Origin: an uncultured Pseudomonadota bacterium
Lineage (GTDB): Bacteria; Pseudomonadota; Gammaproteobacteria; Burkholderiales; Thiobacillaceae
Length of the DNA stretch: 64,000 nt
Reading direction: 5' to 3'
NCBI GenBank assembly: GCA_903835655.1
Contig: CAILNT010000027.1
Location: 1 to 64,000 of the forward strand
Shown here: in pieces, positions 1 to 64,000 of the stretch
Numbering within the stretch: position 1 is the first letter of the stretch
How the letters are laid out: each line of letters opens with the position of its first letter
Position numbers and translations under genes: made by a program
Notes under the pieces: model-generated
What the model was told of the DNA's origin: nothing
Databases searched by the model: none
What the model saw: the letters and a program-made list of their open reading frames with translations, nothing else

Positions 1-184
1 CGGGTGCGCGACGACGCGCATGGTCGCCCCCTGCAAGGAGGAGCAACGCAGCCAGGCGGCTCGCCAGGCGTGCAATCGGGCGTGTAGCGGGCTCACCCAG
101 AGGGTGAGCGCGATCGAAGGCACAAACCTCAATATTCATGGAACCTCACGAGGGAATATGAGCGGTCAACTGAGGAATCAAGGA

Positions 185-1540
185 TCATGGTGGAGTGGCC
201 GTCGCGCGCTTGCGCAGCACGCCCTTGGCGATGCGGAACTGCTGCGCCAGAGGGATGTTGGAGGGACACACGTAGCTACAGCAGCCGCAGTCGAAGCATT
301 CGTCCAGATGATAGTGCCCGACCATGGTGTCATAGTCCCGCTGTGCCGCCAGCATGCCCAGCATGGAAGGATTCAGACCCTTGGGGCAGACCTGCACGCA
401 TTCGCCGCACTTGATGCAAGGATGGCTGCGCGCCGAGCGGGTAGCGATCTCCGCCGCCCCCAGGACCAGCACGCCGGAAGTCCCCTTGGTGATCGAGACG
501 TCGAGGGAGGCGATGGCCGGACCCATCATCGGCCCGCCCAGCACGATCTCGCGTTCATTGCCGTGCGCCCCGGTGTACTCCAGCAGGAAACGCAGCGGCG
601 TACCCAGCGGCACCAGATAGTTGCCGGGACGCGCAACCCCAGGGCCGGTGACCGTCACCACCCGCTCGATGAAGCCTTCCCCCAGAGGCAGCAGCCGGCC
701 GATGTAGGCCAGGGTCATGACGTTGCTGCCCAGCGCGCCGATTGCCGAGGCGCGCTGGCCGGTGGGGATTTCGCGCCCGAGCAGGGCATAGATCAGGGTG
801 CCCTCGGCACCCTGGGGATACTTGGTCACCACCGGCTCGACCGTGATTGCATCCTCCGGCCGCAAGGCCGCGCGCAAGGCACGAATCGCGTCCGGTTTGT
901 TGTCCTCGACGCCGACGATGCCGCGCGGCGCGCCGCAGGCCCGCATGGCCAGGCGGACGCCGGCGATCACGTCGCCCGGCTGCTCCAGCATGGTGCGGTG
1001 GTCGCAGGTCAGATAAGGCTCGCATTCCGCGCCGTTGGCGATGAAGGTGTCGATGACGGCACCTTCGGGCGGCGCGAGTTTTACGTGCGCGGGGAAGGTG
1101 GCCCCGCCCATGCCGGCGATGCCCGCATCCTGGATGGCTTGGATCAACGCCTGGCCGGAGAGCGCGGCGACGTCATGGGGCGTGCGGTAGAGCACCTGCT
1201 GGTCTGAACTCGGGTGGGTGTGGATCACGACCGAAGTGACCATGGCCCCGCTGGCGGTCATCCTGGGCTCGACGGCCCGCACCACGCCGGTGACCGGTGC
1301 ATGCACCGGCAGGGAGAAGAACCCATCGGCGCGGCCGATGGGTTCACCCCGCACCACCTCCTGGCCGGGCTTGACCAGGGCGATGGCCGGCTTGCCGATG
1401 TGCTGGGAGAGCGGCACGATCATCTCGGGCGCGAAGGGCAAGCGCCGGATGGCGAGGCCCGCCGTGTCCTTGTGGGAATCGGGGTGGATCCCGCGGGCGA
1501 AGGTCTTGCCCCTCCCGAACAGCCCACTAAACAGCATCAA
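185..1540 (-). CDS. rnfC: Electron transport complex subunit RnfC-like (4Fe-4S)
   Basis: RnfC-type N-terminus (GIHPDSHKDTAGLAIRRLPFAPEMIVPLSQHIGKPA), GGATFPAHVKL, and two C-terminal 4Fe-4S motifs CIKCGECVQVCP and CFDCGCCSYVCP. Confidence 0.9.
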   Translation of the reverse strand: MMLFSGLFGRGKTFARGIHPDSHKDTAGLAIRRLPFAPEMIVPLSQHIGKPAIALVKPGQEVVRGEPIGRADGFFSLPVHAPVTGVVRAVEPRMTASGAMVTSVVIHTHPSSDQQVLYRTPHDVAALSGQALIQAIQDAGIAGMGGATFPAHVKLAPPEGAVIDTFIANGAECEPYLTCDHRTMLEQPGDVIAGVRLAMRACGAPRGIVGVEDNKPDAIRALRAALRPEDAITVEPVVTKYPQGAEGTLIYALLGREIPTGQRASAIGALGSNVMTLAYIGRLLPLGEGFIERVVTVTGPGVARPGNYLVPLGTPLRFLLEYTGAHGNEREIVLGGPMMGPAIASLDVSITKGTSGVLVLGAAEIATRSARSHPCIKCGECVQVCPKGLNPSMLGMLAAQRDYDTMVGHYHLDECFDCGCCSYVCPSNIPLAQQFRIAKGVLRKRATATPP

Positions 1541-1570
1541 AATGTCCCCTCTGCACTCATCGCTCGGCCC

Positions 1571-4500
1571 TCAATTGAACTTGGCCGCGCGCTGCAGGAG
1601 CTTGGCCGCGTCCGGCTCGTTCGGGTTCCAGGGTGTGCCCGGGTGTATGCAACTGGCGGTGCATTTCTCCGCCGCCTTGACGATGTCCTTGTACGAGCCG
1701 CCTTGAGGATGGATCACCACGGTCTTCTTCTGCTCGTTGTACGCGAAAACCTTGGGATTGATCTTCATGCATTCGTCGCAGGCGGTGCATTCCGGGGTAT
1801 CTACCCACACCGGCTCATAGCCACCCTCCGCCCGAATCGCGACCGGTGCCACCGCGGCTGCCGCATCGATGGGAACGCCCGCACCGAACGACGCCAGGCT
1901 GGCGCTGAGCTTCTGCAGGATTTCCGTGCGCGCACGGGAAGCGATCGCCTCCTCGTCCACCGCAGGTTGGCCCAAGCCTGCCATGCCTTTTAACTGGCGC
2001 CAGAAACTCTGGCGTTCTTCGGTGGAACGAACCAGGTCGGCCGACACCAATACCCGCATCAGCTGGTTTTTCTTGTCCACCGCCCAGATGTAGGGGAAAA
2101 GGCCCTCGCGCTCGTCCTGGGCCAGTTCCAGGAGTTCCACCAGGGGCAGCATGGTGTCGTTCCAGGTGTCCTTCGGTGCCTTGCGGAAATGCTTGGCAAA
2201 GCGGCCCTCGGTCAATGCGAAATCCGCGAACGTGACGGGCAGGGTCATCTTCTGCGTCGCTCCCTCCTCGTCCGCATAGCTCAAAGTGTACTCGGGCCAA
2301 GCACTCTCCATGGCCGGGTTGCCCTCCAGGCTCAGGCATTCGTCGAAAGTCACGCCCTGGTCGGGGTCGTACTTCACCAGCGGATAGGCGCGGGACTCCA
2401 CCGCCAGTTTCGATTGTTCGACGGAACGATCGTCACCGACGCCGTGTTCCACCGGGCAGCAGGTGTAGATGTTGAACAGGGCCGGGCGGCGGCTGTTGAG
2501 GCCGTCGATATAGCCCTCGATCAGATGGGTCGGGTTGGCGATGCTGGACTGGAGTACGTAGGCGCTGCGATGCGCCATGCCGATCAGGCTCATCTCCTTG
2601 CGAATCTCCTGCTTGCCCTTCATGGCGCTGCCATAGGGGGCCATGTCCGCCACCTGGCCGACGAAGGTGGCCGTGGAAGCCTGACCGCCGGTGTTCGAAT
2701 AGACCTGGGTGTCCACTACCATGATCTTCACCGGCTTACCCGTCATGAGTGCGCGCGACAGGTTCTGGAAGCCGATGTCATACATGGCGCCGTCGCCGCC
2801 CACCGCGACCACGGGCGGGCACAGATGCCATTCCTCGTCGCTGAAGTCATGCCAGGAGAGATGGGTGAACATGGACTCGTGTTGCGCCGGGTTGTAACCC
2901 TGGTCGAGTTCCAGTTCGGCCTGGCGCACCGCCTTGAAGCCTTCCGCCATCTTCGCCATATGGCCCTCGAACAGCCCCAGGGCCACCGAAGGAGCATCCT
3001 GGAAGAGGTGATTGGTCCAGGGGAAGGGATAGGGGTTGAACGGATAGGTCGACGCCCACACCGAGGTGCAACCGGTGGAGTTGACGATGCCCATCTCCGC
3101 GCGGCCGCGATGCGTCGGGCCTTCCACGTAACGCCAGCGCAGATCCCGCAATTTTTCCAGGAGCTGGCTCACCCAGGTCAACCACTGCGGATCGATCGGC
3201 CTGCCTTCGCCCGCCGCCAGGAGGCTGCCCGACAGGTTGGACAGGGTCAAATCCTGGCCCTTGTGCGCCGCCACCGCCAGCATCACGGCGCGAGGGTCGG
3301 TGAGGTCCACGCTTTCCGTGAGCTTCATGCGCAGATGTTTCTCCAGCCCCAGGATCAGGCCATCGAGCTTGTCCACGAACTGTTTGACACGGGGCTGCAT
3401 CAAGGCCGTCACCGTGCTGGTGAACAGATGGATGGCGGTCTTTTCGCCGCAGCCCATGCAAGCGCCATCGCCACAGGCCATGGAATTGTAATTGCGCTTG
3501 TCGAGCAGTAGGGTCTCGAGCGCGCCGATCTTCTCGTCCAGATTGTCGATGCGGATGAATTTCTGCGGCGTGGTGGGCAGATCCAGCCAGAAATTCCAGT
3601 CGCGTCGCAACTCGGCCACACTCGCCTCGCTCTGGGGAATCATCTTCAGTGCGTCGTCGCTACAGACCTCGACACACAAGCGGCAACCCTTGCAGGTATA
3701 GGGATTGATGGTGATCGAGAACAGGCCTCCGGCACCCTGGGCCTTCTTCTCCCGGGTGGTCCAGTAAGGCTTGGTGGTGGCGAACTTGAAGCCGCCCAGG
3801 GACTGGCGCAGAAGCTCGAATTCCGCCTCGAGGTGAGTGCGATCCTCGCCATCGGCGGGCATCTTGGCCAGGTCGTCCGCCAGGGTCGCATCGATGGCAG
3901 CCGCCATCAGGGCACGCACGTCCAGGCCTTCGCGCTCCAGGCTGGAACGCAGCTTCTTCTCCATGGCGCGCGCGGCGCGGCGCAGGAAGCGGGTCGGCCG
4001 GCCGCCGATCTCGATCTTCTGGATGGCGTTGTTGAATATTTCGCCCACTTCGCTGACCAGGCCGGGGATGGCCGAGTCCGGGCAGACCGTGTAGCAATTG
4101 CCGCAGGCGGTGCAGTTTTCCGCGACCCATTCCGGATGTTCGAAACGGATCTGGGTCATGTCGCGGAACACGCCAGTCAGGGCGGGAATCAGGGATAGGC
4201 CGATGAAGGGATCCACCAGGTTGTCCGAACCCTGGCCCTTCGCATAGAAATTGCCGGTTTGCTCCCAGAAACGGTGGATGTCGGCGGCATGGCCGTCGCC
4301 TTCGGGCAGATACCGCAGCATCACCGGCAAGGCGGCTTCCTGGCGCACCTGGCTCAAGCGCGCCCCAATCTGCTTCACTTCAGGCGGAATCTCGACCAAC
4401 TCGGAATAGCCGCGCTTGACCACGCGCAGGTTGTCGTCCACCACGCGCTTGCCCTTGCTGCCGAACTTGTGTTTGAGCTGATTCTCGATGGCCAGGAACA

Positions 4501-6511
4501 GGGATTCCTCGGAAAAGCCCGCTTTCTCCATCACATTGGAAGCATGGAAGAAGGCGCCCTGGAAGGTGTTGCCCTGCATCCGCAGTTGCAGGTCGGGGTT
4601 GGTGGCTTCTTCGCGGGCGATCTTGAAGGCGTCCAGGAAGTAGACGCGGATGCCGTGTTCGACGATGTGTTTTTGCACATGCACCGGGAAACCCGCCCAG
4701 ACCGCCTCGGGGCTCGTCAGGCTGCTCTGGATGATGAACACCCCGCCCTGATCGAGGCCGGCCACCGCATTGGTGTGGAGAAAGACTTGGGGATCGGGCG
4801 ACATCACGATGTCCACGTGGTCGTATTCGCAATTGACGCGAATCGGCTCGGGCGCCGCGGACAGGTAATACGTGGTGGGCTGCCCCTTCTTTTCCGAACC
4901 GTACTTGGGATTGGCCTTGATGTCCCAGCCCAGCAACTCGAACAAGGTCATGGCCAGGTTCTTGCCGGTGGTCACCATGCCCCAGCCGCCCACGGAGTGC
5001 ATGCGCACGGCGATGCCGCCCGGGGGGAGGAGGTTGGGGTTTTCCGAACCGCGCAAGGCGAGGTGCTTGATCTTCGGGTAGGCAGCCAGGAGTTCCTGCA
5101 TCTGGATCTCCTGCTTGGGGCTGGCAGCCTGCTCGCGCACGAACTCCACGCTGAGGTAGAAAAACTTCCGTTTCCCGCCCTCGGGCAGCATGTTCTCCAC
5201 CGCGGCCAGCAGGTCGCGCGGTTGCAGGTCGCGCGAACCCAGGCCGTAGCAGCCGGAATAGAGCCGCGGCAGGTCGCGGGCAGCGTAGCTGGCATAGCCC
5301 TCGTAGGCCGGCTCGCCCATGCCATTTTCCACGCACTTGCTGACCGTGGCGCGCACCTCGCGCATCAGCGGCAGATCTTCGGCCAGCGGCTGATCGGTGC
5401 GTTCCAGCACCGCCACGCCCTTCTTGCCCTTGAGTACCTGGCCCAACAGGGCACCGGGGAAGGGCCGGAACATGGTGAGATTGACCACGCCCACCTTGAT
5501 CTTCCGATGCTCGCGCATCCAGTCGGCCAGTGCCTCGGCCTGCACGCACATGGAACCCTGGCCCAGAATCAGGTAGTCGGCATCCTCGCAGCGATAGGCC
5601 GCCACCCGGCTGTAGCCGCGGCCGGTCAGTTCGGCGTACTCGGCCATGCAACGGTCGGTGATCTCCGGGATGTGATCGAAGTAATAGGGGCGCTGCGCGG
5701 CCACCGACTGCATGTAGGCGTCCTGATTCGCCACCGGGCCCGAAGACACCGGGAGATCCACGTCCCACAGGGCGGGCACGCGGCGCCGCCGGGGGCCGTA
5801 GAGCATCGCCTGAGCGGGCGTGGGTGCGTCGATGAGATCACTCGGCCGCCCCAGGTATTCGGCCACCAGATCCCGTTCTGGCACCAGGACCGGCTCGATC
5901 AGATGGGTGGTCAGGAAGCCATCCATGCCCATGATGGCCGGGGTCAGCGTGAGTTCGGCAACCTTGCGCGCGATCAGGTTCAAGTCGGCGGCTTCCTGCG
6001 CATTCTTGGCCATGACCTGAATGAAGCCGGTGTCGTCGACGCAGTGATAGTCGTCGTGGCCGGCATGCACGTTGAGCGTGGCCTTGGTGATGGCGCGGCA
6101 GCCCATGTTGAGGACGTAGGGCAGGCGTTTGCCCACGGCGCCATAGAGGGATTCGTGCATGAATGCCACGCCTTGCGCCGAACTGAAGTTCACCGCGCGC
6201 AAGCCGGTCATGGACATGCCCGCGGTCACGCCGGCGGCGGCATGCTCGGATTCGGGCTCGACGAAGATCAGGGGGTTGCCAGAGGTGTTGACATATCCCG
6301 CGGACACCGCCTCGGCCCAGTATTCGCCCATCTGGGTGGAAGGCGTGATGGGGTAGGCGCCGGCGGCGTCCGAAGCCTCGCGCTCGACCAGGATCACGGC
6401 GGTGTTGCCGTCGATGGCATCACGCACGCCGGGGTATTTCACCGGCCTGGCCTGCGCCTTGTGAGAGGAGCCGGAATCCAGCAGATGTTTGTCTAAGAGC
6501 TTCTTGAACAT
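1571..6511 (-). CDS. Fused pyruvate/2-oxoacid:ferredoxin (flavodoxin) oxidoreductase with extra C-terminal ferredoxin-like domain
   Basis: Alpha domain (AYPITPSTQMGEYWAE), gamma-like domain (GGWGMVTTGKNLA), 4Fe-4S motifs CTACGNCYTVCP and CKGCRLCVEVC, ThDP beta domain (GDGACMGCGEKT; GGDGAMYDIGFQNLSRAL), C-terminal CTACDEC...CTASCIHPGTPW. Start moved to ATG at 6511, preceded by GGGGGAG. Confidence 0.9.
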   Translation of the reverse strand: MFKKLLDKHLLDSGSSHKAQARPVKYPGVRDAIDGNTAVILVEREASDAAGAYPITPSTQMGEYWAEAVSAGYVNTSGNPLIFVEPESEHAAAGVTAGMSMTGLRAVNFSSAQGVAFMHESLYGAVGKRLPYVLNMGCRAITKATLNVHAGHDDYHCVDDTGFIQVMAKNAQEAADLNLIARKVAELTLTPAIMGMDGFLTTHLIEPVLVPERDLVAEYLGRPSDLIDAPTPAQAMLYGPRRRRVPALWDVDLPVSSGPVANQDAYMQSVAAQRPYYFDHIPEITDRCMAEYAELTGRGYSRVAAYRCEDADYLILGQGSMCVQAEALADWMREHRKIKVGVVNLTMFRPFPGALLGQVLKGKKGVAVLERTDQPLAEDLPLMREVRATVSKCVENGMGEPAYEGYASYAARDLPRLYSGCYGLGSRDLQPRDLLAAVENMLPEGGKRKFFYLSVEFVREQAASPKQEIQMQELLAAYPKIKHLALRGSENPNLLPPGGIAVRMHSVGGWGMVTTGKNLAMTLFELLGWDIKANPKYGSEKKGQPTTYYLSAAPEPIRVNCEYDHVDIVMSPDPQVFLHTNAVAGLDQGGVFIIQSSLTSPEAVWAGFPVHVQKHIVEHGIRVYFLDAFKIAREEATNPDLQLRMQGNTFQGAFFHASNVMEKAGFSEESLFLAIENQLKHKFGSKGKRVVDDNLRVVKRGYSELVEIPPEVKQIGARLSQVRQEAALPVMLRYLPEGDGHAADIHRFWEQTGNFYAKGQGSDNLVDPFIGLSLIPALTGVFRDMTQIRFEHPEWVAENCTACGNCYTVCPDSAIPGLVSEVGEIFNNAIQKIEIGGRPTRFLRRAARAMEKKLRSSLEREGLDVRALMAAAIDATLADDLAKMPADGEDRTHLEAEFELLRQSLGGFKFATTKPYWTTREKKAQGAGGLFSITINPYTCKGCRLCVEVCSDDALKMIPQSEASVAELRRDWNFWLDLPTTPQKFIRIDNLDEKIGALETLLLDKRNYNSMACGDGACMGCGEKTAIHLFTSTVTALMQPRVKQFVDKLDGLILGLEKHLRMKLTESVDLTDPRAVMLAVAAHKGQDLTLSNLSGSLLAAGEGRPIDPQWLTWVSQLLEKLRDLRWRYVEGPTHRGRAEMGIVNSTGCTSVWASTYPFNPYPFPWTNHLFQDAPSVALGLFEGHMAKMAEGFKAVRQAELELDQGYNPAQHESMFTHLSWHDFSDEEWHLCPPVVAVGGDGAMYDIGFQNLSRALMTGKPVKIMVVDTQVYSNTGGQASTATFVGQVADMAPYGSAMKGKQEIRKEMSLIGMAHRSAYVLQSSIANPTHLIEGYIDGLNSRRPALFNIYTCCPVEHGVGDDRSVEQSKLAVESRAYPLVKYDPDQGVTFDECLSLEGNPAMESAWPEYTLSYADEEGATQKMTLPVTFADFALTEGRFAKHFRKAPKDTWNDTMLPLVELLELAQDEREGLFPYIWAVDKKNQLMRVLVSADLVRSTEERQSFWRQLKGMAGLGQPAVDEEAIASRARTEILQKLSASLASFGAGVPIDAAAAVAPVAIRAEGGYEPVWVDTPECTACDECMKINPKVFAYNEQKKTVVIHPQGGSYKDIVKAAEKCTASCIHPGTPWNPNEPDAAKLLQRAAKFN

Positions 6512-6606
6512 GGTCACTCCCCCGCTAAGGGATGATGAATAGAGAATTCGGGATGGCTGGACGCCCGGATGGGCGACTCGAACAGGCAACGAGCATCAGA
6601 GCACAT

Positions 6607-7479
6607 TCATGACCTCGCCGCCACCGGCAGAGCAGTAATGCGGAAGACCTTCTTCGCCGACTTGCCCTTGAGCACCTGGTTGCCCTCCAGCCAGACGATG
6701 GCCCCGGTGGGACAGCGTTCGATGGCATCGGTTTTGGCCAGGGTATTTCGGGTGTAATCGACCACCGCCAGGTTGTTTTCCAGGCGAATCAATCCGGGTG
6801 CGGCATCGGTCACGCAACGACCGCAGGCGGTACAGGCCACGGCGCATTGCGCCTCGGCGGTGTCGCCATCGGCGTGGCTCTTGCAGGCGACCCAGAGCTT
6901 GTTGGACAGCGCTTGCAGCGAAAACAGGTCCTTGGGGCAGACTTCGACGCAGTCGCCGCAGGCCGTGCAGAGGGCGGCATCCACCACCGGCAGGTCGAAG
7001 GCGCTCATGGTGATGGCATCGAAATCGCACACCGCAGCGCAATCCCCCACCCCAAGACAGCCCCAGGCGCAAGCCTTGCCGCCTCCGCCCACTGTCGCGG
7101 CCGCGCGGCAGGTGGAAATGCCGTCGTAGTGGGCGCGCATGTGCGCGACATGGGCGCCCCCGGCGCAGGCCAGGCGGGCGACGCGCTTCTCCACCTGACC
7201 CAGGGCCACCCCCAGCAACCTGGCGATGCCGGCATTCTTGTCCGGATCGTTCACGCTGCAACGGGCCGGCTCGACGTGCCCCGCTACCACCTCCTCGGCA
7301 AAGTTACGGCAACCCGCCATGCCGCAGGAGCCGCAGTTGGCATGGGGCAGCATCTCCTCCACCTGATCGATGCGCGGATCTTCATACACATACAGCCGCT
7401 TGTTGGCCTGCGCCAACAACCAGGCCAGCAAAATACCCAGGGCTGCCATGAAAAGGCCGGTAAGGGCGACGTCCGTCAA
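6607..7479 (-). CDS. rnfB: Electron transport complex subunit RnfB-like
   Basis: N-terminal membrane anchor, CGSCGMAGCRNFAEEVVAG cluster motif, and further ferredoxin motifs CTACGDCVEVCP and CTACGRCV. Confidence 0.88.
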   Translation of the reverse strand: MTDVALTGLFMAALGILLAWLLAQANKRLYVYEDPRIDQVEEMLPHANCGSCGMAGCRNFAEEVVAGHVEPARCSVNDPDKNAGIARLLGVALGQVEKRVARLACAGGAHVAHMRAHYDGISTCRAAATVGGGGKACAWGCLGVGDCAAVCDFDAITMSAFDLPVVDAALCTACGDCVEVCPKDLFSLQALSNKLWVACKSHADGDTAEAQCAVACTACGRCVTDAAPGLIRLENNLAVVDYTRNTLAKTDAIERCPTGAIVWLEGNQVLKGKSAKKVFRITALPVAARS

Positions 7480-7507
7480 ATCGATCGCCTCCTATACCCG
7501 ATTAAAT

Positions 7508-7536
7508 TTGTCAACATAATCAATGCCCTATATAAG
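7508..7536 (+). promoter_or_regulatory. Candidate sigma70-type promoter upstream of the ferredoxin-NADP reductase
   Basis: TTGTCA - 17 nt - TATAAG in an AT-rich divergent intergenic region. Confidence 0.45.
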
Positions 7537-7657
7537 GATTTTCGTATACTATTTGTTTTTCGCTGGCAGAGGTATGACTATATTTTTTTGCCTTGCCTCC
7601 TGCCTTGCTCCTTGTGCATCCGGAACCCTCCCCCTGCCGAACCTCTGGACCTCTACC

Positions 7658-8518
7658 ATGACCCAAAGCGAATACCCGCAAGGCCTCAGCGACACCCACG
7701 AGGCCACCATTCTGTCCTCCACCCGCTATACGCCCGAGACGACGGACGAGGTCCGCCAGATCGTACTGACCCTGAACGAGCCCTCGTTCTACTATCTCGA
7801 AGGCCAGACCATAGGCGTGCTCGTGCCTGGGCCACACCCCTTCGGCAACGCTTTCCATCATCGCTACTACACCCTCGCCCACGTGCGCCAGACCGAGCAG
7901 GGCGTGGAACTGGAATTGCTGGTGCGGCGTTGCTTCTACATCGACGAGGTCTCCGGCGAAGAGTATCCAGGCATCGCTTCCAACTACCTGTGCAATGCGC
8001 AAACCGGCGACCGGATCTCCCTCACCGGCCCCCACGCCAGCCCGTTCTGGATACCCGCGGACAAGGAATACAACCTCCTCATGCTGGGCACCGGCACCGG
8101 CATCGCGCCATTTCGCGCCTTCCTGCGCAGGATCTACCAGGAGCAAAAGGACTGGAAGGGCAAGGTTCGGCTCTATTACGGGGCCAAGACCGGTACCGAC
8201 ATGCTCTACATGAACGACGTCAACAACGACCTCAGCCTCTACTATGACCAGGAGACCTTCCAGGCCATCCAGGCGGTGGGCAAAAGCCTGCTCGGCGACG
8301 AGGGTGACGCATTGAAGGGGGGCGTGGCCGACCATGCCGCCGATATCTGGAAACTGATCCAGGAACCCAAGACCCACGTCTACCTCGCCGGCATGAAGAA
8401 GATCGCCACGGCCCTGGACGAAGTCATGGTCCAGACCGCAGGTTCCAGCGAACTGTGGCTACAGACCAAGGAGCGGCTCATCCAGGAGCGGCGCTGGTCG
8501 GAATTGACCTACCAGTAA
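7658..8518 (+). CDS. Ferredoxin--NADP(+) reductase-like FAD/NAD-binding oxidoreductase
   Basis: HHRYYTLA FAD-binding motif, GTGTGIAPFRAFLRR NADP-binding motif, C-terminal VYLAGMKKIATALDEVM. Start trimmed to the ATG at 7658. Confidence 0.85.
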   Translation: MTQSEYPQGLSDTHEATILSSTRYTPETTDEVRQIVLTLNEPSFYYLEGQTIGVLVPGPHPFGNAFHHRYYTLAHVRQTEQGVELELLVRRCFYIDEVSGEEYPGIASNYLCNAQTGDRISLTGPHASPFWIPADKEYNLLMLGTGTGIAPFRAFLRRIYQEQKDWKGKVRLYYGAKTGTDMLYMNDVNNDLSLYYDQETFQAIQAVGKSLLGDEGDALKGGVADHAADIWKLIQEPKTHVYLAGMKKIATALDEVMVQTAGSSELWLQTKERLIQERRWSELTYQ

Positions 8519-8676
8519 ACTTCGGGCCCTCCCGTGGGGACCGTGCCTGGCCGGCGCGGCGCCCCAGCTGCAATTCGCCGATGGATACGTTTACCCGGCG
8601 TGGGCGTGTTGGTGCTCCGATATCCGGGTACTCATGGTTCGGGCACCTGCAACTCCAGTCGTACGTTGCACGTCCA

Positions 8677-9213
8677 TCAGTCGCGCGCGGGTTCCATCAC
8701 CGCGTCGAGGTTGAGGTTGTCGCAGTATTCGAAGAAGTCGCCGCGCAGGGTCGGCAGGTGCATGTCGCCGGGTATGCCTACGGTCATGTTGACCGAGAAC
8801 ATGGCGGTGCCGGTGTGCGGTGCCGGATAGGTGTCGGTCGTGAGCTCTTCGATGTTGATACCCTGGCGCGCGAAGAAATCGGCCAGGCTGTGAACGATGC
8901 CGGGATGATCCATCGCCACCACGTTCACCCGGTAAGGCACCTGTGGCGTCTTGCGCTCGGCCGGGCGGGTGCGCTTGTGGATGATGGCCAGGCCAAGTTC
9001 GGTGCCGATCGAGTCGAGCCGGTCTTCCAACTTGGAGAGCGCGTTCCATGGCCCGGAAGTCAGCATCAGGATGGCGAATTGCCCACCTAGCACCGCCATG
9101 CGGGATTCCTCTATGTTGCAGCCGGCTTCAGCGATGCGACTGGTGAAGCGCTGAACCAGGCCGACCTTGTCTTCGCCGGCGGCGGTGATGGCCAGGTAGT
9201 CGATGTTGCTCAT
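8677..9213 (-). CDS. gcvR: Glycine cleavage system transcriptional repressor-like tandem ACT protein
   Basis: MSNIDYLAITAAGEDKVGLVQRFTSRIAEAGCNIEESRMAVLGGQFAILM plus a second ACT repeat (VVAMDHPGIVHSLADFFARQGINIEEL). Confidence 0.75.
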   Translation of the reverse strand: MSNIDYLAITAAGEDKVGLVQRFTSRIAEAGCNIEESRMAVLGGQFAILMLTSGPWNALSKLEDRLDSIGTELGLAIIHKRTRPAERKTPQVPYRVNVVAMDHPGIVHSLADFFARQGINIEELTTDTYPAPHTGTAMFSVNMTVGIPGDMHLPTLRGDFFEYCDNLNLDAVMEPARD

Positions 9214-9301
9214 GGCGTTTCCATTCAGGTTGCGACGATGCATCGCATTGTAGCCAGTGCACCGCGTGCGGCCTACCGCGGCGGGAAGGCATAATCCGCG
9301 G

Positions 9302-10081
9302 ATGGGCCTCCCGATCGCTCCCCTCATCGATACCCACTGCCATCTCGATGCCGCCGAATTCGACGCGGATCGGGATGCCGTCCATGACCGTGCGTGCGCA
9401 GCCGGAGTGGACATCCAGGTGATTCCCGCCGTCACCCAGGCCAATTTCGCGGCGGTTACGGCCGCGTGCCGCCGTTATCCCGGCTGCCTGCCCGCTTTCG
9501 GCCTGCATCCCGTCTACGCCGACATACACCAGGCAGCCCACCTGGCCCTGATGCGCCAGCAGATCGAGGCCTGGCGACCGGTGGCCATCGGCGAGATCGG
9601 CCTGGACTTGTTCCTGCCGGGCCTGGACTTCGCCACCCAGGCGTACTTCTATGTCGAGCAGCTCAAGGTCGCGCGCGAGTACGCGCTGCCGGTGTTGCTA
9701 CATTGCCGCCGCGCCAACGATGAAATCCTCAAACAGTTGCGCCGGGTGGGTCTCGAGAAAGGCGGAATCGCCCACGCTTTCAGCGGCAGCCGGCAACAGG
9801 CGGAGGCGTTCTTGAAGCTGGGCTTCAAGTTGGGGTTCGGCGGCGCCTTCACCTGGGATCGGGCGACGAGGTTGCGAGCGCTCGCCCGCGAGCTTCCCCT
9901 GGAGGCCATCGTGCTGGAGACCGACAGCCCGGACATCCCGCCCGCCTGGGTGGGCCGAGGCCGCAACGAACCCGCCGAGGTGGCCAGGATCGCCGCGGCG
10001 CTGGCGGAATTGCGCGGCATCTCCTTGCAGGAAGTGGTGAGCCAGACCACGGCGAATGCAAAGGCGGTGCTGGGACTGTAG
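9302..10081 (+). CDS. TatD family hydrolase
   Basis: LIDTHCHLDAAEF, AIGEIGLDLF, LLHCRRAND, HAFSGS, LETDSPDIPP. Confidence 0.9.
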   Translation: MGLPIAPLIDTHCHLDAAEFDADRDAVHDRACAAGVDIQVIPAVTQANFAAVTAACRRYPGCLPAFGLHPVYADIHQAAHLALMRQQIEAWRPVAIGEIGLDLFLPGLDFATQAYFYVEQLKVAREYALPVLLHCRRANDEILKQLRRVGLEKGGIAHAFSGSRQQAEAFLKLGFKLGFGGAFTWDRATRLRALARELPLEAIVLETDSPDIPPAWVGRGRNEPAEVARIAAALAELRGISLQEVVSQTTANAKAVLGL

Positions 10082-10089
10082 TACCCACG

Positions 10090-11370
10090 CTAGCGTTGCA
10101 GCCACGCCCGCGCGCCCGACCCCGCCACCCGCCCGCTGGCGAAGCAGGCGCTGAGCAGGTAACCACCGGTGGGCGCTTCCCAGTCGAGCATCTCGCCGGC
10201 GCAGAACACGCCGGGCAGCCGGCGCAACATCAGGCGCTCGTCCAATCCCTCGAAGCGCACACCGCCGGCCGTGCTGATGGCCTCGATGAGCGGGCGCGGG
10301 GCAATCAAGCGCAGCGGCAGGGCCTTGATCGCGGCGGCGAGTCGCGCTGGATCGGCCTCGACCCCCAGGACCTCGCGCAGCAGCGCGACCTTCACCGCAT
10401 TGAGCCCGGCGCGGCTGTGCAGGTGGCTGGAGAGGGAACGCGCGCCGCGCGGGTGCGCCACTTCGGCGCTGATCCGTTCCAGCGACTTTCCCGGTGCCAG
10501 GTCGAGTTGGAGCAGGGCGCTGCCATCGGTTTCGATACGCTCGCGCAGGGCCGCGGAGAGCGCATAGATCAGGCTGCCTTCGATCCCACTCGCGGTGATG
10601 ACGCATTCTCCCTGGCGGTGGATTTCGCTGCCATCGGGCGCCAGGCAACGGGCGACCACGGTCTTCAGGGGGTGGCCGGCGTGGCGGCTGCTGAAATGCT
10701 CGCTCCAGGCGATATCGAAGCCGCAATTGGCCGGCTTGAGCGGCGAGATTTCGATGCCGCGCCCCAGCAATAGCGGCACCCAGGCGCCGTCGGAGCCCAA
10801 CTTGGCCCAACTGCCGCCACCCAGGGCCAGGATCACGGCATCGGCAAGTATGGTTTTTTCGCCTTCCGGGGTGGCGAACAAGAGGGACTGGCGGGTCTCC
10901 GGCACCGCGGACTCCCCAGCGGTTACAGCGTCGCTCCAGCCCAGCCAGCGGTGGCGCACATGGAAATTCACCCCCGTGCCGCGCAAACGGTGCAGCCAGG
11001 CGCGCAACAGCGGCGCCGCCTTCATCTCGCGCGGGAACACGCGTCCGGAACTGCCGACGAAGGTCTCGACCCCCAGACTCGCCGCCCATGCGCGCAAGTC
11101 CTCGGGGCCGAAGGCGTCGAGCCAGGGTTCGAGGTCGCCGCGGCGCGCGCCGTAGCGGGAGAGAAAAACCTCGCGTGCCTCAGAGTGGGTCAGGTTGAGC
11201 CCGCCCTTGCCCGCCAGGAGGAACTTGCGGCCGACCGAAGGCATGGCATCGAACAGCTCGATCTGCAATTCCCCCAGCATCGAGTAAGGGAGGCGCGACG
11301 ACAGCATTTCCGCCGCCATCAACCCGGCCGGGCCACCACCGATGATGGCGACGGTCTTGGGTACGCTCAC
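10090..11370 (-). CDS. NAD(P)/FAD-dependent oxidoreductase, HI0933/BaiN-like family
   Basis: GTG start; VAIIGGGPAGLMAAEML dinucleotide-binding motif, AGKGGLNLTHSE, C-terminal GVFCAGEMLDWEAPTGGYLLSACFASG. Confidence 0.85.
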   Translation of the reverse strand: MSVPKTVAIIGGGPAGLMAAEMLSSRLPYSMLGELQIELFDAMPSVGRKFLLAGKGGLNLTHSEAREVFLSRYGARRGDLEPWLDAFGPEDLRAWAASLGVETFVGSSGRVFPREMKAAPLLRAWLHRLRGTGVNFHVRHRWLGWSDAVTAGESAVPETRQSLLFATPEGEKTILADAVILALGGGSWAKLGSDGAWVPLLLGRGIEISPLKPANCGFDIAWSEHFSSRHAGHPLKTVVARCLAPDGSEIHRQGECVITASGIEGSLIYALSAALRERIETDGSALLQLDLAPGKSLERISAEVAHPRGARSLSSHLHSRAGLNAVKVALLREVLGVEADPARLAAAIKALPLRLIAPRPLIEAISTAGGVRFEGLDERLMLRRLPGVFCAGEMLDWEAPTGGYLLSACFASGRVAGSGARAWLQR

Positions 11371-13061
11371 AACGCACTCCAGTGCGTCAGGTTGAATTGC
11401 AGCGAGCGCCTGCCATTCCACTCGTTCACTTCCGGCCGGTATACCGCCTGGATGCGCTCCGGCAGCGGCGTGTCATGGAAGAACAGGATGGCGTCGGCGC
11501 CGATTCCATGGCCGGCCAGGCGCAATTTCAGGTGCTTCTCGCCCACCAGACGCTGTGACTGCACCGTGAATTCGCCCTGGAAGGCGGGTGCCGGGAAGCC
11601 CTGGCCCCACACCGCGGCACGCATCGCCTCGGCGTTCTCCAGGGTGCATTCCTGGGGCGTCAGCTCGCCATCGGTCTCGATGCGTCTTTCCAGGTCGGCG
11701 GCGGAGAGGCTTGCGCGCGCCACCGTCTCGAAGGCCGCGGTGAAGCGGTCCAGATCCTCGCGGCGCAGGGTGAGGCCGGCCGCCGCGGCGTGGCCGCCGA
11801 ACTTCAGGATCAGGCCGGGGTGATGGCGATCCACCGCGTCCAGGGCATCGCGCAGGTGCAGTCCGGGAATCGAGCGGCCGGACCCTTTCAGGAGGCCGCT
11901 GCCGCCATCGGCGAAGATGATGGCCGGGCGATGGTGGCGCTCCTTCAGGCGGGAGGCGAGCAGCCCGACCACGCCCTGGTGCCACGCCGGGTCGAACAGG
12001 GTGAGGCTGGCGCCGTCGGCGACTTCGATGCCCGCGAGCAGGGCCAGAGCCTGATCCTGCATGTCGGCTTCGATTTCGCGGCGTTCGCGGTTGAGGCGGT
12101 CGAGTTCCCCCGCCAACGCCTGCGCCCGGTCCGCATCGCGGGCGAGCAGGCATTCGATGCCCACGCTCATGTCGGCCAGGCGCCCGGCGGCGTTCAGGCG
12201 CGGGCCGATGACAAATCCCAGGTCTTCCGCGCAGGCCAACTCCGTCCTGCGCCCCGCCGCGGCGAACAGGGCCTGGATGCCGGGTCGCGCCAGGCCCTTT
12301 TGCATGCGCGTGAGGCCTTGCGTCACCAGCAGGCGGTTGTTGCCGTCCAGGGGCACCACGTCGGCCACCGTGCCCAGCGCCACCAGATCGAGCAGTTCCG
12401 CCAGATTGGGCTCGGGGCGCGCCTTGAAGACGCCGCGCGTTCTCATCTCCGCGCGCAGGGCCATGAGCACGTAGAACATCACGCCCACACCGGCCAGATT
12501 CTTGCTGGGAAATTCGCAACCGGGCTGGTTGGGGTTGACGATCAGCGCGTTCGGCAGGCTGTCGCCCGGCAGGTGGTGGTCGGTGACCAGCACCTCCATG
12601 CCCAGACGCTGCGCTTCCTCGATGCCGGCGTGGGCGGCGATGCCGTTGTCCACGGTGATCAGCACGTCGGGTCGATGTTCCGCCGCCAGCCGGGCGATCT
12701 CGGGAGACAGTCCGTAGCCGTACTCGAAGCGGTTGGGGACGATGTATTCGACCTTGCCGCCCAGGGCGGTGAGGCCCGCGATCGCGACCGCGCAGGCGGT
12801 GGCGCCATCGGCGTCGTAATCGGCCACCACCAGCAGCTTCTCGCCGCGGTGACAGGCATCCGCCAGGCGCGTCGCCGCCGCCATGCATTGCTTCATCGCC
12901 GTGAAGGGAAGTAGTTCGGCGAGCCTGTGCTTCATCTGCTCCGGCGCAGCGACACCGCGCGCGGCGTAGAGGCGCGCGATTAGCGGCGGCAGGCCGGAAC
13001 GGCTCAGGGCCTGGGCGGCTACTTCGGGGTAGGGGCGGGGAGAGAGTTTCAGCATGTTCAA
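11367..13061 (-). CDS. recJ: Single-stranded-DNA-specific exonuclease RecJ
   Basis: DHH motifs VADYDADGATA, VTVDNGIAAHAGIEEA, VTDHHLPGDSLPNALIVNPNQPGC; GPRLNAAGRL; C-terminal GGHAAAAGLTL. Confidence 0.93.
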   Translation of the reverse strand: MNMLKLSPRPYPEVAAQALSRSGLPPLIARLYAARGVAAPEQMKHRLAELLPFTAMKQCMAAATRLADACHRGEKLLVVADYDADGATACAVAIAGLTALGGKVEYIVPNRFEYGYGLSPEIARLAAEHRPDVLITVDNGIAAHAGIEEAQRLGMEVLVTDHHLPGDSLPNALIVNPNQPGCEFPSKNLAGVGVMFYVLMALRAEMRTRGVFKARPEPNLAELLDLVALGTVADVVPLDGNNRLLVTQGLTRMQKGLARPGIQALFAAAGRRTELACAEDLGFVIGPRLNAAGRLADMSVGIECLLARDADRAQALAGELDRLNRERREIEADMQDQALALLAGIEVADGASLTLFDPAWHQGVVGLLASRLKERHHRPAIIFADGGSGLLKGSGRSIPGLHLRDALDAVDRHHPGLILKFGGHAAAAGLTLRREDLDRFTAAFETVARASLSAADLERRIETDGELTPQECTLENAEAMRAAVWGQGFPAPAFQGEFTVQSQRLVGEKHLKLRLAGHGIGADAILFFHDTPLPERIQAVYRPEVNEWNGRRSLQFNLTHWSAL

Positions 13062-13114
13062 ATATTCGGTTGCGCTGTTTTGCGTCCGGGAGTCGGCTGG
13101 CTATTATGCCGGCC

Positions 13115-14596
13115 ATGGCCCATTTTCTCCCCCTCTCCCGCGTCGCCCGTCTGGTGGGCGAATCGCGGTCTGCCATTCAGCGCCGGATCCACGCTGGCGA
13201 ATTGGCGACTTTCGATGGCATGGTGGAGATGGGCGAGCTCCTGCGCGTGTTCCCCGACGTGCGCTGGGAGGATGACGGTGAATTCCGGCGGGTCGAGGAG
13301 ATCAAGGCCAAGGCTTTCGCCCGCCGAGTCTACGAGCGCGCTCTGCCGGCGAAGGAAGTGCTGGCCGAGCGCCTGTTCGAGATGGGGCGCGAATTTGCCG
13401 CGGCCAAGACTTTGCTGTTGCACTACGACGAGGTGCTGCGCTTCCTCGACGACAAACTCGACGATGTCGCGGAGGCGGGGGCTGCCAGGCCGGCCGTGCA
13501 GCAGGCGGTCATCGACCTCAAACTATGGTTGCGACAGGCGCTCGCGGCGCGGCCTTCCGATACGGAACGCGCCCAGGCCTTACTCGCCCAGGAAAATGTG
13601 ATGCGCATCATGTCCGCACAGGTCACGGTTCTACCCGCGGGCCACGAATTCTTCGTGGAAGGCAACGACACCCTGCTCGAAGCCGCCTTACGCGCCGGCA
13701 TCCCGCTCAATTACGGGTGCAGCAACGGCAACTGCGGCGACTGCCGCGCGCGCCTGGTTTCCGGCCAGGTCAAGAAAGTCCATCCGCATGACTTCGTGCT
13801 GAAGGAAAGCGAAAAGGCCGAGGGCGACTTCCTGCTCTGCTCCTACACCGCGGTGAGCGATGTGGTGGTCGAGGCGGGGATCGCCGGCGCCGATGACATT
13901 CCGCACCAGGAGATCGTCACGCGGGTGAAGGCGGTGGAAGTCCTCAACGAGCGTATCGCGGTGCTGCATCTCACCGCGCCGCGCAGCCAGCGTCTGCATT
14001 TTCTCGCCGGGCAACGGGTGACGCTCGCCATCGGCGATTCCGGAGGCGAGCTCAGCGGCGAGTATCCCGTGGCGAGTTGCCCCTGCGAAGATCGCCACAT
14101 CGAACTCCATATCCAGCGCGACAACAGCCCTCTTGCCCGCCATGTATTCGAGGATCTGGCCAAGGAGGACAGGGTGCGCATCGAAGGGCCGCGCGGCCAC
14201 TTCGTGATGAAACTGGATTCGCGTCGACCGGTGATCTTCATCGCCTGGGAGGAAGGTTTCGCGCCGATCAAGAGCTTGGTGCAGCACGCCATGAGCCTGG
14301 AAATCGCGGAGTCCATCCACCTCTACTGGGCGGCCGGGAGTGTCGCGGCCAGCGGCGGCCATTACCAGGACAACCACTGCCGCGCCTGGGCCGACGCCCT
14401 GGACGAATTCAGCTATCGACCGCTGGATGCGGCCGGCGGTGCGGAGGCCGTCGCCGAGTCCATCCTGGCGCTGCATCCCGACCTGCGCCGTGCCGATATT
14501 TACGCCGCCGGCCCCCTCGACTTCCTCCACGTCTTGCAGACCGGCGCCCTGGCGCGCGGTTTGTCGCCGCTGGGCTGGCACGGGGAAGCAAGATAG
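13115..14596 (+). CDS. 2Fe-2S ferredoxin / FNR-type reductase with N-terminal HTH-like segment
   Basis: N-terminal LSRVARLVGESRSAIQRRIHAGEL; CSNGNCGDC...C plant-type ferredoxin motif; FAD/NAD reductase-like C-terminal half. Confidence 0.75.
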   Translation: MAHFLPLSRVARLVGESRSAIQRRIHAGELATFDGMVEMGELLRVFPDVRWEDDGEFRRVEEIKAKAFARRVYERALPAKEVLAERLFEMGREFAAAKTLLLHYDEVLRFLDDKLDDVAEAGAARPAVQQAVIDLKLWLRQALAARPSDTERAQALLAQENVMRIMSAQVTVLPAGHEFFVEGNDTLLEAALRAGIPLNYGCSNGNCGDCRARLVSGQVKKVHPHDFVLKESEKAEGDFLLCSYTAVSDVVVEAGIAGADDIPHQEIVTRVKAVEVLNERIAVLHLTAPRSQRLHFLAGQRVTLAIGDSGGELSGEYPVASCPCEDRHIELHIQRDNSPLARHVFEDLAKEDRVRIEGPRGHFVMKLDSRRPVIFIAWEEGFAPIKSLVQHAMSLEIAESIHLYWAAGSVAASGGHYQDNHCRAWADALDEFSYRPLDAAGGAEAVAESILALHPDLRRADIYAAGPLDFLHVLQTGALARGLSPLGWHGEAR

Positions 14597-14700
14597 GCCA
14601 CGAGCGCTCCGCGGGCCTGGGTTGCGAAGGGGCCGGCGCAGGCCGATATTTCACACGGGTTTGCCATAAAATGAGCGCATCCCCAACGCAGGAGCAAGCA

Positions 14701-15192
14701 ATGAGCAATGACAGCATCGGCCAAGGAAAAGTGGTGTACATCACTTATTCCGTGCTGGGCGAAGCGGGCCAGATCATGGGGCAACAGGATATGCCCACCG
14801 GCTATGTCCATGGCGCGGGCAGTGGTCTGTTCCACGCCGTGGAGCGCGCCCTGGAAGGCCGCCAGACCGGCGATCGGGTGGAAGCCTGTGTGACGCCCGA
14901 GGAAGGTTTCGGGCCCAGCGATCCGAGTCTGATCATCGTCGATGAAGTCGACCACGTTCCCCCGACCATACGCTATGTCGGAGCAGAGGCGGAATTGCAG
15001 AACGATGCCGGTGAGACGCTCACCTTTCGCGTCATCGATCTGGCCGACGGCAAGATTACTCTGGATGGCAACCATCCCCTGGCCGGCCGCACCGCCACCG
15101 TGGTCGCCACGGTCGTCTCCGTGCGCAATGCCACGATGGAGGAGATGCGGACCGGTTTTCCCGCTGAACAGGGGCCGCCGCCCCTGCACTAA
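14701..15192 (+). CDS. slyD: SlyD-like FKBP-type peptidyl-prolyl cis-trans isomerase
   Basis: MSNDSIGQGKVVYITYSVLGEAG...GYVHGAGSGLFHAVERALEGRQTGDRVEACVTPEEGFG; LDGNHPLAGRT. Confidence 0.85.
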   Translation: MSNDSIGQGKVVYITYSVLGEAGQIMGQQDMPTGYVHGAGSGLFHAVERALEGRQTGDRVEACVTPEEGFGPSDPSLIIVDEVDHVPPTIRYVGAEAELQNDAGETLTFRVIDLADGKITLDGNHPLAGRTATVVATVVSVRNATMEEMRTGFPAEQGPPPLH

Positions 15193-15220
15193 GCCGGCCG
15201 CCCATGGTTCAGACACCGCC

Positions 15221-15254
15221 CGTAGGGTTGCGGCGCAACGCACCCAACCCTACG
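15221..15254. repeat. Intergenic palindromic repeat CGTAGGGTTG-N14-CAACCCTACG
   Basis: Perfect 10-bp inverted repeat between convergent slyD and the sigma-54 activator gene; it supplies the latter's stop codon. Confidence 0.7.
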
Positions 15255-16257
15255 CTGCTGAAGCCCGTGCGCGGAACGAGCCCGCCTCGATACGATGTTT
15301 CTTCAGCAGTTTCCCCAGGGCGCGGCGCTCCTTGCCGGCCAGCCGCGCGGCTTGCGAGACATTGCCGGCGGACTCCCGCATCAGGCGCTGCAGGTGGCTG
15401 CGCTCGAACGCCTGCAACAGGCTTTGTTTTGCCGCGTTGAAATCCAGCGTGTCGCGACAGCCGTAACGGCGATCGGCCAGGCTACGACGCTCATTCGATG
15501 GGACGGGCGCGGTGATGCGCAGCAGGGTGCCGTCCGCCAGGAGGAATTCGCGCTGGATGCGGTTTTGCAACTCCCTGACGTTGCCCGGCCAGGCGTGGCT
15601 GGCGAGCCAGTGCAGCGTGTCCTGGTGTAGTTCCTTGGACGGCAGCCGGTAGCGCTGGGCGGCCAGGGCGATGAAATGCCGCGCCAGTAACTCGGCGTCG
15701 CCGCCGCGCGCGCGTAGTGGCGGCACCGGTAGCTCCATGACATTCAGGCGGAAATGCAGGTCCGCGCGAAAGCCTCCGCCCTCGACCAGGCCCTCCAGCT
15801 GGACATTGCTGGCAGCGAGGATGCGGACCTGCGCGGTCTGCGCGCGGCTGCAACCCAGGGGGCGATATTGACCGTCCTGGAGAAAACGCAGCAGGCTCAC
15901 CTGGGCCTTGGGTGTAAGCGAATCGACTTCGTCCAGAAACAGGGTGCCGCCCTGGGCCTGGGCGATCAGACCGATCTGGCCCTCTCGGGCGTCGGTGTAG
16001 GCGCCGCGCGCGTGGCCGAAGAGCTCGTTTTCGATCAGGTGGTCGGGTAGGGCGCCGCAGTTGACCGCAACGAAGGGCTGTCCCCGGCGGGCGCTGTGGC
16101 TGTGGATGGCGAGGGCTGCCGCTTCCTTGCCACTGCCGGTTTCGCCGGTGATGAGCACGCTGGCGTCAAAATTTGCGATCTTGCGCAGCAAGGTGAGCAT
16201 ATCCCGGAAAGCCGGGGAATTTCCGATCAGTTCTTGCGGCTGGGATTGTGGCGTCAT
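15250..16257 (-). CDS. Sigma-54 activator-type AAA+ Fis-family regulator without a sensory/receiver domain
   Basis: GETGSGKE Walker [27 protein letters not shown] Walker B, Fis-type C-terminal HTH ([23 protein letters not shown]). Confidence 0.85.
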
Positions 16258-16270
16258 CGAGGTTTGCTGT

Positions 16271-16284
16271 AGGTGTTAACACCT
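16271..16284. promoter_or_regulatory. Perfect 14-bp palindrome AGGTGTTAACACCT (candidate operator)
   Basis: Lies between divergently transcribed regulator and transport operon; CACCT half-sites recur at 16294 and 16390. Confidence 0.45.
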
Positions 16285-16396
16285 GAATTGTTTCACCTAA
16301 CTTAGGGAAGCGAAACCACGGATGCCTTCGAGCACGTTCATCTACGTACTGAGGAATCAAGGATAATCGCCGCACCCTGTTTTTCGCTTCACCTAG

Positions 16397-17593
16397 ATGA
16401 CGCCCAAGCGCTTTACTTACTGGCATGGCATGCTGCTCCTGGTCGCCCTGGCCATTCCCGCGCGTGCGCTGCTCCTGGGGCGGTCGGTGGAGACGCTGCA
16501 ACCCAGGCGGGATGCCGTGCTGGAGACCGTGATCTCCAGCGGGCGCATCATCACGCCGACACGCGTCGCACTAGGCTCCGAACTGGTCGGGCACGTGGTC
16601 GAGGTACGGGTGGAGGAGGGGGATCGGGTGCAGGCCGGACAGGTGCTGGCGCGCCTGCGCGACGACGAGTTACGCGCGGCTCTCGATCAGGGGCGGCGCG
16701 GCGTCGAGGAAGGCCAGGCAATGCTCGCCCAATTGCGCGAAGTGGCGCGACCGGTGGCGGAGCAGGGGCTGCTACAGGCGCAGGCGAACCAAGTGCTGGC
16801 CCGTGCGCAATACGAGCGAGTGAAAAAGCTGGCGGACGCGGGGTTCTACAACCAGTCCAGCCTGGACGATGCACTGCGCGCGCTCGACGCCGCAGTGGCG
16901 GCGAGCGCGGCGGCGCAGGCGCAGGCGCGTGGCAATCGTCCCGAGGGTGCGGAAAGCCGCCTGGCCGAGACACGCCTGGCCCAGGCCCGCGCCACGCAGG
17001 CCGTGGCCCAGGCCAGACAGGCCAATACCGTGATCCGCGCGCCGGCCGCCGGCGTGGTGGTGAAGAAACGGGTGGAGAAGGGCGATGTCGTGACCCAGGG
17101 CAAAGTGCTGTTCGATCTGGCGACCGATGGGGAAACCCAGGTCGATCTGCAAGTCGACGAGAAGAACCTCGGCCGCCTGCGAGTCGGCCAGAGGGCCAGC
17201 GTCCTGGCCGACGCCTATCCGACGCAGCCCTTTGCCGCGGAGATCTTCTTCATCGCCCCTGGCATCGATCCGGAGAAGGGCTCGGTGGAAGTGAAACTGC
17301 GCGCCAAGGCACCGCCGGCCTTCGTCAAGCCGGACATGACGGTCTCCGTGGAAATCAAGGTGGGCGCGAAGCAGGACGCGCTTTCCCTGCCCGCCGCGGC
17401 GGTGCACGACGCCAGCACGGCGCATCCCTGGGTCCTGCTCATCGACGCCGGTCGTGCCGTACGCCGTCCCCTCACCCTCGGGTTGCGCGGCGCCGGGGTG
17501 GTGGAAGTGGTGGCCGGACTGCGCGGGGACGAGGCCGTCATCCCGCTGGATGCGCCGGTTTCTGAGGGCGACCGGGTGCGCGGGGCGCGATAG
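16397..17593 (+). CDS. HlyD/MacA-family periplasmic adaptor (membrane fusion protein)
   Basis: N-terminal TM, VEVRVEEGDRVQAGQVLARL lipoyl half, coiled coil, APAAGVVVKKRVEKGDVV. Confidence 0.85.
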   Translation: MTPKRFTYWHGMLLLVALAIPARALLLGRSVETLQPRRDAVLETVISSGRIITPTRVALGSELVGHVVEVRVEEGDRVQAGQVLARLRDDELRAALDQGRRGVEEGQAMLAQLREVARPVAEQGLLQAQANQVLARAQYERVKKLADAGFYNQSSLDDALRALDAAVAASAAAQAQARGNRPEGAESRLAETRLAQARATQAVAQARQANTVIRAPAAGVVVKKRVEKGDVVTQGKVLFDLATDGETQVDLQVDEKNLGRLRVGQRASVLADAYPTQPFAAEIFFIAPGIDPEKGSVEVKLRAKAPPAFVKPDMTVSVEIKVGAKQDALSLPAAAVHDASTAHPWVLLIDAGRAVRRPLTLGLRGAGVVEVVAGLRGDEAVIPLDAPVSEGDRVRGAR

Positions 17594-17602
17594 GCCGGCA
17601 CG

Positions 17603-18815
<1,213 letters not shown>

Positions 18816-18823
<8 letters not shown>

Positions 18824-19523
18824 GGAAGACGACATCCTGCGTCTCGAGGCTGTGCGCAAGGCCTACAACGTCGCCACACCGATCGAGACTGAGGTATTGC
18901 ATGGCATCGACATGGCGCTACATCGCGGCGAGTTCGCGGCCCTGATCGGCCCTTCCGGATCGGGCAAGAGCACCCTGCTGCACCTCATCGGCTTGCTGGA
19001 GCGGCCCACGGCGGGCCGCATCCTGATCGCCGGCCGGGAAATCGATGCGCTCGACGAGGCCGGGATGACCGAGTTGCGCGGCCGCACCCTGGGATTCGTG
19101 TTCCAGTTCCATCATTTGCTGCCGGAGTTCACCGCTCTGGAAAACGTGATGATGCCGACCCTGATCGATCAGGGCCGGGCCACCCGCGCCATGCGGGAGC
19201 GCGCCCGCTGGCTGCTGGGCAAGGTCGGCCTGGCGGATGCGCTCGACAAGAAGCCCTCCGCGTTGTCAGGCGGCATGCAGCAGCGCGTGGCGATCGCCCG
19301 TTCCCTGGCGATGAATCCGCCTCTGGTGCTGGCCGACGAGCCGACGGGCAACCTGGACAGCCATACCGCCGACGACATTTTCGCACTGTTGCGCGAGTTC
19401 AATCGGGAAGAAGGCTCCGCCTTCCTTATCGTGACGCATGACGCCCGCCTGGCCGCTGGCTGCGACCGCCGCATCGAGTTGATGGATGGCCGGATACTGG
19501 CCAGTCCGAGTGCTCAGGCATGA
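18816..19523 (+). CDS. ABC transporter ATP-binding protein (LolD/MacB-like)
   Basis: [41 protein letters not shown]. Confidence 0.92.
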
Positions 19524-20335
19524 ACCTCACCGCGGCTTCCGGCGTCAGCGGGTCCACGGTGAACGAGGTGGCCGCGCCGAGTGCCGAAGAACTCGAGGCC
19601 GCGGTGACCACCGCCTTCTTTTCCACTTGGCGATCGCGCCTGAGGCAGCCCATCGTCATCGGCCTGCTCTTGTCTTGCTGTCTGCATCTGTTTTTGTTGG
19701 CCGTAGTGCGACCGGTTCCTCGTGGCGATCGTGGCGACCTGGTGATCCACGCGCGCCTGGCCATGCCGACCCCGCCCGTGGCGAAACCCCGGACACAGCC
19801 GCCGATGGAAACCGCGCGCCTTCCCGCGCCCCCTACCGCGGTGGTCGCGGCAGCGTCCCCGCCCTTGCCGGATGGCAAGGCACCCGCACCGCGAGTAGTC
19901 CTGCCCGCGCCAGCTCCCGTCCAGGCGACGCCCAGCCAGCCGGAAGCCCGGCCAGTTGCCATTGCCGCCAACACCGCCACCGTTGCTGCTACGGAGGCGA
20001 CGCGCTCGAGTTCACCGCTCGACGTCGCCATCGACGCCAACTGGTATCTCGCCCGCCAGGTGGACGTGTCGGCCAAAGCCGTGGGCAAAATCCTGCCCGA
20101 GTACCCGGAGGTGGCGCGGCAGCGTAACCAGGAGGGCACGCTCAAGCTGATGCTCAGGATCGACGACCTGGGCCGAGTGCGCGAAGTCAGCGTGGTCGAG
20201 TCGGACTTGCCCGGGGTATTCGACCAGGCGGCTCTGGATGCCTTCCGCCAGGCCCATTTCCAGCCGGCCATGAAGGATGGTCACCCGGTGCGCTATCAGG
20301 CTTATATCCGGGTGACGTTCAAGTTGCACGACTGA
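19520..20335 (+). CDS. TonB-family C-terminal domain protein (orphan energy transducer-like)
   Basis: Single TM, Pro/Ala-rich linker, TonB-like C-terminus [30 protein letters not shown]...[23 protein letters not shown]. Confidence 0.8.
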
Positions 20336-20368
20336 ACCGCGCTGGCGCCGGCGTCCGGTGCGGATCGC

Positions 20369-21451
20369 CTACTTCGCGTAATAGAGGAAGTTCTCGTAGG
20401 AGGATTCGGCCACGCGGAACCACTGAATCTGGCTTTCGCGGAATTTCTTCCACTCGGCGTAGATGCGTGCGAAGTCGGGATTCTTCGCGGCTTCCTCGTC
20501 GTACAGATGGAAGGCGGCGTCGCGCGCCGCGGTCATGATGTCCTTGGGGAAGGGGTGCAGCTTCACGCCCTGCTTCACCAGCCGCATCATCGCCGGCGGG
20601 TTCTTGTAGTCATACTCGGCCAGCATGTTGACGTTGGCTTCGGCACAGACGGTTTCAAAAGCCTGCTTGTAGGTCGCGGGCAGCGCGTTCCATTTGGCGC
20701 TGTTGACGTAGAAGGACAGTTGCGGGCCGCCTTCCCACCAGCCGGGGTAGTAATAGTTCTTTGCGATCTTGTGGAAGCCCAGCTTCTCGTCGTCGTAGGG
20801 CCCCACCCACTCCGCCGCATCGATGGCGCCGCGCTCCAGTGAAGGGTAGATGTCGCCGCCGGCCAGGGTCTGGGGCACCGCGCCCAGCTTCGCCATGATC
20901 TGGCCGCCTATACCCGGGATGCGCATCTTCAGGCCCTTGAGATCGGCCAGAGACTTGATTTCCTTACGGAACCAGCCACCCATCTGCACCCCGGTGTTGC
21001 CGCCGGGAAATTGCACGATGTTGTGTTTCTTGAACAAGTCGCGCATCAACTGCAGCCCGCCGCCGAAGTACATCCAGGCGTTCTGCTGGCGCGCGGTCAG
21101 GCCGAAGGGCATGGCGCAATCGAAGGCAAAGGCCATGTTCTTGCCGACATAGTAGTAGCTGGCGCTGTGGCCGCATTCCACCGTGCCTTGCTGCACCGCA
21201 TCGAGTACCTGTAGGCCCGGCACCAGTTCTCCTCCGGCATACACGCGCACCTGGAATTTTCCGCCGGTGATCTGGTTCAAGCGCGCGGAGAGCAGATCGG
21301 CGGCGCCGTAGATGGTGTCCAGGCTCTTGGGGAAACTGGAGGCCAAACGCCATTGAATCGCGGGGCCGTCGGCAAAAGCCTTCGGAACCAGCGCGCTGGC
21401 GGCCAGGCCGAGTCCTGCGCCGGCACCAGTTAGAAATGCACGTCTTTGCAT
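20369..21451 (-). CDS. TRAP transporter substrate-binding protein (DctP family)
   Basis: Tat-like signal MQRRAFLTGAGAGLGLAASALVPKAFA, then IQWRLASSFPKSLDTIYGAADLLSARLNQITGGKFQVRVYAGGEL. Confidence 0.87.
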   Translation of the reverse strand: MQRRAFLTGAGAGLGLAASALVPKAFADGPAIQWRLASSFPKSLDTIYGAADLLSARLNQITGGKFQVRVYAGGELVPGLQVLDAVQQGTVECGHSASYYYVGKNMAFAFDCAMPFGLTARQQNAWMYFGGGLQLMRDLFKKHNIVQFPGGNTGVQMGGWFRKEIKSLADLKGLKMRIPGIGGQIMAKLGAVPQTLAGGDIYPSLERGAIDAAEWVGPYDDEKLGFHKIAKNYYYPGWWEGGPQLSFYVNSAKWNALPATYKQAFETVCAEANVNMLAEYDYKNPPAMMRLVKQGVKLHPFPKDIMTAARDAAFHLYDEEAAKNPDFARIYAEWKKFRESQIQWFRVAESSYENFLYYAK

Positions 21452-21507
21452 GGGGAATCCTTGGTGTGGGTGGTGAAAGCACGCTCGGGGAAAGCATCCG
21501 AGTCCTC

Positions 21508-21588
21508 TGTGGGAGCCGGCTTGCCGGCGCATGGCGGTGTGCTGGTAGAGAAAACGTTGCTATCGCGGGCAAGCCCGCTCCTACGCAG
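21508..21588. repeat. Inverted pair of REP-like elements (GTGGGAGCCGGCTTGCCGGCG ... CGCGGGCAAGCCCGCTCCTAC)
   Basis: Two oppositely oriented copies of a GTAGGAGCGGGCTTGCCCGCG-type palindromic unit in the intergenic gap. Confidence 0.75.
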
Positions 21589-21606
21589 GTTCTTATCCAT
21601 GCAGGG

Positions 21607-22050
21607 TTACATGGCGGCTGCCATTTCGCGCGGGCGTATGCGCACGATGACATCGATGCTGTCCGCGTCCATGCCCTCGGGTAGATCGGGCATGCCCATG
21701 AGTTGAGGGTGGTAGCCGCGGATATCGGTCAATTCGCCGCTGACGACGTTGTAGAAATGATGGTGCGGCGTCGTGTTCGGGTCGTAGAACACGCGGTCTG
21801 GATCCACGATCACCTCGCGGATGAGTTTCTTCTCCAGAAAGCGGCGCAGGGTGTTGTACACGGTTGCCTTGGAGACTTCGCTGAAGCGCGCGTTGACGAT
21901 ACTCAGCAACTGATCCGCACAGAGGTGTTCCCGGCGCATGAACAAGACCCTGGCGATCTCGAGGCGCTGGTGCGTGGGTGCGATGCCGTGTTCACGCAAC
22001 AACTCGGCGATCTCACCCCGCTGCATCTCGATAGGCCATCGTGTCGTCAT
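21607..22050 (-). CDS. Fur-family transcriptional regulator
   Basis: LREHGIAPTHQRLEIARVL, VSKATVYNTLRRFLEKKLI, PHHHFYNVVSGEL. Confidence 0.88.
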   Translation of the reverse strand: MTTRWPIEMQRGEIAELLREHGIAPTHQRLEIARVLFMRREHLCADQLLSIVNARFSEVSKATVYNTLRRFLEKKLIREVIVDPDRVFYDPNTTPHHHFYNVVSGELTDIRGYHPQLMGMPDLPEGMDADSIDVIVRIRPREMAAAM

Positions 22051-22282
22051 GAAAGAGTCGTTGGTTGATCCGGTGGCCCATTCTAGGAGCCTGGCCAAAC
22101 CGTGTCTAACTGGCATGGCTCGGGCGCGAGGCAAGCATCGCGGGCCGGGCGAGATTTCTCGCAGTCAGGCGCGGACCGCGCCGTGGCGGCTGGCGGGAAC
22201 GTCGGATTTCTTTACATCCTTGTCCCGGATTCCTCGTGGTCCGGCTACGTTGTCCTGCCCCATTTCATGGAATCCATATAAA

Positions 22283-22299
22283 TCATGCGCTTGGCATGA
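22283..22299. promoter_or_regulatory. Inverted repeat TCATGC-GCTTG-GCATGA adjacent to sigma-54 promoter
   Basis: Perfect 6-bp arms, 12 nt upstream of the -24 element. Confidence 0.35.
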
Positions 22300-22311
22300 A
22301 TGTCAGGCTCA

Positions 22312-22327
22312 TGGTACGAAAATTGCA
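22312..22327 (+). promoter_or_regulatory. Sigma-54 (-24/-12) promoter TGGTACG-AAAA-TTGCA
   Basis: Exact match to TGGYACRNNNNTTGCW with the invariant GG and GC separated by 10 nt, 74 nt upstream of the PEP-CTERM ATG. Confidence 0.8.
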
Positions 22328-22400
22328 TTAAGGGATTACCTGGCGATAATTCCGTGAGCGTGATGCGCCTTTCAACAAAACACCTGGGAAGAGTCCCGAC

Positions 22401-23087
22401 ATGAAAACAATACTGGCCTTGATCGCCCTGATCGCCCAAACGCTGGCAGGTAACGCCCATGCTGCCCTCATCTTCAACAAGGTCGAACAACCCACCGAGG
22501 TCAGCCAGACCGGTTTGCTCGACTATTTCGACAGCCAGGGCGGCACGCGCATCCTGGACTCGGTCCGCTTGATACTGAGCGGCTCCATGACCAGCTACAT
22601 CACCCTGGCCAACTATACGAGCGTCCCGCAAACCCTATATGCCGATGGCGGTGTCCTGCTGGACTTCTCCACCACCCCAAGCGGCATCCTGGGCGCCCTG
22701 GGCGTGGCTCCAGCGATCAGCCTCACCGTCGCCACCGGCGACCAGACGGTCGATGCGGTCGGCGTCATGGCGCTTGGTACCTACACTTCACCTGCACTGA
22801 CAGATACCGACACCTGGGACAGCCTCGTCAGGACGGATGCCAGCGTGCTGAGCGCCTTCACAGGCAGCGGCACCTTCAAGCTTACCTGCACCTCGAAAAC
22901 CTCGCTCGCGAGCAACACCGCCGCCATTCCCAATACCCTGGCTACCCAGGATGCCTATGCGGCTTGTGGCGCCCAGGTGATCTATACCTATGGACCGACG
23001 ACGCAGCTTCCCGAGCCCGCGACCCTGATGCTGTCGGCCTTGGGCCTGCTGGGCCTGGCTATCTCGCGCGGTCGCGGCGCACTCTAA
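22401..23087 (+). CDS. PEP-CTERM sorting domain protein (choice-of-anchor E type)
   Basis: Signal peptide MKTILALIALIAQTLAGNAHA; C-terminal LPEPATLMLSALGLLGLAISRGRGAL. Confidence 0.88.
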   Translation: MKTILALIALIAQTLAGNAHAALIFNKVEQPTEVSQTGLLDYFDSQGGTRILDSVRLILSGSMTSYITLANYTSVPQTLYADGGVLLDFSTTPSGILGALGVAPAISLTVATGDQTVDAVGVMALGTYTSPALTDTDTWDSLVRTDASVLSAFTGSGTFKLTCTSKTSLASNTAAIPNTLATQDAYAACGAQVIYTYGPTTQLPEPATLMLSALGLLGLAISRGRGAL

Positions 23088-24172
23088 GGCGAGCCATTCC
23101 CGGCGGCCGGCTTGTGCCTCCACGCGTAAGGCGCAACGTCGACCACGCCCACCGCACCGAGCATGCGATGCAACAACACCTCCCCCGCCGCCGGCGCCAT
23201 GGTCACCCCATAGCGAAATTGGCCGCTATTCACAAACAAATTCTCCAGGTCGGGATGTCGATCGATGGTCGGCACATTGCCCGGAGAGCCGGGGCGCAGA
23301 CCGGCCCATTGGGTGACGATTTCCGCCTGGCGCAATTGCGGCAACAGCCCATAGGCGAAATCGAGCAATTCCTCCCGTGCCTGCGGCGTGGTGGTCTTGT
23401 CGAAACCGGCTTCTTCCAGCGTGCTGCCAGCCAGGATATGGCCATCCGTGCGGGGCACCAGATAGTGTCCCCGTCGGTAGACTACACCGGGGAGCAGGCC
23501 CGGCGCCGCCTTGAAGAGCACGATCTGGCCCCGGATTGGGGCGATCTCGGGCGCGTGCCCAAGCGGGGCCAGCAGCTCGCCACTCCATGCGCCCGCGGTG
23601 ACCAGCACGCTGTCGGCGTGGACTACCCCGCTGGCGGTCTCCACGCCCACCAGCTTGGTGCCACGCGGCAGGAGGCGCGTACCCGCGGTGTTTTCCTGAA
23701 TTTTCACGCCCGCGGACAGTGCAGCCTTGAGCAAGGCCTGGAGCAGGCGCGGATTGCGCGCCTGCGCCACGTTCGGCAGCCAGATAGCGTCTGCCCCTTC
23801 CAGATGCGCCAGCGTCCTGGGCAAGGCCGTCACGGCTTCGCCCTGCGCGACACACCAGGCCAGCGCGGCGTCGTGATTTTCGGGAGACAGAACCGCCATG
23901 CCGCAGGGGCGAAATTCCGGGTCGATGCCGCTCGTATTCAGCAAGTCCTCGGCCCACCCAGGCCACAGCAAGCGTCCACGTCGCGCCAGGGCGTTGACCT
24001 CGGGGCCGTAGTTCCAGGGCAGAAGCAAGGACAGGATGCCCGCCCCCGCCCAGGAAGACTCCCGGCCCACGGGGCCGCGATCCAGGACGCGAACCTCCAG
24101 GCCGGCCCTTCTGAGCAGGAGCGCGCACAGCAGGCCGTTGATGCCGCCACCGAGTATGAGACAGGAGTTCAT
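23084..24172 (-). CDS. thiO: Glycine oxidase ThiO-like FAD-dependent oxidoreductase
   Basis: MNSCLILGGGINGLLCALLLRRAGLEVRVLDRG, SSWAGAGILSLLLPW, WAGLRPGSPGNVPTIDRHPDLENLFVNSGQFRYGVTMAPAAGEV. Confidence 0.85.
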   Translation of the reverse strand: MNSCLILGGGINGLLCALLLRRAGLEVRVLDRGPVGRESSWAGAGILSLLLPWNYGPEVNALARRGRLLWPGWAEDLLNTSGIDPEFRPCGMAVLSPENHDAALAWCVAQGEAVTALPRTLAHLEGADAIWLPNVAQARNPRLLQALLKAALSAGVKIQENTAGTRLLPRGTKLVGVETASGVVHADSVLVTAGAWSGELLAPLGHAPEIAPIRGQIVLFKAAPGLLPGVVYRRGHYLVPRTDGHILAGSTLEEAGFDKTTTPQAREELLDFAYGLLPQLRQAEIVTQWAGLRPGSPGNVPTIDRHPDLENLFVNSGQFRYGVTMAPAAGEVLLHRMLGAVGVVDVAPYAWRHKPAAGNGSP

Positions 24173-24329
24173 GGTGAGTCGATTCTTGCTGTATAAATGT
24201 AAATACCTAGGTGTAAGTACTGAATGCAGGCGGGTTCCGCTGCGCCGTTCGCCGTGGGGTGCACGCCGTTGCCGGGTCGGTGCCGGGCGAGCATAGCCTA
24301 ACCACAGAGTATCGGGAGCGTCCAACACC

Positions 24330-24944
24330 ATGACACGCGTAAACGCCTTGCCACGAGGTCTCAGCCTCATCGAACTGTTGGTGACGCTGAGCATCGCCGT
24401 GGTCCTGCTTACCGTCGGCGTGCCTTCCTTCGTCGACATGATTGCGGCCAACACGGCGGTGAGCTACGCCAACGATTTGCTGGCGGACCTGAATTACGCG
24501 CGCAACGAGGCGATTACACGTGGATTTAACGTTGTGGTTTGCAAAGGTATCGCGACGGCAGTTGGCTCCGGTTGCACAAGCGGCAATTGGGATGGTGGCT
24601 GGAAGGTGTTTGTGGATTGCAACGGCGATCAGACGATCAGTGCTTCGACCTGTCCAGGAAATAGCGATGAAGCGGTGTTGCGCGTGCACCCGGCATTGTC
24701 CTCAGAATGGACGCTGCGAGGTGATTCGCATGTTCCCAATTACATAACATTCAAAGCGATCGGACTGCCCAATACAAATGGAACCTTGGTGTTCTGCCAG
24801 GGTGGGGTGCTCCATTCCGGTAATCAGCCCAGGTCAGCAGCGGTGACGGTCAATAGAACAGGGAGGGCGAGGGTACTTTCTTACAACGCTTATGGCGTGC
24901 CGCTAGATAACCAGGGAAGTGCGTTGACATCATGCCATACTTAA
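24330..24944 (+). CDS. fimT: Type IV pilus minor pilin FimT/GspH-like
   Basis: GLSLIELLVTLSIAVVLLTVGVPSF prepilin motif; DLNYARNEAITRGFNVVVCKG. Confidence 0.85.
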   Translation: MTRVNALPRGLSLIELLVTLSIAVVLLTVGVPSFVDMIAANTAVSYANDLLADLNYARNEAITRGFNVVVCKGIATAVGSGCTSGNWDGGWKVFVDCNGDQTISASTCPGNSDEAVLRVHPALSSEWTLRGDSHVPNYITFKAIGLPNTNGTLVFCQGGVLHSGNQPRSAAVTVNRTGRARVLSYNAYGVPLDNQGSALTSCHT

Positions 24945-24960
24945 GTCACGGTCATCGGTC

Positions 24961-25500
24961 ATGACTCCATACAACGGCCATCAGGTTCCTGCTCTGGGTC
25001 AATTCGGGCTGACCCTGCTTGAGATCATGATCACGATATTCATCCTCTCCCTTGGTCTGCTGGGTTTGGCAGGTTTGCAGATGACCGGACTAAAGAGCAA
25101 TCGCAATGCACTGTATCAGACGTTATCTGCGCAGCTTGTGGGTAGCATATCCGAACAGATCCAATCGGACCCGGTTGGTGCGAATGGAACAGCCTACGAC
25201 AATCTCGTTCAGGATGGCGACAAGAGCCAATGTGCCGTGGCCAATCCCGATCTGAAAAAAATCAGTGCGTGTATTGCTTCCAGCCTTCCGAGTGGTACGG
25301 CGCGTGTGACCAAGCGTACCGACAACCCAAAAACTTTCTATGTCGCCGTGATCTGGGCCGATGTGCAATTGGGCACAAATGTTGGTTGGGGAGTCGATAA
25401 CACGAACGCCACTCCACCGAGTTATGCAACTACGGCTTGTGGCACTCCGGTTGCAGGCATGAGTTGCTACTATGCCGTTTCTTCGGTCCCACCCGTATGA
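24961..25500 (+). CDS. pilV: Type IV pilus modification protein PilV-like
   Basis: GLTLLEIMITIFILSLGLLGLAGLQMTGLKSNRNALYQTLS. Confidence 0.87.
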   Translation: MTPYNGHQVPALGQFGLTLLEIMITIFILSLGLLGLAGLQMTGLKSNRNALYQTLSAQLVGSISEQIQSDPVGANGTAYDNLVQDGDKSQCAVANPDLKKISACIASSLPSGTARVTKRTDNPKTFYVAVIWADVQLGTNVGWGVDNTNATPPSYATTACGTPVAGMSCYYAVSSVPPV

Positions 25501-26249
25501 AGTTAGCCATGTTTCGCCATTTGCAAATAGGCCTATCCCTGATCGAACTCATGGTCGCTATGGCCCTGGGGTTGCTGATCCTCTCCTCCCTAGGCTACAT
25601 CTTGGTGGGCAGTCGTGCCACGTATATCAACCAGGATGCCAATGCAAGGCTACAGGATACAGGCAGATTCTCGATGGAGTTCATCGGACGTCAGGTGCGC
25701 GCGGCGGCGCATGCGGCAATCACACCGATTGCAGGAGATGGAACCGTTGCATTTGGTGACGTGCCCATCACGGCGTCCAGCAATGCGACGTCCATGACGT
25801 TGCAATATCAACTCACGGATGAGGGGCAACAGCCTGGCGAACATCTTATCCAGGATTGCAATGGAAACTATAAAAACTTGATACCATATCCATTGCCTGT
25901 CACAAATGGTTCGGCCATCAATAGAGGTACTGTGATAAATACGATCAGCTTTGATATCGCAGATCATGAATTACAGTGCGATGGCAATGGTGGATCGGCT
26001 CAGCCGTTTGCCGAAGGTGTGGAAGAACTGCTTTTGGGCTATACGGCTGACAATGTTACATGGACGGCAACACCGGGTAACACGGTATTGGCCGTCAAGG
26101 TCTGTATCCGGGTACGCTCCAACAACCAGGGCGCGGTCAGTTCTTCTCAAACATATAACGATTGCGCTGGTAGTAACCATACCCCAACCGATACCTATTT
26201 GCGCCGGACGTTCACCTCAGTATTTTCCTTGCGTAGCAGAATACCTTAG
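25497..26249 (+). CDS. pilW: Type IV pilus assembly protein PilW-like
   Basis: Prepilin motif GLSLIELMVAMALGLLILSSLG; overlaps the pilV stop. Confidence 0.85.
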   Translation: MKLAMFRHLQIGLSLIELMVAMALGLLILSSLGYILVGSRATYINQDANARLQDTGRFSMEFIGRQVRAAAHAAITPIAGDGTVAFGDVPITASSNATSMTLQYQLTDEGQQPGEHLIQDCNGNYKNLIPYPLPVTNGSAINRGTVINTISFDIADHELQCDGNGGSAQPFAEGVEELLLGYTADNVTWTATPGNTVLAVKVCIRVRSNNQGAVSSSQTYNDCAGSNHTPTDTYLRRTFTSVFSLRSRIP

Positions 26250-26254
26250 ATGCC

Positions 26255-26896
26255 ATGACGACCTTTACGCGTACTCCAGGCCAGAATGGTGCGGCACTCA
26301 TCACCAGCCTGATCTTCCTGACCATACTCACCGTGTTGGGCATGAGCTCCATGGGAACGGCTTTGCTGGAAAATCGCATGGCGGGAAACAGCCGCGACCG
26401 CAACCTGGCCTTTCAGGCGGCTGAAATTGGCTTGCGGGATGCGGAATCGTTCATACAAAAATCTGGCAGGATTGTGGGTAATATATTTATTGAATCCTCT
26501 GCTGCTGCCACGGATGGTGATGATGGTTCCACATGCAAGTATGGATTTTGTTACAACAGTCTGACGTGGAGTAATAATTCGAATTGGATCCAGAGCCCTG
26601 TATGGACCACTTCTTCTGCGTTTTGGTCCAATGCAATTCAATACCAGAGAAATGACGCTAGCGTAAACAACGGCGTCACTCACAAGGGAATTGGTAGAGC
26701 TGGTGAAAAAATCATAGTTAATCCACTCTATGTATTACCGTCAGCCCTGCCGCTTGTTTCCGCGCAACCCGAATACTTGATAGAATCCATACCCCAAAAA
26801 ATCGGAGATAATAAATATTATTATAGGATTACCGTGCGTGGATACGGCATGCGTAGCGGCACACTCGTGATGTTGCAGGAAGTCTATACGCCGTGA
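26255..26896 (+). CDS. pilX: Type IV pilus assembly protein PilX-like
   Basis: GAALITSLIFLTILTVLGMSSMGTALLENRMAGNSRDRNLAFQAAEIGLRDAE. Confidence 0.88.
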   Translation: MTTFTRTPGQNGAALITSLIFLTILTVLGMSSMGTALLENRMAGNSRDRNLAFQAAEIGLRDAESFIQKSGRIVGNIFIESSAAATDGDDGSTCKYGFCYNSLTWSNNSNWIQSPVWTTSSAFWSNAIQYQRNDASVNNGVTHKGIGRAGEKIIVNPLYVLPSALPLVSAQPEYLIESIPQKIGDNKYYYRITVRGYGMRSGTLVMLQEVYTP

Positions 26897-29800
26897 TTGC
26901 AGGAGTGAAAAACATGAGAACAAGAGATATCCTGGGCATTATCGGGGTCGCCATTTTGCAACTGCTGCCTGTGGATGCTGTGGCGGGTCTCAACATCTCG
27001 GATACGCCCGTGTTCCTCACCGAGGTGCTGCCCCCCAATGTTTTTCTGACTCCTGTTTATGCACGCGGCGCCAATGAGATTTCTCCCATGGATATGGCTT
27101 GGGGATTGGCGGACCGCAGTAATCCCCAGAATAGGGCTGGCTACGCCTGGTATTCGTTTGTTCATGATTATTATAAAGGATATCCGCATCGGGTCGTGCC
27201 ATGGCCCAATGTTTTTCTGACCCTGGATTCCAACAGCCAGAATATCCTGGATAGCTGTGAGCAGCTCTATGGAGATGACGTGGACCAGACTGCCTCTTCC
27301 GTCATCAAGTATTCCGTGGATGTCCGCTACAGTGGCGGTAGTGCCGTGTGTTCCGGGCCCCAGGACACCGTTTCTAGAAGCAAGGCGGGCGCGGATTTTG
27401 TCGATATTCCATTTATCGCGCCAGCGGATTCGAAATTGAGTTACTACAATGGGATGGCTCTATACTCGAGATCAGACAAGAACATGTTGTATTATCACGA
27501 CAACGTGACCTACGATAAATGGCCCGGAACGAATGGCTACGTGGACTATTATCATGGTGGCGACGTGAGCAATCCACTCTACCACCCGCGCAGCGGCTTG
27601 TCCTATTCCGGGATCTATGGCTCGAACACCAGCAAGGTGTTCTTGAATACGGCGACCAACCCGCAGCCAGACCTCTGTGATGATTACGGAAATCCGCTGG
27701 GCTCCAACGGGGTCTGTTCCGCTGACTATACGCTGGGAGCATACTGGACCTACAATTCCGGTTCGAATTCTTCCATTGCCGACGTGGGCAGCTATACGCA
27801 ACACGGCGTCACCAATCAGGCGAATTTCGCGACCTGGTTTACTTACTGGCGATCCGCCGACCTGGCTACGCGTTCCATACTCGGGAATTTTGTCGATCAG
27901 TTGGCCAATGTCACGGATGAGATCGGCGGTGTACGCCTGTGGTTGGGTTACAACAGCAACGTCATCCTCCTGTACGATAATAGAGTGCAGCCGGATGTGA
28001 GCAAGGTGTTCTCTTCAATATATACTACGCCCAAGCTCAACGGCAGTATGTTGGATGTCTTCGGGCATAGTTACATCGCTTCATTTCTTACGGACAAGAG
28101 TGGTGCATCTAGCAGTGCATTCCTCGATGCCCCGACGCTTGCTTATCAGCCAACCTACCATGTGAATACACCGGCAGACTATAACCCAGCCCGGTCTTGC
28201 CGGCGTAATTATCAGATCATCGTGTCTCCAGACTACACCAATCTCCGCTGGGCCTGGGCGGTTACCGGTAATGCCATCGGTCTCCTGCCCTCTCCATTGC
28301 CATCCTACGGCAATGCGGACTCTGGTTTGGGAGAAAGGTATGCGGATTCCTATCCCAATACCTGGTCGGATCTGGGGGCCGCCGTTTGGAATACGGATTT
28401 AAGTGTATCCTTACCCAACAATTTGCTGCCCACTGCACTCGACCCCCAGACCACGCAACATCTTTCCCTGTTCCTGGTAGCGCCCACCGCCGCTGGTCTG
28501 GTCTTCAATAATCCGGTTTCGATACACAGTTACGACGATGCCATCGCAGTCCTGGAAAACAACAAACCGGGTAATTGGGTTAATCCTCAATCGGTGGATC
28601 CGGCCTTTCAAAGTGGCCAGAAGGACACTTCCGCCCAGGATGTGCTCAACTCTAGAAACCAGGCCGCTTCCATCGACGATCTCTGGCACATGGTATTGAA
28701 TAGCCGGGGTTTTTTCTATCAATCCCAGGATATGGCCGGCATGACCCATGGTCTGCTGAATGCACTGCACGATATTATGGTCAACAATATTTCGGGCTCA
28801 TCGGTGTCGACGAATACCACTTCGATCCAGACCGGCTCACAAATATATCAGGCCACGGTGGAGAGCAACTGGAAGGGACATTTGCGCGCGTTCGACGTGA
28901 CGACCACGGCGAAAACGGTCAACAATGTCACCTACAATCTGGCCGGCATCGCTTACGATCCGGCAAATCCTGTCTGGGATTTGGCGCAAACCGTTTCCGC
29001 CCAGGACTGGAATACCGGGCGAAATATAGTGACCTACAATGGAACGACGGCCGTGCCTTTTACCTGGAATGCGTTGGACACCACGGTGCAGGGTCTATTG
29101 ACCGCATCCAAGCCGGATGGAATCATCAATGCCGGAACCTATGGCAACGATCTGGTCAATTACCTGCGTGGTAATCCGGCTTGCGAGGATGGTGCCGGCA
29201 CGAGTTGCGCATCCGGCGTGTCTTATGTATTCCGCCGCAGGAGCATAGATCGCAGCAATCATGACCCCTACACTTCGAGAAATCCGAATGGGCGCAATGT
29301 GCTGGGCGATATCAGCAATTCCAATCCCTGGTATGTCTCACCCCCGATCGCGGGCGCATCCGATCTGGATGCGCCCGGCTACAACGCCTACCGCATTGCC
29401 CACCGGGGTAGGCCCAGTGTCCTGTATGTGGGCGCCAATGACGGCATGCTGCATGCCGTGAATGCGAGCGACGGTACGGAATTGTTCGCCTATATTCCGT
29501 CCTTCGTCCTGGTAAATCTGCCACCACTGGCCAGCCTCGATTACAGCCATCGGTATACGCTGGATGGTTCTCCATTCGCGGCGGAAGTCGATCTGGATGG
29601 TTGGCGGACGGTGCTGGCAGGGGGGCTGAACAAGGGGGGGAAGGGTTATTACCTGCTGGATGTCACTAACCCGGCGGGCTTCTCCGCCAGTTCCGTTCTC
29701 TGGGAATTCAGCCATGCCGATATGAATTACAGTTACAACCTGCCCGTTCCCTTCCCGGCCGGGAATTTGCGCGCGGGACAGTCGCGTCAGATCGTGCGCA

Positions 29801-30900
29801 TGAATGACGGAAAATGGGCGATGATCGTGGGCAACGGTTATCCCGAAGTGGCTTCCAGGCAGGCCTGTTTGTTCATCGTTTATCTTGCCGGGCCGACCGG
29901 AAGCAATCGCACCTGGGTGGAGAATGTCGATTATCACGAACTGTGTGTAGGGGCTGTCGACTATCGTGGCGACCATGGCCTGGACACCAACGGGCTTTCT
30001 ACCCCCACTCCTTACGATACGAACGGGGACGGGCTGGTGGATGTCATCTATGCAGGCGATCTCAACGGCAATCTATGGAAGTTCGATGTGTCCGCCAAAA
30101 ATCCACAAGACGCCAGCCACCCCTGGGCGCCCGCTTATGGCAGTACCACTCCCCTGTTCGTGGCGAAAAATGATGCGGGGGTGCGCCAGCCCATCGTTTC
30201 GCCCCCCGAGGTGACGCCCTATAGCACGGGTACGCTGGCCGGACAGTTAGTCCTGTTCGGCACGGGGAAATATCTGGAAGATAACGACCGCCTTAATACC
30301 GACGTGCAATCCTTCTACGGCGTCTGGGACAGCGCGGCTTCCTCCACGACGTTGGATCGAGGTTCACTCCTACAGCAGGCCTTCGACGAATCCGCGACGA
30401 CTCGCACCCAGACTTCCAGGACGTCCGTCCCCTATTGTGACAAGGTCGGATGCAGCGGCACGAACAGCATGTTCGGCTGGTATTGGGACATGCCGGATGC
30501 GGGGGAGCGCCTGACGGGCCGGGTCACGCTGCTGTCCGGTATCGTATTCTTCAACACCTTTTACCCGCGGCTCGATGACAGTGGCCAACCCGACCCTTGC
30601 CAGTCTGGTGGCGACGGCTGGTTGATGGGTTTGAACGCCGCCAACGGTTACATGGAGGACACGTTCTCGGTCTTCGATGTGAATCACGACAGGGTCGTCG
30701 ATTCCAGCGATGCTCCCGCGGCAGGGTTGAGGGTGGGTGCGGCGATGGGCGGGACGGACATCGTGCATACCGATTCAGGGAGCGGTATCGCTATTTACTC
30801 TCCCACCAATTTGCCCACGGCCCCCGATAGTTGGGTGCCTCAGACGGTCAATTTGCCCACGCACACCGGCCGTGTCTCCTGGGTCGAGTTGAGCAACTGA
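26893..30900 (+). CDS. pilY1: PilY1/PilC-like pilus-associated tip adhesin
   Basis: 1335 aa; C-terminal propeller signatures (VLYVGANDGMLHAVNASDGTELFAYIPS; GGLNKGGKGYYLLDVTNP; DTNGDGLVDVIYAGDLNGNLWKFDV); position after pilX. Confidence 0.88.
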   Translation: MIAGVKNMRTRDILGIIGVAILQLLPVDAVAGLNISDTPVFLTEVLPPNVFLTPVYARGANEISPMDMAWGLADRSNPQNRAGYAWYSFVHDYYKGYPHRVVPWPNVFLTLDSNSQNILDSCEQLYGDDVDQTASSVIKYSVDVRYSGGSAVCSGPQDTVSRSKAGADFVDIPFIAPADSKLSYYNGMALYSRSDKNMLYYHDNVTYDKWPGTNGYVDYYHGGDVSNPLYHPRSGLSYSGIYGSNTSKVFLNTATNPQPDLCDDYGNPLGSNGVCSADYTLGAYWTYNSGSNSSIADVGSYTQHGVTNQANFATWFTYWRSADLATRSILGNFVDQLANVTDEIGGVRLWLGYNSNVILLYDNRVQPDVSKVFSSIYTTPKLNGSMLDVFGHSYIASFLTDKSGASSSAFLDAPTLAYQPTYHVNTPADYNPARSCRRNYQIIVSPDYTNLRWAWAVTGNAIGLLPSPLPSYGNADSGLGERYADSYPNTWSDLGAAVWNTDLSVSLPNNLLPTALDPQTTQHLSLFLVAPTAAGLVFNNPVSIHSYDDAIAVLENNKPGNWVNPQSVDPAFQSGQKDTSAQDVLNSRNQAASIDDLWHMVLNSRGFFYQSQDMAGMTHGLLNALHDIMVNNISGSSVSTNTTSIQTGSQIYQATVESNWKGHLRAFDVTTTAKTVNNVTYNLAGIAYDPANPVWDLAQTVSAQDWNTGRNIVTYNGTTAVPFTWNALDTTVQGLLTASKPDGIINAGTYGNDLVNYLRGNPACEDGAGTSCASGVSYVFRRRSIDRSNHDPYTSRNPNGRNVLGDISNSNPWYVSPPIAGASDLDAPGYNAYRIAHRGRPSVLYVGANDGMLHAVNASDGTELFAYIPSFVLVNLPPLASLDYSHRYTLDGSPFAAEVDLDGWRTVLAGGLNKGGKGYYLLDVTNPAGFSASSVLWEFSHADMNYSYNLPVPFPAGNLRAGQSRQIVRMNDGKWAMIVGNGYPEVASRQACLFIVYLAGPTGSNRTWVENVDYHELCVGAVDYRGDHGLDTNGLSTPTPYDTNGDGLVDVIYAGDLNGNLWKFDVSAKNPQDASHPWAPAYGSTTPLFVAKNDAGVRQPIVSPPEVTPYSTGTLAGQLVLFGTGKYLEDNDRLNTDVQSFYGVWDSAASSTTLDRGSLLQQAFDESATTRTQTSRTSVPYCDKVGCSGTNSMFGWYWDMPDAGERLTGRVTLLSGIVFFNTFYPRLDDSGQPDPCQSGGDGWLMGLNAANGYMEDTFSVFDVNHDRVVDSSDAPAAGLRVGAAMGGTDIVHTDSGSGIAIYSPTNLPTAPDSWVPQTVNLPTHTGRVSWVELSN

Positions 30901-30983
30901 ATGCTGCGCCGCACGCTCACAGATCACAGCCAAGCCGGCCGGATGCGGGTAGAGTTCACTCGCGGGCATTCGGAGGAAAAAAA

Positions 30984-31403
30984 ATGAACAGAGGTTTTAC
31001 CTTGGTCGAGTTGTTGGTCGCGATCATGATCGTCGGTATCCTCTCCGCCGTGGCGGTGAGTTCCTATCAGGATTACACGCTGCGCGCGCAGCGGGCGGAT
31101 GCCAAGACGGTGTTGTTGCAACTGGCGTCCTGGCTGGAGCGCAACTACACGGCTTCGGGACGCTATGACCAGGATGCTTCCGGCACCACGGTCGATGCCG
31201 TTCCCGCCGGCCTGGCGCAGTCGCCGCTGAGCGGCTCGGCCCGCTACACCGTCTCCTTCGCCAGCAAACCCACGTCGACGACGTTTTCCCTCCAGGCTAT
31301 CCCCGTCGCCTCCGATCCCCTGTGCGGAACCCTTACCCTGAATCAGCTGGGCAGCCAGGGCGTGTCGGGTACGGGCACGCCCGCAGATTGCTGGCAGCGT
31401 TGA
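30984..31403 (+). CDS. pilE: Type IV pilin PilE-like
   Basis: MNRGFTLVELLVAIMIVGILSAVAVSSYQDYTLRAQRADAKTVLLQLASWLERNYTASGRY. Confidence 0.88.
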   Translation: MNRGFTLVELLVAIMIVGILSAVAVSSYQDYTLRAQRADAKTVLLQLASWLERNYTASGRYDQDASGTTVDAVPAGLAQSPLSGSARYTVSFASKPTSTTFSLQAIPVASDPLCGTLTLNQLGSQGVSGTGTPADCWQR

Positions 31404-31416
31404 CGCGCCTGGGGGG

Positions 31417-32391
31417 ATGAATCCTCAACTGCTGGACGTGATCCGGGCATTTTCCCATGAGCGGTTTCGTTCAGGCGAAGAAGTGGCGCGCGGTTTGGGC
31501 ATCTCTCGCGCTTCCGTACACAACGCCGTGCACGAGGCCGAGTCGCTGGGCCTGCGCATACAGGCGGTGCGCGGGCGCGGCTACCGCCTGGCGCATCCGG
31601 TCACCTGGCTGGATGCTTCGTGGCTCGCGAAGAGCATGGTGCCGCTCGCCGTGCACGCCCAATTGCTGCCGGCACTCGATTCGACCAATGCCCAGTTGAT
31701 GCGGCAAGCGCAGGCGGGTGCTGCGCACAAGAGTCTGCTGGCGGCGGAATGGCAGAGCAAGGGGCGCGGGCGGCGCGGGCGAACCTGGCTCGCGGGCTTG
31801 GGCGGCGGCTTGATGTTCTCTTTGCTGTGGCGCTTCAATCGCAGCGCCGGCGAGTTGTCCGGGCTGTCTTTGGTGGTGGGGCTGGGCCTGGCGCAGGCCT
31901 TGCGCGACCTCGGGCTGGCGCGGGCCAGCGTCAAATGGCCGAACGACATCCTGGTCGATGGAGCGAAGCTGGCCGGCGTGCTGATCGAATTGACCGGCGA
32001 CATGCTGGGCCCGAACGCGGCCATCATCGGCGTCGGCATCAATGTTCTGGGGGTCGCGTCCCAGGGCTTCGAGCTGGGGCAGGCGGTCACCGACTTGTCC
32101 GAGCATTTGCCGGTAGGGCGTCTCGATCGCAATGACCTGTTGCTGAAAGTGGTATCACGGCTGAGTGGGCTGCTGACGCGTTTCGATGTCGAGGGGTTCG
32201 CGCCGTTTCTCCGTGATTGGGAAGCCATGCATGCCCATCAGGGCCAGACCGTATATCTGTTCACCGCCATGGGGGAGCGCATCGCGGGTCAAGCCATCGG
32301 CGTGGATGAGGACGGTGCCCTGCTGCTGGCCACGCAGGCAGGCCTGCGGCGCTTTCATTCCGGCGAAGTGAGCCTGCGGGGGGGCACATGA
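31417..32391 (+). CDS. birA: Biotin--[acetyl-CoA-carboxylase] ligase BirA
   Basis: N-terminal HTH, STNAQLM, AAEWQSKGRGRRGRTWLAGLGGGLMFSLLWRF, VKWPNDILVDGAKLAGVLIE. Confidence 0.93.
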   Translation: MNPQLLDVIRAFSHERFRSGEEVARGLGISRASVHNAVHEAESLGLRIQAVRGRGYRLAHPVTWLDASWLAKSMVPLAVHAQLLPALDSTNAQLMRQAQAGAAHKSLLAAEWQSKGRGRRGRTWLAGLGGGLMFSLLWRFNRSAGELSGLSLVVGLGLAQALRDLGLARASVKWPNDILVDGAKLAGVLIELTGDMLGPNAAIIGVGINVLGVASQGFELGQAVTDLSEHLPVGRLDRNDLLLKVVSRLSGLLTRFDVEGFAPFLRDWEAMHAHQGQTVYLFTAMGERIAGQAIGVDEDGALLLATQAGLRRFHSGEVSLRGGT

Positions 32392-33122
32392 TCCTCTTGC
32401 TGGACGCGGGTAACACCCGCATCAAGTGGGGGCTGCGCCAGCGAGGGACGTGGCTGCTGCGTGGGGCTTGCCCCACCGGGGAAGTCTCACGATTGCAGGC
32501 CGACCTGACGGAATATTCTCTGCGCCGGGCGCTGCTGTGTTGCGTCGCCGGCGACGAGACCCGCTTGGCCCTGGGGCGGCTTCTGGCTGGGCGTGTGGAG
32601 CAGATTTCCTGGGTGAGGGCGGCAGCCGAGGCCTTTGGGCTGCGCAATGACTATCAGCCGCCCGAGTCGTTGGGCGCCGACCGTTATGCCGCCCTGGTGG
32701 CCGCGGCGCAACTCGGCCTGGGAGACTGCGTGGTGGTGACCGTGGGCACGGCCTTGACCGTGGATGCCCTGACCGCGGAGGGGCGGTTTCTCGGTGGCGC
32801 CATCGCTCCCGGCCCGGACCTCATGCAGAGGGCTTTGCAGCTGGGAACGGCGGGTGTGCGAGAATTCTCGGGCGAGCTGGCTTCGTTGCCGACGCATACC
32901 GCTGCCGCGGTGGCTACCGGGATCGCTCTGGCGCAGGTTGGCGTGGTGACGGCGATGCGTGAGCGTCTGGCGCGCCACGCCGGCCGGCCGGTGACGCTAC
33001 TGTTGAGCGGCGGCGCGCGTGCGGGATTACGCCCCTTGTTTGCACCTCCCGTGGTGGAGGCCGACGATCTGGTATTGGAAGGACTGGCCTGGATGGCGAA
33101 GGAATACGCATGGGAAGATTGA
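32388..33122 (+). CDS. coaX: Type III pantothenate kinase CoaX
   Basis: LLLDAGNTRIKWG, LGADRYAALVAA, VTVGTALTVDALTAEGRFLGGAIAPG. Confidence 0.92.
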   Translation: MILLLDAGNTRIKWGLRQRGTWLLRGACPTGEVSRLQADLTEYSLRRALLCCVAGDETRLALGRLLAGRVEQISWVRAAAEAFGLRNDYQPPESLGADRYAALVAAAQLGLGDCVVVTVGTALTVDALTAEGRFLGGAIAPGPDLMQRALQLGTAGVREFSGELASLPTHTAAAVATGIALAQVGVVTAMRERLARHAGRPVTLLLSGGARAGLRPLFAPPVVEADDLVLEGLAWMAKEYAWED

Positions 33123-33829
33123 TCCTCCTTCTGGTCGTGGTGAACGCAGTGGTCTTGCTCGCCGGTTTGAGCCTGGAGTTGCTACACGGCCAATCCCCGG
33201 CGCCGCTGGGGTTCAATGCCGACAAGCTGCGCCTGCTCGGACGGGTGGAACCCGCATCGGTGAGCGTTGCGACGTCCCGCCCCAGGGTCACGGACCTCGC
33301 GCGCTGCCTCTACTGGCCTGATCTGGACGATGACCTGCTGGGGGAAATCGAGTCGCGATTACATGCAGCCAGCCTATCCACCTCGGAGTACGACATTCTT
33401 CTGCAACCACCACTGGGCTGGTGGGTCTATTTGCCCCCGTTCGTCGATGTCGCCGCCATGCAATCGGCCATCGTCGCGGCCACCTTGAAGGGGGTGAAGG
33501 TCATCACCCCGGTGCGTAGTGGCAAGTTCGCCCGCGCGGTGTCCCTGGGGGTCTTCCCGACACAGGCCAGTGCACGCGCCGAGATGGAAAGACTGAGCCG
33601 TCTCGGTGTGCAGGGGGTGCGCATGGGGCCGCAGGGGGGAGGCAGTGAGGGGGCGGGCCCGAAGTCCGGCGGCGCCAGCCTGATTTTTTCCGACACGGTA
33701 GCGCAGGCGAAGCTGTCCGGATTCGCGGAGAACTGGAGTCAGCATGCGCCGCTGCCCTGCGCAGCCCCTGGGGCGGCCAATCTCACGAGGCCGCCAGAAG
33801 AAACCGGCGCCCGAACCAGCACTCGTTGA
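33110..33829 (+). CDS. Membrane-anchored SPOR-domain-like protein
   Basis: N-terminal TM; SPOR-like AVSLGVFPTQASARAEMERLSRLGVQGVRMG; overlaps coaX. Confidence 0.65.
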   Translation: MGRLILLLVVVNAVVLLAGLSLELLHGQSPAPLGFNADKLRLLGRVEPASVSVATSRPRVTDLARCLYWPDLDDDLLGEIESRLHAASLSTSEYDILLQPPLGWWVYLPPFVDVAAMQSAIVAATLKGVKVITPVRSGKFARAVSLGVFPTQASARAEMERLSRLGVQGVRMGPQGGGSEGAGPKSGGASLIFSDTVAQAKLSGFAENWSQHAPLPCAAPGAANLTRPPEETGARTSTR

Positions 33830-33854
33830 TGCGCCCTCGATCGGCTGCCAGGCG

Positions 33855-34106
33855 TTACTCGGTGGCCGAGGTTGCGCTCTTGGCGGAGGGGAGATCGATC
33901 TGTTTGGCCGGGGAGACGGTCGAGATCGCATGCTTGAAAATGGCCTGTACGGCCTGGTCGTTGCCGCGTAGCAGCACCATATACTGGTCGAATGATTCTA
34001 TCTTGCCGACCAGCTTGATGCCATTGACCAGAAACACCGAGCAATGGACATGTTCTTTGCGCAGGGTGTTGAGGAAAACGTCCTGAAGATTCTGGCGCTC
34101 GCTCAT
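33855..34106 (-). CDS. hfq: Hfq-like RNA chaperone, divergent
   Basis: [60 protein letters not shown]. Confidence 0.88.
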
Positions 34107-34223
34107 GTTTTTTCGCCTGGGTTAATTTTGACGGTGCATCATATCACGCACGCGTGACCGAACTTTTCGCCGGCGGACCAGGCCTGCCGGACTTTTTCCC
34201 TCCTATGTCAAAGCGTAACTTCC

Positions 34224-35114
34224 ATGAAATACAAGGATTACTACCAGATACTCGGCGTGGCGCGGGATGCCAGCAAAGAGGACATCAAGAAGGCCTATCG
34301 CCGTCTGGCGCGAAAGTTCCATCCCGACGTCTCCAAGGAGTCGGGCGCCGAGGAGAAATTCAAGGACGTCAACGAGGCCAATGAGGTGCTCAGCGACACG
34401 GAGAAGCGGGCTGCTTATGACCAGCTAGGCAGCTACCGGCCCGGTCAGGATTTCCGCCCGCCACCCGGATGGGGCGGTGCGGGAGGGGCGACGGATTTTT
34501 CCGATCTGTTCTCGCAATTGTTCGGCGGTCGGAAGTCCTCCGGTCGCGGCCACGCCGGTGCTGGCATGCCCCCCGGCCAGGATGTCGAGGCGAGCCTTAC
34601 GTTGACGCTGGAAGAGGCTTTCCACGGGGTGGAAAAGCATTTGAGCCTGTCCGCGGATCAAGGCACGCGCGACGTGAAGCTGAGGGTGCCGCCGGGAGCC
34701 TTGCCGGGAAAGCGCCTGCGCGTGCCCGGCAAGGGGCAACGCTCTCCCTACGGTGGCGGGGCGGGCAATCTCTATCTGGTGATTCAGATCGCGCCGCATC
34801 CACGTTATCGCCTGGAAGGTCAGGACATCTGCCTGGATACCCCGATCTCGCCCTGGGAGGCCGCATTGGGTACGGCCATCACCGTGCCGACGCTCAACGG
34901 GAATGTGCGCGTGAAAGTGCCGGCGGGCTCGCGCAGCGGCCAGAAGCTGCGCCTCCCGGGCCGGGGCATGCCGGGCACGGAAGGCGCGGGGAACTTTATC
35001 GTGCAGTTGCAGGTGGTCTTGCCCACGAGCTTGAGCGATGCAGAACGGGCGCTCTATGAGCAGCTGTCCAGGCTCTCCGACTTCGATCCCAGGCCCGACT
35101 TCCCGAAGGACTAG
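34224..35114 (+). CDS. cbpA: DnaJ C-terminal domain co-chaperone, CbpA-like
   Basis: [39 protein letters not shown] (HPD), GF-rich linker, DnaJ C-terminal beta domains. Confidence 0.88.
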
Positions 35115-35155
35115 GTCGCTCCGGCCGGATGCAGGCTCCGCGGTGGGCCTGCGGA

Positions 35156-35461
35156 TCAGGCCAGTTCGAACATTCCGTCGAATTTGACCGCTTGCAGGAT
35201 TTGCAAGGTGTTGCCCGTTGCGCCCTTGAGCCGCACCCGCTTGCCTAGCGTCGTGGCTTTGTCCTTCACCAGCAGCAGCATGCCCAGCGCGGAGCTGTCC
35301 AGGTACTGCACCGCGGACAGATCGATGTCCAACTGCGTGCAGTCGGGGTGATCCAGGGCTTCTTCGGAATGCTGGCGAAACGGGCGATGGATCTCGAAGG
35401 TGAAATTGCCGCTGATCGAGACGACGCAGGTGCCGGCCTGGAGTTGCAAGGTGACAGACAT
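35156..35461 (-). CDS. STAS-domain (anti-sigma factor antagonist-like) protein
   Basis: IDLSAVQYLDSSALGMLLLVKDKA; start at ATG 35461. Confidence 0.8.
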   Translation of the reverse strand: MSVTLQLQAGTCVVSISGNFTFEIHRPFRQHSEEALDHPDCTQLDIDLSAVQYLDSSALGMLLLVKDKATTLGKRVRLKGATGNTLQILQAVKFDGMFELA

Positions 35462-35561
35462 GGTGAGCAGTGTTGTGTCAAATACGTGATGATAACAGCG
35501 ACCATCGCTCAAATTTGTTTAACGGGCATGGTGAGCAAGCCACCCGTGGATGCTGAACGTA

Positions 35562-37985
<2,424 letters not shown>

Positions 37986-38023
37986 GTCGCTTGCGACCTT
38001 GTAGGAGTGGGCAGCGGTGGCGA

Positions 38024-39124
38024 TCAACCACCGGCGACTGTATGCACCACAGATTTTGCCAGCGCCAGCATGCCGGTCTCGTCCGCCGAGGTCAGGGTCA
38101 GGGTTTGCGCTCGCGCGGCTTGCGTGAAGTTGCGATCGATCGAGCGCAGATAGGCGGGGTCGTAGTGGCGGATCAGGAGATCGCTGACCAGTTCGTCCCA
38201 GTTCCCCGCCGCGGCCTGGGCCTTCCAGGCGTCCACCTGGGCACGGCCCTGGATGCCGGCCAGGCAGTCGAGGCGCTGGCCGAGCGCGTCGGCATCGGCG
38301 AGAAAGTGGGTGTATTCGTCCTTCAGGAGTGCGACGCGCACCGGGATGTCGGCGTTCAAGTTGAGGCAGGGGCTGGCGCGCATGCGTGTGAGCAGGATTT
38401 CGGGCGTGTGCAGGTTGCCGATCTTCTTGCTCTCGGACTCCACGAAAACGGGTCGTGTCGGGTCGAAGCGGCGCAGTTCGTTCCAGAGACTGCTCTCGAA
38501 GGCCTTCTGCGTGGGCTGGGGGCGGTCCGGGTAGGCTCCCAGCACCGAGCCCATGTGCGCGGCCAGTTCCTCCAGGTCGAGCACCTGGGCGCCGACCTGG
38601 CTCAGGGCCCGCAGCAAGCGGCTCTTGCCCACGCCGGTGGGGCCGCAGACCACGCGAAAATCGAACGAGTCGGGCAGATGCGCCAAGGCCTCGATGACCT
38701 GTTTGCGATAGGCCTTGTAGCCACCTTCCAGTTGCACGGCTTGCCAGCCAACGGCGCGCAAGACGGTGGTCATGGCACCGCTGCGGTTGCCACCACGCCA
38801 GCAATAGATCAGGGGGCGGTACTCCCTGGGCTTGTCGGCGAAATGGCCTTCCAGATGCCGTGCCAGGTTGCGCGAGACCAGGGCCGCACCGGCGCGTCGG
38901 GCGGAAAAGGCGGAAACCTGCTTGTGCAGGGTGCCGACGTGGGCGCGTTCCGCATCGTCCAATACCGGCAGGTTGAGGGCGCCGGGCACCCGGTCCTCCG
39001 CGAATTCCGCGGGCGAGCGGGTGTCGATGATCGCGTCGCAGAGAAATAGCTCCGCACAGTCGACCACGCCTTCCTTACGGTAGACGGGGGGCGTCCGGCT
39101 CGCAGGCTCGAGGGAACGGTTCAT
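38024..39124 (-). CDS. mnmH: tRNA 2-selenouridine synthase MnmH/SelU
   Basis: Rhodanese domain [24 protein letters not shown] and [13 protein letters not shown]-loop [16 protein letters not shown]. Confidence 0.9.
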
Positions 39125-39564
39125 TTGTCGCGCAGGAGACGGCCCTTCTCGCGCTGCCACTCCCTATCCTTCTCGGTCGCGCGCTTGTCATGCAGCTTCT
39201 TGCCTTTGGCCAGGCCGATTTCCAGCTTGATGCGGCCCTTGGTGTAATGCAGGTTGATCGGCGCCAGGGTGTAACCGGCGACCTTGACTTTGCCTATCAG
39301 CTTCCTGATCTCCTGCGCATGCAGCAGCAGCTTGCGCGAGCGGGTTGGATCCGGGTGGATGTGGGTGGAGGCGGTCGGCAGGGCGCTGATGTGGCAGCCG
39401 ATCAGCCAGACCTCTTCCTGCTTCACCACGACATAGGCTTCCTTCAGCTGCACCCGTCCGGCCCGGATCGCCTTCACCTCCCAGCCTTGCAGCATGACCC
39501 CCGCCTCATAGCGTTCTTCGATGAAGTATTCGTGGAAAACTGCTCTGTTGTCGATGATGCTCAT
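39121..39564 (-). CDS. smpB: SsrA-binding protein SmpB
   Basis: [41 protein letters not shown]-terminal [26 protein letters not shown]. Confidence 0.96.
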
Positions 39565-39644
39565 GGGGCGTGCCGGGGCGGGGGAGGGGTTTTTCGTTGC
39601 ATTCGTGTTATTTTACCGGCCCCTCAAGCTCGATGCTTCCATTG

Positions 39645-40082
39645 ATGGCCAAAGTCGTGAAATCTGTTCTGGTGCCCTATTCCGCGGCGGAGATGTTCGA
39701 GTTGGTGGATCGGGTGGAAGAGTATCCCCAGTTCCTGCCATGGTGCGGCGGCACCGAACTGCTGCGCCGCGATGAAAACGTCACCGAGGCGACCATCCAT
39801 CTGCACTATCTACAGGTGAGGCAACACTTCACCACGGAGAACAGCAAGCGCATTCCCGAAGAAATGGGGATACGCCTGAAGAGCGGGCCATTTCGCAAGA
39901 TGGACGGTTCCTGGCATTTTCGGCGCCTGTCGGATGTCGCCTGCAAGATCGAGTTCGAACTGCATTACGAATTTTCCAGCGGCTTGCTGGAAAAAATTCT
40001 GGGGCCGGTTTTCGGCATGGTGACCAACAGTCTGGTGGATGCCTTCGTGCACCGGGCGGAGAACGTTTACGGCGCGCGATGA
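39645..40082 (+). CDS. ratA: RatA/COQ10-like START-domain protein
   Basis: VVKSVLVPYSAAEMFELVDRVEEYPQFLPWCGGTEL. Confidence 0.9.
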   Translation: MAKVVKSVLVPYSAAEMFELVDRVEEYPQFLPWCGGTELLRRDENVTEATIHLHYLQVRQHFTTENSKRIPEEMGIRLKSGPFRKMDGSWHFRRLSDVACKIEFELHYEFSSGLLEKILGPVFGMVTNSLVDAFVHRAENVYGAR

Positions 40083-40384
40083 GTACCCAAATTCATGTCG
40101 AAGTGGTTTATGGTCGGCGGGATCGCCAGAAGGTGGTCGCGGTCAGTCTCGGCGAAGGCGCTACGCTGCGTGAAGCGGTGGAGCGTTCCGGGCTACAGGC
40201 CGAGTTTCCGGAGATCGATCTGGCGAGCAACAAACTGGGTATCTGGAACAAGCTCGCCAAGCCCGACACCGTGGTGCGCGACAAGGATCGAGTGGAAATC
40301 TACCGTCCCTTGATCGCGGACCCCAAGGAAGTGCGCAAACAGCGGGCGGCGGAAGGCAAGACCATGAAAAAAGGCGGCGAGTAG
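40079..40384 (+). CDS. rnfH: RnfH family ubiquitin-like protein
   Basis: HVEVVYGRRDRQKVVAVSLGEGATLREAVERSGL...DRVEIYRPLIADPKEVRKQRA; overlaps ratA. Confidence 0.88.
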   Translation: MSTQIHVEVVYGRRDRQKVVAVSLGEGATLREAVERSGLQAEFPEIDLASNKLGIWNKLAKPDTVVRDKDRVEIYRPLIADPKEVRKQRAAEGKTMKKGGE

Positions 40385-40403
40385 AAGCGCCTTCAGGCGC
40401 GTG

Positions 40404-40724
40404 TCAGTATTTTGGTTCGGTCGTCGGGTAGGACAGTTGCGCGATGCCCAGCGCCGCCTGGCTGGAAGCGAAAGCGGCCTGCCGGATCACCACGTCGTTG
40501 TTGCCCGCTAAAGCGGCGTCCTGTGCCATCCGCAGGGCGGATGCGGCGCTGGTCCAGAGCGCGAACCTGGCCCGGGCCGCCTGCACATCGTCCTGCGCCT
40601 GATGCAGTACCTGCTGGGCAGCTGCGTTGAGCGCCGGTTTGGCCGCGGGTGCCATGCCGGTGGGGGCGCTGCTACAGGCCGCGAGGATACTCAGGCTGGC
40701 GAATGCTGCGAGGCCGTGGTTCAT
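40404..40724 (-). CDS. Small lipoprotein (DUF4398-like)
   Basis: Lipobox-like signal LSILAACSS; Ala-rich helical body. Confidence 0.6.
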   Translation of the reverse strand: MNHGLAAFASLSILAACSSAPTGMAPAAKPALNAAAQQVLHQAQDDVQAARARFALWTSAASALRMAQDAALAGNNDVVIRQAAFASSQAALGIAQLSYPTTEPKY

Positions 40725-40900
40725 GTGGGTCTACTCCGAATGGGGGGGGGCCGTGGTTTCAGGCACACACGGGCTTGGACGTTAAATCCCGACACAGCGC
40801 GCGTCAACCCGCGTTATTTTCCTGCTATCTACGAGGCCGGACCGCAGTCCAGCCTGCTGCTTCTGTACCATGCGAGGTTGTCCCCCGACTTTCCTGAGCC

Positions 40901-41458
40901 ATGGCCATCAAAGCAACCATCTTCAAAGCCGAATTGCAGATCGCCGACATGGATCGCAACTATTACGCGGAACACACCCTGACGCTGGCGCGGCATCCTT
41001 CGGAAACCGATGAACGCATGATGGTGCGCTTGTTTGCCTTTGTCATGCACGCGCATGCGCAACTCGGCTTCGGCAAGGGCATGTGCGCGGACGACGAGCC
41101 GGACCTCTGGCGTCGTGACCTCACCGGCGCCATCGAGCTGTGGATCGACGTCGGTCTTCCAGACGAGCGCTGGACGCGCAAGGCCTGCGGTCGCGCCGAC
41201 CAGGTCGTGATCGTCAGTTACGGCAGCCGCACCGCGGACAACTGGTGGGAGCAGAATCGCGCCAAACTCGGACGCCAGGCCAATCTCGTCGTGCTCAATT
41301 TGGCGCCGGAAGCGAGCCAGAGCCTGGCAGCATTGGCGCAGCGGAACATGCGCCTGCAATGCACCTTGCAGGACGGCCAGGTGTGGATCACCGACGGCAC
41401 GGAGTCCGCCCACTTCGAACCCCTTACTCTGAAAGCCCATGCAAACCATAGACTTTGA
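40901..41458 (+). CDS. yaeQ: YaeQ family protein
   Basis: MAIKATIFKAELQIADMDRNYYAEHTLTLARHPSETDERMMVRLFAFVMHA. Confidence 0.9.
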   Translation: MAIKATIFKAELQIADMDRNYYAEHTLTLARHPSETDERMMVRLFAFVMHAHAQLGFGKGMCADDEPDLWRRDLTGAIELWIDVGLPDERWTRKACGRADQVVIVSYGSRTADNWWEQNRAKLGRQANLVVLNLAPEASQSLAALAQRNMRLQCTLQDGQVWITDGTESAHFEPLTLKAHANHRL

Positions 41459-41675
41459 ATTACGCGGCGAATATATCGAACTGTGCAACCTGCTCAAGCT
41501 GACCGGAGTCGCCGATAGCGGCGGCAGGGGCAAGGCTCTGGTGGCCGAGGGCGGAGTCACCCTCGACGGATTGCCGGAGAGCCGCAAGACTGCGAAGGTG
41601 CGCGCCGGTCAGGTGGTGGAATGCCAGGGCGTGCGCATCAGCGTGAAAGCGGCCTGGCAGCCCAAGATGAGTTGA
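41439..41675 (+). CDS. S4-domain RNA-binding protein (YbcJ-like)
   Basis: YIELCNLLKLTGVADSGGRGKALVAEGGVTLDGLPESRKTAKVRAGQVV. Confidence 0.85.
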   Translation: MQTIDFELRGEYIELCNLLKLTGVADSGGRGKALVAEGGVTLDGLPESRKTAKVRAGQVVECQGVRISVKAAWQPKMS

Positions 41676-41838
41676 ACCCGGAGTCCTCCACCGCCCGCCG
41701 AGGGCCAATTACCCTGCCCCGACGTGCTTTCCGAGGTTCCCGCGAGGGGCCGTCTTGTGCTCAAATCCGGCCCTTTCCTCGCACCCGCATGGGGCGCCGC
41801 TAGCCGGGATGCCGGTCTGCCGCGATAAAGTTATCGAC

Positions 41839-43500
41839 ATGAAAATTACCGTCAGCGCATTGATCGTCAGGTATCTGGAGCGCTTGGGCATCGAGTTCAT
41901 CTTCGGCATGCCTGGCGCCCATGTATTGCCGATCTACGACCAGTTGCACGGCTCCGGGGTCAAGAGCGTGCTGGTCAAGCACGAGCAGGGCGCGGCTTTC
42001 ATGGCGGGGGGGTATGCCAGGGTTTCCCACAGGATCGGGGCCTGTATCGCCACGGCAGGTCCGGGGGCCACCAATCTGATCACCGGTATCGCCAACGCCT
42101 ACGCGGAACGGCTGCCGGTGCTGGTGATCACCGGAGAGACCTCGACATATATTTTCGGCAAGGGTGGCTTGCAGGAGAGCTCGGGCGAGGGCGGCGCGAT
42201 CGATCAGGGCGAGTTGTTCCGCGGCATCACCCGTTATCACAAGCTGATCGAGCGCGGCGATTACCTGGGCCAGGTGCTCAACCAGGCCACGCGGGCCCTG
42301 TTCGCGCGCGATCCCGGCCCCGTGCTCTTGTCCATACCCTACAACGTACAGAAAGAAATGGTCGACGCCGACCTGCTCGACCACCTCCACATCCCGCGCC
42401 ACGGCGAGCGCGTCCCTTGCGGTCCCGTGGCGGAGCTGGCGCGGTTGATCGAGACGGCTGAAGCGCCCGTCATCGTCGCCGGTTATGGCGCCATCCAGGC
42501 GGGCGCGCGCGGCGTGGTCTCGCGTCTCTCCGAAGCGTTAGGCATTCCGGTGGCTTCCAGCCTCAAGGCCAAGGGCGTGGTCAGCGAAGGCTCGCACCTC
42601 TCGCTCGGCTGCCTGGGCGTAACCTCGAATGGCGAAGCCTATCGCTATATCGTCGAACAGGCCGATCTGGTGATCTTCCTCGGCGCCGGCTTCAACGAAC
42701 GCACCAGCTACCTCTGGGACAGCAAGCTGTTGGCCGGGAAAAAGGTTGCGCAGGTGGATCGCGATGCCGCCCAGTTGAACAAGGTATTCAAGGCGGACGT
42801 GGCGATTCAGGGCGATATCCGCGAAGTGCTCGGCGAGTTGCTGGCACGGCTGGAATGCGATGTGGCCAGCGTGACGACGCTTGCGCGCCTGGAACGCCTG
42901 GCCGGGCATCGCCAGGCCGCCCCGCAGCCGCCGGCATGCGCGCAGTTTCGCCTGATGGAAGCATTTTTTGCCGGCCTGGCCGCGCGTTTCCCGGAAGACG
43001 CGATGATCTTCGACGACAACATCGTGTTCGCGCAGCGCTACTTCGATGTCTCGCACGCCAATCATTATTTCCCGAACACCGGCATCTCCTCCCTGGGGCA
43101 TGCGATTCCCGCGGCGATCGGCGCGCGCTTCCATACCCGCGACCTGGCCATCCCGACCTTCGCCATCCTGGGAGACGGTGGCTTCCAGATGTGCTGCATG
43201 GAAATCATGACGGCGGTGAACTACCGGATACCGCTCAACGTGGTGGTCATCAACAACGCCAGCATGAGCCTGATCCGCAAGAACCAGTTTCAGCTCTACG
43301 GCGAACGCTACATCGACTGCGACTTCGTCAACCCGGATTTTCACCTGCTCGCCCAGTCCTTCGGCATCCGACACCGCAGGATCGAATGCGAGGCCGATCT
43401 CGATGCGCTCTTCTCCCAGGACGATCTGCTGGGATCGATCAACCTCATCGAAATCCTGCTGGATAAAGATGCCTTCCCTACCTACCTGTCGGTGCGCTGA
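41839..43500 (+). CDS. Acetolactate synthase-like ThDP-dependent enzyme
   Basis: FIFGMPGAHVLPIYD, VKHEQGAAFMAGGYAR (catalytic Glu), TAGPGATNLITGIANAYAERLPVLVITGE, ThDP motif GDGGFQMCCMEIMTAVNYRIPLNVVVINN. Confidence 0.88.
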   Translation: MKITVSALIVRYLERLGIEFIFGMPGAHVLPIYDQLHGSGVKSVLVKHEQGAAFMAGGYARVSHRIGACIATAGPGATNLITGIANAYAERLPVLVITGETSTYIFGKGGLQESSGEGGAIDQGELFRGITRYHKLIERGDYLGQVLNQATRALFARDPGPVLLSIPYNVQKEMVDADLLDHLHIPRHGERVPCGPVAELARLIETAEAPVIVAGYGAIQAGARGVVSRLSEALGIPVASSLKAKGVVSEGSHLSLGCLGVTSNGEAYRYIVEQADLVIFLGAGFNERTSYLWDSKLLAGKKVAQVDRDAAQLNKVFKADVAIQGDIREVLGELLARLECDVASVTTLARLERLAGHRQAAPQPPACAQFRLMEAFFAGLAARFPEDAMIFDDNIVFAQRYFDVSHANHYFPNTGISSLGHAIPAAIGARFHTRDLAIPTFAILGDGGFQMCCMEIMTAVNYRIPLNVVVINNASMSLIRKNQFQLYGERYIDCDFVNPDFHLLAQSFGIRHRRIECEADLDALFSQDDLLGSINLIEILLDKDAFPTYLSVR

Positions 43501-45229
43501 TCTGGCGGCACAGATCGCCGCGCAGCGCGTCGCCATCGCACGCTTCGAGGCGGCCCTGTGGCAGAACGGGTTCAATGCGGCCCTGCTGGAAGCGTATCAA
43601 TCCGCCTGGCGCCGGCTGGAAGCCCTGATCGCAGCCGCTGGAGAGGATAACCGCCACCGCTTCGTCATCGTCATCCCGGTCGCGGACAGTCCGCTGCATC
43701 TGCAAGACTGCCTGGCTAGCCTGCTCGATCTGTGCCGCGCCTATGCCTACGGTGGCCAGGCCGAGGGCCGCTGGGCCAAGGTGAGCGTGCTCCTGGCCGA
43801 CGATTCCAGCGTACCCGTGAACATCGCAAAGAACCGGGCGATCGCCACCAGCTTCGAGCGCCAGGGGCTGGCCATCCAATATTTCGGCCTGGACGAGCAG
43901 ATCGCGCTGCTGGACCGCTTGGGCGCGCTGGATCTCGGCGCCATCGTGGGTTGCCATCCACGCACGGCATTCGCCCACAAGGGCCAGGCGATGCTGCGCA
44001 ACATCGCCTACCTGAAGCTGGCCGAGATGTTTCGCGGCAGCACGGAACCGCGGCTCTACTACACGCTGGACGCCGATCAGGAATTCAAGGTGAAGGTCGC
44101 TACGGAATCGGGTGGCCAGGAGGTGCTCGCCGTGAATTTTCTCTATCGCCTCGACGAGATATTCAGCGCCAGCGATGCCCAGGTGCTCACCGGCAAGGTG
44201 GTGGGCGATCCGCCCGTGTCGCCTGCCGTGATGGCCGGGAATTTCCTGGAAGACGTGATCGGTTTCCTTCGGGAAATGGCGGCTGCCGATCCGATGGGCG
44301 ACTACCGACAGCCCGCCGTGTCGGCCTCGGGGGATGCGGCGTATCACGACATGGCCGACCTCTTCGGCTTCAAACCGGCCGCGGATGCCCAGCGTTATCG
44401 CTGCCCCCTCGATGGAGTGCCCGGTAATGCGGCGTGCTTCGCGGCCTTTTCACAGCGTCTGCACAGTTTCTTTCACGGCGAGCATCCCACCCGCATCACC
44501 TGGTTCGAGTACCAGGATGCGCCAGCTGCCGCGCCGCTCGGAACACACCCGGCGCGCACCGTCTACACCGGCAACTATGTGTTTCGCCCCGAGGCGCTGC
44601 GCTGGTTCATACCCTATGCACCGCTGCGCCTGCGCATGTCTGGGCCGACCATGGGGCGCTTGCTCCAGGCCGAGATGGGGCAGCACTTCGTGTCCGCCAA
44701 CCTGCCGATGCTGCACAAGCGCGCCCTGGCCGGCAGCGGGCAATCCGAGTTCCGCCCCGGCGTCGTGGCCGAACGCAGCCGCATCGACCTGTGTGGGGAA
44801 TTTGAGCGCCAGTTCCATGGTGACGTCATGCTGTTTTCCATGCAGCGCCTGATCGCATTGGGCTATCCGGAACGGCTTCCGGAGGTGGCCGAGGTCGCGG
44901 AAATACTCGACGAGGTGCGCGCCGAGATGCGGGAAAAATACCGGATCAAGCAGGCAGCCATCCTGGATCGGCTCGCCCTGCTGGAAACGCTGTTGGCCGA
45001 TCCGGCCCGGTGGTGGAACCAGGATGCAGCATCGCTGGCGGCCAGAACCCATTTCCAGGATTTCGCCGCCAACCTGGAGCGCAACTTCGGTGTCGATTCG
45101 CCCTGTTACGCCCGCATCGACGCGCCCGGAAACTGGGCCTCCTGGCGCGCCCGGCAACTGGCCGCGATCCAAAGTCTGCCCGCGGACCGGCAAGACTGGG
45201 CAGCGGCGCTGCAAACCTTGGGCGCATGA
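43469..45229 (+). CDS. Uncharacterised protein with glycosyltransferase (GT-A/GT2-like) features
   Basis: RFVIVIPVADSPLHLQDCLASLLDLC, VSVLLADDSS, and YYTLDADQEFKVK resembling GT2 nucleotide-binding and DxD motifs; ATG 43469 overlaps the upstream gene. Confidence 0.6.
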   Translation: MPSLPTCRCADLAAQIAAQRVAIARFEAALWQNGFNAALLEAYQSAWRRLEALIAAAGEDNRHRFVIVIPVADSPLHLQDCLASLLDLCRAYAYGGQAEGRWAKVSVLLADDSSVPVNIAKNRAIATSFERQGLAIQYFGLDEQIALLDRLGALDLGAIVGCHPRTAFAHKGQAMLRNIAYLKLAEMFRGSTEPRLYYTLDADQEFKVKVATESGGQEVLAVNFLYRLDEIFSASDAQVLTGKVVGDPPVSPAVMAGNFLEDVIGFLREMAAADPMGDYRQPAVSASGDAAYHDMADLFGFKPAADAQRYRCPLDGVPGNAACFAAFSQRLHSFFHGEHPTRITWFEYQDAPAAAPLGTHPARTVYTGNYVFRPEALRWFIPYAPLRLRMSGPTMGRLLQAEMGQHFVSANLPMLHKRALAGSGQSEFRPGVVAERSRIDLCGEFERQFHGDVMLFSMQRLIALGYPERLPEVAEVAEILDEVRAEMREKYRIKQAAILDRLALLETLLADPARWWNQDAASLAARTHFQDFAANLERNFGVDSPCYARIDAPGNWASWRARQLAAIQSLPADRQDWAAALQTLGA

Positions 45230-46512
45230 TGACGTCCATCCTCCGTTCCTGGCTGCACGCCCGCCGCCACCCCGTCCGTTATGCCGAACTCGAAAGCCTG
45301 CTGCGCAACCAGTCCCTGAGTCGGGAAGACCTGTCGAGCAAGCAGCGGCGCGCTCTGGCGGAAATTGTCGCCTTTGCCGCGGCCAACACCGCGTACTACG
45401 CGGAAAAATTCGTCCAGGCCGGGTCGAGTTTCACCAGCCTACCCATCCTGACCAAGGAAGACGTGGCTGCCCGCCGCGACGATCTTCTGGTGCGCACAGC
45501 CGACCGCGCCCAGGTGAAGCTGGGCCACACGGGGGGCTCCACCGGTAAGCCACTGGCTTTCTGGTACGACGACACCAAGCACGAATCGATGCGCGCCGGC
45601 ATGATGCGCGGCTTCATGATGTCCGGCTGGCGTCCCGGCCAGAAGGTGCTGTATTTCTGGGGTGCGCGCCACGACACCGTCAGGGGCGGGGTGTTCGGCG
45701 GCGCGCCGCTGGCGGACTTCATCGCCGCCGAGAAGACCATCGCCGCCGTCGAGTACAGCGAGGCGAAGCTGAACGAATGGGCACGGACGATCCAGGCCTG
45801 GCGACCCACCCTGCTCTACGGCTATGCCTCGGCGCTGGACGAGCTGGCACGCCACGTGATCGCCGGGCCGATGGCCATGCCCACCAGCCTGATCGGCGTC
45901 TATTCCACCGCGGAAATGCTGGGCGCCGATCAGCGCCTGCGGATGCAACAAGCCTTCGGCTGCAAGGTGTACAACCAGTACGGATGCCGCGAAGTGCCGA
46001 ATATCGCCTGGGAATGCCGCTTGGGAAACCTGCACGTCTTCACCGACCTGGTGCATCTCGAATCCGTCGGCTGCGAGGACGAGGAGCGACTGCTCGTCAC
46101 CTCGCTCTCCAACCGCCTGATGCCCTTCATCCGCTACGATTTGGGCGACTCCGGGCGATTGCTCGAGGGCGAATGCGATTGCGGTTCGCCGTTTCCACGC
46201 ATGGAAATGGGTCTGTGCCGGCAGAACGACCTGATTCGCACCCGTGCTGGCAAGCGCCTGCATCCGGGCTATTTCAATCGACTCCTGGACGGACTGACGC
46301 AGATTCGGCAGTACCAATGGGTGCAACTGGATCTGGACCGGCTCGCCCTGAATCTCGTCGCCTCGTCCCTGAGCGCGGCAACCCTGGATACACTGCGTGA
46401 GCGCCTGGCGCGCGAGACGGCACTGCGACTGGAAGTGCACTATCTGCATGAGATTCCGCGCACGGCCGCCGGCAAGCACCGCTTCGTCATCGGCCTGGCG
46501 ACCTCCGGCTGA
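45226..46512 (+). CDS. PaaK/CapK-like adenylate-forming enzyme (phenylacetate-CoA ligase family)
   Basis: LGHTGGSTGKPLAFWYDD, VYNQYGCREVPNIAWEC, IRYDLGDSGRL; start overlaps the stop of the upstream gene (ATGATG). Confidence 0.82.
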   Translation: MMTSILRSWLHARRHPVRYAELESLLRNQSLSREDLSSKQRRALAEIVAFAAANTAYYAEKFVQAGSSFTSLPILTKEDVAARRDDLLVRTADRAQVKLGHTGGSTGKPLAFWYDDTKHESMRAGMMRGFMMSGWRPGQKVLYFWGARHDTVRGGVFGGAPLADFIAAEKTIAAVEYSEAKLNEWARTIQAWRPTLLYGYASALDELARHVIAGPMAMPTSLIGVYSTAEMLGADQRLRMQQAFGCKVYNQYGCREVPNIAWECRLGNLHVFTDLVHLESVGCEDEERLLVTSLSNRLMPFIRYDLGDSGRLLEGECDCGSPFPRMEMGLCRQNDLIRTRAGKRLHPGYFNRLLDGLTQIRQYQWVQLDLDRLALNLVASSLSAATLDTLRERLARETALRLEVHYLHEIPRTAAGKHRFVIGLATSG

Positions 46513-46539
46513 ACCCGTGCATCCTCGCCTCCCAGTATG

Positions 46540-46618
46540 GTAGGGCGGAAAAGCGCCGCGCCTTCCGCCGTGTGTGCCACGCATTCGGCGGATAACGCCT
46601 GCGGCTCATCCGCCCTAC
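46540..46618. repeat. 79-bp palindromic intergenic element with GTAGGGCGGA/TCCGCCCTAC ends
   Basis: Perfect 10-bp terminal inverted repeats and internal secondary inverted repeats (CTTCCGCCG / CGGCGGAT). Confidence 0.75.
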
Positions 46619-46723
46619 GGGAAACGGTTACAGCAGACGTCCCCACTCGGCCCTCCCGCCTTCCGGAGCAGATGATCGCTTCGCCCTGCTATCCTTACTC
46701 CTCGTTCAACTCCCTTACCCCGC

Positions 46724-47371
46724 ATGTCCTGCAAACCCGCACGCCTTCGCTTTCCCGACGACGAGCAACGCCAGCCCTGGCTGGCCTTGCTGCTCGAAAT
46801 CCAGTTCATCTGCAATCAAGGCGTGGAACACGCGATCGCCCTGGATGGGCGCCGCCTGGCCTGCGCGCGCGGCTGTGCCAGTTGCTGTAGCAGCCATGCG
46901 GACATCCCGGTCTATCCGCTGGAACTCATGGGCATCTCCTGGTATCTCCTGGAGAAGCTGGAAGGGGACGCCGGCGCCGAGGTGCGCGAACGGGTGCGGC
47001 GGCAGATGGCGCGGCATCGCGATCTTGGCGCCTGCCCTTTTCTGGTCGATGCAGCCTGCGCCATCCACCCGCTGCGCCCCATGGCCTGCCGCCAGTTCAA
47101 CGTCTTCACCACGGTGTGTCTGCCGGGCGAGGACGCTTATCATAGCCGCCGTGGCGACGTGCTCACCCCGGACGCGAAGCGCAAGGATACGGCCCTGAGT
47201 GAGATGCTGCGCCACCACGGTGTGAAGGACGGCTCGGAGCGCCGCCGCCTGGTCGCGAGCGGCGAGGTGCACCGCCTGGCGCAAAGCTTGCGGGAAATGC
47301 GCTGGGAAGCCCTCGCGGCCAGGATGGGGGCCGCACAGGTACAGAACGATATTTCTCAGGAAGCGACATGA
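46724..47371 (+). CDS. YkgJ family cysteine cluster protein
   Basis: CARGCASCCSS and later CPFL, C(AIHPLRPMA)CRQFNV cysteines. Confidence 0.82.
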   Translation: MSCKPARLRFPDDEQRQPWLALLLEIQFICNQGVEHAIALDGRRLACARGCASCCSSHADIPVYPLELMGISWYLLEKLEGDAGAEVRERVRRQMARHRDLGACPFLVDAACAIHPLRPMACRQFNVFTTVCLPGEDAYHSRRGDVLTPDAKRKDTALSEMLRHHGVKDGSERRRLVASGEVHRLAQSLREMRWEALAARMGAAQVQNDISQEAT

Positions 47372-47946
47372 ATCAGGATCGAGTGAACCACGACGAAGTG
47401 ATTGCCACCATGCGCTTGTGGCTGGAGAAGGCGGTGATCGGGCTCAATCTGTGCCCCTTTGCCAAGGGGGTCTACGTGAAGAACCAGGTGCGCTTCGTGG
47501 TCAGCGAAGCCCGCCACCTCGATGGTTTCCTGGAGGATCTGGACCGTGAACTGGACTTGCTGGCGGCTGCCGACCCGGCGCAGATCGACACTACCTTGCT
47601 GATCCACCCGACGCTGATGCCGGATTTCCTGGAATTCAATGATTTCACGGTCTTGGCCGAGGCTGCGGTGGAGGAACATGGTCTGGAGGGCATACTCCAG
47701 GTGGCCAGTTTTCACCCCGCCTTCCAGTTTGCCGACACCGAGCCCGAGGACATCGGCAATTACACCAACCGCGCGCCCTATCCCACATTGCACCTGATTC
47801 GGGAAGAAAGCCTCTCGCGCGCCGTGGCGGCCTATCCCGACGCCGAGGCGATCTACGGCCGCAACATCGAAACCCTGGAAAAGCTGGGGATCGCCGGCTG
47901 GCGCGCACTGGGCTTCTCGGCGCGGCCGGGTGAGACGCCGGAATGA
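47368..47946 (+). CDS. DUF1415 family protein
   Basis: TMRLWLEKAVIGLNLCPFAKGVYVKNQVRFVVS; PAFQFADTEPEDIGNYTNRAPYPTLHLIREESL. Confidence 0.85.
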   Translation: MNQDRVNHDEVIATMRLWLEKAVIGLNLCPFAKGVYVKNQVRFVVSEARHLDGFLEDLDRELDLLAAADPAQIDTTLLIHPTLMPDFLEFNDFTVLAEAAVEEHGLEGILQVASFHPAFQFADTEPEDIGNYTNRAPYPTLHLIREESLSRAVAAYPDAEAIYGRNIETLEKLGIAGWRALGFSARPGETPE

Positions 47947-47979
47947 GTCGACCGTTTGCCACTCACTGAAAGGATAGCC

Positions 47980-48354
47980 ATGTCACAGCGTCATTTGCTT
48001 ATCGTCGCCCACGGTAGTCGTCGCCAGGCTTCCAACGATGAGGTGCGCGCTCTGGGCGAACGTATCGGGGAATTGCGCGACCCGGGCATCCACAGGGTGG
48101 AAGTGGCTTTTCTGGAACTGGCCGAACCCTCCATACCGGACGGCCTGGCCCGCTGCGTGGCCCAAGGCGCCGAAGAAATCATCGTGTTCCCCTACTTCCT
48201 CGCTGCCGGCACCCATGTCGCGAACGATATCCCGGAAGCGCTGACGGCGTTCGCCGAGCGATACCCGGACACCCGCGTGCGCCTGGTCAGCCATCTGGGC
48301 GCTTCACCCAGCCTGGCCCGAACCGTACTCGAGGGGGTCGGCGAGGTGGTCTGA
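47980..48354 (+). CDS. CbiX/SirB-like sirohydrochlorin chelatase-family protein
   Basis: LLIVAHGSRRQASNDEV, VAFLELAEPSIPDGL, IIVFPYFLAAGTHVANDIPEAL. Confidence 0.87.
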   Translation: MSQRHLLIVAHGSRRQASNDEVRALGERIGELRDPGIHRVEVAFLELAEPSIPDGLARCVAQGAEEIIVFPYFLAAGTHVANDIPEALTAFAERYPDTRVRLVSHLGASPSLARTVLEGVGEVV

Positions 48355-48431
48355 GCGGCGTCCCCGTCGGATGGGTCTGGCCGGCGCCACCCTCGCGGCC
48401 CGGAGGACGCTTCCATAGCGGCGGCGGGCGA

Positions 48432-49346
48432 TCACGGAATCGCCACGGCCAGGAGGATGCGCGCCGCCCAGTCGTCGGCCGGGGCGGCCAAGCCCACGGT
48501 CGGGAACAGACGATGCGGCACCAGGGCGGGCAATACCGCCTGCACGTCCTCCGGTTGCACGAAGGTGCGGCCCTGAAGGTAGGCCCAGGCCTGTGCGGCG
48601 TGCAGCAACCCCAAGCCGGCGCGAGGCGACAAGCCGGCGGCGAAGCGGGCGTCCGTGCGGCTGGCGGCGAGCAGCGCTTGCAGGTAATCGAGCAGGGCAT
48701 CCGAGACGGAAACGGCCAGCGCGGTTTGCTGTAACTGCATGAATCGCGCCGGGTCCAGGACCGCCGGCAAATTCGCCAGCAGCTCGCGCCTGTCCTGACC
48801 GCGCAGCAGTGCACGCTCCGCGGCGTGATCGGGAAAGCCTAAGCGGATACGCAGAAGAAACCGGTCGAGTTGCGACTCCGGCAAGGGGAATGCGCCTACC
48901 TGGTCGCCCGGATTCTGGGTAGCGAGGACGAAGAAGGGTGTGGGCAGGGGGCGGGTCTCGCCCTCGATGCTGACCTGGCCTTCCTCCATCGCCTCCAGCA
49001 GGGCGCTCTGCGCCTTGGGGCTGGCGCGGTTGATTTCGTCCGCCAGGATCACCTGGGCGAATATCGGGCCGGGGTGAAAGCTGAATTTCGCGCTTTCCCG
49101 ATCATAGATCGCCGCTCCGAGTATGTCGGCGGGCAAGAGATCGCTGGTGAACTGGATGCGGTGAAAATCCAGTCCCAGGGTGCGCGCCAGGGCATGCGCC
49201 AGGGTGGTCTTGCCCACGCCAGGCACGTCCTCGATCAAGAGGTGACCGCGTGCCAGCAAGCAGGCCAGGCACAGCTGCACCTGGTTCTCCTTGCCGAGGA
49301 CGAGGTGATTGAGTTGATCCAGGGCGCGAAGGAGGGCAGGGTGCAT
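48432..49346 (-). CDS. MoxR family AAA+ ATPase
   Basis: VLGKENQVQLCLACLLARGHLLIEDVPGVGKTTLAHALA; LADEINRASPKAQSALLEAMEEGQVS; FVLATQNPGDQVGAFPLPESQLDRF. Confidence 0.93.
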   Translation of the reverse strand: MHPALLRALDQLNHLVLGKENQVQLCLACLLARGHLLIEDVPGVGKTTLAHALARTLGLDFHRIQFTSDLLPADILGAAIYDRESAKFSFHPGPIFAQVILADEINRASPKAQSALLEAMEEGQVSIEGETRPLPTPFFVLATQNPGDQVGAFPLPESQLDRFLLRIRLGFPDHAAERALLRGQDRRELLANLPAVLDPARFMQLQQTALAVSVSDALLDYLQALLAASRTDARFAAGLSPRAGLGLLHAAQAWAYLQGRTFVQPEDVQAVLPALVPHRLFPTVGLAAPADDWAARILLAVAIP

Positions 49347-49385
49347 GGGGGGCTCGTGAAGTAGGCGGTACACCGCCGGCACGGT

Positions 49386-50120
49386 TCACATCTGTCGGAA
49401 CAAATGCGCGTAAGCCCGGCTGACCGTGAGGATTTCCACTCGATCGCGCAAATGCAGGGTCAGGCGGCCACTCGGGCTGCGCTCGGCCGACCGGATCTGG
49501 CGGGTGTTCACCACGGTGCCACGGTGGACCTGCCAGAAGAGGTCGGGATCGAGTTGCGGCAGCATCTCCTTGAGTGGGGTGCGCAGCAGGAACTCACGAT
49601 CACGGGTCAGCACGCTCGTGTACTTGTCGCTGGACTGGAGGTAGCAGATTTCTTCCACCGCCACCAGATGCACCGTCTCGCCTACCAGCGCGCGCAGCCA
49701 GCGCAGGGGTGCTGCGGCCGGTTGCAGCAGGGTGCGCAGGCGGGCGAGCAGTTCGGCATCGGCCGCGGGGCGTGGCTGGCGTAGCCGATACAGGCATTTT
49801 TCCAGGCGTTCGTCGGATACCGGCTTCAGGAGATAGTCCACCGCGGCCTGTTCGAAGGCAGCCACGGCATGCTCGTCGTGGGCCGTGACGAACACCACGC
49901 CGCAGCCGGGGTGGGCGGCCGTGGCCACCTCCAGACCGCTCAGGCCGGGCATACGGATATCGAGAAAGGCCGCGTCCGGGGCGAGGTCGATCAGAGCCTG
50001 GCGGGCAGCCGGCCCGTCGCGAACGTTGGCGACGATGTCCAGTTCCGGCCAAAGCCGCGTGAGGCGGCGCGCCAGGTCGTCGGCCAGCAGGGGCTCGTCC
50101 TCGGCGATCAGGACGCGCAT
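49386..50120 (-). CDS. LytTR-family response regulator
   Basis: VLIAEDEPLLADDLARRL, FLDIRMPGLSGLEV, LLKPV; LytTR C-terminus FWQVHRGTVVNTRQI. Confidence 0.92.
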   Translation of the reverse strand: MRVLIAEDEPLLADDLARRLTRLWPELDIVANVRDGPAARQALIDLAPDAAFLDIRMPGLSGLEVATAAHPGCGVVFVTAHDEHAVAAFEQAAVDYLLKPVSDERLEKCLYRLRQPRPAADAELLARLRTLLQPAAAPLRWLRALVGETVHLVAVEEICYLQSSDKYTSVLTRDREFLLRTPLKEMLPQLDPDLFWQVHRGTVVNTRQIRSAERSPSGRLTLHLRDRVEILTVSRAYAHLFRQM

Positions 50121-51115
50121 GGCAGTTCCAGTTCGGCGGTGACGCCGGCTTGTGCGTTGCTCCTCACCCGCAGTCGGCCGGCATCGCCGTAGAGGGCGGC
50201 CAGTCGGGCGCGGATGTTCTCCAATCCGGCGCCCTGTCCGCTGGCCGTGGCGTGGGATTCGGCCAGCCCCACGCCGTCGTCGCTGACCTCGATGCGCAAC
50301 CTGCCGGCTTCCACGCGGGCGGCGACGTGCAGCCGGCCACCGCCGAGCTTGGGCTCGATGCCGTGTTTGAGCGCGTTTTCCAGCAGGGGCTGCAACAACA
50401 TGGGGGGGAGGTCGGCGCGTCGGGCTTCCGGCGTGACCGCGAAGGACCAGGCCAGACGCGGACCGAAGCGGATCGAGAGGATTTCCAGCCAGTTCTCCAG
50501 GAGGTCGAGTTCGTCGCCCAGGCTGCTGCGTTCCTGGCGCACCCGGTTCAGCGCCACGCGCAGCCAGCCGATCAGGCGCAGGAGCAGGCGGCGCGCCTGG
50601 GCCGCGTCGCTGTCGATCAGGCTGGCCACGTTGGCCAGGGTGTTGAACAGGAAATGCGGCTCGATCTGGGCCTGCAACAGGCGCAGGTGGGCTTCCAGCT
50701 CCCGGCGCGAGCGCTCGGCTTCAGCCAGGTTGCGCTGGCGGACTTCCGTGTCGAGGCTGTGAACCCGCTCGGCGAGCAGGAACACGATGCTGCCCAGGAC
50801 GCCGAACATCAGGCCGATGGCCAGGGTCTGCCACAATTTTTCCAGGGGAATGGAGAGGTCGGAGAATTGAACCGCTATGCCGATGCCCAGCAGCACGCTG
50901 GCTGGCAGGGTGACAGCCAGCACCGCCCAGCGCCGCCAGCCGGGAGCGATGCGGGGAATGATCGGGGTGTTGACCAGGCCGATGCTGCCGCCGATGCACT
51001 GCGAGATCAGCAGGTTGACCGGGAAATCGTGCCCGAACCCGATCAACGTCAGCAAGGCGGCGATGGCGGTGTTGAACAGCAGCAGCAGGGCGATGCCGGA
51101 GAGAGCGGATTTCAT
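50108..51115 (-). CDS. LytS/YpdA-type sensor histidine kinase
   Basis: Several TMs, QAQIEPHFLFNTLANVASLI, PMLLQPLLENALKHGIEP, SDDGVGL. Confidence 0.92.
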   Translation of the reverse strand: MKSALSGIALLLLFNTAIAALLTLIGFGHDFPVNLLISQCIGGSIGLVNTPIIPRIAPGWRRWAVLAVTLPASVLLGIGIAVQFSDLSIPLEKLWQTLAIGLMFGVLGSIVFLLAERVHSLDTEVRQRNLAEAERSRRELEAHLRLLQAQIEPHFLFNTLANVASLIDSDAAQARRLLLRLIGWLRVALNRVRQERSSLGDELDLLENWLEILSIRFGPRLAWSFAVTPEARRADLPPMLLQPLLENALKHGIEPKLGGGRLHVAARVEAGRLRIEVSDDGVGLAESHATASGQGAGLENIRARLAALYGDAGRLRVRSNAQAGVTAELELPCAS

Positions 51116-51136
51116 GGCTGGATTCTCGATTCCACT

Positions 51137-52345
51137 TCAAGGTAACGCAAGGCGCAAACCCAGCGTGAGGCTGCCACTGACCAGGCTGGCGAATTCCCGC
51201 CGCGCGCCGCCCGAGTCAAGCACGCCCAGCGCGAACAGGCCGAGGCGTCCGTTCAGGGCGTGCTCGCCGTAGCCGGCCAGTTGCGAGCTGGCGTCATCCA
51301 GGTTGCGACTCAGCATCAGGCGCCAGTAGTCGTCGCCTTCCAGCAGATTGTTCTGCCAGACGAGATGCAGATAGTTGCGATTGAGCAGGGGTGGCGCATC
51401 GGCGAGGGCGAGGCCGGCCGCGGGCACGCTGGCCGCGGCACGGGCGAAGTAGGCCCGGCTTTCCGCCGAGTCGTAGCCGTGGCCGTCGTGGAGATATTCG
51501 AGGGTGAGGCTGTGGCCATTTTCGGCGGTGTGGGTGGCGCCGATCAGGCCAGTTGTCCGCCTGGGGGTTTCGGCTTGCAAGCCGAAGGGCAGGGCGGGGT
51601 CGGTGGGAGAATCGAGCGCGTCGGCACGGGTGGAGGAGGCAAGTTCAGCGTAGACCAGCCAGGCATCGTCCAGGGTTCGCTGGAAATGGGCGCCGACGAA
51701 GCACCCGCGATCCACGGGTTGCACCAGGGCTATCCCGCCGGCCCACACCTCGCCCCGCAGGTCGCCCTTGAGCAGCCAGCTGCGACGCCAGGGATCCTGG
51801 CTGGGGGCGTCATGGCCGCTGCCCTCAACGTAGGCGAGGACGAGGCTGCGCTGTCGGTCCGGCGTCCAGGCCAGCTTGGCCGCGTCCACACCGGAGAGTT
51901 CGCGTAGCGGATTGGCGCGGCCGTTGTCGAAGTAGAACGGGCTGGAAGGGGAGCGAAACTGGCCCGGCCCCCAGTTCATCACTTCACGGCCGAAGGAAGC
52001 CGTCCAGCTCTCCGCGGGCGTAGCGCGTGCCTGCCACTGGGCGAGATAACCCTGATGTCGTTCCCGGTCCGGGCCGTGGTCCTCCTCCCAGCGCCGCAGC
52101 GACAGGATGGGCCGCAAAGCCAGGCTCAGGCCCTCCTCCTCCAGACGCAAGTTTAGGCGCGCTTCGCCGGTGAAGGCCGATTTCTCCAGTCCCGCCAGTT
52201 TTCCATCGGGGTTGAGGACGCTCCCCTGCGTTGGGGAGAGTGTCTCTGGATAGGCGTAGAGCGCTGCATCCCAGCGAGTCTGCAAAGCGTCCTCCGAAGC
52301 GGCGGCGGGGAGGCTCAGGCAGAGCAGTGCGAGCAGGATTCTCAC
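51137..52345 (-). CDS. Predicted outer-membrane beta-barrel protein, uncharacterised
   Basis: Signal peptide MRILLALLCLSLPAAAS; alternating amphipathic strands, terminal hydrophobic strand LTLGLRLALP. Confidence 0.55.
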   Translation of the reverse strand: MRILLALLCLSLPAAASEDALQTRWDAALYAYPETLSPTQGSVLNPDGKLAGLEKSAFTGEARLNLRLEEEGLSLALRPILSLRRWEEDHGPDRERHQGYLAQWQARATPAESWTASFGREVMNWGPGQFRSPSSPFYFDNGRANPLRELSGVDAAKLAWTPDRQRSLVLAYVEGSGHDAPSQDPWRRSWLLKGDLRGEVWAGGIALVQPVDRGCFVGAHFQRTLDDAWLVYAELASSTRADALDSPTDPALPFGLQAETPRRTTGLIGATHTAENGHSLTLEYLHDGHGYDSAESRAYFARAAASVPAAGLALADAPPLLNRNYLHLVWQNNLLEGDDYWRLMLSRNLDDASSQLAGYGEHALNGRLGLFALGVLDSGGARREFASLVSGSLTLGLRLALP

Positions 52346-53109
52346 CGCAGTTGGCCCAGTTCGAATTCCGCCGCCGGCACCGGGCGCACCTTCGCTTGCG
52401 AATAACGCATGTCGGTTTCGCCGTCACCGAGGGCGTCGCGGATCAGCATGCGGCTGACGAAGGGAATGCCGTGGCCTTGGTAAGGGATCTCCTGGCCGTA
52501 CTCGAACAGGGCGGTCTTCAGCAGCTTGCCGGAGACGGAATAAAACTCCGCCTTCACGGCCACTTCCCGGTTTCTGGAGACCCAGTAGCGCACCCGGTCG
52601 TAGGTGGTGTGCTTGTGCCGCGCGGCGAGTTCCAGCACGTAACAGGCTTCGCCGTCCAGGTTCTCCTCGCCGGCCAGAGTGGCGCCGTAGTCGGCGGCGT
52701 AATTGGTGGCGGCGATGTCGCCGTTGGCTGCCTGGCCGGTCATGCGCTGGCGCGGGGAAATAGGGATGGGCTTGGCCAGTCCGGTCTTGGTGAGCCACAT
52801 GTTGCGGCCTACCTGGAGCACCCTGGAGCCGCGGAAGCGGGCCGGTTCCAGGGTTTCCGCGACGCTGGCATCGTCCACCGCACGCACTTCGAGGCGCTGT
52901 TCCTCCCTGAGTCGGTCACCTTCCCGCGGGATCAGACGAATCTCCCAGACGATGCCCGGCAGGCCGCCGCCGCGGGCGTGGTCCGAGCGTTGCAACAAGG
53001 TCTGGGCATCGGGCGCGGCCGCGGCGGCGCAGCTCGCCAGCAGGGCAGCGAACAGGGCGGGTAATCGGAAGAATCTTGGCATCATGCTCTCCTGGGACTG
53101 CTTAAACAT
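52342..53109 (-). CDS. LolA-like outer membrane lipoprotein-sorting protein
   Basis: Signal peptide; AQTLLQRSDHARGGGLPGIVWEIRL...NMWLTKTGLAKPIPISPRQRMTGQAANGDIAATNYAADY. Confidence 0.75.
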   Translation of the reverse strand: MFKQSQESMMPRFFRLPALFAALLASCAAAAAPDAQTLLQRSDHARGGGLPGIVWEIRLIPREGDRLREEQRLEVRAVDDASVAETLEPARFRGSRVLQVGRNMWLTKTGLAKPIPISPRQRMTGQAANGDIAATNYAADYGATLAGEENLDGEACYVLELAARHKHTTYDRVRYWVSRNREVAVKAEFYSVSGKLLKTALFEYGQEIPYQGHGIPFVSRMLIRDALGDGETDMRYSQAKVRPVPAAEFELGQLR

Positions 53110-54364
53110 GGCCCAGGGCGTCGATGATGGGCTGGCGGGCGGCGCGGCGGGCGGGCAACCAGGCCGCCAGAGCGCCCACTGCGGCCATCATCATGGCGGT
53201 GAGCAGGATGTGGGGGATGTCCAGATCGACCAGCAATGGGACCGGGGAGGTCTGGTTGGGCGGCACATAGGAGATGCCGGCGACGTCGATGCCATATTTC
53301 ACGGCGACCGTGAGCAGCAACCCGGTAACACAGCCGATCAGGGTCAGCAGGGCCGCTTCGCCCATGAACAGGCGAACGACGCCTGCGCGGCGCAGGCCGA
53401 TGGCGCGCAAGGTACCGATTTCGCGGGTGCGTTCCACCACGGTCATGCCCATGGAGTTGGCCACGCTCATGATCACCACGGTCAGGACGATGCCGAAGAT
53501 GAAGCCGAAGATCATGTCGAACATGCCGTGCACCTGCGTGTAGAAAGCGGACAGCTCATTCCATGTGCGGATTTCCACCGCGTAGCCGGCGGATTTCAGC
53601 CTCTCCAGCAGGTGGCTGCGGACGGCCTCGGTCTGGTCCACGTCGTCCAGAAGGATGGTCAATCGGTCGGCACGGCCCTCGGCGTCATAGAGGGAGCGCA
53701 CCAGTTCCAGGGGCATGAAGGCGTAGAGGTCGTTGGTCGCGGCATTGCCGGTGTTGAACAGACCGCCCACCGTTACGTCCAGGGCGTTGGCCTGTCCGGA
53801 CAGGGTGTTGGATAGCAAGGCTGCCTGGCCGCCCGGCTTAAGGTGCAGGAGGTCGGCCAGACCGCGGGTGAGGACCACGGTATCCGGCCGGGCGGGGTCG
53901 AGAGACTGGACGCCGCTTTCGTCCTTTCCGGTCTGGGTCAGGCGCAATTCCCGCAGCACCCCGGCGTGCAATTCATGGGCTGCCTTCGGTTCCACGCCTT
54001 CGGCCACGAATATCGTGCTGGCGCGACCGTTGGAGACGATGCCGGAGAGCGTGAGGCGTGGCGTGACCAGGACTACATGGGGCACGGCCCTGATCAGTGC
54101 GGTGATCCGGGTCACGTCTTCGCGGCTGAGCAGATAACGCTCCGGGTCCAGCTTGCCTTCCCGGCTCATACCCTGTTTGGACAGCGTCAGGTGGCCCAGC
54201 AGCTCGCCGTGGATGGCCTGGAGCGAGAGGCCACGATAGATGTTGTGGGTGTAGCCGGCGAACAGGGCAATGGCGGCGAAGCCCAGGGCGATGGCCAGCA
54301 GGGTGACCAGGCTGCGCCGGCGATTGCGCAGGAGTCCGCGGAAGGACAGGGACAGGAAGTTCAT
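53102..54364 (-). CDS. ABC transporter permease (FtsX-like)
   Basis: N-terminal MNFLSLSFRGLLRNRRRSLVTLLAIALGFAAIALF; TVVERTREIGTLRAIGLRRAGVVRLFMGEAALL; AWLPARRAARQPIIDAL. Confidence 0.9.
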   Translation of the reverse strand: MNFLSLSFRGLLRNRRRSLVTLLAIALGFAAIALFAGYTHNIYRGLSLQAIHGELLGHLTLSKQGMSREGKLDPERYLLSREDVTRITALIRAVPHVVLVTPRLTLSGIVSNGRASTIFVAEGVEPKAAHELHAGVLRELRLTQTGKDESGVQSLDPARPDTVVLTRGLADLLHLKPGGQAALLSNTLSGQANALDVTVGGLFNTGNAATNDLYAFMPLELVRSLYDAEGRADRLTILLDDVDQTEAVRSHLLERLKSAGYAVEIRTWNELSAFYTQVHGMFDMIFGFIFGIVLTVVIMSVANSMGMTVVERTREIGTLRAIGLRRAGVVRLFMGEAALLTLIGCVTGLLLTVAVKYGIDVAGISYVPPNQTSPVPLLVDLDIPHILLTAMMMAAVGALAAWLPARRAARQPIIDALGHV

Positions 54365-55056
54365 GATCCCACCTCGTCTTGCTCGATGCGTCCATCCCGA
54401 AGCAGTATCTTGCGATCGACATGATCCAGGAGGCGCGGGTCGTGCGTGGTGAATACGAAGGTGACGCCGTGGGCGCGGTTCATCTCGCGCATCAGGTCCA
54501 CCACCATGCGGCTGTTCTCGGAATCCAGGTTGGCGGTGGGTTCGTCCGCCAGCACCAGGCGCGGCCGTATGCCCAAGGCGCGAGCGATGGCGACGCGCTG
54601 CCGTTGGCCGCCGGAAAGCTGATCCGGGCGCGAGCCGACGAAGCGCTCCAGCCCTACTTCGGCCAGGGCCTGGCCGGCCCGTTCACGGGCGTCCGGCTCG
54701 CCGCCGATCTGTAGGGGCAGCATCACGTTTTCCAGGGCCGAGAGCACCGGCACCAGGTTGAAGCTCTGGAACACGAAGCCGATGCGCCGGCCGCGAAAGT
54801 CGGTCAGGGCATCGTCGCCCAGGCTGCGGCTGCCTTCCCCCTCGAACCAGACCTCTCCCGTGCTGGGCGCGTCGAGCAGGCCCAGGATGTTCATCAGGGT
54901 CGATTTGCCGCTGCCGGAAGGGCCCCAGACCGCCATGAACTCGCCGGCGTGTATGTCCAGGGTAACACCGGCCAGGGCTTCCACCGTGGTGGTTCCGAGA
55001 TGGAAGCGTCGGTGCACGTCGCGTAGACGGAGCAAGGGGGGGGCGGTTGGCGTCAT
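54361..55056 (-). CDS. ABC transporter ATP-binding protein
   Basis: [50 protein letters not shown]. Confidence 0.94.
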   Translation of the reverse strand: MTPTAPPLLRLRDVHRRFHLGTTTVEALAGVTLDIHAGEFMAVWGPSGSGKSTLMNILGLLDAPSTGEVWFEGEGSRSLGDDALTDFRGRRIGFVFQSFNLVPVLSALENVMLPLQIGGEPDARERAGQALAEVGLERFVGSRPDQLSGGQRQRVAIARALGIRPRLVLADEPTANLDSENSRMVVDLMREMNRAHGVTFVFTTHDPRLLDHVDRKILLRDGRIEQDEVGS

Positions 55057-55105
55057 GAGATCCTCTGTTTGGCGATAGCCGGTTCAGGTCGGCGATGGCG
55101 CAAAC

Positions 55106-55156
55106 ATAGCGGGGAGAACGCATGCGTGCCAGGCGCATGCGACGAATCGACGCTAT
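55106..55156. promoter_or_regulatory. Nested dyad ATAGCG...CGCATGCG-N7-CGCATGCG...CGCTAT upstream of the ABC operon
   Basis: Two copies of the self-complementary octamer CGCATGCG (55119-55126, 55134-55141) flanked by ATAGCG/CGCTAT, 50-100 nt upstream of the first gene. Confidence 0.4.
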
Positions 55157-55284
55157 CGGGGGATCAATCGACAGCCTAGCGGATGGCGGCCACCCGCGCG
55201 CGCCCTGGCAGCCAGGAACGGCCCCTTACGGAAGCCGCTACCCCCGCGGTCGTATTCACACACGGGGGTTCCTCGCCGTGTCTT

Positions 55285-56913
55285 TTATTCCAGCGCCGCG
55301 CCGACGATCTCCCGCGCCTCGCGCACGATGGCCTCCAGATGTTCCGCGCTCTTGAAGCTTTCCGCGTAGATTTTGTAGATGTCCTCGGTACCGGATGGGC
55401 GGGCGGCGAACCAGCCGTTTTCCGTGGCGACTTTCAGGCCGCCGATGGGGGCGTCGTTGCCGGGCGCGCGGGTGAATTTGCCGGTGATGGCTTCTCCGGC
55501 CAGGGTGGCGGCGCTCACTTTTTCCGGGGTCAGTTGCTTGAATGCGGCTTTCTGCGCCGGCGTGGCGACGGCGTCGATGCGCACGTAATAGGGCGTGCCG
55601 TGCTGGGCGGCCAGTTTCTGGTAGTAGCGGCCGGGGTCCTCGCCAGTGACGGCGGTGATCTCGGCTGCCAACAATCCCAAGATGATGCCGTCCTTGTCCG
55701 TGGTCCAGGCGCTGCCATCACGGCGCAGGAAGGAGGCGCCGGCGGATTCCTCGCCGCCGAAGCAGAAGTCGCCATCCATCAAACCCTGGGAGAACCACTT
55801 GAAGCCCACCGGCACTTCCAGGAAGCGGCGCCCCAGTCCGTTCACCACCCGGTCTATGAGCCCACTGGACACCAGGGTCTTGCCCACCGCAGCGGTAGCG
55901 GGCCATTGCGGGCGGTGGGTGAGCAGGTAGTGGATGGCCACGGCGAGAAAGTGGTTGGGGTTCATCAGGCCGATAGAGGGGGTGACGATGCCGTGGCGGT
56001 CCACGTCGGCGTCGTTGCCCCAGGCGATGTCGAAGCGGTCCTTCAACTTCACCAGGCTGGCCATGGCGAACGGGCTGGAGCAGTCCATGCGGATCTTGCC
56101 ATCGTGGTCCAGGGTCATGAAGGCGAAGGCCGGGTCCACATTGGGATTCACCACCTCGATGTTCAGGCCGTAATGCTCGGCGATGGGCTTCCAATAGGCC
56201 ACCGCGGCGCCGCCCAGGGGATCGACGCCGATCTTCAGGCCCGCCTTCCTGATGGCTTCCATGTCGATGACGTTGCCCAGGTCGGCGATGTAGGGGGCGG
56301 CGTAGTCTTCCTGTGTCACCAGGGCCAGCGCTTGCGCGTAAGGCAGACGCTTCACGTCGCGGTTGGCGTCGGCCATCAGAGCATTGGCGCGGTTCTCGAT
56401 CCAGCCGGTGACGTCGGTGTCGGCCGGGCCGCCATTGGGCGGGTTGTACTTGATGCCGCCGTCCTGGGGCGGATTGTGCGACGGTGTGATGACCACGCCG
56501 TCGGCACGAAGCGCGGCCGGGTTGGCATTGTGGACCAGGATGGCGCGGGAGATGACGGGCGTAGGTGTATAGCCGGCGTCAGACTGAATACGGGTATCGA
56601 CGCCGTTGGCGGTGAGCACCTCGATGGCGCTCCGCTGCGCCGGGGCCGACAGGGCGTGGCTGTCCAGTCCCACGAACAGGGGGCCGGTGATGCCGGCGGC
56701 GGCGCGGTATTCGCATACCGCCTGGGTGATGGCAAGGATGTGCGCCTCGTTGAAGGAGCGGTTGAAGGCGCTGCCGCGATGACCACTGGTGCCGAAGGCG
56801 ACGCGCTGGGTAGCCACGGCGACATCCGGCTGCTCGTGGTAAGCGGCCAGCAGGGCCCCCACGTCCACCAGGGAGGACGTGGGGGCGGGAAGGCCGGCGA
56901 GGGGGTGGGGCAT
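55285..56913 (-). CDS. pgm: Phosphoglucomutase (alpha-D-glucose phosphate-specific)
   Basis: [91 protein letters not shown]. Confidence 0.95.
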
Positions 56914-57064
56914 GGGGTTCTCCGTTTGAGTCGACGATAGTGCCCCGAATCTTACGTCCGTGTGGGGCGCGCTGACCATCTTGCGCGGCGTTCAGCCCCC
57001 ACGCCCAGAAGTTTCCGGCCGCCATGCCGATATGTTGGTTACAATTTTTGCCGGGGGTGAAAAA

Positions 57065-57961
57065 ATGAAACTTTCTGTCGGGTTGGCCTTGCTGGGCGTA
57101 TTGTTCTCCTTGAACGGCGGCTTCGCCGTTCCCGTCGCGATCGCGGCCGACTCGCCGCCCATGGACGATGCCGACAAGGAGAAGATCCGCCAGATCGTCA
57201 AGGATGCGATACGCGAATATGTGGCCGCGCAGCACGTGGTGCCGGATAAGGGGGGCGCGAATGGCATCCTCGCGGACATCCGCCTGGCGAACCGAAATTT
57301 CGTCCGCACCCATGGTCCCGGTTACTTCAAGCCCTTCCTCGACAGCCAGCACCCGCGCGCGACGGTAATCACCTGTTCCGATTCTCGTGTCCATACCCAT
57401 GCCCTGGATGCCACGCCGGATGGCGACTTGTTCATGGTGCGCAACATCGGCAACCAGATGTCTACGGCCGAAGGCTCGGTGGAATACGGCGTGCATCACC
57501 TGCATACGCCGCTGTTATTGATCGTGGGACACAGTGCCTGCGGCGCTATCAAGGCGGCAGCCGGCGATTATTCCCAGGAATCCGCGCCGATCCGGCGCGA
57601 GCTCGATACTCTCCAGGTTCCCAAGGGCGACCCGGGCATGAACAGCATCAAGTTGAACGTGAATTACCAGGTGGGCGCGGCTAGAGCCAAGTTCGAGCGC
57701 GAGGTGAGCGATGGACAACTCACCGTGGTCGGCGCCATCTACGACTTTTCCAACGAGATGCGGCAGGGCCAGGGAAAGCTCAACATCATCAACGTTAATG
57801 GGGAAACCGATGCCACGAAGATCGCCGCCCTGGATTTGATGAAGGAGGCGCCGGTGAGAAAGCCGATCGCGGCCAGGCATCGGCCGGCTTCCAGAAAGGC
57901 GAAGGTCGAGGCGGATGCCACCCCCGAATCCACGGATGAGCCGACGAAGCCCAAGCATTGA
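57065..57961 (+). CDS. Beta-class carbonic anhydrase with signal peptide
   Basis: MKLSVGLALLGVLFSLNGGFAVPVAIAADS signal; Zn ligand motifs TCSDSRV and VGHSACGAIKAA. Confidence 0.88.
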   Translation: MKLSVGLALLGVLFSLNGGFAVPVAIAADSPPMDDADKEKIRQIVKDAIREYVAAQHVVPDKGGANGILADIRLANRNFVRTHGPGYFKPFLDSQHPRATVITCSDSRVHTHALDATPDGDLFMVRNIGNQMSTAEGSVEYGVHHLHTPLLLIVGHSACGAIKAAAGDYSQESAPIRRELDTLQVPKGDPGMNSIKLNVNYQVGAARAKFEREVSDGQLTVVGAIYDFSNEMRQGQGKLNIINVNGETDATKIAALDLMKEAPVRKPIAARHRPASRKAKVEADATPESTDEPTKPKH

Positions 57962-57988
57962 AGCGAACTCCCCCACGAAAGGAAGAAC

Positions 57989-59071
57989 ATGGAACGCATT
58001 TACAACTTCAGCGCCGGCCCGGCGGTATTGCCTCGTGAAGTCCTGGAACAGGCGCGGGACGAGCTGGTCGACTGGCACGGCTGCGGCATGTCGGTCATGG
58101 AGATGTCGCACCGCGGCAAGGAATACATGGGTATCCAGGCCGAGGCCGAGTCCGACCTGCGCGAGTTGATGGGCATACCATCCAACTACAAGGTGCTGTT
58201 CCTCCAGGGCGGGGCCTCCAGCCAGTTCGCCATGGTTCCGATGAATTTGTTTCGCGGCAAGACCTCCGCCGATTACCTGAACACCGGTGTATGGTCGAAG
58301 AAGGCGATCAAGGAAGCGAAGAAATATGGCGCAGTCAACGTGGTGGCCAGTTCCGAGGACCGCGACTACACCTATGCGCCCACCCAGGAATCCTGGAGGC
58401 TGGACTCCGACGCCGCCTATGTCCATTTCACCCCCAACGAAACCATAGGCGGTGTGGAAATATTCTGGACCCCGGAAACCGGCGACGTACCCCTGGTCGC
58501 CGACATGTCTTCCACCATTTTGTCCCGGCCCATGGATGTCTCGAAGTACGGGCTGATCTACGCCGGGGCGCAAAAGAACATCGGCCCGGCCGGCCTGACG
58601 CTGGTGATCGTGCGCGACGACCTGATCGGCCAGACCGTTCCCGGCACGCCGACCATGTTCGACTACCAGATCCACGGCGACAACGATTCCATGTACAACA
58701 CGCCGCCCACCTACGGCATCTACATGGCCGGCCTGGTGTTCAAGCTGCTCAAGGCCCGAGGCGGCCTGAGCGCGATGCACAGGCAGAACCTCGCCAAGGC
58801 GAATCTGCTCTACGACACCATGGACGCCAGCGATTTCTACCATACGCCGGTTGCCCGCGAAAACCGCTCGCTCATGAACGTGCCCTTCACCTTGAAGGAC
58901 GCGGCCCTGGACGAGGATTTTCTCAAGGGCGCGAAGGCGCGGGGGTTGATGCAACTGAAGGGCCACCGTTCCGTGGGCGGCATGCGTGCCTCCATCTACA
59001 ACGCCATGCCGGTCGAAGGCGTGCAGGCGCTGGTGGACTACATGCTGGAATTCGAGCTGGCGCGCGGCTGA
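57989..59071 (+). CDS. serC: Phosphoserine aminotransferase SerC
   Basis: [65 protein letters not shown]. Confidence 0.96.
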
Positions 59072-59088
59072 GGCGGCATGGAGCAACG

Positions 59089-59110
59089 GCCGGCGCATGC
59101 GCCGGCTTTT
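59089..59110 (+). terminator. Hairpin GCCGGCG-CATG-CGCCGGC-TTTT between serC and serA
   Basis: Perfect 7-bp GC stem, tetraloop, four Ts; 18-bp palindrome. Confidence 0.5.
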
Positions 59111-59128
59111 CGCAGGAGCGAGACTGGC

Positions 59129-60316
59129 ATGGCCCACCCGCAGAAGATCCTCACCCTCAACACGATTTCCAGGAAGGGCCTGGCTCGCCTGCCGCAGGAT
59201 TACGTGGTGGGCAACGACCTCTCGGACCCCGACGCCATCCTGGTGCGCTCCCAGGAGATGCGCGAGATGCCCATCCCGGCGTCGGTCGTGGCCATCGGCC
59301 GAGCCGGCGCGGGCACCAACAACATTCCTCTGCCCGCCATGAGCGCGTCAGGCGTGGTGGTGTTCAATGCGCCCGGTGCGAATTCCAATGCGGTGAAGGA
59401 ACTGGTGCTCGCCGGTATGTTGATGGGCGCGCGCAATTTGCTGCCGGCGCTGAATTTCGTCGCCGCCCTGGAGGGAGACGAGGCATCGCTGCACGCACGG
59501 GTGGAAGCCGGCAAGAAGGCTTTCGTCGGCCATGAACTGCCTGGCCGCACCCTGGGCGTCGTCGGCCTGGGGGCGATCGGCTCGTTGGTAGCGGGGGCTG
59601 CCATCCGGCTGGGGATGAACGTCATCGGTTTCGATCCGGAAATCACCGTGGACGCCGCCTGGCGTTTGCCTTCCCGGGTAAGGAAAGCGGCTTCGGTCGA
59701 TGAACTGGTCCGATATTCCGACTTCATCAGCCTGCATGTCCCGCTGCTGCCCGCCACCCGCGATCTGATCGACGCGGGCCGGGTGAAGCGGATGAAGAAG
59801 GGGTGCGTCCTGCTCAACTTCGCGCGCGACGGCCTCGTCAACGAGGAGGCCGTATTAGCCGGTCTGAACGAGAACCGGATACAGGCCTACGTCTGCGATT
59901 TTCCCAGCATGGTCCTCAAGGCCCACCCGCGCTTCGTCGCCCTGCCGCATCTGGGTGCGTCCACCGAGGAAGCCGAGGAAAACTGCGCGGTCATGGTGGC
60001 CGAACAGCTGGCCGACTATCTGGAAAACGGCAACATCCTCAATTCGGTCAATTTCCCCAACATTTCCCTGGCGCGCGAGGCCGGTTTCCGCCTGGCCATC
60101 GCCAATGCCAACGTCCCCAACATGCTGGGGCAGATTTCCACCACCTTGGCCAGCGCCTCGCTCAACATCCACGACATGGTCAACAAGTCCAAGGGCGAGC
60201 TGGCCTTTACCCTGGTGGATGTGGACAGCATCCCGACGGATGCCCTCCTCGCAAGGCTCGCCGCCATCCCCGGGGTGTTGCGCGTGCGTTTTCTGCCCCG
60301 CGTATCCACCCACTGA
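59129..60316 (+). CDS. serA: D-3-phosphoglycerate dehydrogenase SerA with ACT domain
   Basis: GRAGAGTNNIPL, LGVVGLGAIGSLVAGAAIRLGMNVIGFDP, FISLHVPLLPATRDLI, C-terminal ACT. Confidence 0.92.
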   Translation: MAHPQKILTLNTISRKGLARLPQDYVVGNDLSDPDAILVRSQEMREMPIPASVVAIGRAGAGTNNIPLPAMSASGVVVFNAPGANSNAVKELVLAGMLMGARNLLPALNFVAALEGDEASLHARVEAGKKAFVGHELPGRTLGVVGLGAIGSLVAGAAIRLGMNVIGFDPEITVDAAWRLPSRVRKAASVDELVRYSDFISLHVPLLPATRDLIDAGRVKRMKKGCVLLNFARDGLVNEEAVLAGLNENRIQAYVCDFPSMVLKAHPRFVALPHLGASTEEAEENCAVMVAEQLADYLENGNILNSVNFPNISLAREAGFRLAIANANVPNMLGQISTTLASASLNIHDMVNKSKGELAFTLVDVDSIPTDALLARLAAIPGVLRVRFLPRVSTH

Positions 60317-60328
60317 TTCCGACAGACC

Positions 60329-61390
60329 ATGAACGAGCAACTCACCCAACTGCGCGACCGGATCGACGCCATCGACGAAGCCGTGTTGCAACTGCTCAAC
60401 GAGCGCGCCCGCCTGGCCCAGGCAATCGGCCATCTCAAGAACGGTTCCATCTACCGCGCCGAGCGCGAAGCGCAAGTGGTGCGCCGCCTCCAGGGCGCGA
60501 ACCCCGGGCCGTTGCCGGCGGAATCGATTTCCGTGCTGTTCAAGGAAATCATGTCCGCTTGCCGCGCCCTGGAACAGCCCTTGTCCGTGGCCTATCTCGG
60601 GCCGCAGGGGACGTTCTCGGAAGCCGCGTCGGTCAAGCATTTCGGCCATGCCGCGATCGGCCTGCCCTGTGCCGACATCGACGAGGCCTTCCGCGCGGTC
60701 GAACGCGGTAGTGCCGGCTTCGGCGTGGCACCGGTGGAAAACTCCAGCGAAGGCGCGGTCAACCGCACGCTGGACCTGCTCCTGTCCAGTCCGCTGAAGA
60801 TCTGTGGTGAGGTGAATCTGCGCGTGCGCCAGCATCTGATGCGCAAGGTCGAGGGCACACAGGGCATCGAGGTCGTCTATTCCCACCCCCAGTCTCTAGG
60901 CCAGTGCCACGAGTGGCTGGGACAGCACCTCTATGGCGTGCGCACCGTGCATGCCGCCAGCAATGCCGAGGCCGCGCGCATGGCGGCGGAGAACCCGGAA
61001 GCGGCGGCGATCGCCGGTGAACTGGCGGCGGAACATTACGAGCTCAAGATCGTCGCCCGCGACATCGAGGACGAACCCAACAACACCACGCGTTTTCTGG
61101 TGTTGGGCCTGGAAGACGCCGCCCCGTCGGGCCGCGACAAGACGTCCCTGGTGCTGGCGACCATGAATCGCCCCGGCTCCCTGATGGAGTTGCTGGCTCC
61201 CCTGGCCCGCCACGACATCGGCCTGTCCAAGCTGGAATCGCGCCCCGCCCGCAACGGCGCCTGGGAATACGTGTTCTACGTGGACATCGACGGCCATCGC
61301 AACGACCCGAATATCCAGAAAGCCCTGCATGCCGTGGAGGCGCACTGCACCTTCCTCAAGGTACTGGGTTCCTACCCGGTGGCAGTCTGA
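60329..61390 (+). CDS. pheA: Bifunctional chorismate mutase/prephenate dehydratase
   Basis: LRDRIDAIDEAVLQLLNERARLAQAIGHLK; VAYLGPQGTFSEAA; VEGTQGIEVVYSHPQSLGQC; ACT region. Confidence 0.95.
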   Translation: MNEQLTQLRDRIDAIDEAVLQLLNERARLAQAIGHLKNGSIYRAEREAQVVRRLQGANPGPLPAESISVLFKEIMSACRALEQPLSVAYLGPQGTFSEAASVKHFGHAAIGLPCADIDEAFRAVERGSAGFGVAPVENSSEGAVNRTLDLLLSSPLKICGEVNLRVRQHLMRKVEGTQGIEVVYSHPQSLGQCHEWLGQHLYGVRTVHAASNAEAARMAAENPEAAAIAGELAAEHYELKIVARDIEDEPNNTTRFLVLGLEDAAPSGRDKTSLVLATMNRPGSLMELLAPLARHDIGLSKLESRPARNGAWEYVFYVDIDGHRNDPNIQKALHAVEAHCTFLKVLGSYPVAV

Positions 61391-61393
61391 GCC

Positions 61394-62500
61394 ATGCGCC
61401 TGTGTGACCTGGCCCCCCCTCATGTTCGCGGCATCGCGCCTTACCAGCCAGGTAAGCCCATCGCCGAACTGGCCCGCGAGCTGGGGCTGGCTGAAGACGG
61501 CATCGTCAAACTGGCTTCCAACGAGAACCCGCTCGGGGTCAGCCCGCGCGCGCGCGCGGCGATCGCCGCCCGCCTCGATGAAGTGGCGCTGTACCCGGAT
61601 GGCAATGGCTTCGAGCTGAAGTCGGCACTCGCCGCGAAACTGGGGGTTGCACTCGCCGGCATCGTCCTGGGCAACGGCTCCAACGATGTCCTGGAACTGG
61701 TTGCCCGCGCCCTGCTCGGGCCGAACACCTCGGCGGTGTATTCCGAGCATGCCTTCGCGGTCTATCCGCTCGCTACGCAGGCCGTGGGCGCGCAGGGCAT
61801 TGCGACCCCGGCTCGCGCCTACGGGCACGATCTGGGGGCGATGCTGGAAGCCCTCCGCGACGACACCCGCGTGGTGTTCATCGCCAATCCCAACAATCCC
61901 ACCGGCACGCTGCTGGGCGCCGGGGAACTGCACGGTTTCCTGAAATCGGTGCCCGAGCGTGTGGCCGTGGTGCTCGACGAAGCCTATGGAGAATTTCTCG
62001 ATGCGGCGCAGCGCGCGCCGACGCTGGCCTGGCTGGTCGAGTTTCCCAATCTCATCCTCACCCGCACTTTTTCCAAGGCCTATGGCCTGGCTGGTTTGCG
62101 CGTCGGCTACGCCTTGGCGCACCCAGAAGTGGCGGACCTGCTCAACCGCGTGCGTCAGCCTTTCAACGTCAGCAGCTTGGGCCTGGCGGGGGCCGCGGCC
62201 GCACTCGAAGACCACGAATTCATCGCCCGTTCCAAGGCCATGAATGATGCCGGCATGAGCCAGATCCTGGAGGGCTGCGAGGCCCTGAATCTGAGCCACA
62301 TTCCCTCCCATGGTAACTTCGTCTGTATCGAAGTGGGCGCGGATGCGGGCGGGGTGTTCCAGGCCTTGCTGCGCCGCGGCGTGATCGTCCGCCCCGTGGC
62401 CAATTACGGCCTGGCCCGCTTCCTGCGCGTGAGCATCGGCCTGCCCGAACAGAACGCGCGCTTTCTGGCCGCGCTGGGTGAAATTCTGGAGCGTGCATGA
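61394..62500 (+). CDS. hisC: Histidinol-phosphate aminotransferase
   Basis: IVKLASNENPLGVSPRA, YPDGNGFELKSALA, FIANPNNPTGTLL, LTRTFSKAYGLAGLRVGYALA. Confidence 0.94.
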   Translation: MRLCDLAPPHVRGIAPYQPGKPIAELARELGLAEDGIVKLASNENPLGVSPRARAAIAARLDEVALYPDGNGFELKSALAAKLGVALAGIVLGNGSNDVLELVARALLGPNTSAVYSEHAFAVYPLATQAVGAQGIATPARAYGHDLGAMLEALRDDTRVVFIANPNNPTGTLLGAGELHGFLKSVPERVAVVLDEAYGEFLDAAQRAPTLAWLVEFPNLILTRTFSKAYGLAGLRVGYALAHPEVADLLNRVRQPFNVSSLGLAGAAAALEDHEFIARSKAMNDAGMSQILEGCEALNLSHIPSHGNFVCIEVGADAGGVFQALLRRGVIVRPVANYGLARFLRVSIGLPEQNARFLAALGEILERA

Positions 62501-63366
62501 TCAACCATTTGGTCGTGATCGGCGCCGGGCTGATCGGGGGGTCGTTCGCCCTGGCCATGCGGCGTCGGGGCCTGGTCGGGCGCATCACCGGGATCGGGCG
62601 GGGTCGCGCCAACCTCGAAGAGGCGGTGCGCCTCGGGGTGATCGACGCCATCGGCGGCAGCGTGGCCGCGGCGGTTGCGGACGCCGATCTGGTGCTCATC
62701 GCCATCCCGGTCGGCGCGATGTCCGCCCTGTTTCGGGAACTGGCCTGGGCCTTGCCTCCCGGGGCCATTCTCATCGACGCCGGTAGCACCAAACAGGATG
62801 TGATCGCCGCCGCGCGCGCGGCGCTGGGGAGCAAGATAGGCCAGTTCGTGCCCGGTCATCCCATCGCCGGCGCGGAGCGCAGCGGCGCGGCTGCGGCGCG
62901 GGCACAGTTGTTCGAAGGCAAGCCGGTCATCCTCACGCCGCTCGCGGAAAACCGGGCTGCGGACGTGGATCTCGTGGAAGATCTCTGGGCCGCCTGCGGT
63001 GCGCGCGTCGAACGCATGGCGCAGGGCGACCATGACCGCGTGTTCGCCGCGGTCAGCCATCTGCCCCACCTGGCGGCTTATGCCTTGATGGCGGATCTGG
63101 CCGAGCGTGCGGATGCCGATACCTATTTCCGCTTCGCCGGCAGTGGCTTTCGCGATTTCACCCGCATCGCCGGCAGTCATCCGGAAATGTGGCGCGACAT
63201 CGCCCTGGCCAACCGCGACGCCTTGCTGGACGAACTCGACACCTACATCGACAAACTGGAAGCCATACGCGGCCTGATCGAAGCGCGTGACGGCCAGTCG
63301 CTGGAAAACCTGTTCGCGCGTGCGCGTCAGGCCCGACACAACTGGATCGAAGGCACACTGACATGA
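62497..63366 (+). CDS. tyrA: Prephenate dehydrogenase
   Basis: [56 protein letters not shown]. Confidence 0.93.
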
Positions 63367-64000
63367 ACGAATTCCTCGACTTGCCGGCTCTTTCCGGCGC
63401 CCGCGGCAAGGTGCGACTGCCCGGTTCGAAAAGCATTTCCAACCGTATCCTGCTGCTTTGTGCACTGGCCTCGGGGGAAACGCGGATCAGGGGCCTGCTC
63501 GAATCCGATGACACCCGTGTCATGCTCGACGCTCTCCACCGACTGGGCGTGCAGGGGTTACGCGACGGCGAGGAGTATCGCGTCCAGGGGGCCGGGGGTG
63601 CTTTCCCGGTGAAATACGCCAGCCTGTTCCTGGGCAACGCCGGCACAGCGTTCCGCTCGCTCACCGCCGCCTGCGCCATGAGCCGCGGCGACTACACCCT
63701 GTCCGGGGTTGCGCGCATGCACGAACGCCCCATCGGCGATCTGGTCGATGCCCTGCGCCAGGCGGGGGCCGTGATCGACTACACGGAAAACGAGGGTTTC
63801 CCGCCGCTGCATATCCTTCCCCATGAGGAGGGCGCGAGTGAAATCACGGTCAAAGGCCATGTCTCCAGCCAGTATCTCACCGGCTTGCTGTTGTGCGCCC
63901 CTCTGCTGGGCCGCGAACATACGGTGAGCGTGGACGGCGAGCTGATCTCCAAGCCCTATGTCGATATCACGCTCAAGCTGATGAGCCGCTTCGGCGTCGA
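63363..64000 (+). CDS. aroA: 3-phosphoshikimate 1-carboxyvinyltransferase (EPSP synthase), 3' truncated by window edge
   Basis: [50 protein letters not shown]; overlaps tyrA stop. Confidence 0.95.

Follow-up and report, generated by a model that had tools for sequence, protein, structure and literature searches.

Sulfur oxidation through the Sox and reverse Dsr systems plays a key part in the sulfur cycle and in chemosynthetic symbioses. To our knowledge, little has been learned about its accessory factors (carriers, globule components, protective metabolites). The enzyme classes relevant to the locus described here have known chemistry: ThDP enzymes act on 2-oxoacids, GT-A enzymes move a sugar from a nucleotide sugar, and ANL enzymes activate carboxylates. 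Solved structures of ThDP enzymes include those of BbmA (PDB 8x3x) and CsmA (8x3z). The locus joins a ThDP enzyme to a GT-A-like protein and a PaaK-like ligase. The glycosyltransferase (GT) family, the ThDP subfamily and their combination constitute a real, well-conserved module, the parts of which come from known superfamilies. A literature search found no description of either family or of the combination, nor any work linking the module to sulfur globules, rDsr or BbmA.

The locus and its gene layout

The window, which is the whole stretch of 64,000 nucleotides that was analysed, derives from an uncultured bacterium of the Thiobacillaceae. The trio sits on contig C27 of a 3.67 Mb draft genome, and its composition matches that of the window (GC 0.642 for the trio, 0.639 for the window). 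The original prediction of three consecutive, overlapping plus-strand genes is correct in its coordinates, and the features are as follows.

41839 to 43500, plus strand: gene 1, ThDP-dependent enzyme of the acetolactate-synthase superfamily, distinct subfamily, 553 aa (Pfam TPP_enzyme_N/M/C, conserved motifs); ATG at 41839, stop at 43498-43500
43469 to 45229, plus strand: gene 2, predicted soluble GT-A-fold glycosyltransferase-like protein, 586 aa, D201xD203 motif (AlphaFold/Foldseek); ATG at 43469, TGA at 45227-45229
45226 to 46512, plus strand: gene 3, PaaK-like adenylate-forming ligase, 428 aa (PaaK-type matches in PDB and NCBIfam, motifs); ATG at 45226, ending at 46510-46512, ATGA overlap with gene 2
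46540 to 46618, no strand: inverted repeat, dispersed and REP/MITE-like, outside the system (half-site counts in the genome)

Both overlaps recur in other loci, that of -32 nt between the ThDP and GT genes in 61 of 112 and that of -4 nt between the GT and PaaK genes in 33 of 69, and they suggest translational coupling. Conservation of the ThDP C-terminus accounts for part of the ThDP/GT overlap, which leaves the precise start of the GT uncertain; distant GT homologues align only from about residue 26. Gene 1 has alternative in-frame starts upstream, at 41755 and 41809; its homologues nevertheless align from MKITVS. None of the three proteins has a transmembrane segment, and matches to sigma-70 promoters and terminators were found near chance level.

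The trio had also been described as ending at a palindromic element. An inverted repeat is indeed present just downstream (46540-46618, GTAGGGCGGA..., with 15-nt arms that are 87% complementary), but it is an unrelated dispersed repeat: the genome contains 22 exact half-sites, many of them arranged as inverted pairs 60-80 nt apart. A terminator or a part of the system is thereby ruled out.

Several other features were observed around the trio. A gene for a CxxCxxCC (YkgJ-type) protein, followed by a DUF1415 gene, lies just downstream (46724-47946), and roughly a dozen other loci encode a different CxxCxxCC protein in the interval from aprA to the trio. Elsewhere in the window, a 1672-aa ORF (1571-6589) resembles pyruvate:ferredoxin oxidoreductase with extra ferredoxin parts and is located beside minus-strand RnfB/RnfC-like genes (identified by eye). 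An ORF at 38024-39160, also read by eye, resembles tRNA 2-selenouridine synthase and adjoins a copper-type P-type ATPase.

The three proteins

The first protein belongs, as proposed, to the acetolactate-synthase-like ThDP group: a Pfam search recovers three domains, TPP_enzyme_N, TPP_enzyme_M and TPP_enzyme_C. Its best equivalog score is to IlvB (NCBIfam TIGR00118), at 337.3 bits against a cut-off of 538.35 that is not reached. The catalytic Glu49, Q112-E113 and G445-D446-G447...NN are conserved in 123 ThDP homologues, with single exceptions at N472 and N473. At the position of the AHAS pocket tryptophan (the W of RQWQQ) gene 1 encodes Asn482, invariant in a 29-sequence alignment, and its loop FGKGGLQESSGEGGAID corresponds to GQDAFQEVD in IlvB. 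No ACT-domain gene (IlvN) adjoins gene 1. Such a gene instead adjoins a second ThDP paralogue of the genome, on contig C41, which is followed by ilvN and ilvC (ilvC read by eye); the IlvB encoded there is 26% identical to the gene 1 product. The sub-cut-off score, the separate ilvB-ilvN-ilvC cluster, the low identity and Asn482 together rule out an ordinary IlvB, in agreement with the original prediction. The nearest solved structure is that of BbmA (8x3x, E 2.4e-81). The protein can be mistaken for acetolactate synthase in annotation. The genome encodes a third ThDP enzyme on contig C81 (L003), with flanks that read like glycan or natural-product genes.

The second protein has no match in Pfam or NCBIfam and no significant match to any PDB chain in a sequence search. 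Lacking a family model, it is likely to be called hypothetical by annotation pipelines. An AlphaFold model built from the window protein and 64 homologues (pLDDT 91, pTM 0.91) yielded 21 Foldseek matches in the PDB at E<=1e-3, all of them glycosyltransferases or glycosyltransferase-domain proteins. The best are Chlorella virus hyaluronan synthase, GlfT2, PcManGT, MtdL and mannosylglycerate synthase. TM-scores are low, about 0.2-0.3 by query length, probably owing to extra helical parts of the protein; membership of the GT-A fold is supported, a specific activity is not. Residues D112, D201, D203, H293 and D294 are invariant in 123 GT homologues. The original guess of a GT-A-like protein, made from sequence, is thus supported by the model, and gene 2 is predicted to encode a GT-A-fold glycosyltransferase.

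Gene 3 had been assigned to a PaaK/CapK-like group, and PaaK-type matches in the PDB and NCBIfam bear out the PaaK-like part below the specific cut-offs. The Pfam AMP-binding match is below its cut-off, as are all matches to the NCBIfam PaaK/adenylating group; against TIGR02155 (PaaK) the score is 49.2 bits, short of the cut-off of 646.3. The motifs TGGSTGKP and QYGCRE (QYGxxE), R303-x4-D308 and the C-terminal Lys417 are invariant in 73 homologues.

Conservation and flexible components of the module

Co-occurrence of the three families was among the checks proposed with the original prediction, and many lineages do keep all three genes together. Of 149 relatives, 87 have the GT, 87 have the ThDP enzyme and 86 have both. 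Counting unlinked cases, the two thus occur together in 86 of the 88 relatives that have either gene; in one of the others (G063) the ThDP gene is broken, and in the second (G088) it is present with the GT undetected. The genes are neighbours in 109 of 119 GT loci, a set in which some loci represent one genome present in two collections. In genus g6, the ThDP gene is usually located away from the GT, at a frmAB-CBS-ThDP locus and often beside folE (names assigned by eye), while the GT and a Sulfotransfer_3-like gene occur at another site, and both ThDP enzyme and GT are retained. The ligase is less widespread: 30 of the 149 relatives have it. Within the window's genus it is present in 22 of 23 genomes, in at least four of which (G002, G004, G007 and G013) it is unlinked. 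The genes flanking the trio differ between lineages. This co-retention of even unlinked genes amid changing flanks argues that the trio is maintained as a functional set. Its coupled core consists of the ThDP enzyme and the GT, inherited and kept together even when unlinked.

In several Thiobacillus-type genomes the trio is followed by a TRAP transporter (DctP, with DctQ- and DctM-like proteins identified by eye; for example, L086:10189-11787), and one also follows the ThDP gene in some genomes that have the GT elsewhere.

Beyond what was originally noticed, the ligase is replaced by other proteins in some lineages. The third position of the 119 GT loci is occupied by PaaK in 67, by a Sulfotransfer_3-like gene, convergent to the GT, in 15, and by a 177-aa P-loop protein in 15. 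Mapped onto a FastTree tree of 104 GTs, the third genes that carry a label require two changes. The GT of one PaaK-type locus (L117) is sister of the Sulfotransfer_3 clade, and PaaK occurs on either side of the midpoint root, so that PaaK may be the ancestral third gene. The Sulfotransfer_3 scores are weak: one protein reaches E 1.9e-4, under the gathering score, and a second one E 0.02. The 177-aa protein has no Pfam match and no sulfotransferase fold match; its model is of low confidence and resembles G proteins and other P-loop NTPases, and "P-loop" is therefore as far as its assignment is supported. In Candidatus Venteria (L129:6220-8683), 16 nt separate the end of an APS kinase gene from the start of the GT downstream, and the ThDP gene is absent from the flank examined. 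This arrangement fits a supply of PAPS for a putative sulfation, and some lineages may perhaps have a sulfation branch.

Association with Dsr/Sox sulfur oxidation

Among named records, the relatives of the window are Hydrogenophilales, Thiobacillus-type and other Betaproteobacteria. Sulfur oxidizers account for most of the named loci: Thiobacillus, Sulfuriferula, Sulfuricella, Sulfurisoma, Sulfurimicrobium, Thiolapillus, Sedimenticola, Candidatus Thiodiazotropha, and symbionts of Escarpia and Lamellibrachia. One carrier in culture is Sulfurisoma sediminicola BSN1, the locus of which (L108) is of the PaaK type. A class-level sample of 323 genomes, each at least 90% complete, contains dsrA in 104 (103 above the cut-off and one cut by a contig end), soxB in 135 and the GT in 22 (21 full length and one decayed, with a weak match in G465 left out). 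All 22 are among the 94 genomes that carry both dsrA and soxB, and the GT is found in none of the other 229 (hypergeometric 2e-13, a value inflated by shared ancestry). The ThDP-GT core is therefore confined, in this sample, to genomes carrying dsrA and soxB, a near-exclusive link that the original prediction did not include.

Because the genomes are related, such p-values overstate the evidence; the GT genomes come from roughly 15 families, and a crude bound at the level of families still falls below 1e-7. In the order but outside the window's own family, all six GT genomes have dsrA (in G103 it is in pieces), out of 10 dsrA genomes in total. Among genomes reached from the GT loci of named records, 29 of 30 have dsrA, the exception (L125) being a fragmented MAG. 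No GT was found in a small sample of 60 genomes from outside the class, drawn across the phylum. The gene aprA is near the trio in 13 of 120 loci. Since dsrA alone cannot separate reductive from oxidative Dsr, it is the presence of soxB that makes oxidation the likely direction.

Chemolithoautotrophy was considered as a driver of this pattern and rejected. RuBisCO is present in 21 of the 22 GT genomes and in 167 of the 323 overall; the combination of dsr and sox explains more, remaining associated with the GT inside RuBisCO-bearing genomes (p 3e-7, again inflated by shared ancestry), and within dsr and sox genomes RuBisCO adds nothing (p 0.68). The GT is missing from 72 of the 94 dsrA and soxB genomes, so the module is not a core part of sulfur oxidation, and we infer its role in sulfur metabolism solely from distribution.

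A possible counterpart of the ThDP-GT pair near Alvin_2602 of Allochromatium vinosum was dropped; the neighbouring Alvin_2599-2601 are presumably the known rhd-tusA-dsrE2 genes, and not this GT. In that genome, an "acetolactate synthase" (Alvin_2602) adjoins genes for a rhodanese, a SirA-family protein and a conserved hypothetical protein (Alvin_2599-2601; PMC11267869).

Proposed pathway and alternative models

We tentatively interpret the trio, with slightly less than even confidence, as a soluble cytoplasmic biosynthetic module of Sox/Dsr sulfur-oxidizing Proteobacteria, the product of which would be glycosylated and next acyl-activated or, in some lineages, perhaps sulfated. The ThDP enzyme would decarboxylate a 2-oxoacid and join or release the activated aldehyde, giving a hydroxy or keto small molecule. 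The GT-A enzyme would then transfer a sugar from a nucleotide sugar to that molecule, or to an acceptor bearing it. PaaK would use ATP to activate a carboxylate as an acyl-AMP, probably followed by a thioester or ester, and in some lineages the sulfotransferase-like third protein may transfer sulfate from PAPS. In one possible order, which employs all three enzymes, the ThDP enzyme would form a hydroxy- or keto-acid, after which the GT would add a sugar to the hydroxyl of this acid and the ligase would activate the carboxylate; mannosylglycerate synthase, one of the fold matches, is known to glycosylate small hydroxy acids. This order, with its substrates and product, is inferred from the enzyme families. 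As to function, we guess at a glycoside, probably soluble or of the envelope, that is required when reduced sulfur is oxidized or stored. It is possible, if somewhat doubtful, that Sox/Dsr sulfur oxidizers have in common a dedicated pathway, so far undescribed, in which the ThDP subfamily and the GT-A family are both new. Its glycosylated product would help to oxidize, store or traffic reduced sulfur, and its last step (acyl activation or sulfation) would be exchangeable.

The original prediction instead proposed that the trio might form an unusual acyl or acyloin group and attach it to a glycan or another envelope acceptor. Decoration of an envelope or extracellular glycan, with the sulfur link reflecting a shared lifestyle (for example, attachment to mineral sulfur), agrees with the presence of polymerising GTs, hyaluronan synthase and GlfT2, among the top Foldseek matches, and GT-A, PaaK-like and sulfotransferase proteins are known from glycan loci. 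It is nonetheless unlikely, as conserved polysaccharide, flippase and export genes are absent around 120 loci, the trio proteins are soluble, and the trio also occurs in intracellular animal symbionts (Lamellibrachia, Escarpia, Thiodiazotropha). By analogy to bacillithiol or mycothiol assembly, the product might be a low-molecular-weight carrier, a glycosylated thiol or sulfane-sulfur compound that traffics sulfur between Sox and Dsr. A GT that opens a small-molecule route, with an activating enzyme after it, resembles low-molecular-weight thiol pathways in its logic, and a carrier would suit the strict dsrA and soxB distribution. The operon, however, includes no cysteine ligase or deacetylase, its ligase is swapped for P-loop proteins, unlike in a thiol pathway, and the module is missing from most dsrA and soxB genomes, all of which makes this model improbable.

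An auxiliary acetolactate synthase, serving branched-chain amino-acid or acetoin metabolism beside incidental neighbours, would account for the IlvB equivalog score and for the fold and catalytic Glu that gene 1 has in common with that enzyme. Given the ilvBN-ilvC genes elsewhere and the distance of gene 1 from that IlvB, Asn482 in place of the RQWQQ tryptophan, and the fact that 86 of 88 genomes retain it along with the GT, we consider it very improbable indeed. For the soluble biosynthetic module that we prefer, restriction to these sulfur oxidizers means that a compact, concrete gene set is available for knockout, and it offers a testable connection, so far unnoticed, of sulfur oxidation with a biosynthetic pathway of its own.

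Comparison with known systems

Like IlvB, the AHAS large subunit, the gene 1 product has three ThDP-enzyme domains, the catalytic Glu and the GDG...NN ThDP motif, but it has no adjacent IlvN, it has a longer LQESSGEGG loop, and Asn replaces the AHAS Trp. BbmA, its closest solved relative, has the FGKG-LQES stretch in common with it and is only a distant relative. The gene 2 product shares its predicted fold and its DDS and DxD motifs with GT-A enzymes such as mannosylglycerate synthase, GlfT2 and hyaluronan synthase; it differs from them in matching no PDB chain or Pfam family by sequence and in having additional N-terminal and C-terminal helical parts. Gene 3 has the adenylation motifs and C-terminal Lys of PaaK and PaaK-like ligases (4r1l, 9s3l, AjiA1). 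Unlike the phenylacetate-CoA ligase PaaK, it scores far under the PaaK cut-off, and it adjoins or is co-retained with a GT, outside any catabolic paa cluster.
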